A stretch of DNA of 64,000 nt from Owenia fusiformis (Eukaryota; Annelida; Polychaeta; Sabellida; Oweniidae). The notes beneath the pieces are model-generated. The model was not told where the DNA came from and ran no database searches. It saw only the letters and a list, made by a program, of their open reading frames with translations. Shown one piece after another: positions 1 to 64,000 of this stretch. Position numbers and translations under genes: made by a program. Location: NCBI GenBank assembly GCA_903813345.2, contig CAIIXF020000005.1:28649375-28713374 (forward strand), read 5' to 3'. Each line of letters begins with the position of its first letter. The first letter of the stretch is position 1.

Positions 1-100
1 AGGAAACATTCTCCAGGTCCTTTTGTCCCTGTTCAAATAGTCCTTGTTGGATCTTACGATGAGAGAAGTGGCAACTGGCAACTCAAAATGGTTCTGAGAT

Positions 101-115
101 TCAAGGTCAAGGTCA
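101..115 (+). promoter_or_regulatory. Tandem AGGTCA half-sites
   Basis: The string TCAAGGTCAAGGTCA contains two directly repeated AGGTCA cores, the half-site recognised by nuclear receptors such as ERR/SF-1-type monomers. No neighbouring gene start is visible in the window, so this may be chance in AT-rich DNA. The surrounding 1-820 shows no gene or clear repeat. Confidence 0.15.
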
Positions 116-827
116 AAACTCTTAGAATGGAAAAAAAGTAAATCTGTATTGAAATTATTTTTCGATATTTCTCTTAAATCAATATATAAATAACAAAAAA
201 TATGTTGAATTTTATTTTACTGAATTTATTACAAAGCTGCAAAAAGGCCTTGCCAATATTATCATTTATTATGCACCTCATTAAAATACTCAAATCTGAT
301 TGGTTAATAGCTGCAGGGTCTATTGCCATACGTGGCAGCAAGATCTCATGTTATCCAGTATTGAAGCAACGAGATCTCCAACCATCCCGTATGCCAGAAT
401 ACCTATCCTCGAAAAAAAATACTAGGCTCGGCTTCTGTTTTAGTAGACCCATTCTCTCAAGGGAAGTGCATAATAAAATAAATACTGGATCCAGTATTTG
501 TTTAATACATATTGTGTAAGCTGTGAGTATAATGCTGATAGTGTATAAATATATATTGTATGTTTTTTATTTATTAACATATAAGTATTTACAATTTTCA
601 CAGTACAGTTTAAAAAAAACAAGTGTGGACAGTCAGTTATATACTTTTTATTCAGTTACCTAAGAAGTTTGCAGTTGATCTTGTTTTATATTCATTTAAA
701 GCATTTCAGTGTTGAAATTATTGAAATTTGATTCATAAAACCCGAATAAAAGCTGAGCATACACATCAGTTTACTGTATGGACTCCAGCAAGATTTCTTC
801 TCCCATATTTTCCTCTCATATAATAAA

Positions 828-900
828 ACAAATATTTCATTCTATTGAGGTCAATATATGTGCACCTTTCACAAGTGATAATCTATGAAGACTGTCATGG
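828..900. repeat. Dispersed repeat, half-copy of a hairpin element
   Basis: This stretch matches 5033-5097 closely: a shared AACAAATATTTCA, then TATTGAGGT, then CTTTCACAAGTGAT. At the second site the sequence forms one arm of a long hairpin. Here only one arm is evident. It is a dispersed noncoding repeat, probably a piece of a non-autonomous transposon. Confidence 0.5.
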
Positions 901-1020
901 AATAAAAGCAGGTGAATATCATATTAGAATATCAAATAATTACACAAGTGCAGAGTATATCAAAGACAAGCATAAATACAAAACTACAGTAGAAATATGA
1001 TATTCAAAATATACATTTGT

Positions 1021-1460
1021 AATAACCCAGATGCGAGTAGAAATAATGTTGATTTACGTCATTAAAAATTCAAAATTCAGTCAAAGTAATATCATATTTG
1101 AAATCTACATGTAAAATTACATCTAGAAATGTGGTTTTAAAAAGTGTTTATCAACTTTGAAAAATTAATTTTCTTTGAAAATGTGACTTCTAGCTCGGGG
1201 AGAATCCCCATAGACCCCATGCTATAAAATCACAAAAAATGAAATATCTTTTCTTTTAGTGAACAGATAATATTTTGCTTTACTGGACATATTTTCATTA
1301 GTATAAGTATCAGACGCATAAGGGTTATATGAAAATTGAGCCACTTAAATTGATAATATTCAAGTTTAAGGGAACTTTCTTATATACCTGCCATGTTAAT
1401 TGACCTGAATCAGCCACCTGGTGGTGAAACTGGTAACTACCTACTCGCATTTGGGTAATT
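1021..1460. repeat. Inverted-repeat pair, possible MITE
   Basis: The 20 bases at 1021-1040 (AATAACCCAGATGCGAGTAG) are matched in reverse complement, with two mismatches, at 1441-1460. The 400 bases between them show no coding potential. This looks like the ends of a small non-autonomous DNA element. No target duplication could be fixed. Confidence 0.45.
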
Positions 1461-1916
1461 GATATTGATATTCTTCACATAAAAGTATAATACATGTAAT
1501 ATACAAAATTTAAATCAGTAAAAAATATGGCTTTTTATCCCAATGCAGATCTAGAAAGTATGACATGGTTTACTAAATTCAGACTATATAAATTTTCTTC
1601 AAACTGTATAACAGTATTTACATGGTCCAAAAAATTATTGGTCAGGAAATACTTTTATATAAAAGTATTAAAATGTAGAAACAAGGAAGAAAGGTATCCC
1701 TGCATAAAATAAAGTTGTCTCATTTTATCCATATGATAAGGTCTTATCAATGTAAAATGCAAAAACATCTTTCCAAGTGGTCATTGAGAAAGGCTGATGT
1801 TCATTCAGATTGTTAAACCTGTACCACAACTCATAATTTAAACAAATTGGAATGACTTTCGTACTATCAGTCTATCAGGTTAGAGCCACATGATGTAAAC
1901 CACCAATCTTTAATGC

Positions 1917-2051
1917 TTTGGTCACATTTGCTCCAATTTTCTCTACGGCGCCCGGCTGATTGGGTATTTTCTTCAAAATTGAATACAATATTGAACAGAA
2001 CACTCAATCGGTCGGGCGCCGGCCGATAGATCGGAGAAAATGTGACCAAGG
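1917..2051. repeat. Foldback element
   Basis: The left arm (TTTGGTCACATTTG, then GGCGCCCGGCTGATTG) and the right arm (CAATCGGTCGGGCGCC, then AAAATGTGACCAAGG) are imperfect reverse complements over roughly 60 bases each. The short open frames on both strands here are by-products of the palindrome. It is a noncoding foldback repeat. Confidence 0.6.
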
Positions 2052-2189
2052 CAGAAGTGAATATTTACCAGACACCATTTATCTGCCACCCCCTTTAAGT
2101 TCGAGACAAAGGGGGCACAGGAATACTGGTGAGTCTGTCCCATTATCATCTGACTCTATCAAGTTTACGTTAATAGTGAACTCCTGTAT

Positions 2190-2225
2190 CTGAGACTAAC
2201 ATAAAAATTTTTATGTTAGTCTCAG
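2190..2225. repeat. Perfect 36-bp palindrome
   Basis: An uninterrupted perfect palindrome centred between 2207 and 2208, with arms reading CTGAGACTAACATAAAAA and its exact complement. There is no spacer. It lies in a gene-free stretch between the foldback repeat and the rolling-stone-type gene. Confidence 0.85.
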
Positions 2226-2856
2226 CCTGTATCGAGTTTCAACATGTTGCAGAACCCAGTTGCTCCAATGATGGAAAGATCACTGCTTTTACCTGTATGC
2301 ATTGTATATTGTTAATATTATTCGGAGTTAGTCAATACCATAATAACATTGTGAGTTCCACAGCCCCTATCAGTCTATGTATTAGAATGGTACCATATCA
2401 CTTTAATTGAACATATAGCCAAAGACTTGCTATGTTTGTCTTGCATACTTTGTATCGTGATAATTCCAGCACATTTAGGTTTGATAATGATGTACACTAC
2501 CAAACAGACAATCTGCATTTGTACTGTTTCAGCACCATGAATAATAGGTATGAATTCAGTACCACTTGGTACAAAATAGTCGGATACAGCAGGTGTTATA
2601 AATGCATTTTATGTTTGTACACTGTATATAATATATAGGCTTGCATCAAGTCTTTGGCCCCTTTCCAATCAACTTTTGCCCTAGCCTGTGTAGGTGTATA
2701 TTATTGGAAGATTACACATGGGCTTGATGGGAGAATATATTCATTGGTAATGTCCACATGATTATCGTACATTTAGTGCATTATCGTTGGTGCATAGTAA
2801 AATGAGACTTAAATCTGACCCGTGATTTGCTCTCTGAGCGAACATGTTTCTGTTGA

Positions 2857-3774
2857 TTATCGTTCCTCCCTGGTTATTTCCTGGTCTCTCGTTCTAGCAT
2901 CCAGCTTATTGCTGATGAATACTTTCAGTTTAAATAGTCCAAATAACACCAATTGAATCACTGGGATGACTACGAAGGCCAATAATGCCAGAAACATGAG
3001 TGTTGTCCCGGGATGATTCCAATCCAAGATTTTCGGGTAAAGTACATTGTGAACAGGATCGAAACTCCAATAGATGGCACTGAATATGATATATGTTAAA
3101 CCATATATTGTTGGGTATATTATGTGTAGAAGACGTACTGGGATCCCATTTATGCAGATCTCGAGAAAAATGACGACAGAATTTATCCCATGTAAATTCA
3201 GATCTCCAATGGTGGGGACATCGAGATTATTATATTTTGAAACGAGAGGCCACAGAAATATAAAATATGATAATGTCACGATAATGGCAAAGTTTGCAAT
3301 TATTGTATATATCAACCAATCAAGAGCAAAATACCATGGAATACTAGATTCGATCGGGGTTATAACAACTGTTTCTCCGGATTGTTCATCACTTTTGGTT
3401 AAACCACTTGACTCAAAACCCAAGATATCCTCAGGAGCAGATTGTGAACGTAACCCTTCCTTCTCGTGTGACTCTTGCTCTGGGCTATCCTCACCAGGTA
3501 TTTGACAATATGACCCCCGATTTCTGAATCCATGGGCAACAGCGATGATGGCGGCAAGCACCATGTGACAGGTAAGTAGGAAATATGACCAATTGGTTAG
3601 CCAGACAGGCCAGGGTTGTGTAGGGTTCGCAAGGTGATGTCTTGAAGCTGTGTAAATAAGCCAGAATAGCACATAGCCACCTACTACAAGTCGATAAGTT
3701 ATGAATACAGCTAGAGGCCACTGCCACTGAAATAATAAAGATCCATGTCTTAAATGATAATATTTTTCGATCAT
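2857..3774 (-). CDS. Rolling-stone-like multi-pass membrane protein
   Basis: A 305-residue protein in one exon. It resembles the rolling stone (rost) family of seven-TM proteins, first known from Drosophila myoblast fusion; the biochemical activity of the family is not settled. Visible hallmarks are the N-terminal FQWQWPL (family consensus RSQWP), the WLTNWSYFLLT segment near residues 58-68, and hydrophobic spans at about 21-43, 58-82, 147-175, 196-237 (probably two) and 254-278. A hydrophilic loop rich in E, S and D at about 85-140 is probably cytoplasmic. The charged C-terminus ends in repeated R/E residues. The ATG gives a near-typical N-terminus, though an upstream exon cannot be excluded. 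The gene lies opposite to RBM5 with a LINE and a mariner between them. Confidence 0.8.
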   Translation of the reverse strand: MIEKYYHLRHGSLLFQWQWPLAVFITYRLVVGGYVLFWLIYTASRHHLANPTQPWPVWLTNWSYFLLTCHMVLAAIIAVAHGFRNRGSYCQIPGEDSPEQESHEKEGLRSQSAPEDILGFESSGLTKSDEQSGETVVITPIESSIPWYFALDWLIYTIIANFAIIVTLSYFIFLWPLVSKYNNLDVPTIGDLNLHGINSVVIFLEICINGIPVRLLHIIYPTIYGLTYIIFSAIYWSFDPVHNVLYPKILDWNHPGTTLMFLALLAFVVIPVIQLVLFGLFKLKVFISNKLDARTRDQEITREER

Positions 3775-5032
3775 ATTTAGTCTTGGATGAATCGAGTTAA
3801 TTTTGTCGATTAAAAGATTTAATGTATTGACACACTATTTGTCCTTGACTAACATCCTTGACTAACATTCAACTCTATTTTGGGATCCAACTTTTTCAAA
3901 ACTCAATTCTGCCCCAGGAAAAAGTGGGAAAAGTGTTTTACATGTATATGTAAGCAGAAGTGCTACATTACATTGACTTAAGGGATACATTACGTTAACT
4001 TAAGGGAAGAACCAGCCATAAGCAGGAAAGGGATAAGGAAAACAAATACCAAATGTTCAAAACTATTATCTTTCTCTTTGATCATTAACTCTTAAATGGG
4101 TAGGTTTTTTGATAACTTTTTTCGTAGTTGGTCTTTTGACCTGAAACTTTCTCCCTAAAGTATAGCCATTTAAGGGTTAAGTTAGGCAATCACTGTATGG
4201 TGCATCTTCTCTGTCTTAAAGTTCATAATTGAATCAATTGAAAATGGTTATGGTCTAGATTTGGTTTAAAATTACCAATCTGTGTCTTACTTTGCATGTC
4301 GTATTTTTTTTCTTGAAATCTTCTGGGGCTAGCTCTATTTAATTTTGCTTACCTGTGCTTGACAAAAGGCTTCATATCTGTGGTACCCAAAACCAAAATT
4401 TCTTATTCTAAAGTGGTCACGGAATGGCATTGTCACTGTCACATCAAGCAATCACTCAATTACACTGAAATTGAAAAGCCTAAAAATTAGACAAAAAATA
4501 GCAGCTCCCAGGAGTAAATAAGATATATTTTAGTGCATTGTACGAGGGGTGATCCAAAAGTCTTGGACGCCTTGCTCTAATGTTGTTGGTTTTTGATTAA
4601 TCTACTTTAAACTTTCTAATAATAAAGACCTATGACCTAACTACTTTGTGTAGTAATTTCATGGAGAAATGATATATTTTATGTAGTTTTCTAGATAGTT
4701 TTTAATATAGGGACCCTGCCACCCGGAACGGTATTCGCACATGGCAACTTTCAGCCTTAAATGTTGCCGCCATTTCACTTGTTTCGCAAGTTTTGACCAC
4801 TATCTTTCTTTGAATTTTGAATGTTAAACCATGTTAGTTTACTTCCTTTGTTACTAGGCAACCAATTAAGTGTGTTTTAATTATAATATCACATATGACA
4901 TTGGCCGTATATGTCAAATTCTAAGAAAATAACATCAGACAAGCAACCCTCATTCTGGTATCATTTTTTGCTGCAAGATGACTGCTGAAATGCAGAACAT
5001 GAAAGAAATCAAAGTGAAACAAAGAATACTGA

Positions 5033-5172
5033 ACAAATATTTCACTCTATTGAGGTGAATACCTGTACATCTTTCACAAGTGATATTCCACGAAGCCTGA
5101 AGGGCAAGTGGAATATCACCTTGTGAAAGTGCTACAGGTATTCACCGAAAATAGAGTGAAATATTTGTTTTA
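5033..5172. repeat. Hairpin repeat nested in the mariner
   Basis: AACAAATATTTCACTCTATT with CTTTCACAAGTGATATTCCAC on the left, and GTGGAATATCACCTTGTGAAAG with AATAGAGTGAAATATTTGTT on the right, form a near-perfect hairpin of about 60-base arms. A one-armed relative lies at 828-900. It sits inside the mariner where the transposase coding region would be expected. Confidence 0.65.
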
Positions 5173-5479
5173 TTATATCACTGTCTGGCTAAACATCCCT
5201 AATATTATAAAGTCATTAAGTCTTCAGATATTTTTACGAATCTACTCGGTTCGTCTGCCATTTTGACTTACACTGAACTAAAACAAATTCTTTGAAAATT
5301 CCCGGGAGCGTGGGATATCACTAGATATCTCACGGTTGTCTTATCTGATTAGCATTGCCATTGAATATCGCCAGATATCCCACGACATGTGACCCGGTTT
5401 TGACCAATCATACTGTCGCTAGCTAGATAGTGATATAATAATACGAGATATTCTCCCTAATATTAACCTTGAGCAGCTA

Positions 5480-5708
5480 CCATATGCATGTTACAGTCTA
5501 GATATGGCTCCGTGTGATTTTCTTCCTTTTCTCCAAGTTGAAGGGAGGGTTGAAAGAAAATGTCTTTTTACTCATTGGATGAGGTTTAGAGTGGCACTCT
5601 AGCAGCATTTGTATCACATAAGCAATGTCGGTTTCATAAATGTCTTCCATTCATTGGTAGAGCTGTATGAAAAATGTGTTCAAATTCGTGGAAAATATGT
5701 TGAAAAGT
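5480..5708 (+). pseudogene. Mariner transposase C-terminal remnant
   Basis: Translation in two frames shows a LDMAPCDFL motif (the family LAPxDF signature just after the second catalytic acid), then, in another frame, LYEKCVQIRGKYVEK followed by a stop, which resembles the usual mariner C-terminus. Stops and a frame change separate the pieces and no N-terminal DNA-binding half is recognisable. It cannot encode an active enzyme. Confidence 0.7.
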
Positions 5709-6347
5709 AGGTCGTAATATGTGAAGATGATGATGGCAGATGACACTCAGATTGAAAATCGCAAATTCTCTCATATCATGACTGGTGTTAGGTTGTGCAT
5801 ATGCACCTAAAATATTTGCCATATTATAACAGGTGTGACGTGATTTGCTATATTTAAATACCGTTCCGGGTGGCAGGGACCCGGTATGAAAAAATATTTA
5901 GAAAAGCAGCTAAAATATAATATTTTCTGTTGAAACTTATACACAAAGTTGTTAAGATGTGGATCTTTATTATCTGAAAGTTTTATGTAATCATATTAGA
6001 AAATAGCAAAGTTAGAGCGTGGCGTCCAAGACTTTTGGATCACCCCTCGTATATCAATCATCAATTTGAACATTTCTTGATAGAAACAAAAAAACAGGCA
6101 GAAGTATTGTCTCCTTTTACACTATACATACAATGTAACATGGCAACATTATACAGTTTAAGAAATCCCTTCTCGAGTATAGGTACCCATAAGGCATTGG
6201 CTAAAATCAGATAACAGGCATTAAGATATCATTTATTATGTTTCATCTGAAAAAGAGGTCTTGACTGATGCACAATTCTCTCCAAAACACATATCAAGAA
6301 AGGAGATGTGATGAATATCACTTAGAATGGTAAAGACCTGCCATGGG

Positions 6348-6442
6348 AAGTAAGTCACCCCCTCCCTCTCTTATATCATATATTAATATAGAGAATATAA
6401 GATGCAGAGAATATAAGGGGGGGGGGTGATTAACTCCCTGTG
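6348..6442. repeat. Small inverted repeat with G-run
   Basis: GGGAAGTAAGTCACCCCCTC at the left and an imperfect inverted copy at the right (TATAAGGGGGGGGGGTGATTAACTCCC, split by a G10 run) flank a short AT-rich spacer. No gene is present in 6052-6915. Confidence 0.4.
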
Positions 6443-6919
6443 GGATCTAGACTATATCCTAGGCTATATTCTGAATTTTTCTGAAAATAAACTGAAAATA
6501 TTCATACTGAATTTTACTCAGTCTGTTGGATATAGACAACTGTGTTTAAAAATTTAAGTAAAATTAAATGGCAATTTTCACTGGTCTTAATAACAAAATG
6601 GATGAACTTGTTTAGGAGGAAATTTCCATTTTCATCATTTTCACAACCTCCTGGAATGTTATGTTGTGATTACAATAGGAAGTGTGCAAAATCTGAAGAT
6701 GTTTATATTGTTTCTTGGAATTGTGATATTAGAGGAACGATGAGGTTTGTGGGGATATTTGGCGTATTCGATCCCGGAGGACACAAAAATACAATGCAGC
6801 ATTCATACCTATGATAATCTTATAGAACCAAACAAATTGCAATAGAAAGATGAGGATATAGGCTACAGTCTGTTACACTGCTTCAAAGGCAAGCAGTAAA
6901 CCTGAAATATAAGAAATCT

Positions 6920-7200
6920 AAATAATATTGTGCAATAATATATAGAAAAATATATTCATATTGCACACGAATGACATTTATATATGCTGGGTTGCTTGTA
7001 AATTGGCTCATAAAGTCTGTAACCTCTTATATTTTGATGCTTCTCTACCATGTTAATTCTCAAAAAAATAACATGCCGGACAGACCTTAAATTACAAGAG
7101 TGCACAGGCTTATTGCACTAAACACTAAATAATCTAAAATATACAAATGTCATTTGTGTGCAATATGAATATATTTTTCTATGTATTATGGCACAATGAA
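6920..7200. mobile_element. MITE with about 55-bp terminal inverted repeats
   Basis: The segment 6930-6978 (TATTGTGCAATAATATATAG, AAAAATATATTCATATTGCA, CACGAATGACATTTATAT) is repeated in reverse complement at 7143-7197 with few mismatches. The core is about 160 bases and noncoding. It lies directly at the truncated 3' end of the adjacent LINE, so it may have contributed to that truncation. Confidence 0.7.
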
Positions 7201-7217
7201 ATTCATCAATTTTGACA

Positions 7218-8657
7218 TCAAATTTTGACCCAATGTAATGGAGATATAACATTGAAACGTTGCGGACCTAGCATGGTGTAATTGTGAATGATAGGGGATT
7301 TACCTTTGTGAATATTTAGCACATAGCATTTTGATGGAGGGAATTTCATTTGCCATGTTGATGCCCAGGAGACCAGTTTATCAAGATTCTCCTGTAGTGT
7401 TAATGCATCTTGCTTGCTTTCTACTGTCATGAATAAAAGGCTGTCATCAGCAAATAGCTTAAGACTGGCTGAGGATGATAGGTTATTGCCCATATCATTG
7501 ATATAAACAAGGAAAGAGAGTGGTCCAAGAACTGTTCCTTGAGGAACTCCTGATTTTACTGGAGTTTTTGAACTTGATTCACCATCGAGCACTACCTGTT
7601 GTGATCTTCCCACAAGCCAGGATCTGAACAAGTTCAAGTTATTATTGCGAATTCCATAATAGTCAAGTTTGAGCAAGAGGCATCAGTGAGCCACCGTGTC
7701 AAACGCTTTGGAAAAGTCTAATACCAACATGTCTGTTTGTTTATGGTTGTCGAGGGCCCGAGCTATATTCTCTATTGTATTAACAAGTTGGGTTTCACAT
7801 GAGTGCTTTGATCTGAATCCATGTTGGAAGTTTACTAGAATTTCATAGAGGTCAAAGTGGGCCATAACATGATGGAATATAATATGTTCCATTATTTTAC
7901 ATGGAACTGACGTCAGAGATACAGGCCTGTAATTCACAGCCTCATCTCTCCGTCCCTTTTTGTAGATAGCAGTAACATTGGCATGTTTCCAGTCTATAGG
8001 CACTAAGCCTTCATCGATAGACTGTTGAAAAATTATTTGAAGGAATGGCGATATGCTGTCACTGGATTCCTTCAGGACCCTAGTCGGAATAAGATCGGGT
8101 CCAGTGGCTTTTGATGGATTTAGGCCAGTTAGCAATTTGTGAATTCCTTTTGTCGAAATTTTGATATTTCACATTTCTGGAATTTGACTGGGTACCATTG
8201 TCGGTAGAGTAGCATCCTCATCTGTGAATACAGAATTGTATTGGTCATTGAGGATGTTTGCTCTCTGGGCGGCGTCTGTTATTTCGTCGCCATTTTTGTT
8301 ACGGAGCACGCTGATACCTGATGCATCTTTGCGTTTAGACTTTATGTAGCTCCAGAAGCGTTTGGTAATGCCTTTGTGCTGAACATTCTCATTCATGATT
8401 TCGCTTTCATCAATGTCGAGCAGATCGTTGATGTAGCGTTGATGTTCTTTACGAATTTCACTATGGATTAATTTCCGTAGTGATTTGTATTGATGCCAAT
8501 GATGAGGTTCATTTGAACGTTTGGCAGCATTATATCGTCTTTGTTTCTGTCGGATCATTCTCAGTATCCTGGTGGTAATCCAGGGTACTTTGTTGAGGGA
8601 GGTTCTGAAGGGTAGACATCTAGTCAATTTTCTCCAGGGATTTTTTAATTCGGTGAC
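7218..8657 (-). pseudogene. Non-LTR retrotransposon (LINE) reverse transcriptase remnant
   Basis: One reading frame of about 470 codons broken by two in-frame TGA stops (near 8166-8168 and 7680-7682). It carries the region before the RT (NPWRKL, PWITTRI), then RT motifs: TGPDLIPTRVLKE, NYRPVSLTS, the first catalytic motif VLDFSKAFDTV, SGVPQGTVLGPLSFLVYIND and the active-site box FADD (usual form F/YADD). The product would copy element RNA into DNA at a nicked target. The endonuclease domain is absent 5', and the frame loses family similarity after MLGPQ near 7255. The style suggests the Jockey/CR1 branch, but this was not tested. It is dead on both ends. Confidence 0.88.
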
Positions 8658-8984
8658 TCATCTTGAGTTTTTCTTATTGAGCCTAGCCTACTACTACATG
8701 AGATCTGGTTGGCATCTGTGATTTTGACATGTTGTTTTCGAAAACTGTCATCATGTGACTGATTTTCGAATTTTTCAAATTACAGTTACACAACTCTCTC
8801 TTGTACTCAAAATTGGAAAAGAAGAGATCATCTATGAATCAATGTAGCTAAGTAGAATGAAAGATATGTTTGACCGCATCATATTGAACAAATTAATCAA
8901 AATAAATATATGCAAATAAGTGGAGAAAAACAAGAAAATGAGGATGTTAATTTACCTGTGAATCTTTACATTTCCGGGTTCTTG

Positions 8985-9030
8985 TTTCCGGTTTGATGCA
9001 TTGTGGGAAATCGCCATTTTGGATAAAATT
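8985..9030 (+). promoter_or_regulatory. Candidate RBM5 promoter and 5' UTR exon
   Basis: TGCATTGTGGGAAATCGCCA includes a ZNF143-like (TTGTGGGAAAT) string and a YY1-type CGCCATTTTGG, a combination common at metazoan housekeeping promoters. It is followed after ATAAAATT by a good donor, GTAAGC at 9031. The first coding exon of RBM5 starts at an acceptor (11411-11413, TTTTTTACAG) 15 bases before its ATG, so an upstream noncoding exon is required. This is the best candidate seen. The link between the two is inference. Confidence 0.45.
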
Positions 9031-9337
9031 GTAAGCATTGTTTTAGCTACTTCTTTTCTCATTTCCCGCTTTAATGTTTCATTTAATGATTCAATTCACT
9101 AACATCAACAAAAATGAATATAATATACACAATATAATGAATGATATGTTCACTCTGTTTGCTTACCAAGGCCAAAACTTACCTCTGAATTTTTCTTTCT
9201 TTCAAAATAAGTCACTCGACTGTTTTTCAATTTCATCATTCATATGATCATCATCATATTTAGGAGCGTGAGGTGTAACTTTAATCCTGTGTTATTCTCC
9301 CTTCTGATCATTTGTTAGCTACTTGACATATTTTATT

Positions 9338-9925
9338 GACAGTTTTAATATCTTTGGTATTTTCATGGGCTTTCAATTAGAAGGGTATGCAACTCTATGT
9401 AATAACATGAGACCTTCAAAATGAGCACTGACATGCTTCCCTTTTATGGCAATATTTCAAAAAGTATTAGATAAATGTATATGTTTTAGTATTATTTTGA
9501 ATAAAAATCAATTTTTAATATGATTTAAGCATAAAATATATTCAATATCATATAAAAGTAAACAAAAGAGACCAATAAGAATAAGAGTTATCAAGATGTT
9601 CTCTTTGAGTATTGCATTGTGGGTAATTATTCAAGAACACATTCCAATAAAAACATAATTTGTGGGAGAATGTTCACTTTCTGTATTGTCATAATTATGA
9701 TGAATTCCAATTTTTATTAAATTATCAAGATGTATGTAGAAGATCATGTTTTTATTTTTGAGTTATTTCTTTTAATCATCAATAAAAAGTACAAAATAAG
9801 ATTTTCTTGGAATGTGTACATTCTCCAATTTTGAAAACCCATGGCAATGTTTATGTATGAAATATGGGAAGTTGCCTACCCTTCTAGTTGAAAGCCCATG
9901 GTATTTTATTTTCCAAAGACAGTTG
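9338..9925. mobile_element. Non-autonomous element with inverted repeats
   Basis: CATGGGCTTTCAATTAGAAG followed by GGTATGCAAC (9365-9394) is matched in reverse complement at 9871-9902 (GTTGCCTACC then CTTCTAGTTGAAAGCCCATG). Flanking GACAGTT and CTTTGG strings extend the match. The interior is AT-rich with no coding frame. If the 9030 exon is real, this lies within the first intron of RBM5. Confidence 0.6.
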
Positions 9926-11007
9926 GTTGTATTGATTATTTAGGTCAGGGTGCATGTTCGGAATTTGCTGCAACCCTCAATGGGTTAGACTATCCCGTGC
10001 CAGGACTATTGTCCTGAGAACGTCTCAATCCCTTGCCTGTACGATTACAACATGGGAGAATTTTCTACGCCTCTTAGACTAAGATACCTACTTCAATAGA
10101 TTCCTTGGTATTTTAGCATTCTTTTCGTTGAATCCACAATTATCTGGGTTGTTCCTGTCTCAGCCATCTTAAAAAGTGATGGAATCTCTCTCGATGAAAA
10201 AGAAAAATGTTCCCATTTATATATGCCTAAAGTCTGATGTCAGTATAGCCTGAGCTTGCGATGGACATGTTAATTGTTGTATTATATACCTACATTGTAA
10301 AGTACCTTTACCTAACATTTCATGAAGATAATATGTAGAAATGGGTGAAAAATACAACATTTCGCACGATTCCAGTCGAAATCACTTTGTTTACATGTAG
10401 AGCTGGCATCAAATGTCGGAATGGTCGATTGTCAGTCGAATGCTATCTGCGACACCCATGTCTCTTGATCGACAGTCAGAACTCACAACATCTTTGTTAC
10501 TACCTGCTGAATGGTGTATTTTAGTGAAGTTTTACCGCCTACATTTTCAAATTTTCTTTTTTGTTTTGATCGACTTCCTGCTCTCCAATTAGGTCTCGGG
10601 GCCCCTCAAGATTTACCCTCGAGATTTATTTTCAATGGCTGCCCGGAAATAACAACAGAAATCGTAGTTTTATGTCTATTTATTGCTTTTTCGTCAAAGT
10701 CTGATACTTGAACATGGTTTACCTGCAAGTTAAATATAAAACATACAACTGAGGATGACTATTGTGCATCGTATTGCTAATTACAAGCCTAGAAAATCTA
10801 AAATTCAGACGGATTCATTTTTCGAATATCATTGGACCCGACAATGTCGATATCGTTGTCGATCGAGAGCTCCGACATGTCGACATTAAAATCCTATTCG
10901 ATGCCAGCTCTATTTACATGTTACGACATCATAAAATTGTCATGGTAAAAAAGTTTGGCGGCTATACAGGAATATACTCATAGCTTCATTTATGTTATGT
11001 TATGAAG

Positions 11008-11114
11008 TGTTTGATTTACTAAGGGAAAATATGAAAATATTTGATTTACCAAGGGAAAACATGTGAAATATTTGATTTACCAAGGGAAAATATGTGAAAT
11101 ATTTGATTTACCAC
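11008..11114. repeat. Short tandem array, 30-31 bp unit
   Basis: About 3.5 copies of TTGATTTACCAAGGGAAAA plus ATGTGAAATA, starting at 11011, 11041, 11072 and 11103; the last copy is partial. It lies upstream of the first RBM5 coding exon. Confidence 0.8.
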
Positions 11115-11428
11115 TGGCAGGAAAATCAAAGGGATTGGTCTATTGACTTCCATATAAATGCTTCACTAGGTATGTGATACAGTATTATAGTGTATATCTA
11201 CCTTAAAATGTAAGGCAAAGAAGGAGTCTGAAATGATGGAGAATTCCAAAAAGGAAAATTCATAAAAGAATATGGTTATTGATTCGCAGTACTTCCTGTG
11301 TGTACACTGTCCCCAAATAAAAAAAAAGACTTAAAATACAACATAACGAAGTAAAGATAAACTTAACTGTAGAAATAAACTCTCATAATAATTCAAACAC
11401 TATTTTTTTACAGATTTACTTGTTAAAC

Positions 11429-14400
11429 ATGGAGAATGAGATCAGTCAGTTTATATCTCACCAGAGACAGGTTACAAGCCTAATGGGACCAGAATTTGAT
11501 AGGAACAATAGAGAAAATAGAGACAGAGACAGGTGAATTTTTAATTACTTTAATTTACATTTTCTCTTACAGTAATTGTCATGAACTTTGGCCATTAAGA
11601 AGGATGGTATCAAGATGTTTTACCCCCTGGACATTTCATCCCTTAAACCTTTCACGCCCTGGACCTTTCACCCCTTAGCCATTTAACCCCCTAGTGATTT
11701 TACCCCTAGACTTCATCTTTTAGATGTTTCACCACTGGATTGTAGCCATTTGAAATTCATACAATCCCATACATTATGTTACAAAATTACAATCTTACCA
11801 GAATAAGCAAATAAACTTAATTTATGTGATTATTAGTAGTATATTGTGGCTTGTAATGTCACCACCAGAATTTTTTTGTGGACAGCGTTCACTGTCTGCA
11901 ACAAATGGTAGGTGGAGACATTTCGCATTTTAATACCTAGTTTGTTCTTACAACTAGAAATGGTACATGATATAATCTTTGCATTGTAGAGATCGGAGGC
12001 CACGTGATAGAGATCGTGACTATGACAGGGACAGGCGTCGAGACAGACATAGAGACAGGGATAGAGATAGAGATCGAGACAGGGAGAGGATAAGCACAAG
12101 AGATGTTGATTTTGAAAATGATGTAAGTGCATGTACACGTAAAAACTTTTTACCATTTTTGTCCCCACCACATAATATTGAGCCATATTGTCAAAGGTTT
12201 ATAAATTGAATTAAAAATTGTATGTGGTCACTCTGTTCATATGCACTGTACTTAATTTTCGTCACTCAGTAACAAATGAGGAAATATGAAAATACCACTT
12301 TTGTCCCCGCCACATAGCGTGGGCCCATATTGTCATGTTATCAATCTTTTAAAAGCTTGTCAATTAAATTCAACATTTTTAGTCTGTATGAATTCACTCT
12401 GTTCATATGTGTGTATTTCAATGTACACTTTATTGTTGTAGAGACGAGAGTCTAGAGAGTTCAGACGTAGGAACAGTCCCAATGATAGTAGAGACACAGG
12501 CAGGTCAGGGGATTCATACAGAGACAGTGGGAAACAAGGAGACCAGTACTTGTCCTCATCACCTACTAACACTATACTGATACGTGGCCTGCCTCCTCAT
12601 ATTGATGAAAATGATGTAAGTTAGAATTCTGTAGTATTTACTCATTCATTGATAAATACTGTTTGGCATTCCTTACTCGATATCATTTTCATCTTCCAAA
12701 CTATTTATATTATCTGAATAAGCCCATAGAATGCTACATAAGCAATGGCCGAAAGCCAGCTGGATTCAATCTGGATCAGCATTTTCAGCATGTATGTATA
12801 AGAAAACGGGGTAACTCTGCAGCCCAATTTTGAGCATATGGGCCGATTCTGTACTTTTACATATTATGTTTGATTGACTGTAATTAAATTTTGACCATTA
12901 GGTCTGAATTTAACCATGAAATCTTATGACCTGGTATCTTAATATCAAACTACCATGTTCAATAATCACACAACTATGTTCACTAATCAGCCTCTTCAAT
13001 TGTCTTCAGATCAGAGCTGAAGTGATGCTTACTGGGAAGCCCATCAGAGAAGTGAGGCTGATGAAGCGGAAAGATACAGGTGGGTTATATATGCTCCCTA
13101 CCCCCTTCAGCTTGTCACACCCCCAGGAGTTCATCCCCGTTCCCAAGTTGCGGTACACTACAGGCCTGGCACTACAGAATCAGTCAAAATGCATTAGAGA
13201 ACTTGGTTGAATATTCATAATCAATCAGTGTGTTTGATCTGTTTTATACTGAAAGTGTTTTGGATTGTTTAATTAGAATACAATAGTTGTGATTTTGTTG
13301 AAAGTTAGGATTGCAGTATTATAAGAAAGATTGCTCCACTGACCAATAATTCATCATAAAAGTGTGAGTTCAATTTTGTTCACGCAGGACACTTTAAGTG
13401 AATATAATGTTGTATTAGAGCTGTAATTTTCCATGTTTCCAGTGTTATATCATTTTAAAGAACAATGTCAGAAACAGTCCATAATTAGGGGTAGGTATCT
13501 TTTATAAGCCAATATGGTAAGTATTGAACAATAGACCCTGGGGGTGTGACCAAGCGACTCCCTCCCAGCTCCAGTTTTCTTTACAAATTTTGTGGTTAAG
13601 TTATCTGAACTTCAAATGAAAGCACCTCTCAGTTCATATTTAAAATCTGGCTCTTGTCAGTATATGTACTGGGAGGTGTTTGAGCTGACATCACGTTCAG
13701 ATAGCTTAGGTTCATACATGCAGTCATATACATAACATTAAATGCATAGCACCCACTGAGTAGTAAGTACATATACTGCCAGTCTTTGTGTCCCAACAGG
13801 ATATTATACAGTAAAAGACTGTTGCTCACACATTAAAAGCATTTGTTTTTTGAATTGACCCACCACCTTGAAATGTCCCGTTTTGTTGATATTGCTATGT
13901 GTATGGCTGTTTGTGAAATGTCCTAGATATAATATATTTCGTACATGACTGACACTGGTTGTTACATGTCTTAAACAGGTGCATCCCGAGGCTTTGCGTT
14001 CGTGGAATTTCAAAACCTAGCAGACGCACAGAGATGGATGGATAACAATCAGGTTTCTGTACACCTTAATTCTTCCACCGCAAGAAGTAGTCCTGTAACG
14101 GTAACTCAAGAGTTGTGTCAATAATTGAAGTTAAAAGCCAAAGGTTTGACGCAATTGCCACTTTAATGGTTTGAACAAAATATGGACCAATAGCCTGCAA
14201 GGTTATAGGTGGCCACATCTTTCGCACAAAATAGTTGTAAAAAATAGAATGGTCAAAAGAAGTAACAAAAAATAAATTTGGGATCTTAAAAGTTTGAACT
14301 AAAAATATGACCCAGCCATCGTTAATATTTGACTGAATCTTACAAAACTGATGAACTGTTGAGCGTCACTATTCAATATTACAGTGACATTTCAGTCACA

Positions 14401-17400
14401 TTGATATCTTTGTCACTTTCACAGTTTTATTTTGATAACTTGAGGTTTCCCAGCTAGTTTTACAAAGAACATATTAGGTAATGTCCATCTATACAATGGC
14501 ATTTATAATACAGGAACATACAAAAGCTACATTAAAACTTTATACACTGAATACTGTTTTTTCTTGCACTTCTGTTTTTCAAGATTCTTTTACACAATGA
14601 TGATTCATTATCATTTTATTGGGAATCGGGCAATTCAAAAAATAAGAGTAGGCCAAAAAGCTCAAATAGAAATAATTATTTCTCATAAATATATTATAAT
14701 GAAATAACATGACTTTTTATCATTAATTTGTGTGTTTACTTCATTAATACACCAATCATAATCATCAAATATTTTGATATGAACAAATAATGGCTGTATT
14801 TGTCAGGGCCACTAGCTGCATGTTTTACAAGATAGACGTTGTGTTATAGAGTGGGCAATTAATTAGCCCATTTGTTATCTCATCTAGCTTAATGCAGCAT
14901 GAGATTATCCAGTTGGCAACCTTTAAGCTGGATAGGTGGATTTACTATGCTTCTCTTTTACCTGCAATTCATTTCATAAAACCTGTTTATGTGAACACTT
15001 ATGTAATAAAATCTACAAGTATACAGAATGTCCATAAAGTCTCTTTACAGACTTTATATTGTAATTGTAGAGCCTTTTTTGACACCCTGTATATTTTTCA
15101 GTTATTTTGTCACCACCAAGAAGTTGTGACATATTGTTACAGGTCACCATTTTTGTGACTGGTTTCAGTGTCTGTAACAAATTGACACACTTTTGTAATT
15201 TTCAAGTATGCAACCAGATGGTGACATGATCACGCGTTACTAACTTCGACCATTAATTTGAATTTTTGACCTACCAGATGTTTGAAAATCAAGTATTGTG
15301 AGTCTCATACTGCACCGTTTTTCTTCAAACTTGTTCCATTCAAAGCATAACAAAAATGCCTTTCTGTTGGTACATTGATACTCGCAATCCTTGATTTTCA
15401 AACATCTCGTAGGTCAAAAATTCAAATTAATGGTCGAAGTTAGTACTGCGTGATCATGTTAATGTTTGCATTTTATTTTGTATCAATGACTTCCAAATCA
15501 TGTAATGGCCTTTCAAAATTCTTAGATGTGAACTCATAATGGTGGTCAAAATACATGTAGATTGGTTTAACTGTTACATATGTTAGCAACTATGTATTAG
15601 TATAGTATCTATGGTTGCTTTGGTGTTTTTAGCTACATGTACTGGATGTTAAGGGTGCACTGCCCTAATGAGATGTTTGTAACATCCATGAGTTAGAAAA
15701 ACGAAGAATTAAAAAAGTTGATGCCTCCAAGACATTAAGAGTCTATATTAACCCGTAGGGTCACAATTAAGACAGAACCATGGAGTTGAGTCTACAGTAC
15801 CCCATAGGGTCTCAGTTAGGACAGAACCACGGAACTGAAACATCATATCTTCCTTTCAGGTCACCAGAGAAGCATATCCCTATAAGAAGAATGCATTTTT
15901 CAAATTAGCTACTTTCTATCGTATGTGATTGTGCATATAGTTATATGACACATGGGTTAAAGGGTATATGGACCATTATGTTCCTCTACTGACTATAGAG
16001 TGTTATTACAGGGGCAGTTGATGCTGTTGAACCAGTACCGTGTCTCCATGTTTTATGGTCAGCCTCGCACTCAGGCAGCAGATAAGGGACCAGGTCTTGG
16101 AAGAGCACAGGATTTCCATCAGATTAGGACTGATTGGTCGTGCACAAAGGTAAATCAGACACCCACGTGATCAAACACCTTGTGTGTTAACTCCCCAAAA
16201 TTAGAAACTTTGATTCAAAGATTGAGGATGGTCTCATTTAATTGTTTCGACCAAGGTTATTTGATATTAGCTGAATAAATTGATGAAGCCTATTTTAAAA
16301 CGTTCTATACATTGTATGGTCAAACTTATACCTTTGCTTAAAGTCTAAGAAACATTTTGGGGGTTTATTTCAAAATAATGCAGCCTCACTTCCCACATTG
16401 AACAATAAATGAAATGGATTATTTTGATTTCTAATCTATTTTTGATCTTGTAGTGTGGTGCTCATAACTTCAAAAGGCGGGACAATTGTTTCAAGTGCAA
16501 CATCTCTAGGGAAGAATCAGACAAAGCGAAGGAAGGTGATGGCTTCGACCAAATCGGGACAAACCCGTGCAATAGTAAGTTCGTATTAAGTGCAATTTTG
16601 AAAGATTTTGCAACTTAATTGTGAAAGCGCGCTTAACCGAAAGAATTGTTTCCTAAAATTGTATCCATTGAACACTGATTGATTGACAAAGTTGTTCCAT
16701 GATAGTCAGTTGCATTTTTTAGTTGCTCTGTTATAAGAATTAAAAAATATATTATTTCAATTTATTTATTAAACTTTCATCTAGTGTACCAGGCACAAGG
16801 TATGATATTATATTCCATTTGATTCTACCTGAATCTACCTTGAAATACACATCTATCAGTCTACAAATGTTGTTACTATTTTAGCATTATTGTTCCGTGG
16901 ATTGGATGCACTGACAAATGAAGAAAGTATCCTATCTGTACTATCTACCCTGACTGCCCTTGCAGTGAAAAACATACTGGTCACCCGTAACCAAACCACT
17001 CAGGTATGTTCATAGAGGGGGACTTGAGCTACTGGTTACCCTAACATTAAGTACCTATGGATTCCATGAAAATGAAATTAATGAATAGCTCTGGCTACAT
17101 CCATGATTTTGAAAATCTCTGTAAAGAATAAGTCAATGAAAGCAAATATAAAAGGTTTTATTTAGAAATCTCTGGATTTTGCATTCAATAAAAGTATGAT
17201 GATTCTGATTGGTCAATTTTGAATATCTTTTCAATTTTCTTTCAATATGACCCAATGAAAACACATGTTTCATATTGTAGGTTTCATTGGGATATGCCTT
17301 CATAGAGATGTCCAACCTGTCTGAAGCTAGTCAAATGTTAGAGATGCTACAGCACATGTCTCCAGGCTTTGAGGTTGATGGCAAAGCTGTTATGGTGACA

Positions 17401-20400
17401 TACTCTAAAAATACATACAGTACAATGTGAGTATGAATTAATTAAGTACTAGGGCTCTCACGGTTTCATAATTCCTCGGTTCGGTTCACGGTTTTTATCT
17501 CCTCGGTTTCGGTTCGGTTTTCGGTTCTTATCGCACTTTAATGTAAAAAATCAAATAACTCAAAAAAATGGAGCGATTTCATTATTTATATGAGCAGCCT
17601 GGAGCATGTTTCCCTCTTTTTATTTTATTATTATGTTTATTTTTATATTTTATTTTATTCCTTATGTTTTATTTACAAATTAATCATTAACTTTGTATTG
17701 TATTTTATTTATGCGATGATAAATAGATGGCGCGATTTCATAATAAATAAGCGGCCCGGGAGCATGTATAACTCTGATCTATTCTATTTCTGCAGACAGC
17801 AAATTTTCACATTTTTTCACACGTACCTTTCTCATATACCATAACGATTTTGCAAAGCCGGCATATCGTTCTTTCCGGGAGAGGAACACCCATCTCTCGT
17901 TGGAAATCCAAAATAACCCCAACAGTGGGCCTTGTACGATTTTTGAGTGTTTAGAATGCCGAAATCTTCACCTCTCGTTTCGAGATTCATCTTCCTCTAC
18001 TTTAGCGAACGGCACTTTTTTTTGAATTAACGAACCGTTAAAAAACCGAACACCAGAGTTTTCGAACCGAACGTACCGACCGAGGCCCAAGAACCGCGGA
18101 GCACCGCGGTTTCGGTGCACCGTTAGACCCTTATTAAGTACTCTTTGTATGCCTTAAAAAGTGTCAAATCAGTATAAAAACAGCTTGGAAAATGCAAATA
18201 CTGTAAAATACCTAAAATCCACATGCCCTTAATTTCCAAGTTTTGGTGACACAGCATCGTGAAAATTAGATACACATGAAAAACAGATACTTTGTTTTAG
18301 AACAGATATGTAGAGCAAATGTCCTGTAACTGTAGTGTGATATGCGAATTCAAAGTGTCACAGATTACTCTAGGGGGCACTTTGCCGAAAATAGATGCCA
18401 CAGATTTTGAGTGTTTTTTTCAGTTTGTGCTAGTATGCAGGTCTGCAGGGCTATTCTTTTTTTGAAAGTCAGTATTTGAATCCCATGAATTGATTAATTT
18501 TGGATATCTTCTAAAGAGGATATTTCTCTTTCAAAATCTTTCCTTCAAACTATTCTCTACCAGGCAAACCATTCAATAGTTTTCAATTCAAGGATGTTCC
18601 CTAATTTGTTGTAAATTTTGTTCAAATTTTATTTTTGTATGTTAGAAAACAGGTTAATTTTTACAATGGAAATGTAAATTATGAACTTTGTTTTCTGTAG
18701 ACTTGCGTCATTGACAGCCCATGCTCAACCAGCAGCTCAACCAGTTCTCGTGGCAGGTGTTGCTCCAGTAAGTAACAACTGTATGCTTAATAGAATGAAT
18801 ACCATACAATACATATATTCCTGCTTAGGTGATTCCTTAGACATTATCATTTAAAAGAAAGCATCAGGAATTTAGGGAGTTCACAGACATGTTTAAATCT
18901 GAGCATTTAGTGTTCATTGGTGCATATGTCCCAATTTCATGTAGACAGTCAAAAAATGTTAAGTTTGACTCTAAAATATCAGAATATGTTCTTTATTGAT
19001 ATTATATGATGTCATGTTGTATTTGATAGGCTGTTGAGTTAGTTCCTGTAGCTGTAGACCCAGCTTACTACCAAGGTATCAGTTACCAGAACTATGAACA
19101 AGCCAATGCTGGTGCATTCATAGATCCTAACTCAGGTCAGTATTTGACACCTTAAAAGCCGTAAACTAAATAGAGCTAAGCCCTAGTAAACAAATAAATA
19201 GAGTTGATTCTTATCCATACTTGGCCCTCATTTCTTTGAGTAACATTAGCACATTTAAGTGTTTAGCACGGAAATAATCTTTGAACAGAAGAATAATTTA
19301 CAAAGGTATGAAATGCCAGACAAGTCAAAACGTCATATCGTGTGAATTCAAAAGTGAACAATGGATAACATGTTCCCAATTGTTGTACATTCAGGTCAAT
19401 ATGTAGAGGGATCCAACTTTGATTACACTGGTTACTACGAACAAGAGGGTGCAGTTAGTTCTGCAACTCCAGGAGCTAATGGCTCTAAATCATCCACACA
19501 GACTGACACTACTAATGCTGCAGCTGCTGTGGCTCAAGCTGCTATACAACAAGCCCAGGCTGTCAAAACATTTCAGAAGAGAGTATGTTTTCTTTGTATT
19601 TATGTCACAACCTCTATTGTTATTGTCTCCATCTTTTTTGGCTAGTTTTCGACGGTTCATGTTCGAATTAAGAATTTGATTTAAGAATAATTCAACGAGA
19701 AGCTTGTCTTAAAGTACTCATCTCAGACAAGATGCTCACCGTATGGGTCAGTTTAGGTCATCATAGTGATTCATATACGTAACATACTGGACATGATCAA
19801 ATGTACTGAGTTGTGTGGTTATTTTATAAAATCCTCTGCTAGACTCTGATCATGATTATCTGACAGTTCCTCAGTCCAGTTATTGTGGTTAACTAAATTG
19901 AATCATGCTTGATTCTGTTTCATTTACAACTTCACCATTACAGCAGTTTTATCCTATTTTATGGAATAATCTCACCATTACAGCAAGAACAACTACAGAA
20001 GCAGATACTTACCCAGATGCAACAACAACAACAATTAGCAGACCTAACAGTGGAGGAACGTTTGGCCCATGAGGCTCAGCAGTGGACGGCCACTACAGGG
20101 ACCACACCTTCAACTACCCAGTCAAATACAGAAGAAGAAATTGTTAAATATCGTATGTCATATTTACATTACTTGTTTGGTTTCATATGTAGCTTTCATG
20201 CCATTTTATTAGAGTTCAGAGGAATATGAAACGAGTGTCAGCTACTAAAAGAAAAAATGAGATTTTCTGATTTATTGGATATAGCCTAGATCCAAATATT
20301 ATTTGATTGAAAGTGTAAACTAGGTTGAGCTCTTGCCAAAATGTAGAAAATAAAGAAAATAGTCTTAGATAAACTTGCAACTCAGATTGAGGCTTATCTC

Positions 20401-23400
20401 TTATTTTCATTTTATAGCTCCCCCAGATGTCTCCACGTACCAATATGATGAGTCTTCGGGCTATTACTATGACCCAACAACTGGGCTGTATTATGATGCT
20501 AACTCACAGGTAACGCTTGAAGATTTAATTCATTACCAGCAGAAAATCATCATTCCTCAAAAAGATTGTCTCAAAAAATCTGCAAATATTCTGCATTGTA
20601 TCCATTCTACACCGACCACTCCTTTAACGAAATAATATTTTGAAAGCATTTCACAAATTAAACCAAGGGATCTCTAATTTCACTTTGTAAATGAATGAGT
20701 CAATTTTTGAAATATTTTTTTTAGTACTACTTCAACTCTACAACCAACACGTTCATGTACTGGGACAGTGAGAAGTCAACCTACCTCCCTGCACCCGCAG
20801 ATGCTAACACCAAGGAATCTCAGGAAACTACAACACAACCTTCTGAAGAGAAGAAGGACGATGCTCAAGAAAAAGAAGTCCCTGGCAAGAAGAAGGAGAA
20901 AGTCAAAATGGCCAAGAAAATTGCCAAAGTAAGAATAAACAAGTCTACTTTTGTGGTGCTATGGTAACAGGTTAACTGGTCCCCATTGTGGTGTTATGGT
21001 AACAGGGGTTCCGTAACTGGTTGAACTGGTCCCCTAGTAAAAGCATTGGATTTCTAATTTAAAGATTTTGAGACATTTTAGTGATCTGTGGAGAAATACA
21101 GATAGTACATTTTATTATCGTTCCAGGATATGGAAAAGTGGGCCAAGTCTCTGAATGCTCAAAAAGAGGCACATAAGGATGTGATGAAGAAGTTCACTCC
21201 AATAGGTGGCACTGGCAAGGAATCTGCCTCAGCAGATGCTGGATTTGCCGTTTTAGAGAAAAAGGTAAAACTTTTACTCATAAGCATGATTATGTTTTTT
21301 CGTAGAAAAAATTGATGAGAAAGCTCAATTGAATGGGAAATATATGTGAATTAAAAACAAATAAAAAAAACCATGCCTGTTTATTAGGTTAGCATATATT
21401 TTCCAGTGTGTCATTCATAATGTCAGGTGTTAAAATCCCATTTATTTATTTCAATTTCAGTCATGGATGGACAAAAATCCCGAGGCCAAAGTTATGCGAG
21501 AAGAGAACAAACTGATGCCACCCCCTCCGATGGTATGTAATATAACAGGATAGATTTTCATTAACCAACTATGATATGATTTTCATTGATTTAAAGCAAA
21601 GAGAAAGATGCATGGAGTAGCTTTGAGGAAAGTATTTTTTACATTCTTTCTTTTATAACAGTTTCATGACGCTGAAATTATCTTTATTTCACAAAACAGA
21701 ATATCTGATGTCTGGAATCCAAATTAACATAAATAACATGTATTCCTGTATATTTGTAGCCTGGTGGCAGCCAGAAACCCCCAGCTCCACCAGCATCAAA
21801 CTTGGTTGCATCATATGGTGAAGAATCTGATGAGGAAGAAGAAGAGGCCGGTGCTGATAGCCACGTAGACCTGAATAAGATGGCATGTCTTCTATGTAAG
21901 AGGCAGTTTCCTAGCAGAGAGGCACTCAATAGACATGTACAGCTATCTGACCTCCATAAGGTTTGTATTTGTTATCTCAGCATCTCACTTTTACTTTTAG
22001 TGGTTAAAGGAAAATGGTAATATTGCTCAGGTTATTATTTTGCATAATAGCAAAGGTTTACATATAATTTATTCTTGAACTTGTAGCAAAACAACACAAT
22101 GTTACTGAAGAGATTTTTGTTGTGCTATATTTTGATCCTCTTCTGCTGCTTGGTGGGAGAGCGTGTGCCACAGAAATTAAAATTCATTAAAATTCCATGA
22201 AGACTGCTTATCGTTCAACTTGAACTTTTTACAGATGCAAGATCTGACTAGTGCCAAGATCTGATAAGTTTTTGAGCATTGTGACCATTTTGCCCTTCAA
22301 AGTGCGATATTTATCACTGTGTGCCTTGTTGCATATGTTTTATTCTTTCTTTGATCTTACAGCAAAACCTGGCAAAGATACAAGGATCAGTGGGAGAACT
22401 AACACAACAGAACCAGGCCACTCAGGAGGTATATGTCTCAACATTTTATTACAATACTCTAAGTACGATGATAACATGCAATTATTGTGGTTTATAAATT
22501 CATTAACATGTTGTTGAATTCACCAATCCAGTTTTGTTTCAACAATTTCAATAGAAAGTAGAATAAACTAATTTATTTGCAGTATTATATTCATGAATTG
22601 AGAATATTGCTCAATGAAAATAATATGTTGCACTATGTATGCTCTCACCACATTGAAATCATTTATAGATTATTAGGCCCTGCACCTCATTGTTTTTCAT
22701 AACATCAAAATGCTCCTCAATTATTAATGTGCTTCCTAAAATGTTGCAATTTAGAATAAGGAAAAAATTACAAAATCATAGTTGCAAAAAGTCACAAAAT
22801 CATAAAATGTTGCACTTGAGAAATAACAAAATCATCCACACAAATAATCCTGGGGAGTGGACTGGCATTCATGTATAAACAGAGTATATATTTACATATA
22901 ATATTATAAAACATTCAGCAATATTCTAAACGCCATGCACACTGGAATGGGAACCAAAAATCTAACTTAACTTAGCCTAGCATGTGATTTTTTTCCTTCA
23001 GCAATCCTACAGAGACAGAGCCAAGGAGCGAAGGGAGAAGTTTGGACAGCCCAATGCTCCACCCCCTCAAAAAAGAAGGCAAAAACAACAGAACAATGTT
23101 CCAAGGTGTGTAATTATTAGACCTGGGGATTTCATCTTTGAAAATCTCTCAAATAATTTTGCAAAGGGGAAAATATTCACCTGCAAACTAATTTGAGATA
23201 AAAAATATAGTACCGTGTCTGTATTAAATGGCATGAAGAGGCGACATTTTAATAACCACCGTTTTTTGGCCAGCATTCACAGTTGGTGTCAGCAGGGGTA
23301 TCTAACATCTGCAACAGTTGTTACATGTTTGCTATCGCAACCAGGCATTGATAGTTTGTCATGTTTTAAAATGCTTTGTCTTACTGGGTTCTTACTAGTT

Positions 23401-25729
23401 TTTATGTCCCCACCACATAGTGTGGGGCCATATTGTCGGCCTAGGCGCGTCTGTCCGTCTGTCCGTCTGTCTGTCCGTCTGTCCGTACGTCCGGCAGTTT
23501 TCTCCAAAACCGCTACAGATATCACCTTCAAATTTTCAGGGATAACTTATGAGTGCATACAGATGTGGATGAAAAAAAATTAACTCGATACCTACTTCCT
23601 GTCGGCCATTTTGAAGTCAAATGCTAAAATCCTTGTCTGCAAACTTTAAGAAAAACTGCTTCACAGTTGCTTTTAAAACTTTAACATCTTGTTCAGCTCA
23701 CTTCATTCTAGATCTGATTAGGTTTTGGACCTGCTAGCTCAGTCATGTCAGCCATTTTGAATGTCTTAAGAAAAGTTAGCGCGCGATAATACTTTGTATC
23801 ATATTGAATGGTGTTTTTGAGTTTTCATACTTTAACTATTTAGTAGCTTTATAAATAATTTCAGATGTACTTTGCTGTAAAAGCCTACTTTATTGTTAAC
23901 AGTAGTTATATGTGATAATTTTGTAAAAAGAAATCAGCAAAAACTCATAAGGACTTTTTTATTGTCGGCCATTTTGGATTTTCCGGTCCTAAAATCTTGT
24001 CTGTGAAGTCTTGTCTGCGCGTTTTCAGGTGAACCGTTTGGTGGATCAATTTCAAATTTTCAGGGATGATTCTTAGTATAAAATTCTAGATCTCATTAGT
24101 TTTTTGGCATTCTGGGTAAATGTCAAGGCAGCCATTTTGGATTTTCCGTCCTAAAATCTTGTCTGTAAAGTCTTGTCTACTCGTTTTCAGGTGAACCGTT
24201 TCGTAGATCAATTTCAAATTTTCAGGAATGATTCTTAGTATGAAAATCTAGAACTGATTAGTTTTTTTGCATTCTGGGTAAATGTCAAGGCAGCCATTTT
24301 GGATTTTCCGTCTTAAAATCTTGCCTGTAAAGTCTTGTCTACGCGTTTTTAGGAGAACGGTTTGATAGATCAATTTCAAATTTTCAGGGATGATTCTTTG
24401 TATGAAAATCTACATCTGATTACTTTTTTTGCATTCTGCGTAAATGTTAAGGCAGCCATTTTGGATTTTCTGTCCTAAAATCTTGTCTGTAAAGTCTTGT
24501 CTACCCGTTTTCAGGTGAACCGTTTGGTAGATCAATTTCATATTTTCAGGGATGATTCTTAGTATGAAAATCTACAAACAGATTAGTTTTTTGACATTCT
24601 GGGTAAATGTCAAGGCAGCCATTTTGGATTTTCCATCCTGAAATCTTGTCTGTAAAGTCTTGTTTACATGTTTTCTGGTTAACTGTGTGACGGATCAATT
24701 TCAAATTTTCAGGGGTGGTTCTTAGTATGAAAATCTAGAACTGACTAAATTTTTGGCATTCTGGGTAAATTTTAAGGTGGCCACTTTGGATTTTCCGTCC
24801 TCAAATTGTGTTGGTAAAGTCTTGTCTACTCATTTTCAGGATAACCATTTCACGGGATCACCACTTGGTGGGGACATTTTGTACACATTTGTGTTCTTGT
24901 TAAGTTCTGTCTAACCTGTACTAATAGCATCTCTAGTAGTGAGTTCTACTATTTTTGCAGACCCCATTACTTAAATAAAACACATTTCTGTATTTTCAGC
25001 CCATTTGAACAACCTAATAATAATGGAATTGCTAGTGGAAATGTGGGCAACAAGATGTTACAGAAGATGGGCTGGTCTGAAGGACAGGGACTGGGCAAGA
25101 ACCAGCAGGGCAGGACAGATATTATACAGGTATTCTTGTACTTTTGTACTTTTTCATACAGGGTGACCCAAAAAACAGAACCCACCTGCCTTTGAATAAA
25201 GGGTTTGAGTTCTGCTTTTTTGGATCACCCTGTATAATTGACAGATAAACTCAATGTTAAGCCCTGTATAAATTATGAAAGACATACCATGTAGTGAAAA
25301 ATATAGTCTGAATTTTGCATACTATGTATTTTTAATGCAGACAAAAAATGTTTTACTTGATGTGCATAATAATGTAATACACTACTATGGAAAAGCAATT
25401 ATTTTTAACATTTTCAGAATTAAATGAAAATTGTTCAAAAACCACTTTGAATTTTAAACACATCTTGATTACTAGTACTTATTGTTTAAGACAACAATGT
25501 AAGCTAAATTAAATAGTTTACACTTTCCATGGTACCTTTAAAGAAAAAATTGAAATGAAGTTCATAAACCTACAGCTTTTAACCAGCAAATGATTTCCTT
25601 TTCCAGGCTGAACAGCGGGGTATGGGTTCAGGACTAGGAGCTAAGGGACAATATGTAATGCAACCAGGAGAAACATATAAAGATGCAGTAAAAAAGACAA
25701 TGATGATGCGATATCAAGATATTTCATAG
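11429..25729 (+). CDS. RBM5: RBM5/RBM10-type RNA-binding splicing regulator, complete, 22 coding exons
   Basis: Nuclear pre-mRNA splicing factor of the RBM5/RBM6/RBM10 family, which acts in early spliceosome complexes and exon choice. Exons: 11429-11532, 11990-12122, 12442-12615, 13010-13079, 13979-14052, 16012-16149, 16454-16574, 16885-17003, 17281-17426, 18701-18767, 19030-19135, 19395-19582, 19984-20152, 20418-20509, 20725-20928, 21127-21264, 21461-21532, 21760-21960, 22363-22428, 23002-23105, 25000-25129, 25607-25729. All phases agree and give 912 residues (human RBM10 is about 930). Domains in order: R/D-rich RS-like tract at 30-100; RRM1 at 123-204; RanBP2-type finger C229-x2-C232-x10-C243-x2-C246; RRM2 at 272-362; Q-rich linker; OCRE at 536-593 with [12 protein letters not shown]; acidic stretch; C2H2 finger C748/C751/H764/H771; G-patch at 843-887 ([15 protein letters not shown]). 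A single ortholog before the vertebrate RBM5/RBM10 split is likely, so the symbol is approximate. Confidence 0.96.
11855..11921. repeat. Short hairpin MITE, ATGTCACCAC family
   Basis: Begins ATGTCACCACCAG and ends GGTAGGTGGAGACATT, with GACAGCG and CTGTCTGCAACAAATG inside. The same ends and the inner TTTGTTACAGAC motif occur at 42732-42856, at 53755-53876 and more weakly at 15107-15190. It lies in the first coding intron of RBM5. Confidence 0.5.
12158..12345. repeat. Two partial ends of the GTCCCCACCACATA element
   Basis: GTCCCCACCACATAATATTG at about 12170 and GTCCCCGCCACATAGCGTGG at about 12303 match the left end of the 1.47-kb element at 23404. Each is followed by (A/C)CCATATTGTC. Only end fragments are present. 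They lie just downstream of exon 2 and in the intron before exon 3. Confidence 0.6.
15015..15095. repeat. Possible tiny MITE
   Basis: TACAGAATGTCCATAAAGTC at the left and TGACACCCTGTATA at the right are loose inverted repeats in the style of the CAGGGTG-ended elements at 25158 and 61039. No coding content. Confidence 0.3.
15224..15462. mobile_element. MITE with about 85-bp inverted repeats
   Basis: The left arm ATGATCACGCGTTACTAACT, TCGACCATTAATTTGAATTT, TTGACCTACCAGATGTTTGA is matched inverted on the right by TCAAACATCTCGTAGGTCAA, AAATTCAAATTAATGGTCGA, AGTTAGTACTGCGTGATCAT. The spacer is only about 70 bases. It is intronic in RBM5. Confidence 0.8.
17450..18133. mobile_element. hAT-like non-autonomous transposon with 8-bp target duplication
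   Basis: The ends TAGGGCTCTCACGGT and ACCGTTAGACCCTTA match in inverted orientation at 12 of 15 positions. They are flanked by identical 8-bp TTAAGTAC at 17442-17449 and 18134-18141, the duplication length made by hAT transposases. Subterminal regions are dense in CGGTTCGGTT motifs and their complements, typical of hAT binding arrays. No transposase frame is present in the 684 bases. It lies in the RBM5 intron after the exon ending at 17426, only 24 bases past the donor. Confidence 0.9.
23404..24877. mobile_element. TIR element carrying 162-bp tandem repeats
   Basis: The ends are perfect 12-bp inverted repeats: ATGTCCCCACCA at 23404 and TGGTGGGGACAT ending at 24877. Inside are a (GTCT/GTCC)n run at 23448-23495 and a tandem array. 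The motif GCCATTTTGGATTTTC recurs at 23968, 24131, 24293, 24455, 24618 and 24780, a period of 162-163 bases, with two more degenerate starts at 23614 and 23751. There is no protein. The architecture (short TIRs around a microsatellite and 160-bp-class repeats) recalls the pearl-type elements of bivalves; that link is from memory of the family, not a search. It occupies most of the intron between the exons at 23002 and 25000. Confidence 0.85.
23448..23495. repeat. Tetranucleotide microsatellite GTCT/GTCC
   Basis: About eleven imperfect units of CGTCTGTC/CGTCTGTCC ending CGTACGTCCGG, located near the left end of the element at 23404-24877. Confidence 0.85.
25158..25237. mobile_element. 80-bp MITE ending in CAGGGTGACCC
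   Basis: ACAGGGTGACCCAAAAAACA, then GAACCC, on the left and GAGTTCTGCTTTTTTGGATC, then ACCCTGTA, on the right form a short hairpin element. The termini resemble those of the foldback element at 61039-62035. It is intronic, just after RBM5 exon 21. Confidence 0.7.
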
Positions 25730-27109
25730 CATAACTGGATCATTTAATCCTAAGCCACCTTTATGTATGTGTAATGTTTCGTCTCATGGAAGTGATCCAT
25801 GAAACAGTGTTATCTCTGGACAGTGGTTGCAACTACACATTTAAAGTACCCTGAAGCACAGATCTTAATTCTACTAGCTATGGTCTAGGAAATTTTTAAA
25901 TATACAGTTTTCATGGTGATGAGATCTTATTTATAAAAATAACTGCCATGGACTTTAATGGGAATTTGAACATACTATAAATGCCAGTAGATGCTTTGGG
26001 TAGCATGAAATCCAGTGACTACAGTTCTTATTGGGCAACTATTTTTTCTCAGTATTCTGATTGGACAAATCTATGTCAAAGGATTATCCCCGACTCAGAT
26101 TGTAGATAAAGATGGAGGATGATGTAAACAAATCGTGTTGAACTCAGTACATTTTAATGACTCAAATCATGTATCACAGACTCATTATATTATAAAATAT
26201 AGACATGTGAAGACTTTATAATCTTTAAAAAATGAAATATTGGTTATTCAACTTTGAAAATTTTTATCATAGAAATAGCTTTGGATTCGTTTGGCCTGTA
26301 CAAGTACAAAATCATGCCATATTATATCATATCATTTTTTACAACATATTTTTCATTCCTGATTGCAAGCAAACCTCTGATCTGCTGTACATCCTGGAAT
26401 GTGTAAGTTATATTTTCTTACAGCATGGCATGATGTGAGGTGAAAGGTGTATACTGTATGAATGGTGTGAATGTCCCATGCCATGGGCTTGTGGTAGATT
26501 TGTAGATTTGTGCAGTAAATTATTTTGTTGTTAACATGCAGCAGGAAAAAGTAACATTACGTTATAACTCGTGAATTCAATAAGCTATCAAACAGACCAA
26601 CATCTCTATTGCTTTCAATAAGGCAAGTGATCATCTCAGTTGAAATTTTAAATGCCCAAAAAGGCTAATATCAAAGATTCACGGAACGCTGATCATACTA
26701 TGTAGTATATGACCTAGATGTTTAAGTCTACTTTTTTATTTATTAATTTTTTGTGTTTTTCTTAATTTATGGTGTGTTTAAAGATGGCACTGACCATGAC
26801 TGCAGCTGGACTGAAAAATTGGAAGGTTTGGGTGAAGGGCTTTAGATCTGCATGAGGTCAAATACACTAATTTAGTTAGGGGTCATTGATATTTTGATTT
26901 CACCCATAACTTTAAAATCTATAATGTACCATTGTATATTTGTATTTTGCAATCTATTCTCCATTATAGTTCTGACTAAGGCTATATACCTCTATATAGA
27001 CTATTAGTGATATTGGGCATTTTAAGATGCCAAGATTCTAATTATAAACTAAAGAGTTTTAAAATCATGGGACATACAATTTGTAAGATAAATTGTTTAT
27101 TTGTGTTAC

Positions 27110-27115
27110 AATAAA
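27110..27115 (+). terminator. Candidate RBM5 polyadenylation signal
   Basis: This is the first canonical AATAAA seen downstream of the RBM5 stop at 25729, implying a 3' UTR of about 1.4 kb. On the other strand AATAAA occurs at 27148-27153 and 27279-27284, suitable for the convergent gene ending at 27537. The interval 25730-27536 holds no other gene that I can support. Confidence 0.4.
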
Positions 27116-27536
27116 CTCATGTCAATTAAAACACAGGTTATTTCATCTTTATTCAGAATTTATGCAACAAACAGATAAAATAAAATTTAATAAACCGAAA
27201 ATTATTAAAAATGGACAGACTATGCTGTATGAGCTATTCTTATTGAGGTTTGAATATTGTTGGGATAAGTTTGTGTCTTTTATTTTGATTTTCTTACATG
27301 GTGAAGTATCTAAGAGTAGAATCAATGTGGTCATTGTCGAACCCCATAGTCTTTATATTCCTGGAATATTGATGAATGACTTTTTAGTATATTTAAAACA
27401 TATTTTCTGGCTTAGTCAGATTTTCACATTTCTAGCCATATTCAAGTTATTGCTTGACAAGGTTCTCTCACTCATATTCTAAAATTCCTCAATGAAGCAG
27501 CGAATAAAAGAGAATATGCTTGATGCTGAAATGTCT

Positions 27537-30500
27537 TCAATGTTGGGGTATTGTTGGGTCGACATTGACATAAACCTGCAACTCTTCGTTAGTCCAGGCA
27601 AATTTACACATCACGAACTGAAAGAAAATCACAAATTCTAGAATTATGCCAGATTTTCCTCTTATTGGTCTGTCATAATTATATTTTATACTGATATTAT
27701 TTACTAAGGGGAAAGATCTTCCTGGGATGTGTGTTGAAATAGTTCAGAACTTAGATTTTGGATGATGTTGAACCATGTGAACAGTAAGTGTGAAGTACTA
27801 TAACATACAACTGTGACAAAAGTGTAATAAACTATGAGTACAATAATTTGTATATATTGTCAATATAAATGTGTGAACATACATCATCTATGGCTCCCCT
27901 GAAACCTCTCCCTATTGTAAGTGGACGATTGGTTCCAATCTGAGGCTCTGCAAAACATCACTTGCATACTTGAGTAATAGTCGAAATAGTCGTTCGGCGT
28001 ATAGTGTGATAAAAGAAGTTATTGTGACAATAGAACGCTGTGTAGAATCACGGTGGGCAGACTCTCTGTGACTAGATTCTTTAAAAATAATTTGTTTTTA
28101 ACCCCTTCCTTGTTACTCTTGTCTACTCACTTCCTTTGTTAGGTATTGGTTCACCAGTTGGAAGACCATCCACGAATACCGTCACTACATCGTTAAACAA
28201 CACCACTGCAACATGGTGCCATGGTCCAGTTCCAGGGGAACCACAATTCGGACCGGGACACGCTCCACCCCCGACTCTCACCACCACAGGATCGTTAGCA
28301 TCACCGAACTTGATGATATACTCGACATTTTCGTTACGGGGAAAATCTGGGAGGCCGGGTCCCGGTGGCACATCACGCGATGGCCCATCAAGAGGAGGTC
28401 CGCCTGGGAAACCTTGCCCACCAGGGGGCCCACCTATTCTGGCTATAAATGTATGTACCATGATATGAGAATCTAAAAACTGGAAATTGTTCACCGATGT
28501 AGGTGTTCAATGTGTCTTTACAGTGGACCTTGTAAAGTAGTACTGTTATAAGATGGTTTGAAGTAAAGCGTAGAAGCACATATATGTTTGCATTTGTAAG
28601 AATTGACGCCTCTTTATGTATTGGCGGAACTATTTATACCTGAATCTGGACCAGGGCCACCAGGAACGCGATCATTTGCCTGTTGTGGGGCAGGGGTCGG
28701 GTTAAGCGTAAAGTAAAACGTAGCAGTGGAACTGTTGTCTGCGTTGTCCCATACATTTCCTGCCACTTCATCTATCCGTATCCATGCTGCAATCGTTGCT
28801 TCAAAGCCTCCGTAAAATTTACTGGAATCACAATTCATATTTTTGTTACGTTCAGACATGGGCCTAATCTCTAGGCAATGATGACACTCGAAATATAATT
28901 GACACCTAGCCAATAGCGATCTAATTCGAATAGCTTCAAAAAGGCTACCACTCTGTACTCAGTATTCCTTTTTTAGTCCGAAATGTTACTGGCTCATGAG
29001 CCAGACATATACCAGAGATGAAAATGATAGTGTTTTCACAGATTGAGTACTAGCCCTTGTAGAATACACTCAAGATGGAGTTCCAAATAAGTGCGAACGA
29101 CTGAACCAAAATATCACCTGAAGTAGGGTATGGATGCAGGTCTAGTTTTGTTGAAGACCGCAGCCCCCGTTCCCACCTTGGCTGATGTCGTTATCTGCAA
29201 GCCTCCCTGTGCTATGAACGTCCCTTGGATGTCGTCCCGAACATTGCCATCGAAACCGAAGTGGATACAATCGCCGCGTCCGCCTTGAGGAAGAAAGAAA
29301 GTGTATGAGATGAAAGGACATAAGGTAATCGACTTGATGAGTACACGTGTGAAATGAGAAACGTTGCGATGGGAGGAAATGGCCGAGATGAGGTTGGAGG
29401 GGATATGACAAGTCATAATGAAGTCCCGTGAGGAGTATCAGATACGAGAGAACTGGAAATGGAAAAACATGGAGGGAAAATAGAAACACCAGGAAAGTGG
29501 AGTTGTGAAAATGTGAGGCGAGTCGAAATAAAAATATGATAAGAAAAAGGAAGGGTGTTGAATACAAAATGGAAAGAGCAGAAATGGAAACTTAAGATTC
29601 TTGAAATGGAAATCCAAGGAAACAAAAGGAAATGAAATACCATCACGAAGAGGTTAAATCTTACTGGGTACCTCTCCTTCGCAACAGCAGGGTATCAATT
29701 TGAAAGTTTGTCCCTCAGGGCAGCCCTGTGCTGTACGCTCTCCCTCTATCCTATAGCCCCTACCGTCACTCAGTGGAGTATATGTTGTCCCATGGGCGCA
29801 GCAAGCTAAATAAAACACAAGACAACATACATGTACATATAGCCATCCTAAAATGCCAATATTTTCTATCCCTATATCTTGACGCTGATGAACATACAGG
29901 GGACCCGTTTGATAAATGCGTGATAGCCATTGAGAAATATGAATTTTGTCTATCCAAATGCTGCAACAACCACTTGGTCTCCCAAAAGGAGATGCATCTC
30001 CGGTTTTGTACTAAACGAGTCTAAAATTTTGTAATTTTACTTACTGTTATTTGGCAGCAGTGAAGGATCTGGACACTCCTTTAGCTGCTTAGTTTCTGAA
30101 ACAGTTCAAAATGTTATAATTTGAGCTGTTGGGCTCATCATACTAGAATCGGAATATGGACTGTATGGCTACAAAAGCCAGACTAAGATAAGTACATACC
30201 ATAGCAAGCTTCCGGGGTATCTATGCATTCTGGTCTCGTTCTCTTACGGTCACAAGAGCACGTCTTCTGGTTCCATATGAGTGGCTTGGCACATACTCTC
30301 TCATATGCCTTCCGTCTACCCAAACACTGCAGATAGCGACAACAGTCTCGCGATGGCAGACCTGTGTCCATTGGGAGATAGCCACTCACACATGCGGCTA
30401 GAACAATATAACATTTACAATGGGTGGTGTAATTTCAAGCATGTTGTCGAGGTTGAAGATGTAACTGGTTCCAAAACATTTCAGAGCTCAAAACTTTTAG

Positions 30501-30592
30501 TTACCTTCTTCCTCAGGAGTAAGGTTTACAACTACAGCAACTTGTCCGTGGCTCAACCTCATCAACCATAAAGCTACCAGCACCAGGAACAT
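27537..30592 (-). CDS. Secreted chitin-binding and LamG domain protein, complete, 9 exons
   Basis: Exons in transcript order: 30592-30505, 30397-30200, 30095-30045, 29805-29665, 29283-29118, 28821-28640, 28433-28131, 27947-27883, 27617-27537. Phases agree throughout and give 424 residues. A signal peptide (MFLVLVALWLMRLSHG) occupies 1-16. Residues 32-90 are a six-cysteine type-2 chitin-binding (peritrophin-A) domain with CCRYLQCLG and WNQKTCSC. A second Cys-rich segment (CCAHGTTYTP to PCCCEG) lies at about 114-155. Residues 165-415 form a laminin-G/concanavalin-like fold with CIHFGFDG, AAWIRI, WHHVAVV, FVDGLP, TIGRGFRGAIDD and a C-terminal NEELQVY. The domain order resembles Pif/BMSP matrix proteins, which bind chitin in nacre, but no VWA domain is present. 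Location: extracellular matrix, inferred. Confidence 0.9.
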
Positions 30593-33500
30593 GGCAGCTA
30601 AGATACAAATACATGGGAGCTAGAATGTACATGACAGCTAATATGTTAATAGCCTAACTTGAAAAAGTGGCAGCTGGAATGTACGTACATGGCAGCTGAG
30701 ATATACACTCCCCTCCAAAAGTTTGACAACCTTAGCTCCCTCATTGAACTACTTGTTAAAGCCTCTTTATGTTTGAACTTTTATTTACATAATCTGGGAG
30801 GAAAATACTTATAATATGGATGGAAATGTAACTTGACTTCATTTTCAATGCCTCCAAATTTCCCATTTTTTCCTCAATTACAATAGGTCGAAAATTGATG
30901 ATTTTGATGAATTTCTAAAAATCGTCAATCCCATGTAAACCAATGGGAAATGGTGGGTTCGGGGCAAATCTGAATTCAGGATATCTATCAAGTAAAAGAT
31001 TCACCAAAAATATTTTGATATAGAAAATTGAATCGTCTAACTTTTTTGTACGCTGAGTATTCAGTTTACTTTATGAATACTTAAGTCACAGAGCTTCAAA
31101 GTCATTTTTGAAAATCATTTTTCGCCTCCTGTGTTATTTCAATAGGGAGAGTTTTTAAAAAATAATTTTGACTTCGAGGACCTATAACTTTTTAAACCTG
31201 AAGAAACGTATCAATAGTACATGACATGTAGAATGTACTGTCATATACATGGCAGATCGGAAGTAAGACTGATGGTGCAAAATACAACAGAATAAGTGTT
31301 TCAAACAAGCAAATGTAAAGACGATCCGGTAATTGATATTTATAGATGTCCACCAAGATGCTCTTATTTTGATTCATCAGGTTTTGAATTTTGGTTCAAT
31401 TTTTTACTTTACCCAAATAACAAAGTGTTTAGAATGTAAAACTATCATTATGGATCATGTAGATATGTTTACCATTATAAATAGGTTTACATATTATATA
31501 GGGCCTTTAAGGAACTAATTGAGAAAGTCAACATGACCTAATATGTTGATTTGCGAAGCAGCAAAATGGATGTTATTATGTCCATTCATTAGCCCTTAAG
31601 CAAAATTCAACCATATCAATATCAAGGTCAGCATCGCCATTTATATAGGTCATGGCATGAAAATGTGAAATTTGATCTCTAGTATGGAATATCGGATACG
31701 TGTATCATCCAACCATCTTACACAAGAATCGATATCGTATCCATTACTCGTGACAGAGGTCTATACCAGGGATAAGTCACTTATCCAAAAATATAGATAT
31801 CTATTTTTACACATACGTATGCGTATATAACATTTAAATGATATAATAATTTATATGAATTGACTTACCTTTCAAATAGTATATATCCGTCCTTTAGGGT
31901 CATGATTTATACGACCTTACTCCTATACCTTGTGCATTAATGGCTGCACAATGCAAAGTAAAATGCTAAGGGGCCATATTAAAGCCATTATTTTTCAAAT
32001 AACTTATCTTGTCAACCGGCTAGTGATGAGGTATTGTAGTTGATAGTTGACCTTTATATTGAACTATCGAGGATTACTTCTAGATATTATATAAATAAAG
32101 GTTATATACTTGGAGGTTTTGGATATGGGGTTTATCCAGAGGAAGATATGCATATCTACCTGAGGGTCCGTAGGGACCGAAGGTATATGTGCATATTTCA
32201 CGAAAGATAAACCCCATATCCAAACCAACCGTTCATAATTGCTTTATCCAATACCCAGTAGAGCTTTCTAAAATATTTCAAATTATTTCACATTTTGCCA
32301 ATTTTTTACAATTTTTTTCAAATATTTTTACATTTTTTCAAAGCGGGAAGATATGCCCCGAGCGGGAGATATGGCGGTAGATTGTTACAATTTTGTAGAA
32401 TTAAAAAAAATCAAGATGATCAATAGTATTAGCTCATAATAAAATCTCTGTGTGAGTTGCGTTGAGCACCAAGAGAGCACCGTAACATTTAAGATGCCGA
32501 AACACAACCACTGTCACTCCATTCTGGTACAGAATCGTAGATCATCAAAAATGTGACATTTTTTCTAAAACAAGACAAAAATATGGGGAAAATATTTTAA
32601 ACTTGGTGATATTTTGCCATTTTTGGTTTTTAAGAGAGTCAAAAAGCGTTTTCTGTCGACAGGCCATAGTGATGGGGGTCAGCAACATTAAACCTCGTCA
32701 ATGAAAGTATAATCCTTTATTGAGAAGAACTCTTCGCAAACATGAATGAACCTCTTTTTCTAATCGTATAGATTGAAAGCTGATTGAGCTAATTGAAAGC
32801 CCATGATAAAACTAAGCGCATTTAGTGATTTTACTTAGCTCGGCTTTAGTGCATATATCAATTTAACGACAATTTAAGAAACAAAACAAATGGCAGTTAG
32901 TTCAACATTTAAGCATAATTTAGCTGATTTGCAAACGGTTCTGAGTTACTTTTTCTTGGATAGTTACAGTTTGCCGGTATGGCGAAAGAGGTACAGTCGA
33001 GGGTTACAGCCTCCCTTACATTTAGATACTCATCGCATCTTTCTGCTGCATCTCAGGGCTGAGAAGAAATGAAATGTCATGGTTTATCATATGATGATGC
33101 CTCCCATACAATTTCCTTGACCCTTGGAAAATTCCGGGAATGCTCCTGCATTTAGACGTGTGAAATACTAAATGCGTTTGGATGAAAGAAAACCATGAAA
33201 AATGTTCAAGGTGGTAAAAATCAATAGAGGGGGCGAGGGGGGGGGGGCTTTTGGCTATGACCCAAATATTACATTTACACACATTTACACAGTGGTTATA
33301 CCGCTATAGAGTTGACTGAGTAATCCTGTATTTGAATGCACCTTGACAAACAACATTTATGTGCTAAAAGGATCACATTCACTCATTTAGGCTGTTTGTG
33401 CTGTACTTACATACGAGTTCACACGCATTTACAGATTTCACAGGACGTACTGTATGCATCTTGGTGGATTTACAATTTGCTATACATCCTAAATCTAAAC

Positions 33501-35032
33501 AGAAAACTGGGAAACAAAGGATGATGTGAACGATGGAGCTGTCCCCAGACATCAGAAATCAAGCAGGCTAAGGTCGTGAGGCACACAACTACTATAGGCG
33601 TGACAATAAAGTGATTCACAAATGGTGAAAACACTCATATGGATACCTTTACAGTACCTAAATGACGGTGAGCGAGTTATTTCTATTCTCATTTGAATCA
33701 AATCTTTCAACCAGTCAATCATTTAATGGATGATATGGGGCTACTTAACTTGATGAAGGGACTGAGAGGGAGAGAGTTCATGATAATATTGGTAACTGCA
33801 CAAGAAGCATCGACACAGATGGATAATGGTTTATTTAATTTGGTAATATCAGATGTATGGGCGATGTCTAGATGAATTTCTAGCCAAAAATAACAAATAA
33901 GATATTCACTTTCCTGTGGATGTTTTAAACATATTCCAACCTCTATGTTTTATGCGAAAAACAACGTGGAGTGATATTTAAGTATACCTTTAACCAATAC
34001 GAATATGCACACTATAGATACTAGATAATTCAAAACCGGTCTTAACAAAATCAACCCCAATGATTTCTGACACACAATCGTGACACCTCTTCAACCGATT
34101 TGAATATAAGTTAAAGTGTAATTTTGGTCCTTACTTTCAATTGATTGAAATTGTGGTCTATTGACACTAAAAAAGAACCATAATCCCGGAGAATCATAAT
34201 TTTTCAAAGCATATTCAATACTTGGCGAACAAAAACATGTAAGTGTAATATCGTTAAATCATGGATAATATCAATACGATTTTGGCAGGTTTGTATCCCT
34301 GCAGGGCAATGGAGTCATATCAATTTAGTAAACTAATGTATTAACATAGTGAAATTTCGATCTAATATTGTCAAACGATTTGATTAGGTACGTATCTTCC
34401 TTGAACTTCCTAAAAGTCCCGATCACTTGCAATCATTAAAAATGATTAGAAGATTACAAAATACGATATACGCATTGATGAGAAAGAATGGACATGCCAC
34501 GTTACTTCATATGATACTCCATTTGATAATGAGTCAAATTGACATTTAGTCGACCTTTCCTTTTAGCGCAGTTAAAAACATTGAGAAAGATGTAAAACTA
34601 CATTTATCTATGTTAAAATTGTTCTATAATTTATTTGTTGAGTTTACAATTTTTCTTTAAAATTGGAGGTATGGGCGTCTAACGTTGCATCTTGGTGTAC
34701 CTTAGATGCAGTGCTTGCAGTTGAACTGGAAATGTAAAAACAAACAGATATTAATGAGATGGGGTATGATTCGTGTAATGTTTAACATAGAGGAGGGCCC
34801 GTCTATAAACTTTGGTGTCAGGGTAATCCTCTAAAAAATATGTTTTTGGTTAATTGAAAAATAACATATGGAATAAGCGATAAAATCCACTTTGTTCACT
34901 CTCTGTATTGCATATTGTACTTTGTTTATTTCTCATTGTACTTTGTTCATTTCATGTATTGCGTATTGTTAATAATACCAATACATTATCTTTACAGTTA
35001 AACACTGGGCCACTCGTCTGATCTGATTCCAA
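30593..35032. other. Gene-free interval
   Basis: No supported gene. The sequence is AT-rich with scattered short open frames lacking motifs. TACACTCCCCTCCAAAAGTT at about 30705 looks like a mariner-type end without a matching partner. A hairpin is annotated at 32116. A G-run lies at 33227-33247. An acceptor (TCTTTACAG before 34999) suggests that the glycosyltransferase gene has a noncoding 5' exon somewhere in this interval. Confidence 0.5.
32116..32226. repeat. Hairpin repeat
   Basis: GGTTTTGGATATGGGGTTTATC at the left and GATAAACCCCATATCCAAACC at the right are near-perfect inverted repeats. The inner parts (GATATGCATATC and GGTATATGTGCATATTTC) extend the similarity. Between them a GGGTCCGTAGGGACC run makes a second small palindrome. 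Confidence 0.65.
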
Positions 35033-37105
35033 ATGAACCTCACAGCAACAAAGTACAAGATGATAAGAATACCATTGAAGAAAAGGACGATACTGATCCT
35101 TGTGGGGCTGTTAGGATGTGTGCTGGTGTTGAAAAACGTTATGTTATCTACACACACAAAAGAACATGCTGATTTAAAGATACGTCTTAAAGCAGTTGAT
35201 ACCATGGCAATTCACTCACGTGAGTTATTAAACCGTGCAATCCAGAAACCCCCCAGTGAAAAATCTGTGGATAGACTTCTCAAAGATGAAGATGCAGTTC
35301 AAAAACAGAAAAGTAATCTTAGTGATGTTTTATCTGCGAATAGTGTCATGACTAAGGATGATACGATAGAAAAACACCATCGTTCATCGAAACAATGGAC
35401 AGCTGTTAATGATAGTTCATCCGGCAAACGCACTGATTTAAATGTGTCTAGGCGTTCAAAACTGAAGCACAAAAATGAGTACGACTCAAACGTGATCCGG
35501 TATAAAGACAATCCATTTAATGGTGTTCAACCTACAGGGCAACTACGAGTACCGGATGGCTCACTAACGCCATCTCTCGTATATTTTATTTGGTGCGGTA
35601 AGAAATGGTTCGAATTTCAACATTATTTGAGTGTCCGCAGTGCTATTAGATTTCTTAATGCTGATAGAGTTATTTTGTACTATTCAAACATTCCCAAAGT
35701 TGATGGTCATCGATATAATAGATGGTATGAAGAGTTGATGGAAGATTACCCTTGGTTTACAAGAACGCGACTTAAGGACAATGAACTAGGGATTTGTAAG
35801 GATGACACCTCAAAACGTGCTTTTGCAATGCAGAAACTTTCAAAAACTGGTGGAATATATATGACTGAAACCACTATCCTTACTACACCAGTCAACACAC
35901 TGAGGAAATACCCTTTGGTGGAGGCTATCCAAGATGGGAAAGGTTTCATGATGGTAAATAAAAATGCTAAAATAAATGGGACTAAGAAAGTACGGTGTAG
36001 TGATTTGATTGTGAAACGCCGTAAAGAAGCATTCGTGAAATTAGAAGATGGTCACACCGTTGAAGGCTATCGTTTGATTATAGATAATGCTGCCAATGAT
36101 AATGTGTGTATCACAATGCCTAGGACTCCTACGTTTGTATACCCAAAAGATATATGGGCATTGGACAATGCATTCGGGAGAGCAGCTAGAGACATATTCT
36201 ACGGTTCTCCAGAAGTGCCCAAAGTGAGGCATTCTACGAAAGAACTCGCGCCTAACATTGCTCATATGGTTCTTCTAGGCGGTCGTAAGATGGAATATAT
36301 TTGCTACATTGGGATGCTTAGTATACTTCATATTGTCAAAGTAGAAAAGTTATACATACACGGTGATAAAGTGCCTATCGGTGATCTTTGGGAGAAGATC
36401 AGCAAAGACAAAAGAGTTGAGTACGTTTTTCATGATCTCCCCAAAAGTGTGTATTCCACAGAAGACAATTTCCTCCCCCAACATGTTAGTGACATGATGC
36501 GTGTTGATATAATGATCAAATATGGAGGCCTTTATGTCGATACTGACGCCATATTTGTCAAGCCCCTCGATGACTATATTAGGGGGTACGACGTAGTAGC
36601 TACCTATGATTGGGCGACGGGGTGGGTACCCCCATGGCCCGATATAATTAACTTTGGGGTAACGCTCGGCAAACGTGGTGCCCCTTTTTGGCATTTATTT
36701 CAGCATTCAATGAAAGATTGGTGGGAGAAAAACTGGAGCTATAATGGGTTACAGAAACCATATAAAGTCTACGAAAGGCATCCACATTTGGTCAAAATAA
36801 ACCCCCATTGGCAAGTGATTTGCTTTGGTTACGAGCATGGATGTCATCCCACATGGACCGACTGGCCAACATACTTTAATAGAAACACCACGCATAGAGA
36901 CACTGGTATAGATTGGCGTAAAGACGCATATGCGTTCCACTGGACTGATCCAACACCACCGCCATTTTGGGGAGAAAATCATTTGATAAATCACAAGATG
37001 GATGACTTTTATAAAGATTTTTCTGCTGAGGTCGGACGCTTTGTTTTAGAAAAAGCTGGTCTACTTGATGAGATTGTAAAAAGGGTTGGAGATAAGGTTC
37101 CATAA
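35033..37105 (+). CDS. Type II Golgi glycosyltransferase with two tandem GT-like halves
   Basis: A 690-residue intronless coding region. A short cytoplasmic tail with IRIPLKKR is followed by a membrane anchor at about 18-37, then a charged stem to about 175, as in Golgi type II enzymes. Residues 181-395 and 405-650 are two GT-A-like halves of the sugar-binding DXD family (as in alpha-1,4-GalT/GlcNAcT). The second half has MMRVDIMIKYGGLYVDTDAI with D503-T-D505 as the predicted metal and nucleotide-sugar site. At the equivalent place in the first half (SKTGGIYMTETT, 270-281) the DXD is replaced by T-E-T, so that half is probably non-catalytic. Substrate unknown. The ATG follows an acceptor-like CTTTACAG, so a 5' UTR intron is likely. 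AATAAA lies at 37162. Confidence 0.85.
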   Translation: MNLTATKYKMIRIPLKKRTILILVGLLGCVLVLKNVMLSTHTKEHADLKIRLKAVDTMAIHSRELLNRAIQKPPSEKSVDRLLKDEDAVQKQKSNLSDVLSANSVMTKDDTIEKHHRSSKQWTAVNDSSSGKRTDLNVSRRSKLKHKNEYDSNVIRYKDNPFNGVQPTGQLRVPDGSLTPSLVYFIWCGKKWFEFQHYLSVRSAIRFLNADRVILYYSNIPKVDGHRYNRWYEELMEDYPWFTRTRLKDNELGICKDDTSKRAFAMQKLSKTGGIYMTETTILTTPVNTLRKYPLVEAIQDGKGFMMVNKNAKINGTKKVRCSDLIVKRRKEAFVKLEDGHTVEGYRLIIDNAANDNVCITMPRTPTFVYPKDIWALDNAFGRAARDIFYGSPEVPKVRHSTKELAPNIAHMVLLGGRKMEYICYIGMLSILHIVKVEKLYIHGDKVPIGDLWEKISKDKRVEYVFHDLPKSVYSTEDNFLPQHVSDMMRVDIMIKYGGLYVDTDAIFVKPLDDYIRGYDVVATYDWATGWVPPWPDIINFGVTLGKRGAPFWHLFQHSMKDWWEKNWSYNGLQKPYKVYERHPHLVKINPHWQVICFGYEHGCHPTWTDWPTYFNRNTTHRDTGIDWRKDAYAFHWTDPTPPPFWGENHLINHKMDDFYKDFSAEVGRFVLEKAGLLDEIVKRVGDKVP

Positions 37106-38624
37106 CACTGATTCATTTCGTTTGTACAGAAGGAGCACATTTATTTATCAAACATTTATTAAATAAAAAATTTTGTTTTATGTGTCGAAAAGATAAAGTA
37201 TGTCAAGCCATCAATAACAATTGAGGCCATGCAATGTTGCGCAGTATATGTACGCTCTTTTAACATTTTAACTGCAACACACAATTCGTTCATGGTCTGA
37301 CTTATTAATGATACTGATACATGATATACATGATGTGTTGATTCAATTATTGTACAGGTCTGGATGTTTATACACATTTATTGGAAACTATAGATACATC
37401 AAATCTCAAGGAGCAATAAAAACTAAACTTACTTTCCATATACAATTTATTTATTGTTGTTTATATAAAGACATTATAAATTATTACAAGACATGCACAC
37501 ATTAAAGGAACGCAAAATGAATTAAAATGCAATTAAAAAGAAAATGCGGTGGTTTATCGGTTTTAAAACTTCATGCACATTACAATAGTTAAAAATATGG
37601 CATCCCAAGTTCCAACTACTAGTATATGTCATGTATGTGAAATTTCTTAATCATCAAATATTTCTTAATGCATTTCAAAAAAGATTATCTTTTTAACACC
37701 AATGCAAAGATTGAACAAAGGACACATTATTTCAATAATAAAATGCCATATTTAATGGGCCACTTCAATGTTTTAGCATATCAAAAATATTTTGAAACAT
37801 TAGTGATGTCACTAAGGTACCAAAAACTTTTTTAAAAAAATTGAAATTTTTTTTTCGATGTCAATCTTTCCTAAATATGTTAGACTTTCATAAAAAACCA
37901 ATGTTGATTGTCTAACCAGGTTAAACTGAATATAGGGTAAAAATGAGGGAGACACAGACGTCGGAAGAGTGGAGATAAAATCTAATCAACACTAAGCTGA
38001 GACAGAATGAGAATCATATGTCTGGACTCGCAAGATTTTCATAAACATATTCATTGAGGTACATTCTAAAATTGTCTCAGTTTATCAGGTTTAGATTTGG
38101 TCATTTTGACTATATATAATTGTTAAAGTTTTAAGCGCAGTTTTGGTCTATATGCCTATAATAGAAAACGTTGATGAGATGATTTGGTCTACGCTACCCT
38201 TTGCATTCGTTTGACTTCACTTCTTAAAAGAGAGCTTCGTCTTCGTAGTTTAACTACTCTGCACACAGGGTAGGTCTACGCCATAACAAAACCTTTAAAA
38301 AGAGGCATACTATTGGTCTAGACCTGAAAGTAAGGCGTATTAGAGGTCTACTTTTAGTTTACGCCTCAAAAACCTATCAAAACGTAATTTGAATAAATGA
38401 ACGTTTTATCCTCTTTATGGAACATTATACATTTATCAATGTTAGAAAGGGATCTCAATTTTAAAAATTAAAACGGGTTGCAAACACTATGATTGATATT
38501 CGAGTGAAGCGCACATCAATATCCAAACAAATATTACAAAGGTTTATTTTAAGTTCTTAGTTTTCTCCATAAAATGTACATGCATAAATACCCGTGAAAA
38601 TCAACGTGGCTCGCCGATAATCAC

Positions 38625-38922
38625 CAAGGAGGATTGGCTCCCAGGATCGATATTTTCCAAGAATGAAAACGTCGAAATGTCGTTATTTTCTGAAATTAAA
38701 ACCGACTATAAATTCAAAATAAACAGTTCAAAAGATTCGAACCAATATCTCGATCATTTCTTGTGAGTTTTGGAATTTTTCGTTTGGAAATAAGACCAAA
38801 ATTCACGATTTAAATGTTGAAGTGAACAAAATGGCGGCTGTTGGAATTCGAATTTTGTATTACGACATACCCATATATGGGACAGAATATCGGTGGTGCA
38901 CTCTGGGAGCCAATCCTCCTTG
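38625..38922. mobile_element. 298-bp MITE with 20-bp TIR and 9-bp direct repeats
   Basis: CAAGGAGGATTGGCTCCCAG at 38625 and its exact reverse complement ending at 38922. Identical GATAATCAC flanks both sides (38616-38624 and 38923-38931). A 9-bp target duplication is typical of Mutator-like elements; shifting the boundary by one base gives 7 bp instead. No coding content. Confidence 0.82.
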
Positions 38923-39441
38923 GATAATCACATAATATTACTTACATAGGCCTACTTCCCTCGTGTTTAATGATAGCTTATTAACACAATGCGTGGTATT
39001 TGAATGTGCATTATTTACTGATAACTTTATAATTAATAAAATTTTATTTTACTTATTATTTAGAAAGCGATAAAACGTAATGCCGACTTGTTCTCTATTC
39101 GAACATTCAACAGCAACGCAGCATTTAGGCATACTCTTTTAACTTTTTCTCATCACTTCGTCGCCATTTTGAGCACTAGTTTCTTATGACGTTTTCTAGA
39201 CGGCCAGCAATATTTTCTGGCCGGACAAAGGCATGACGTCACACTGATGCATAGGGTCAATACTCCATAGTTATTGCTCAATTGTAATTGTCTTAGATTT
39301 GGTGATAATCTCAGCTAATAAATAGATATCCATTATACATAGATTCAAATGAAACATTACGAAGAGATAATGGTATATACATTTACAAAAGTAACAGTTT
39401 TGAGAGTTGCCAGTATTTTGTATACATGGTATATGCCACGA

Positions 39442-42400
39442 TTAGGCAGCAAGGGCAGTCTTGAAAGACAGGTTGTACTGTCCCTCCCTCAGCACGGTCA
39501 CTGGAAGGTATGGCTTGGGGGACTTTATCAGGTAGTTCTGAAAGAAAAAAATGTCATAGATTGCTCAAAATTACAAGTCTGTGAGTATAGATTCGTGGAA
39601 TTTAAGAATATCTGAACATAAAGGCCTCAAATATATTTGTAACTCTACGATTTAAAGTGTTTTTTGTTGTTCTATTTCTTTGGTGAGGTATGGACTTCCT
39701 AAACCAAGGCCATATACAAATTAATATTAATGTAAGCCGGGCAACGAAACATAAACGAAATATGTTTACCCAATCTTGGTTTCAAAGTTTTGCACTATGC
39801 ACACTTGTCACCATATATAATATATAACAACAACTTACATGTGCATACATCATGGCACTCTTTGTCTCTTGGTCAGAGGCGCCAAGACCAACCCAGACAA
39901 ATAGATCCTGAGTAGTATCAAACATGAAAACATCCTGAAAATAATTGATCACAATTTTGGTGATTTTTTCTTAGGAATACCATAGTACACTGTGGCTAGT
40001 CGATCTATGTGGATGCAGTCATTTATATGCAATGTATCGTGGGTGCTCGCCTCTGTACTTTTCAATGGAAGAATTTTGCACTTTTGTTTAAATAATGTAT
40101 ATTTACTCATCCGTGTATATCATACTTCATTGATTTACAAAACCAAAGCTATGCTATAAACACACATTCTCTGACATTTTTACGGAGAATAGATAACTCA
40201 AACGAGTTCACTCGACCAGTTTTATCATCTCGCTCATAGCTGTGAGAAGGTATGTATAATTTGCCATAGGTTTACCTTATAATGGGGAATAAAAAATTCA
40301 AGTAATATAATTATTTCACGTACACAAATATGTCTGTGTGAAGTAAAATACAAATACAATGCGTTTTTTAATATTTTTGGGGTTATGGTATGAAATATCC
40401 ACTTTAAAAAAGCGATTTAATTATGATGTATCATGTGGATTAGTAGACGTTCTTAATGGATTCAATGAACAGGCTGGCTAAGTTTTAATTGAATCATTTT
40501 TGAATGTGTGTATTTTTAATATTTTAATCCACAGTGTCCAAAAAGAATAATAGTGTTGTATTGGTAATTGGAAAGATTCCACTTACCACGATTTAAAAAA
40601 AATTGGAAATAGATAATATTATTCTTGAATTTGGGTCATTTGTTTCAAGGAATCTGTAGGCTCGTTCAGCTGAGCTGACAAAATCATCAAGATTTACGGA
40701 TGGTCCATCTGTTGGCTGCTCATTGTCACTTTTAAGAAATGTTAATGGCTCTGAAACTTGTAGCCTTGCCCAAGTCCGTATTTATTTACTTATCTGATCT
40801 TGAATTATTGTATTATTGTGCAATCCAATGCATCATCGCTGATATTATGCTAAGTAATTCAGCGGTTCCGAGATTCCCATAATACCTACGCTACCTAAGG
40901 GTATCGCGAAACCTATTGATTGACAAGATTGCATGGACACGACGTGTGACTTCAGGCTGATTGACCAATCAAAAAGTTATCTGATCTGATCGAGTATTTC
41001 TTGAAAGTTACAATATATTATGTTATTAAATGTACATTGGAATGTAAGCAGTCATTAATACTCGTATAAATGAAATCTGCAATTCAATGTTGATTCAAAA
41101 TCAAAACTGAATTCGCGATGGAAATGCACGAAGACCTAGTCCGGCGATGTAGGGCCGTCGTTGATTGGTCAAATTTCACCGACTAAAACATTGGGTCGGA
41201 AAAGCACGTGGCTTTTTCTTGGGTACAAGGCGGTCATAATAGAAATCAAGATAAGTAAAAGAGACCGACTTGGGCAATGCTATGAAGTTTGATTTGTGGG
41301 TATTCCAGTGGGGTGATGGGTCTTTGGCTCTAAATTCACTTCTTTTGCGTACCTAATTTCAACATTTTCATTGTCATCATTACATGTTATGGACCCGTTT
41401 TTCAAATTAACAGTATTAGGGATAAAACCATAGTTTTTCATCTGTAATGGCATTTTCCAGTTGATGGGTTTATATATAGTATTTTCAATGTAATGGTGTG
41501 GCTAATTACTTTACTGAATGAGGAATGTTTATCCAAACAATGAATACAAAGAAAATCTGGCCAGTTGTCCATCAGTAAATAAATCATCGTGATAAAAGTA
41601 TAATTTATTATAGCATCCATTTTTTACCGTTCTGAATCCAAATGATACATAGTAGCATCGATTTTAAACATATATGTTGACGTTTTCGAAATGTTGTTCA
41701 AATATCTTCCCTATAACAGGAATATGGTAGCTGAAACTTTCACACATTGTGATACTATGCATATTCAATATGTATGCAAGATTTCAAGTCACAATGTTAG
41801 GTAGAAACTCTGAGATCACTTACCTCGATTTGCTGTCATATTTTTGCAATGATCCCATTCCCTATAATGTACGCGAGCACCCACGATACATTGCATATAA
41901 ATGACTGCATCTACATAGATCGACTAGCCACAGTGTAGTATGAAGAATCATCCTAGGAATTACCCCAAAATGCCATGATAAAGCAGGCCTGATATTAAAG
42001 ACAATTAAAGTCATTCACCTGCACACATCAAAACATACACACGTTTCAAGTATAATGAACGATGGTCAAATTAAGAAAAGAATAATGAAGGTTCAGTTGA
42101 CCAGTGCCACAGAACCAAAGAATGACCATTCATCGGATATTTGCCACACGCCACATACCTTGGTATCGAAGTCAGCAGATGTAACATCTCCAGTCTTCTT
42201 AACATTAAACTGGACGTTTCCTGATTGATCGGACAATCTAAAGCAGATTGTTAAACAAAATCATAACGAGTTAACTTTCCTCAAACAAACTTAGTAATAT
42301 TTTTAATGATAATGTCAGACAGAACTTTGAATTTTCTTTGTGAAAAACTTGGTGAATCAGAAGATATAAATATTTCCCCTAAACAGATAGCAATTTTAAC

Positions 42401-45400
42401 TAAAATCTGAATTGGAGCAAATTAGCCAAAATCTCTCATTGGTAAGGGGTACACAAGTGACTGCTACACTAATCAAGTAGTCAAGTTAGTTCACTTACTG
42501 CATAAGTTTCTTTTCGTTATCTGCGGCGTCTGTCTTGTCATCATCATCGTCGTCATCATCTTCCTCTGGTAGGCTTATGCTTTTGTAGAACAAATGCTGA
42601 TGTAAAAATAGAAATACACTGATAAAAAAATTCAAGCACCGCAATCAATGAATTGTTGGAAATTTATTGCACGTGATTCTAGTTTCTAGTTAAGACGAAT
42701 TTTAAGGCTAGCACAATATCTCATCGGCAAAATGTCACCACTTGCCATTTGTTACAGACGCCGCGCCATGTTACAGACTCAGAACATCGAACATCAACCA
42801 CCGTTCACAAAAACTTTGGAGACTCTAACAATATGTTACACCTCAGGTGGTGACATAAAAACCTGGACAACCTTGGTCCCTTCTTTTTCACAAACATAGA
42901 AAGCACATACCTCTGGATGGAGTCTTGCTTCATCCACAGTCTGGATGACAGGCCTACCACCTCTTTCCTCTTTTAGTTTCTGTAGAAATTGTACTGCCTG
43001 GAACGTAGTAATAATTGTGTGTGATTATACATTGCGGTGGGTGTTACATATTGACATACTTTGCATTGTGTTGGTTGTGTTGTGTGGTGTTATTTTAGGT
43101 ATTTTGTGTTATGTTGTATTGGTTGTGGTTACAGTTGAGTTGCAATGTGAGGTACGATGAGTTGCATTTTTATCTCTGCTCTAACCCTTGTTTCCTCAAT
43201 CAAGGCCATCGTCCGAAATATTCCTGACCAAGGAGCCACAAGCACCTAACAATGGCTTCACACGAATATGTTCTTGCTTTTTGAACAGAGGGCAACTTAG
43301 AAAAAACAATACCATATTACGGAATCTGAGGTAATCACCTTGAATCTCTCATCTTTGTTCGAGCCTTCCCCATTCCACTGGATGATTTTCAAACCAAGAT
43401 CAAGAATAAACACATCGTCGCTCATCAGACTTTTGCGCACACGAGCTACCTAAATTAGTATTGAAAAGTATAACTTAATAAAATTGTATACATAATTATT
43501 TATGTACACTATATTTTAAAAATCTCTTAAAAGTATATTATTCCAAAGGATGTAGCTTTGTTTGATTAAATGGACATAAAAATATCATAGTAATTTATAT
43601 TAATCAGACGATGTATACCTCTTTAACTGTGATTCTCTTCTTTACACCACGGAAGTGGAAGAGTCTTGGTTCATACTCCTCTGCCTTTACGCGACGGAAT
43701 CCACTAGCAGCGCCACCTTTCAGATACCTAAAATTCACACATACGGTTATCTTTTGTTAAGACCAGAAGACGTAGTTTTGTGATTTCATCAATGGTGAAC
43801 ACACCAGCGCTTACTGTAAACCGTATCCTGGATGCAGAATATACTTATAAACTACCCCTCTTTTAGAAACGAAGTCGAAAAGGTATAGAAGCCCATCATT
43901 GGTCCAAGGGTATTTCACTTCCATTGAATTGAAAAATAAATTAAGTCTTTTCAATGAAGGCTGACAAAAGCCGGTAACCCGGACCACTCGGACCAGCAAG
44001 TGCAATCCCATTTGATCTTGAATAAGAGAGCAGTACGTCAATATATAGGTTGCATTTACACATGTCCGGACTATAAAAGACACTATGAATTCCAACCTGA
44101 TTTCATCAAAATAGCTGAGGAATAATTCCGACTCATGTCCCATCACCTCTCTGTGTTGAACTGGCTTGTCATCTAAGAACGTATCCAACTCCACGGTCTT
44201 GTAAGCAGCAGTGCCATACTCATCCTACCAGAGAATTATAAATATGTATGCACAAGTGCCAATGGGAAATGAGTCAAATGACCAAAAGTTGTTACAACAA
44301 ACCCCAACTATCCCAAACCATGATCTAACGTGAAAAAACAATGTTTATCGCACATTTATTTCTCCCCATAGATGTCAGAGAATATGCAATTAATATTAAG
44401 ACATCTCGATTCACAAGGTTCCAGTTGCTCCACGTACTTCATTGTGTTACATTATAATCTAATTATAACTACCTTGGAAGTCAAAGATGCATTTTAGACC
44501 TACTCTGTATGTTTAAATCTGGTGCAGATATCAGTTACCTGTGTGCTGTATTTTCCTATCCAGAAATGAACGTCATACTCGATTTCATCAGAGTCCTCCT
44601 TCTTGTATTGCTAAAAATAAGGCCAGTTATTTCTTTCTTATATTTCAAAACTTTTAGTGGACACTCCATTAAATAGATATGCAAAAGGGGCATAGGGTAA
44701 AAATAATTTTGAACGTTGAAGAATAACAGAATAATGCACATAAAATACTATATTTGCCATATTACTAGAAGCGATATAGTTGACCTTTATTAACATTTTA
44801 CCTCGTTACGTCGTACTACCAATGATCTATAATTGAAGATCTATAACATCGGTTTTTCTACTTTTTTACTTTTTTCTACATCTAGAAGGAGAATCTCCTC
44901 ATTCATATTGGTGCTAAGGTAGTATCAGTAGGGGTGTTAAGTTCACTCAAGCAACCGTTAGCAATACGTAACTGCTAGTTAACATCAATGAAGACGCATC
45001 ATGCACGAGAACTTACATTAAAGGAACATTCCTGGCCAAACGTTTTCTATCCTGCTGTGATAGCTATAATCATATATATATACTTTCCATATTTGGCAAA
45101 ACATGGGGAAATGTTTTAATATAGTCAATATTGATAATTTAAAAATGTAGTGCTCATTTCCAGTAAGCTGCCATCTTTTAAGATTTTACTCAGGAAGTGA
45201 TGTCATCGACTCTCAACTTTCATGCCCTTGCATATAACAGTATAGGAAAATAGCACAATATCACTTCTAGACGAGTGATCCTTACTTTATACACAAAAAC
45301 ATGTTCAGAGCTTGTCAGCTTAGAATAAAAGAAGAGACTTTTAGAAGATTTAAATCATAGACGAAATTGAAAAAGATTATTGAGCTGGTTTTGTAATTCT

Positions 45401-47109
45401 TAATAGCTCCTTATAGTGTTATATGCAAAGTTGAGAGTCGATGACATCACTTCCTGAGTGAAATATTAAAAGATGGCAGCCTACTGGAATTCGGCACTAC
45501 ATTTTCAAGTCATCAATATTGACCATATCAAAACATTTTTCCCTGTTTTGCTAAATATGGAAAGTATATATATGGTTATAGCTACCATATTAGGAGAGAA
45601 ATGGTGTGGCCAGGAATATTCCTATGTATAATATATGAATCCCCATCAAAAAAGCAACCGTAATCTTATGCTGGCCATTCGGTGATGCCAAATTTCTGAA
45701 ATGTTAGCATGATCCACAAGGTGAAATATCTAGTAAGATTACTACACACACACACGACAGTGACAGTGACGTTGTTGATATGAAATATGACGTCACACGC
45801 GCATACAATGTTAACTCAAAGAAACACCAAAAGGAGAACACCATTTGCTTTCATTAAGGGAGACATACAACAGACGGAGGACAGCAGACATATAGAGAGT
45901 GAAAGACACGGGAATTGTATTAAAACAGAGATCAGGCATGGTTAATTGTTGAATATATGATGTTATCCAATCAGCGTTCGTAGTACTAAAACAAGAAATA
46001 CTGCATACAAGACGTGTCTAGTATGAACATTTACTCGTTGTTATCAGCGATGAGATGCTAAAAGAAAACACGTTTATATTATAAGGGGCTAAGACATCAA
46101 CCAGAGCTTTGCCTTGACACACTAGTAAACTTCATCCGGGTAAGTGCACGTAGAAAACCCAGGGGTGAGTATGGTGAATGGAGCTGCGTTTCGTGTACTG
46201 GAACCATTATTTTCCTCACTACTACTTACGTTCAACACGATATATGAATCGCCATCATAGAAGGTGCCATAGTCGGGAACGGGCCAGGCTACAACCTCGA
46301 ATTTCTAGAATTTCACATGCAATACAAAATAGTTTATCATTTTAAGACAATGGACAGACTAATATCCCTGTGTTTCAGACCTATTATAATTACTAGTATC
46401 CTAAAGAATATGACAGACAAAGAAATTCTTCATTTTTATTTTCCATCCTACTGTAGCTTTACTTATTGCAGCATTTGAAAACGTAAAAGTGTAATTGATA
46501 ATTGCAATGAAATTGATTCTATATTTTGGAAATAAGTTATGAAGTTTATAATTTTTAAAAATGTGTAAATGATCTACTTGGATTCATACCACTATTCTCC
46601 AGATGTACAACGCACTCTCCCTGTTTTTATCCACTGTCGACCATGCTTGTTCGCCACTAGCAGACGTCTCTAAAATAATTACAAAATATTGTATTAAACC
46701 TGTGAACTTAAATTCCTTCTCATCATACATAATAATAAATATATTCATAGGGATCCTTCAGGGGCCGATATTAAGTTTATACTATAATGAAAATTATAGA
46801 ATAAAAACACTGGCATAGGGCATTACATAGAGTAACGATAACATTTTTGAGATTATTCGAAGGTATGGCTTTATTATACTCAAGGTAGAATGGAAGTATC
46901 ATTTTACCTTGTGAAGTCCGAAATGGAAAACTTGATTATAATTTGTTCTTTGGGATATTTGCTACTCCCCGTAGTTGCCCTTTTCTACATTACAATTGTG
47001 CCGGTCCATCAGACAAATAAACAAACTTACTTTTAACATTCTTTTCTAGGTCTGATCCGAACAAAGCTAGGTTACTGTCCTTCCAGTCATACTTCTTTGC
47101 TTTTATCAT
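39442..47109 (-). CDS. Gelsolin-like actin-severing/capping protein, copy A (three-domain), 12 coding exons
   Basis: Calcium-regulated actin filament severing and capping protein of the short (G1-G3) gelsolin type, cytoplasmic. Exons in transcript order: 47109-47031, 46669-46590, 46304-46230, 44610-44539, 44224-44097, 43727-43619, 43449-43339, 42997-42911, 42596-42499, 42237-42159, 39934-39839, 39537-39442. Phases agree and give 369 residues. G1: [53 protein letters not shown] and [18 protein letters not shown]2: [44 protein letters not shown]3: [21 protein letters not shown] linker with eight consecutive Asp residues precedes G3. The N-terminus is MIKAKKYDW, shorter than copy B because coding intron 1 and its flanks were deleted. 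An acceptor before the ATG implies a 5' UTR exon at about 49652. Confidence 0.93.
39981..41942. mobile_element. 1.96-kb TIR transposon, unit A only
   Basis: CATAGTACACTGTGGCTAGT, CGATCTATGTGGATGCAGTC and ATTTATATGCAATGTATCGT, then GGGTGCTCGC, at the left are matched inverted at 41870-41942. The arms are about 85 bases with a few mismatches. Unit B lacks the element at the same intron position (52980-53010), so it is a clean insertion after duplication or was lost from B. No transposase is recognisable. A coding-looking stretch on the minus strand at about 40621-40733 is described in the findings. Confidence 0.8.
42732..42856. mobile_element. 125-bp MITE, ATGTCACCAC family, unit A copy
   Basis: Starts ATGTCACCACTTGCC and ends GGTGGTGACAT. 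Inside, TTTGTTACAGAC, GCGCCATGTTACAGA and AATATGTTACA recur. The unit B counterpart at 53755-53876 has lost its right end at the insertion at 53880, so this MITE is older than the duplication. Confidence 0.75.
43815..43960 (-). other. Orphan exon-like segment in a gelsolin A intron
   Basis: On the minus strand a good acceptor (GGCTTTTGTCAG) precedes 146 bases that are open in one frame and read in part [18 protein letters not shown] and [16 protein letters not shown], followed by a donor (ACA/GTAAGC). In the gelsolin reading phase it would hit a stop within three codons, so it cannot be a normal gelsolin cassette. Unit B lacks it: 55590-55680 is different sequence. It may be a captured piece of another gene. 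I do not recognise the protein. Confidence 0.35.
45017..45695 (-). pseudogene. Broken alternative G1 exon of gelsolin copy A
   Basis: Homolog of the intact 75-nt exon at 57907-57981. From the acceptor at 45695 it reads KFGITEWPA, then TAA where copy B has GAA (E), then [13 protein letters not shown]. The last bases are separated from the donor (ACTTAC on the plus strand, 45011-45016) by an inverted-repeat transposon at 45020-45625. Both the stop and the insertion prevent use as an in-frame exon. The functional alternative is 46230-46304. Confidence 0.9.
45020..45625. mobile_element. 606-bp foldback MITE inside the alternative exon
   Basis: The arms begin AAGGAACATTCCTGGCCA on the left and end TGGCCAGGAATATTCCTA on the right. 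They stay similar in inverted orientation for about 230 bases, including CTTTCCATATTTGGC, GCCATCTTTTAA, and GGAAGTGATGTCATCGACTC with TCTCAACTTT. The spacer is about 140 bases. It is absent from unit B. Confidence 0.88.
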
Positions 47110-48749
47110 TTTTCTTTAAATATATGCTAGTAAGCTACAGTGACTGAAACAATAAAATATGTTTGATAACAAGGAAGTAGGTCATCATGAAATGAAAATC
47201 ACGACTCCTTCTCAAGTATCAGGAGATCTTATGTTGTGATGAGTGTCTGAGAGACTTTATAAGGATTTCCCGTATAGGCTGGCGTTTCGATTTTATTTGT
47301 AAGCTTAAACTCCCTATTACTGAACTTTTTAGGGAGGGGGAGTGTTTTCTATCGGTTGTATCCATGACAGCAGGAATTGAGAATATAAGATTTCAACTTT
47401 ATTATAAGAATGATCTCACCATGGAAATTATCAGTCCAGTTTATACATTGCTGAGTAGGCCAGTTGTTTATGAGGAACGCTAGCTAGAATTACTGATTGA
47501 ATTGCTTTCTATAAATAGTGTATTTCCAAGGAAAAGCTCACCCTTGAACTAACATTGTGTTATGATTGGTCAGTGCGTAATTATATTATATATAATTACT
47601 TCATTATTTATTTATTATTTATATTCAATATAAATATTATTTATATTATGCTGATATTCAAACATTGTAAAGATCTTGCTTCATTCTTATGATTAATGAC
47701 TATTTAGACCTCAGTTTGCTTTAGTGCAGGGGAATCCCTACGCTACTATATTCAGCTAAATAAGAGATATATCAATATAATTCTGACAAGTAATTACTTT
47801 CAACAACCAATCATAACTTAGAATTACAATTTGAATCTTGCTTACATAAGCATGATATCAGCAATATTCTTACTCATATTTGCACAATTTCGACAGGTAA
47901 TATATAAAGAGCACAGCAAGATCTGATTATTCAGTAACTTTTACTCGATAACAACAACATCAATAACGAAGTAAGTTTCGCTCACTCACAACAATGCTAA
48001 ACAACTAATGAAAGGAGAAACTATAATGAGCCTACTGAAGTTTTGCTGACCGAATCAATAATGGAGATCGACGATCAAGAAATTACAATAAAATAAGGAA
48101 ACAAATCTGAATGAGTCGTGTTAGATAAGAAGGAAGGAACCTCGCGAGTACCGAATGACCACAACAGATCCCGAAGTATACGATTGCGATCCGTAACAAT
48201 TGATGGAGCTGCCGGGTATTGAACGTAACAATTGGCTATTTATTTGGTTATGGTTTGTTTGGTCATACATGTTAAATAAATAAATGAATCCTGGTCTACA
48301 AGGGATTTATTGTATACTCCCAACGAAATCATGCAGACCTATAGATGTGTTGCCAATGCATTTTTCCAATGCTCTCTCACAATCCAAATCCAACAACCAC
48401 ATGAACCAGCTATATTGCAGCCATATTGGAAATTTCTCTCCGAGCAGAGACATGAGCCGGAAAATTTAACTAGGTGAGATAAACCCCAAACTGAGAAATG
48501 AGATTGTATGTGTTTCATATCGAGAAGCATAACAACAAATCCAAGTAAATTAACTAACTGCCAACCGGAGTACAGGTGTATGTAATCTCCTTATTTGCTT
48601 TCCCGGAGTTTCTCTAATTGTATGATGGAAAGAATATCGGTGTACATTTTTGAATTCAAGCTTTTGATCAAGAAACAAAGCAGTAGCCGACTTCAGCCAA
48701 ATGCATCGCAAGACAATGGGACAAGACAGAAACCCACCATTCTGACTAC

Positions 48750-48830
48750 TCATACCATCTTTCTGTTTCACCTAACATCTCAGGGCTAAGATGAAATGAG
48801 ATGTCATGGTTTATCATGATAGAAACCCAC
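48750..48830. repeat. Dispersed repeat shared with 33030-33095
   Basis: ATCTCAGGGCTAAGATGAAA and TGAGATGTCATGGTTTATCAT recur near 33050 as ATCTCAGGGCTGAGAAGAAA and TGAAATGTCATGGTTTATCAT. Noncoding. It is in unit A only; the matching part of unit B (about 63060) lacks it. Confidence 0.5.
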
Positions 48831-49084
48831 AGGGTCAATGATTCGAGCAGGAGTTACTGTGAAATAAAGACCTAATTATATTGTTTCAAAATAGCTGCAT
48901 CTAATTGTCCATAATTGCCGAAATAATCCATTTTAGAATTTCTAAATGGCCCAAATTATTGTAAAATATAAATAATCACTTATCTTGAAAAGGATCCTGT
49001 TCTGGTAGAAGAAATGTGTATCAGTGTGTGAGTAGTATTTTCACCACTACCACTGTTACTCGTATGTTGAAAATAAAAGGCAAT

Positions 49085-49320
49085 GAAAGAAATATAGAAT
49101 ATCAGATCATTTTGAGTGATACCATTTTTATTGAAACGTTGATATCATTATCAAATTTCAACACGAATGAGTCAATAAAAATGGTATCAGTTGAAATGAT
49201 CCGATATTTGGTCTATCTTATGGTTACAATTAGAAATTCGTTTATCACACGGATATGCGTGCAGTGATAAACGATAGGCCTATCAACCACATACAAAATG
49301 AGGTTGATAAACGGTTTTCT
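49085..49320. repeat. Cluster of hairpins upstream of gelsolin A
   Basis: CAGATCATTTTGAGTGATAC and CATTTTTATTGA at about 49100-49133 pair with TCAATAAAAATGGTATCAGT and TGAAATGATC at 49171-49203. A second hairpin follows (CGTTTATCACACGGATATGC and GTGCAGTGATAAACG), then GTTGATAAACGG. The same arrangement is kept in unit B at about 63320-63545. Confidence 0.6.
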
Positions 49321-49651
49321 GAAAAATATCGCACGGATTTCAATAATATCAGAAATATCAATAGTTGTTATTGAACAGATAACCTATCAATCGTGGGATA
49401 AAACTTGATATTCTATGCAAGTTGATATCTTTGTTTTTAAGGAATTTCCGGGTTTGATTAACGCCTTGATTAATTAATTAATGAATCCAACAATCCATCT
49501 AAGTTTTTATCTTTCAAGACATATGCATGGCAATAAGCGGAATTAATAGCCAACCGAATAGGAGACACTTAGAGTACTACTTGTTCAGTCAAAACTTTTT
49601 AACAAAATAATTGTTTTAAGAACATGTTTAAATGTAATGTTTTTCACTTAC

Positions 49652-49716
49652 CTTCCAGTGGCAGCCTAACCTATGCTATGTATGTCTATCTAGTGCCTGA
49701 TGCCGAGTGCAACACT
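49652..49716 (-). promoter_or_regulatory. Candidate 5' UTR exon of gelsolin copy A
   Basis: On the minus strand, sequence shared with unit B ends in a donor GTAAGTGAAAAAC (plus 49639-49651). It is 12 bases shorter than in B, where an extra TAGTCTTTCCTT-type insert occurs. Homology with B stops at 49716, before the position of the TATA box seen in B. No TATA is obvious just upstream here. Confidence 0.5.
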
Positions 49717-50481
49717 CATTGGCATGTAGCGATTATAGCGATCCTGATATACTTGAGTGAATTGTGTCACACCATGGTACCACATAATCGTTACATTAAC
49801 TTTGAAATGTTATATTTCTGGCTACACATTGACATTATTGTTGTATGTGCCAAATATTTCATATTGTAAATGGCTTGCTGTTTCATCTCGCTTCATCAAA
49901 CTTATGACTGTGTTTGAGTGTGGGAACCAACGATGTATTACCATCATCTAGGATCCATCCTAGTCATCATTTACTGTAATGAACTGTAATTATGGTGTCA
50001 TTGCCTTAAATAACATTTAAACCAGCCAGGTCTTATCGATCGATTCACAACATGAAGAAAACCTTTAATTTTCGCCCAATGTGCCTCATTAAAAAAATTC
50101 ATTTCTCGTTTACTGCATATATAATATATAAAAATACAATACAATTTAATTGCCTAAGTTTTTCAACATTGTCGGCAATATGCAAAACATATCAAACTGG
50201 AAATAATAGAAATACAAGAGAAATGTTAGAGGCCTTCGGGGGGAGGGGGTTGATTAATCTAAAATATCAAGAGCTAAGTGTGAGATTGGAAATCTTACTG
50301 AAAAAGATATCAGTAGTAAATTCAGCATCAAAGGGTTCCATCCTCCAATTTATATTAATGGAAACAGGGGTCTGCTTATTTACTTGAGTGAGGAAATTCC
50401 AAAACTAAAGCTTAGATTAGACTTAATGAAGCAGTATAATGATTACTTAGTATTAATCACAAAATCATCACAAATGGACTT

Positions 50482-50655
50482 TTTTACAGTTCCCCTTGGC
50501 TTTCAATGACTCGTCAAGAAACTGAAGCTTATTTCAGTCGGTTTGAGGACTCTTGTTCCTTCGCTAAATCTAAGACCACAAGTTTTGTAGTTATCAATGG
50601 TGACTTTAATGCACGAAGTAAGCATTGGTGGACCAATGATACCAATATAACGGTG
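50482..50655 (+). pseudogene. LINE endonuclease fragment
   Basis: Reads YSSPWLSMTRQETEAYFSRF and then VVINGDFNARSKHWW. This is the GDFNARxxxWW core of the apurinic-like endonuclease domain of non-LTR retrotransposons, which nicks the target site. The D and N of GDFNA are the usual active-site residues. Only about 58 codons remain. The frame ends at a TAG where the TIR element at 50657 begins. Confidence 0.75.
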
Positions 50656-50656
50656 T

Positions 50657-51902
50657 TATAGCATGACGGTTACGACACCTCTGAAAACGAGATTAGACGA
50701 CTACGATCACTGATTTATCCAATAATATGGTCGCGATGGAACAGAAAACTAAGGTTGGTGCATTATTTTCTTCTACTGTGTATCAATGAAAGGATGAACG
50801 ATTTTTGCAGGCATCGCATTCGGTGATGCATTTAGTAAGGTATATTTTGAATGTATTCTATGCAAATTGATGCCCGGGGATAACATGAAATAAGCGAAAA
50901 ACTGTTGAGTTTGAAATTCAAAATTACACAAAATTTAGTAATTTGTTTATTTTTGTCGTTAGGGCATGGTCTACATTGCCTTACGACCTCGGGGTATATA
51001 GATGTAACCTACATACGATCATTAAAAGCCAATTGAGCATTGGAAACCACCTAATATGTTCTACTTAACTCATAATATTGTATTTTTAATTTGCGTAACA
51101 ATTGATTGACGGTTACGCGAACCTCGTTCAAATATGTATCTCAGATTCATTATTATTAATTTTGTCATATGCATCAGTACTTGATGCTAATTCTTCTTTT
51201 GCCTCTTCATTGCTATCTTTTTGACTTAAATTGATTTCATAAATAAAGCAAGACACAATTTTTTCCTTGCCCTATAGAGGGTCAAACATGAGCGTCTCTT
51301 GCGAGTCCTGAAAACAAATATAAGCAATTCAATATTCCATTTCTTACCCATTATAACAATAACATGGAAAGAGGCTATCAGAACTAGCAACCTTGACTTG
51401 AAAGATGTACATGCACGTAACCGTCCGCTAAATATCTAATGTACATCTAATACAATACGTTACCGTCCATAGAATTCATACGTAGTCGTCTAACGACATT
51501 GCGTTTGAAACCTTATTATTTACAATATGACCACGTTCCTGTTCTGGATTTGTCATTTTATGGCTTGTTTATACACAGTTTACTTACTGTTAATAGTTTG
51601 AGTGGCTCTGAGGCACATATACAGGGAAATCAGAGAATGGACTAAAAAATATGAACTTGGACATCTCAGTCGGTAAGTTTACAGCTTATATTCCGCTTCT
51701 AGTAAACCACCTGGCAGATTTGACCCAATCTTTATAACCATCCATATATACGTCACCGAATGGAACTAGTTGAAAAGGAAATCTTATCTGTGAATCTTGC
51801 CTACAGGCGAGAAAGAGGACACGCTGTCTTTCCCATCCGCCATTTTTTGTTATCGTTACCGCAAAATTTTGCAAATCGCCTTGACGTAACCGTCATGCTA
51901 TA
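50657..51902. mobile_element. 1.25-kb TIR element inserted in the LINE fragment
   Basis: TATAGCATGACGGTTACG (50657-50674) is exactly inverted at 51885-51902. TA at both outer edges fits a TA-targeting transposase. The interior repeats parts of the end motif (CGTAACCGTCCG, CGTTACCGTCCATAG, ATCGTTACCGC) but no transposase frame is seen. Confidence 0.8.
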
Positions 51903-52432
51903 ATAAGTATGAAGGTGATATTTTATGATATTCTACTCAAACTAAACTTACTTTCCATATACAATTTATTTATTGTTGTTCATATAAACCATTATAAATT
52001 ATTACAAGACATGCACACATTAAAGGAACGTAAAATGGATTAAAATGCAATTAAAAAGAAAATGCGGTGGTTTATCGGTTTTAAAACTTATTACCCGACT
52101 AATTATCGCCGGCTAGTTGATTTCCTGAACTGCATGCACATTGTAATAGTTAAAAATATGGCATCCCAAGTTCCCAACTATATGTGTCCTGTTTCATTAA
52201 CGGAATCTCCAGCCAGAAGACACTGTTAGGTTGCTTTACTTGAATCATGGTTTTGAAATAATGTCCATAGTTATTGCTCCATTGTAATTGTCTTAGATTT
52301 GGTGATAATCTCAGCTATTGAGTAAATAGCCATTGTACATAAATTCAAATGAAACATTACGAAGATATAATGGTATATACATTTACAAAAGTAACAGTTT
52401 TGAGAGTTGCAAGTGTTTTGTATATGGCACGA

Positions 52433-55400
52433 TTAGGCAGCAAGGGCAGTCTTGAAAGACAGGTTGTACTGTCCCTCCCTCAGCACGGTCACTGGAAGGT
52501 ATGGCTTGGGGGACTTTGCCAGGTATTTCTGAAAGAACAAAATATCACAGATTGCTCAAAGTTACAAGTCTGTGAGTATAGATTCGTGGAATTTCAGAAT
52601 ATGTGAACATAAAGGCCTCACATATATTTGTAACCCTACGATGAGTGTTTTTTGTTGTTCTATTTCTTTGGTGAGGTACAGACTTCCTAAACCAAGGCCA
52701 TACACAAATTATCTATCGCTGTAAGCCGGGCAACGAAACACAAAAGAAATATTTTTACTGATTTTTGGACTGTCAACTTCGACATGTTGTCACGAGACAC
52801 ACCAAATCTTGGTTTCATTGGTTTCACAGTTTTGTACTATGTACACTATTCATCATATCTATAATATATAACAACAACTTACATGTGCATACATCATGGC
52901 ACTCTTCTTCTCTTGGGCAGAGGCGCCAAGACCAACCCAGACAAATAGATCCTGAGTAGTATCAAACATGAAAACATCCTGAAAAGAATTGATCACATTT
53001 TTCCCAAAAATGCCAAGACAATGTAGTCCTGATGTTAAAGACAGTCAAAGTCATTCTACTCCACACATCAAAACTTACACACGTTTAAAGTACAATAACC
53101 AATGATCAAATTGAGAAAAAATGAAGGCCCTTGTTGATCAGCGCCACAAAAACGACCTAGACCGACCATTCATCGGATATATCTCACACGTCACATACCT
53201 TGGTATCGAAGTCAGCAGATGTAACATCTCCAGTCTTCTTAACATTAAACTGGACGTTTCCTGATTGATCGGACAATCTAAAGCAAAATGTCAAACGAAA
53301 TCATAACGAATTAACTTTCCTTAACCAAACTCATATATATTTTCAATGATAATGTCATACAGAACTTGGAATGTTCTTTGTGAAAAACTGGTGAATGCGG
53401 ACAGCAATTTCAACTAAAATTTGATTGGAGCAAACTAGCAAAGATTTCTCATTGGTAAGGATTACACCCTGACAAGTACTATACTCTTGTAGTCAAGTAA
53501 GTTCACTTACTGCATAAGTTTCTTTTCGTTATCTGCGGCGTCTGTCTCGTCATCATCATCGTCGTCATCATCTTCCTCTGGTATGCTTTTGTAGAACAAA
53601 TGCTGAACGGTAAAAATAGAAATACATTGATAAAAAATTCAAGCACCAATCAATGAATTGTTGGAAATTCATTGCACGTGATTCTAGTTTCTAGTTAAGA
53701 CGAATTTTAAAGCTAGCATATTAAAATGGGTGTAAAATATCTTATATGAAAATTGTCACCATCTGCCATTTGTTACAGACGCCGCGCCATGTTACAGAAT
53801 CAGAACGTCGAACATCAACCACTGTTAACAAAAACGTTGGAGACTCTAACAATATGTTACACCTCAATTGATAACCCTACTATCACACCAAACTAGTTCT
53901 CACTACGTTCTCGAAAACGGGCTTCAACTGTGTACGTACGGACTGGACGAACTTAGAACCGTTTGAGGTATATTTACAAACTTCATCGAACGTACTCGAA
54001 CAGGTAGGTCCTCTAGAACTAACATGCTCTAAATGTTCTCTTGGTAGTCAAAACTGGTTTTACTGTGTGCGAACGGAATGAACGTAGCTACAACGTTCTA
54101 CGGTCTGTTTTGATGGCGACCATACCGTTCTGTAATCAGGTCATGATGACCTTCTAGACTAAGGGACGCGTTATACGACGTTGCACACCGACGTGGTGCG
54201 ACCTGAACGAACTGCGAACGAGATGAACGTATTGAAGACTGTTTATGAACGAAGTAGCTAATTATTTTAGACATATTTCCTGACCACAGCCAGATTAAGC
54301 CAGTTTTACGACGTTTTCGTAAGACTTGCAAGAACGGGTAAGAACTAGTTTGGTGTGATAGGGGGTTTACATAAAAACCTGGACAACATTGGTTCCTTCT
54401 TTTTCACAAACATAGTAAGCACATACCTCTGGATTGAGTCTTGCTTCATCCAGATTCTGGGTGTCAGCCTTACCACCTCTTTCTCCTTTTAGTTTCTGTA
54501 GAAATTGTACTGCCTGGAACGTAGTAATAATTTTATGTGATTACATTTCGTTGGGTGTTACATATACTTTGCATTGTGTTGGTTGTGTTGTGTGGTGTTA
54601 TTTTAGGTATTTTGTGTTATGTTGTATGAAGATAATCTATTTGTAAAAAAAGTTGAGAACAAGCCCTTCAAAGTGCTTCTTTTATTTAAAAAAGACGATC
54701 CTCCAAGTTAAAACAAAATGCTTAATCCATTGAGAAAAAATGTCTTCTAAATTCAGAAAAAATATTGAGGCTTATTTGATTCACATTATAACATTAAAAA
54801 AACATTATTATACAGACTCTCAATTTGTTTTCCTAATATACACCCATAATACTGAAAATAAACTTGGGAACGAGATGTCTTGGGTAAGAGTTGACTAGGA
54901 AGCGTAACGGCCATCATCTTTTACAATTGACGTTACAGTTGAGTTGCAATGCGAGGTCCGATAAGCTGCAATTTTATCTCTGCTCTACCCCTTGTTTCCT
55001 CAATCAAGGCCATCGTCTGAAATGTCCCTGACCAAGGAGCCACAAGCACAATGGTCTCACACGAATATGTTCTTGCTTTTTGAACAGAGGGCAACCGAGA
55101 AAAAACAATACCATATTGCGGAATTTGAGAATACTTACCTTGAATCTCTCATCTTTGTTTGAGCCTTCCCCATTCCACTGAATGATTTTCAAACCAAGAT
55201 CAAGAATATACACATCGTCGCTCTTCAGATTTTTGCGCGTACGTGCTACCTAAATTAGTTTTGAAAATTATCATAATGACATTGTAGACATAATTATTTA
55301 TACATGTATACACTATCTTTTAAAAATCTCTTAAAAGTATTATTCCAAAGTGTGTAGCTTTGTTTGATTTAATGGACATAGAAATAAGCTATCATTGTAA

Positions 55401-58400
55401 TTTAATAAATTTATACTTATCGGACGATGTACCTCTTTAACAATGACTTTCCTTCCTTTACCATGGAAGTGGAGGAGTCTTGGTTCATACTCCTCTGCTT
55501 TTACGTGACGGAATCCACTAGCAGCGCCACCTTTCAGATACCTAAAATTCACACATACGGATATCTTTTGTTAAGACTTGTAAAAAGACGTAGTTTTGTG
55601 TTTTTATCAGTAATCAACACACCATTTATTACTGCATAAAACAAAATAAAAGTACAATGCATGATGCCAATACATGATGTTGCATTTACAAACCTCCGGG
55701 CTAAAATACACTATGAATTCCAACCTGATTTCATCAAAATAGCTCAGGAATAATTCCGACTCATGTCCCATCACCTCTCTGTGTTGAACTGGCTTGTCAT
55801 CTAAGAACGTATCCAACTCCACGGTCTTGTAAGCAGCAGTTCCGTACTCATCCTACCAGAGAATTACAAATATGTATGCACAAGTGCCAATGGGAAATGA
55901 CCAAAAGTTGTTACAACAAACCCCAACTATCCCAAACCGTGATCTAACGTGAAAAAATAATGTCTATTGCCAGATTGCACATTTATATCTCCCGATAGAT
56001 GTCAGAGAATATGCAATTAATATCAAGATATCTTGATTCACAAGGTTTCAGTTGCTCACCTTGGAACTCGAAGATGCATTAAAGACCCACTATGTTTAAA
56101 TCTGGTGGAGATGTCAGTTACCTGTGTGCTGTATTTTCCTATCCAGAAATGAACGTCATACTCGATTTCATCAGAGTCCTCCTTCTTGTATTGCTAAAAA
56201 TAAGGCCAGTCATTTCTTTCTTATATTTCGTCACTTTTAGTGGAGAGTTCATTAAATAGATATGCAGAAAAGGGGCATAGGGTAAAACTAAATATCAATT
56301 TGAACGTTGAATAATAACAGAATAATGCAGATTAAATATTGTATTTGCCATATTACTAGAAGCGATATCTTTGACCTTTATTAGCATTTTACCTCGTTAC
56401 GTCGTACTACCAATGATCTATAATTGAAGATCTATAACATCGGTTTTTCTACTTTTCTACTTTTTGCTACATCTAGAAGGAGAATATCCTCATTCATACA
56501 AGGGCGTTACAATACCCGGGAATTAATCGGTTTGTGCAGTACATGTTTGTGATAGCGCCCTCTGCAGGCCACTGCGGTTATTAGGGTGTAGCAAGGGAAA
56601 GATCAATACCCGGTGATTTCAGCGGGAAGTGGCGTTTCGTTCATTGGATGAGCTGCGCGCGCACGCATAAATGTGATTATCCAATATAATAAGGGGAGGG
56701 CTATTTGAAGTAGTTTTTGGTGTCAGGCGCGACCCAGGGCTGTTGTCTTAAGGACATTTCGTTGAAAATGAGCCATTCGGCTGATAATTGGTAAGAGTTT
56801 GCGATCTTATAATGTATAACTGTTACTCAGACACATATTTTGACACGATTCTGTTGGAAATAAGCTTTGAACCGAGAGATATTCACGATTGATATGCACA
56901 TTTTTGATTGTGCCATTGCTTTTCTATTGCACAACCCATGTATAGAAGAAACATTAATAATACAGATTGGTTTACCTTCAATACATGGCAGACACTACAT
57001 ATCGGTCTATTAATACCAGTTTGTGCCTTAAATAGTTTTATATTTCCATCCACGGCCTGGAGCCTGGGTGTGTTTGTCTCTTATGTGTATGCTTGTGCAT
57101 GGACTTCTAATCACTAGCAGAATTTAACATGATGCAAACTCGACATTATAACTCATGCTGTAACATTTTGACTTCGCTGGAAAACAAGAGGAATTATTTT
57201 TCTTGCCAATCAATCATGAATCACAATCAAAATTTCAGAATGATCAATCAGGCAATGATCCAAATCAAGTGATAACATTATATGATATTCAGCAAGAAGT
57301 CCGGTAGAAATACAGAATATTTAAACATCAAAGCTGAAAGTTAAAATCTAATCTGTCAATTTTCTGTCTGCAAAAGAGCGTCCCAAGAGCGTTTACATTT
57401 GACACAATAACAGACTGAGGCCTTGAAATCTAGGATTCCCCAGGAAAATATGACGTCATACTAATTAGCATAAGGATTTCCCTATTGGGGTGGGTCGAGC
57501 CTTGTTCGAAAACACAATCCATAAATACATGCTAATTTCTAAGGAGATAGGAAGTGTATAACGTGTTTATCGATTTTGTTTAAAGATTTAATCAATTATC
57601 AAATTGTTTAAGTGGATAAAGTGGTCACACTTGCTTCAATTCATAGCGAAATCGACGGATAGAAACTGACCGAATTCCCGATATCCTACCCCGTATTACT
57701 GTAGGCTATAAGCACAGTGACCTACAGAGGGCGCTATCACAAACAAGTACTGGACGAACCGATAAATTCCCGGGTATTGTAACGCCCTTGATTCATATTG
57801 GTGCTGAGGTAGTATCAAAAGGGATGTTAAGTTCACTCAAGCAACCGTTAACAAAACGTAACTGCTAGTTAACATCAATGAAGACGCATCATGCACAAGT
57901 ACTCACATTCAGTATAATATATGAATCCCCATCAAAAAAGGAACCGTAATCTTCTGCTGGCCATTCTGTGATGCCAAATTTCTGAAATGTTAGCATGATC
58001 CACAAGGTGAAATATCTAGTAAGATTACTACACACACACACGACAGTGACAGTGACGTTGTTGAAATGAAATATGACGTCACACGCGCATACAATGTTAA
58101 CTCAAAGAAACACCAAAAGGAGAACACCATTTGCTTTCATTAAGGGAGACATACAACAGACTGAGGACAGCAGACATAGATGGAGAGTGAAAGACACGGG
58201 AATTGTATTAAAACAGAGGTCAGGCATGGTTAATTGTTGAATATATGATGTTATCCAATCAGCGTTCGTAGTACTAAAACAAGAAATACTGCATACAAGA
58301 CGTGTCTAGTATGAACATTTACTCGTTGTTATCAGCGATGAGATGCTAAAAGAAAACAAGTTTATATTAATAAGGGGCTAAGACATCAACCAGAGCTTTG

Positions 58401-59658
58401 CCTTGACACACTGGTAAACTTCATCCGGGTAAGTGCACGTAGAAAACCCAGGGGTGAGTATGGTGAATGGAGCTGCGTTTCGTGTGCCGGGACCATTATT
58501 TTCCTCACTACTACTTACGTTCAACACGATATATGAATCGCCATCATAGAAGCTGCCATAGTCGGGGACAGGCCAGGCTACAACCTCGAATTTCTAGAAT
58601 TTCACATGCAAAAGAAATAGTTCATCATTTTAAGACAATGGACAGACTAATATCCCTGTGTTTCAGATCTATTAAAATTACTAGTATTCTAAAGAATATG
58701 ACAGACGAAGAATTCTTCATTTTTATTTTTCATCCTACTGTAGCTTTAATTATTGCAGCATTTGAAAACGTAAAAGTGTAATTGAATAATTGCCATGAAA
58801 TTGATTTTATATTTTGGAAATTTTTAAAAATCTGTAAATGATCTACTTGGATTCATACCACTATTCTCCAGATGTACAACGCACTCTCCCTGTTTTTATC
58901 CACTGTCGACCATGCTTGTTCGCCACTAGCAGACGTCTCTAAAATAATTATAAAACATTGTATTAAGCCTGTGAACTTAAATTCCTTCTCATCATACATA
59001 ATAATAAATATATTCATAGGGATCCTTCAGTGGCCGATATTAAGTTTATATTATAAAGAAAATGATAGAATAAAAAACACTAGCCTAGATAGAGCCACGA
59101 TAACATTTTTTGATTTTTCGAAGGTTTTATTATACTCAAGGTAGATTGCAAGTGTCATTTTACCTTGTAAAGTCCGAAATGGAAAACTTGATTATACTTT
59201 GTTCTTTGGGATTTGCTTCTCCCTGGAGTTGGCCTTTTCTACATTACTATTGTGTCGGTGCATCAGACAAATAAACAAACTTACTTTTAACATTCTTTTC
59301 TAGGTCTGACCCGAACAAAGCTAGGTTACTGTCCTTCCAGTCATACTTCTTGGCTTTTCTCAGACCTTTTCCTGTAATAGGAAAATCACAAAAGTCACAA
59401 AAGTAACAAATAATGAAAACAAGTAATAAAATAAACAAACAGTCGTGTCCCAAATTCTTCAAATGATTTGCACTGACAAGAGGTAAACTAACTAGGCAGC
59501 AGTAATGATTAGACACAATTGAATCATAATTATATTTTATCGCATCTAACAGGTGAAGATAATTTTATGTTAAAAACAAGGCACTCTCTATGCGAAGAAC
59601 AATAATTTCTTAACTCAGTCCTGTTGGTATAGAAGTTGTTTACAGTCTTACCTGGCAT
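52433..59658 (-). CDS. Gelsolin-like actin-severing/capping protein, copy B (three-domain), 13 coding exons
   Basis: Paralog of copy A with the fuller gene structure. Exons in transcript order: 59658-59652, 59371-59285, 58938-58859, 58593-58519 (or the alternative 57981-57907), 56193-56122, 55852-55725, 55541-55433, 55249-55139, 54513-54427, 53602-53511, 53277-53199, 52978-52883, 52528-52433. Phases agree and give 372 residues with either alternative exon. The N-terminus is [15 protein letters not shown]1 spans about 45-170, G2 about 175-250 and G3 about 275-360, with [20 protein letters not shown] in G3. An eight-Asp linker precedes G3, two codons shorter than in A. Typical length is 360-380 residues for annelid and mollusc short gelsolins. 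Role: calcium-dependent severing and barbed-end capping of actin, known for the family and inferred here. Confidence 0.94.
53755..53876. repeat. ATGTCACCAC-family MITE, unit B copy, right end lost
   Basis: The unit B counterpart of 42732-42856, from TTGTCACCATCTGCC to TATGTTACACCTCA. The right terminus GGTGGTGACAT is replaced by the insertion at 53880-54361. Confidence 0.7.
53880..54361. mobile_element. 482-bp MITE with perfect 21-bp TIRs
   Basis: CTATCACACCAAACTAGTTC plus T at 53880 is exactly inverted at 54341-54361. It is absent from unit A and nested in the older MITE, so it is younger than the duplication. The interior is rich in ACGTTC/GAACGT-like words (TACGTTC, GAACGTA, CGTTCTCG), giving many small internal palindromes. 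No coding region. Confidence 0.85.
56499..57790. mobile_element. 1.29-kb TIR transposon, unit B only
   Basis: CAAGGGCGTTACAATACCCG and GGAATT at the left, with matching inverted sequence at the right end, give arms of about 78 bases that include TTGTGATAGCGCCCTCTG. The 7-bp ATTCATA is duplicated on both sides (56492-56498 and 57791-57797), and unit A has the uninterrupted CATTCATATTGG. Inside, after a short GC-richer tract, ATGAGCCATTCGGCTGATAA is followed by a donor GTAAGAG, which looks like a 5' exon of a lost transposase. Confidence 0.88.
57907..57981 (-). CDS. Alternative G1 exon of gelsolin copy B
   Basis: A 75-nt, phase-0 exon flanked by an acceptor (AACATTTCAG) and a donor (GTGAGT) that encodes [25 protein letters not shown] (25 residues). 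It matches the upstream exon at 58519-58593 at 17 of 25 residues, including W, P, DYG and DGDSY. Each version fits between the exons at 58859 and 56122 without changing frame, but using both would duplicate a strand of the G1 fold. The pair is therefore best read as mutually exclusive. The DGDSY stretch lies where gelsolin G1 has a calcium-binding Gly-Asp. Confidence 0.85.
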
Positions 59659-60357
59659 TTTCTTTAAATATCTGCTAGTAAGCTACAGTGTCTGAAACAA
59701 CAGAATATGTTTGTTAACAAGGAAGTACTCCATATCATTATGAAATGAAAATCACGACTCCTTCTCAAGTATCAGGATATTGTGTTGTGATGAGTGTCTG
59801 AGAAACTCTATAAGGATTTCCCGAATATTTCCAAGAAAATAGGGAGTTTAAGCTTGCAATGTGTTCACAACCTAAACGTGAACGGAAAATATTTAAGCGA
59901 TGCATTTGTATGGGTGATTGACCATACGTATAGGTTGGCGTTTCGATTTTATATGCAAGCTTAAACTCCCTATTATTGAACTTTTTTAGTGAGTGGGGAG
60001 TGTTTTGTTTTATCGGATGTATCCAGGAGGTGAGAATATAAGATTTCAACTTTATTATAAGAATGATCTCACCATGAAAATTATCAGTCCAGTTTATACA
60101 TTGGTGAGGAGGCCAGTTGTTTATGAGGAACGCTAGCTAGAATTACTGATTGAATTGCTTTCTATAAATAGTGTATTTCCAAGGAAAAGCTCACTCTTGA
60201 ACTAACATTGGCTATTTATTTGCTTATGGTTTGGTTGGCCATACATGTTGCGCTAAATGAATCCTGGTCTACAAGGGACTGATTGTATACTCCCAAAGAA
60301 ATCATGCAGACTTATAGATGTGTTCGGCAATGCATTTTTCCAATGCTCTCTCACAAT

Positions 60358-60953
60358 ATAGTGTATTCATATCAAGAGCTTTCTAAAAGAGCTATCTAGT
60401 GTATTTGCTACAAGATTACATGTTGATATTTAGAAGTCGAGCACTAACTAAAACAACCAGTTGGGAGGCTGGGAGGGTATCTCCCAAGAAAACGCCACTC
60501 CAAGTTGTTTATTAGACATTACTCAAGGTAAATGCGAGTCAAGCATAACTTCTAATATTTAATGAACAGCAAATCCACGGAGTGACAAATCCTATGGAAC
60601 AAAAACTATTTTGACAAATTACTCCTCATTAGAACATTCATGATAGAAATTAACGTAGTGTCTCTTTTTGGCAAAACGTAAGCGTACGATAATATATTCT
60701 TGTTATGGCATAAAATATCGTTTAACGAAAAAATCCGGCCATTTTAATTTTGGAAATTCTCTCTCGAATTAGAAGTTGTAAAGTAAAATTTAAATCATTA
60801 AAATTATTTTGAACTTGGAGGCAAATATTAAATATATAGCCCCTGTCGTATTATCTATAATAGAAGTAGATAAAGAGGCATTCAAAGTATAGCCAAGTTA
60901 CGAAAAACGGAATGATCAGCCAAAAAGCCAAAAGACACAATCCTACATGATTT
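60358..60953. other. Unit-B-specific insertion, type unknown
   Basis: About 600 AT-rich bases sit between CTCTCACAAT and AATCCAAATCCAAC, which are adjacent in unit A (near 48376). I could not find clear terminal repeats or coding sequence in it. Confidence 0.5.
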
Positions 60954-61038
60954 AATCCAAATCCAACAACCACACGAAGCAGCTATTTGAGCTATTGAAC
61001 ATTTCTCTCCGAGCAAGACATCAGCCGAAAACATTAAC

Positions 61039-62035
61039 TACAGGGTGACCGGAAAAAAAGGAGACCATTGAAATAGGCAATATCTCCTAAAATAGACTAG
61101 TGACATCAATGAAATTTTGCATACATCAGGACAGTTCTATGGAAATTTGTTCCTGAAAGTGTCAATACAAGCAGTCAACTGGTTCAGGAGCTATGATCAT
61201 TTACATAACATGCTCCAAATAGGCGCAATTGAGACCAACGCAGAGCTGGATACATTTGGCAAATACCCTTACATATTCCGACCTTGTTATGGCATTACAT
61301 TTAGCATTTATTGCCACCTTTAGGTCAGCAATTGTCTCAGGATTGTTTTGGTACACATTGTCTTTCAAATTGCCCCACAAAAAGAAATCAGGTGGATTCA
61401 AATTTGAGTTGTATGGAGACGAAGCTTATCTGACCTATGGCTTCTGACTCAGTGGTCCCACTCAGTTACAGTATCATCCTAAGGAGGTTTTGGGCAGCCC
61501 TTGGTTTCCATATGGGATTTAATTGTGCCATATAGTGGTTTTAGTAACATGGCACTATGCCCAATACCTAAAGTGACTCTTAAGATTGGGTAAATCAGCA
61601 CTTTGGCAACAGGATGATGAACCACATGTCAGATAACCCTTCATTGCCATTACAGCCTAGACTTGAATCCTGCTGATTTCTTTTTGTATGGATATTTGAA
61701 AGACAATCTATACCAAAACAATCCTCAGACTATTGTTGACCTAAAGAAGGCAATCACTGCTATATGTAATGCCATAATAATGCCATAGAGGGCAGAACAT
61801 GTAAGGGTAGTTTGCCATATGAATCCAACTCTGCGTTGGTCTCAATTGTGCCTATTTGGAGCATGTTATGTAAATGATCATAGCTCCTGAACCAGTTGAA
61901 TGCTTGTATTGAAACCTTCAGTAACAAATTTCCATATAACTGTTCCAGTGTATGCAAAATTTCATTGATGGCACTTGTCTAGTTTAGGAGAAATTGATTA
62001 CTTCAATGGTCTCCTTTTTTTCCGGTCACCCTGTA
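61039..62035. mobile_element. Foldback transposon made of two opposing Tc/mariner-superfamily 3' ends
   Basis: TACAGGGTGACCGGAAAAAA at 61039 is inverted exactly at the right end (62035). The arms stay similar for about 400 bases each. On the minus strand at 61201-61401 one arm reads NPPDFFLWGNLKDNVYQNNP, the PDFFLWG-LKD-VY signature of IS630/Tc-like transposases, and ends AYLEHVM. The opposite arm (plus, about 61660-61790) reads NPADFFLYGYLKDNLYQNNP. Both are C-terminal fragments with no N-terminal half, so no active enzyme is encoded. Confidence 0.85.
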
Positions 62036-63319
62036 GGTGTGGCAATCACCGGACACACAAACGGAGAGACGAGAGGACATCGACTCGAGGCGAACGGACG
62101 GCTTCTCTATTTCAAGAATAACCTCTTTTGGTGGAATAATTGATTTTATAATACACGTTTCTAGAAAGAAATGTTGCTAACATTTTTATATCATACGTTT
62201 ATCCAGTTATTTCAAAACAGTATGTCTATGTTAAGTATGCAAAAACAACTGAACAAAGATAGTAATGAAAATGAATTTAGAAAACACAAAATGTGTTTAT
62301 GTCACGCAGTGCCCTTTCCAATACTTCGATTTTGGTTCTTGTCCATCTCCGACTTCAAAGGTGGTTATAACACACCTTCTATGTTCAAGGAGAAGTTGAA
62401 GCAACTGCTTACTGAAACCTTGCGAATCACGGTGCTTCTTCATCAACCTATGTACTAGGGAAGAAAACTTTGATCATGTCGAGAAGCATAACAACAAGTC
62501 CAAGTAAATTAACTAACTGCCAACTAAATCCTCTACATATCTGGTTAGTCTAAGGCACAGTCACAAGAATTATTTCACAAGTACTATTATTTGAGTATCA
62601 GGCAATTGAGTGTATTTTGGAACTTCGCGTAAGACTGCAGAGATGTTCATGTTAATGTTGATGCGTTCAGAACAACTGGCCGTGGCATTTTGGAAGCATC
62701 ATGCATATGCAATCCCTTTAATAACTATTGATAGGATGTAGGTTATGTGGTATTTGTACATACCAGTCGATTGCGAATGATAAATTGAAATATAAAGTCA
62801 TTATGGAACTTTTAAATTGTTCCCCCACCCGAGTGAATTTTTCCAATGAATATCAAATGTTCTCATCATGAACTTGATGGTACGGACGTTTGTATTCTTG
62901 AAGGGAGTACAGGTGTATGTAATCCGCCTTATTTGCTTTCCCGGGGTTTCTCTAATTGCATGATGGAAAGAACATCGGTGCACATTTTTGAATTTAAGCT
63001 TTTGAACAAGAAACAAAGCAGTAGCCGACTTTGTCCAATGCAGGTAAGACAATGGGTCAAGACAGAAACCACAGAGTCAATGATTCGAGCAGGAGCTACT
63101 GTGAAATAAAAACCTAATCATATTGTTTCAAAATAGCTGCATCTAATTGTCCATAATTGTCCAAACAATCCATTTTAGAATTTTTAAAAGGCCAAATTAT
63201 TGGAAAATATTGAAAAAGATCCTGTTCTGGTAGAAGTAATGTGTGTCAATGTGTAAGGAGTATTTTCACAACTACCACTGTTACTCGCGCGTATATTGAA
63301 AACAAAAGGCAATGAAAGA

Positions 63320-63545
63320 AATACAGAATATCAGATCATTTTGAGTGATACCATATATATTGATAAGTTCGGATATTATTATCAAATATCAACACAAATG
63401 GGTCTACAAAAATGGTATCAGCTGAAATGATCTGGTATTTGGTTTATCCCATGGTTACAATAAAAAAAAAAGTTAATCACACGGTAATGCGTGCCGATAA
63501 ACGATAGGCCTATCAACCACATACAGAATGAGATTGATAAACGAT
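63320..63545. repeat. Hairpin cluster upstream of gelsolin B
   Basis: The counterpart of 49085-49320. CAGATCATTTTGAGTGATAC pairs with GTATCAGCTGAAATGATCTG, and TAATCACACGGTAATGCGTG is followed by CCGATAAACG. Drift is greater than in the exons, but the pairing potential remains. Confidence 0.55.
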
Positions 63546-63882
63546 TTTCTGAAAAATATCACACGGATTTCAATAATATCAGAAATATCAATAGTTGTTA
63601 TTGAACAGACAACCTATTAATCGTGGGGTAAAACATGATATTATATGTAAGTTAATATATTTGTTTTAAGGCATTTCCGGGTTTGGTTAACGCCTTTGAT
63701 TAATTAATGAATTCAACAATCCATCTAAGTTTTTATCTTTCAAGACATATTCATTTCAATAACCGAATCTAATAGCCAACCTAATATAATAGGATACACC
63801 TATAGTACGACTTGTTCAGTCAAAACGTTTTAACAAAATAATTGTTTTAAGAACATGTTTAAATGTAATGTTTTTCACTTAC

Positions 63883-63962
63883 CTTCCTTAGTCTTTCCAG
63901 TGGCAGCCTAACCTATGCTATGTATGTCTATGTAGTGCCTGATGCCGAGTGCAACACTGGTA
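63883..63962 (-). promoter_or_regulatory. Candidate 5' UTR exon of gelsolin copy B
   Basis: On the minus strand the sequence ends AAGGAAG at a donor GTAAGTGAAAAAC (plus 63870-63882). A matching acceptor, GTTGTTTCAG, lies about 40 bases before the coding ATG at 59658. The TATA box at 63988 puts the transcription start near 63960. Confidence 0.55.
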
Positions 63963-63987
63963 CGCAGAAAACACAGTAAACAGCCCC

Positions 63988-63993
63988 TTTATA
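63988..63993 (-). promoter_or_regulatory. TATA box for gelsolin copy B
   Basis: On the minus strand the sequence reads ATATATTTATAAAGGGGCTG, a strong TATA element about 30 bases upstream of the inferred start. It lies outside the duplicated unit. Confidence 0.5.
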
Positions 63994-64000
63994 AATATAT

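What the first reader, a model, noticed from the sequence alone, without database searches (positions are those of the whole stretch)
57907..58593. Mutually exclusive exon pair in a gelsolin G1 domain
Two adjacent 75-nt phase-0 exons (58593-58519 and 57981-57907) encode homologous 25-residue segments, identical at 17 positions. Both have good splice sites and fit the same flanking exons. Each would give a complete 372-residue protein; including both would duplicate a core strand of the fold. The differing residues (EVVA/GITE, VP/AE, Y/F) flank the DGDSY segment near the G1 calcium and actin surface, so the choice may tune calcium response or actin binding. I know of no described exon pair of this kind in gelsolins.
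Basis: partly seen in the sequence, partly recalled or inferred. Interest (0 to 1): 0.82.

Follow-up and report, generated by a model that had tools for sequence, protein, structure and literature searches.

The report
Swappable exons in gelsolin's first domain
A gene for a small actin-cutting protein in an unnamed invertebrate carries two alternative versions of one 25-residue piece of its actin-gripping domain, apparently chosen one at a time by a known splicing switch, so that one gene could make two differently tuned actin cutters.

Summary
Both were long kept by selection (pS 0.91, pN 0.23). (1) A younger tandem gene copy keeps 4a, but its 4b is destroyed by a stop codon and a repeat insertion; its G1 stays constrained, so 4a alone suffices. 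(2) The RBFOX site TGCATG occurs on the gene's sense strand exactly twice, 11 nt before 4a and 11 nt after 4b, as expected for suppressing 4a and promoting 4b (chance 3e-5 to 1e-4); an RBFOX gene is present. (3) The intron between them is the least diverged of 12. (4) A paralogue on another contig has a different exon pair in the same domain, where joint inclusion would shift the frame. No transcripts could be examined, and a worm precedent (unc-32) cautions about the direction of the downstream site. The calcium reading is weak; an effect near the actin-binding loop is likelier.

The parts
52433..59658 (-). Gene copy 1: three-domain gelsolin-like (fragmin/severin-type) protein, 14 exons including both 4a and 4b, 372 aa per isoform
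   Evidence: gene model; three PF00626 stretches in each isoform; residues 47-367 align with gelsolin, residues 6-163 with fragmin P
58519..58593 (-). Exon 4a, 75 nt, phase 0
   Evidence: copy 2 differs at 3 of 75 nt, one of them amino-acid-changing
57907..57981 (-). Exon 4b, 75 nt, phase 0
   Evidence: 17/25 aa identity to 4a, pS 0.91, pN 0.23
58605..58610 (-). TGCATG (RBFOX site) 11 nt upstream of exon 4a, within its acceptor region; present in copy 2 at 46316-46321, also 11 nt upstream
57890..57895 (-). TGCATG (RBFOX site) 11 nt downstream of the end of exon 4b; present in copy 2 at 45000-45005
57982..58518 (-). Intron between 4a and 4b, 537 nt, the least diverged of 12 introns compared between the gene copies (9 of 534, 1.7%); carries a TG repeat upstream of 4b
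58859..58938 (-). Exon 3, upstream flanking exon, ends in phase 0
56122..56193 (-). Exon 6, downstream flanking exon (72 nt), starts in phase 0
39442..47109 (-). Gene copy 2: tandem duplicate, 369 aa, first intron missing, can use only exon 4a
46230..46304 (-). Copy 2 exon 4a, intact (24/25 aa)
45627..45695 (-). Copy 2 exon 4b remnant: in-frame stop, and interrupted near its 3' end by a repeat element of about 0.6 kb
45012..45625 (-). Repeat element with terminal inverted repeats of roughly 190 bp, inserted in copy 2 exon 4b (edges approximate)
   Evidence: this place and 39 others at 91-97% identity among 40 scored of 1166 first-look candidates

Best explanation
Exons 4a and 4b are a mutually exclusive pair of homologous exons. 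Each encodes one version of the betaB-to-betaC stretch of the first gelsolin domain (G1) of a three-domain protein of the actin-severing or capping family. SHOWN from sequence: two intact, long-selected, interchangeable exons; a tandem gene copy that has lost 4b but kept a constrained G1; TGCATG sites 11 nt before 4a and 11 nt after 4b, with none elsewhere on the sense strand of the gene. INFERRED: by default the spliceosome takes 4a. Where an RBFOX protein is active, it binds over the 4a acceptor and blocks that exon, binds after the 4b donor and promotes that exon, and so switches the message from 4a to 4b. The switch leaves the Gly-Asp pair and the helix in exon 7 alone, changes strand betaB next to the actin-binding betaA-betaB loop (for example E61 against G61 at the place of gelsolin Asp50), and so would alter activation or actin grip. 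After the gene duplicated, copy 2 became fixed as a 4a-only gene.
For: Exon anatomy and open reading frames. 4a/4b: pS 0.91, pN 0.23, so both were under selection for a long time. Copy 1 against copy 2 in residues 8-160: 7 synonymous and 1 non-synonymous change, dN/dS 0.033, although copy 2 has lost 4b through a stop codon and a repeated element. Paralogues on C4, C7 and C9 show one exon at this place in the stretches fetched. TGCATG: 2 sense sites in 7226 nt of gene, both here, 2 of the 28 exon-flank 30-mers examined. In 20,000 shuffles each hit had p 0.0054 and 0.0058, product 3e-5, and both occurred together in 1e-4 of them. Both sites are kept in copy 2, although bases at 58612, 58614 and 58623 beside the upstream one changed. 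An RBFOX-type RRM is in the genome: three exon matches on C9:4004842-4007447 at 79%, 67% and 80%. RBFOX bound upstream causes skipping and bound downstream causes inclusion (PMC5840707, passages). Worm RBFOX proteins repress the acceptor of the upstream exon of the egl-15 pair through an upstream UGCAUG (PMC3585155, passages). The inter-exon intron diverges least of 12: 9/534 against 84/1168 in four clean introns, Fisher p = 8e-7; scan p = 0.007 within the block.
Against: No RNA evidence was available, so exclusivity and tissue choice are unproven. Including both exons keeps the frame, so nonsense-mediated decay would not enforce the choice. In worm unc-32 a UGCAUG in the intron after the SECOND exon (7b) is needed to select the FIRST (7a) (PMC3585155, passages); by that precedent the site after 4b could favour 4a, so the direction of the switch is less sure than its existence. 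TGCATG is a 6-base motif found after looking; the window as a whole is not enriched for it (31 against 43 expected). The low divergence of the inter-exon intron could be a local gene-conversion patch; against the adjacent intron alone p is 0.03 and against the two exons 0.10. No relatives of this species were held, so conservation outside this genome is untested. One report (PMC10676425, passage) did not find mammalian gelsolin among RBFOX2 targets, though it cites an earlier one that found RBFOX1 acting on it.
Confidence: 0.68

Rival explanations
1. The two exons are mutually exclusive but the choice is not RBFOX-driven; another factor, for example a CELF-type protein on the TG repeat upstream of 4b, or plain acceptor competition, decides.
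For: A TG repeat lies in the inter-exon intron upstream of 4b and is kept in copy 2. In worm unc-32 a CELF protein acts from a UG-rich element in the intron between the exons (PMC3585155, passages). Neither acceptor has a long pyrimidine tract (by eye).
Against: The TGCATG pair is placed as the general RBFOX rule requires, at 3e-5 to 1e-4 by chance. TG repeats are common.
Confidence: 0.32
2. Exon 4b (or 4a) is a cassette or remnant: one exon is used almost always and the other is a relic with no function.
For: Copy 2 shows that 4b can be lost; no transcripts were seen.
Against: Copy 1 4b has no stop, intact splice sites and 68% identity after synonymous sites saturated. Its distance to the C4 exon at non-synonymous sites (pN 0.27) is close to that of 4a (0.22).
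Confidence: 0.12
3. Both exons are normally included together, giving a 397-residue protein with a duplicated strand.
For: The joint reading frame is open and the inter-exon intron has normal splice sites.
Against: Copy 2 cannot include an intact 4b and its G1 is still under strong constraint. C4, C7 and C9 paralogues show one such segment. The PDB gelsolin chains and villin whose alignments were shown match with one segment.
Confidence: 0.04
4. Exclusivity is enforced mechanically, by pairing RNA structures, a branch point too near a donor, or U2/U12 incompatibility.
For: Splice-site incompatibility and short donor-to-branch-point distance are known for some human pairs (PMC5740500, passages).
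Against: Best intron-intron duplexes are no stronger than in shuffles (12 to 16 of 20 shuffles as strong or stronger), fold z-scores are +0.8 and +0.5, the AG-free stretch before 4b is 32 nt, the inter-exon intron is 537 nt and all sites are GT-AG.
Confidence: 0.06

Closest known systems
Mutually exclusive tandem-duplicated homologous exons (surveys PMC9741552, PMC5740500, PMC4465641; passages only)
   Same: Adjacent exons of equal length and phase, homologous, under long purifying selection, swapping one segment of a fold
   Different: Host gene: gelsolin/GSN occurs 0 times in the main text of the first two and once in the third, for a different N-terminus
C. elegans egl-15 5A/5B and unc-32 7a/7b, RBFOX-controlled exon pairs (PMC3585155, passages)
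   Same: UGCAUG upstream represses the acceptor of the upstream egl-15 exon, as proposed here for 4a; unc-32 has a UGCAUG in the intron after its second exon, as here after 4b
   Different: Here both kinds of site flank one pair. In unc-32 the site after the second exon serves selection of the first, opposite to the direction proposed here
Fragmin P / severin / CapG (three-domain gelsolins)
   Same: Three gelsolin repeats; the N-terminal extension aligns with fragmin P from residue 6
   Different: No paired G1 exon is known to me in these genes (recall)
Vertebrate gelsolin under RBFOX1 (cited in PMC10676425, passage)
   Same: RBFOX reported to act on a gelsolin transcript
   Different: The event there was not examined here; RBFOX2 experiments in that paper did not find it

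Membership tests
Mutually exclusive homologous exon pair | Adjacent exons, clearly homologous | tested here: met
   17/25 aa, genome-wide E 2.4e-6
Mutually exclusive homologous exon pair | Same length and phase, valid splice sites, either fits the flanking exons | tested here: met
   75 nt, phase 0, GT-AG, open frames
Mutually exclusive homologous exon pair | Both exons kept by purifying selection | tested here: met
   pS 0.91, pN 0.23
Mutually exclusive homologous exon pair | Joint inclusion breaks the frame | tested here: not met
   75+75 nt keeps the frame; common but not required in the class, so one safeguard is missing. It is met for the C4 pair of 128-nt exons
Mutually exclusive homologous exon pair | Transcripts hold one or the other, not both | not testable with these tools
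   no RNA data held
Three-domain gelsolin family (fragmin/severin/CapG type) | Three gelsolin repeats and no more | tested here: met
   three PF00626 stretches in each isoform, 131 and 129 bits
Three-domain gelsolin family (fragmin/severin/CapG type) | Actin severing or capping activity, calcium-controlled | not testable with these tools
   sequence only
RBFOX-regulated exon | (U)GCAUG close to the exon on the side that fits the direction of control | tested here: met
   11 nt upstream of 4a and 11 nt downstream of 4b, sole TGCATG sense sites in the gene; four further sense GCATG without the leading T lie elsewhere in the gene
RBFOX-regulated exon | An RBFOX protein in the organism | tested here: met
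   RRM exon matches on C9:4004842-4007447
RBFOX-regulated exon | Binding and splicing response shown | not testable with these tools
   needs CLIP, knockdown or minigene

The most novel reading that the evidence does not exclude
In this lineage the first gelsolin domain is a repeated target of exon swapping. One paralogue (window, C5) swaps strand betaB to betaC (exons 4a/4b). Another (C4) swaps the actin-binding helix (exons 7a/7b, 128 nt each, joint inclusion shifts the frame). Both may be switched by RBFOX, so that a small gene family yields several tissue-tuned actin-severing enzymes, and gene duplication is now splitting the two forms apart, copy 2 being fixed as 4a.
Probability: 0.43. 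Interest if true: 0.68.

Novelty: new member of a known kind. Interest (0 to 1): 0.56.

Why it matters
G1 is the part of gelsolin that binds and, with its neighbours, severs and caps actin. A gene that swaps part of G1 by splicing would be a natural mutagenesis experiment on how strand betaB and the betaA-betaB loop set activation. The tandem gene copy that lost one exon offers an in-genome comparison of an alternatively spliced gene and its fixed single-form sister. If RBFOX drives the choice, actin severing would join the set of muscle or neuron programmes controlled by this splicing factor in invertebrates.

Tried and rejected
Rejected: RNA-structure-enforced exclusivity (duplexes and folds no better than shuffles); branch-point crowding (537-nt intron, AG-free stretch of 32 nt before 4b); a third exon-4 copy in the gene (next-best score 17 or less against 106); other places in the genome holding the exon-pair DNA (only the two gene copies found). 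A processed copy that would prove a spliced message was not seen: no near-identical match crosses the joins of exons 3-4-6 (matches running past an exon edge there were read-through into introns or the 53%-identical C9 gene). Relatives in other species could not be searched, because the collections held are prokaryotic, viral or plasmid; a phage search gave nothing. The species was not identified: 498 Mb with large contigs C1-C12 recalls the annelid Owenia fusiformis to me, from memory only.

Rows left out of counts: of 11 other introns compared with the inter-exon intron, 4 without large insertions were pooled for the Fisher test (i2-3, i3-4a, i6-7, i13-14); the seven dropped all diverged more (12.9 to 42.5% as aligned), so dropping them is conservative. 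Against the one adjacent intron alone (12/264) p is 0.03; against the two exons together (6/144) p is 0.10, not significant. In one search the stop codon of copy 2 4b was left out of the codon count.

The chance figure for the two motifs now gives both the product (3e-5) and the joint count (1e-4).
Full report
OBSERVATION. On the minus strand, exon 4a (58593-58519) and exon 4b (57981-57907) read [25 protein letters not shown] and [25 protein letters not shown]: 17 of 25 residues and 47 of 75 bases identical. All splice sites are GT-AG and the flanking exons are in phase 0. Using either exon gives an open protein of 372 residues, using both gives 397. Pfam finds three gelsolin repeats in each isoform. 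Residues 47-367 align with gelsolin domains 1-3 and residues 6-163 with fragmin P, so this is a fragmin/severin-type three-domain gelsolin.

THE PAIR IS OLD AND BOTH MEMBERS WERE KEPT. Between 4a and 4b, 14 of 15.3 synonymous sites differ (saturated) but only 14 of 59.7 non-synonymous sites. A relic exon would not stay open and 68% alike over that time. The corresponding exon of a paralogue on contig C4 is about equally far from both (16 and 14 of 25 residues; pN 0.22 and 0.27). The exon duplication may therefore be about as old as that gene split, though 25 residues cannot resolve the order.

A SECOND GENE COPY IN THE WINDOW. At 47109-39442 lies a tandem duplicate, 369 residues, lacking the first intron. 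It is young (overall dS 0.07). Its 4a is intact with one amino-acid change. Its 4b has an in-frame TAA and is broken near the 3' end by a repeat element of about 0.6 kb with inverted terminal repeats. That element is present at 39 other scored places at 91-97% identity; 40 of 1166 first-look candidates were scored. Despite this, residues 8-160 show 7 synonymous and 1 non-synonymous difference between the copies, dN/dS 0.033. The 4a-only copy has therefore remained a constrained gene, unless 4b was lost very recently. This argues against a requirement for both exons together, and suggests a gene duplicate resolving the alternative into a fixed single form.

REGULATORY SIGNATURE. TGCATG, the RBFOX site, occurs on the sense strand of the 7226-nt gene exactly twice: 58610-58605, 11 nt before exon 4a, and 57895-57890, 11 nt after exon 4b. 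Among the 28 exon-flank 30-mers of the 14 exons these are the only two hits. In 20,000 dinucleotide shuffles the two hits had probabilities 0.0054 and 0.0058 (product 3e-5) and came together in 1e-4 of them. Copy 2 has the same two sites, also its only two sense sites, and bases beside the upstream one changed while the motif did not. The genome has an RBFOX-type RRM in three exon matches on C9. The published rule is that RBFOX upstream causes skipping and downstream causes inclusion (PMC5840707, passages). Worm RBFOX proteins repress the acceptor of the upstream egl-15 exon through an upstream UGCAUG (PMC3585155, passages), which is the arrangement at 4a. Against this, in worm unc-32 a UGCAUG in the intron after the second exon is needed to select the first exon (same paper), so the site after 4b might act either way. 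By the general rule both sites predict one switch, 4a to 4b.

THE INTRON BETWEEN. Of 12 introns compared between the copies, the one between 4a and 4b diverges least: 9 of 534, against 84 of 1168 in four clean introns (Fisher 8e-7), and scan p 0.007 within the collinear block. Against the adjacent intron alone p is 0.03. This fits splicing control elements. A local gene-conversion patch is not excluded; the two exons themselves differ at 3/75 and 3/69, which a patch covering them would not predict, but that contrast is not significant (p 0.10). RNA-structure mechanisms found no support.

WHERE THE SWAP FALLS. Aligned to gelsolin, residue number here minus 11 gives the gelsolin number (alignment, mapped). 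The eight differences are then at gelsolin 50, 51, 52, 53, 56, 57, 63 and 70. PMC5368644 (passages) puts 47-49 in the betaA-betaB loop, which it names as an actin-binding region, and Asp50-Val52 in betaB, with Asp50 in contact with His29, the residue that dominates pH activation. Here position 50 is E in 4a and G in 4b. Gly65-Asp66 are unchanged in both, so a direct calcium-site effect is unlikely. That Gly65 and Asp66 are calcium ligands is recalled; the passages mention Asp66 only for its place in the fold.

A SECOND, DIFFERENT PAIR. The C4 paralogue has one exon 4 but two copies of the exon-7 equivalent: 7a at C4:16313370-16313243 and 7b at C4:16312453-16312326. Both are 128 nt with GT-AG splice sites, with 31 of 42 residues shared, pS 0.96 and pN 0.18. 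128 is not a multiple of 3, so joint inclusion shifts the frame. Each is slightly closer to exon 7 of the window gene (34 and 35 of 42) than to the other, so this duplication could predate the split of the two genes, the window gene having lost one. By the numbering the exon covers helix alphaA and strand betaE; that alphaA is the main actin contact is recalled, while the passages place Gln107, Asp109 and Asp110 at the actin interface. Three TGCATG sites lie within 63 nt, 490-552 nt after 7b, among 17 in the 35.1 kb examined, suggestive only. The genes on C7 and C9, six-domain-like by the order of their matches, show single exons at both places in the stretches fetched.

LITERATURE. Searches on gelsolin with mutually exclusive exons, alternative splicing in annelids or molluscs, earthworm actin modulator, exon duplication, and severin listed no paper on such a pair; I saw listings and abstract beginnings, plus the passages cited. 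Two human surveys do not mention gelsolin in their main text (PMC9741552; PMC5740500), and a third mentions it once for a different N-terminus (PMC4465641). Human GSN stands in a table of tumour-associated cassette exons (PMC2941758, passage). PMC10676425 (passage) reports that an earlier study found RBFOX1 mis-splicing of mammalian gelsolin, which its own RBFOX2 data did not show.

VERDICT. A real, functional-looking mutually exclusive exon pair in a gelsolin: a new member of a known kind, with a second pair in a paralogue and a specific, testable control mechanism. Transcript proof is missing and the direction of the switch is open.

Noticed in passing
G000 C4:16313370-16313243 and C4:16312453-16312326 (within L024): The C4 three-domain gelsolin paralogue has its own tandem exon pair (7a/7b, 128 nt each) covering the actin-binding helix; joint inclusion would shift the frame.
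   Followed up: partly
G000 C4:16311774-16311836 (within L024): Three non-tandem sense TGCATG sites within 63 nt, 490-552 nt downstream of exon 7b of the C4 paralogue.
   Followed up: no
window 39442-47109 against 52433-59658: Between the tandem gene copies, domain 1 is nearly unchanged (1 non-synonymous, 7 synonymous) while domains 2-3 show 30 non-synonymous and 8 synonymous changes. Of 13 residue differences in exons 8-9, the C4 paralogue agrees with copy 2 at 5 and with copy 1 at none, so copy 1 seems to have changed.
   Followed up: partly
window 47109: Copy 2 lacks the first intron of copy 1; the short first coding exon and start of exon 2 are replaced by a new junction after ATG.
   Followed up: no
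window 39935-42158: The intron before the last-but-one exon in copy 2 is about 2 kb longer than in copy 1 and its extra sequence has inverted ends by eye, so probably another mobile element.
   Followed up: no
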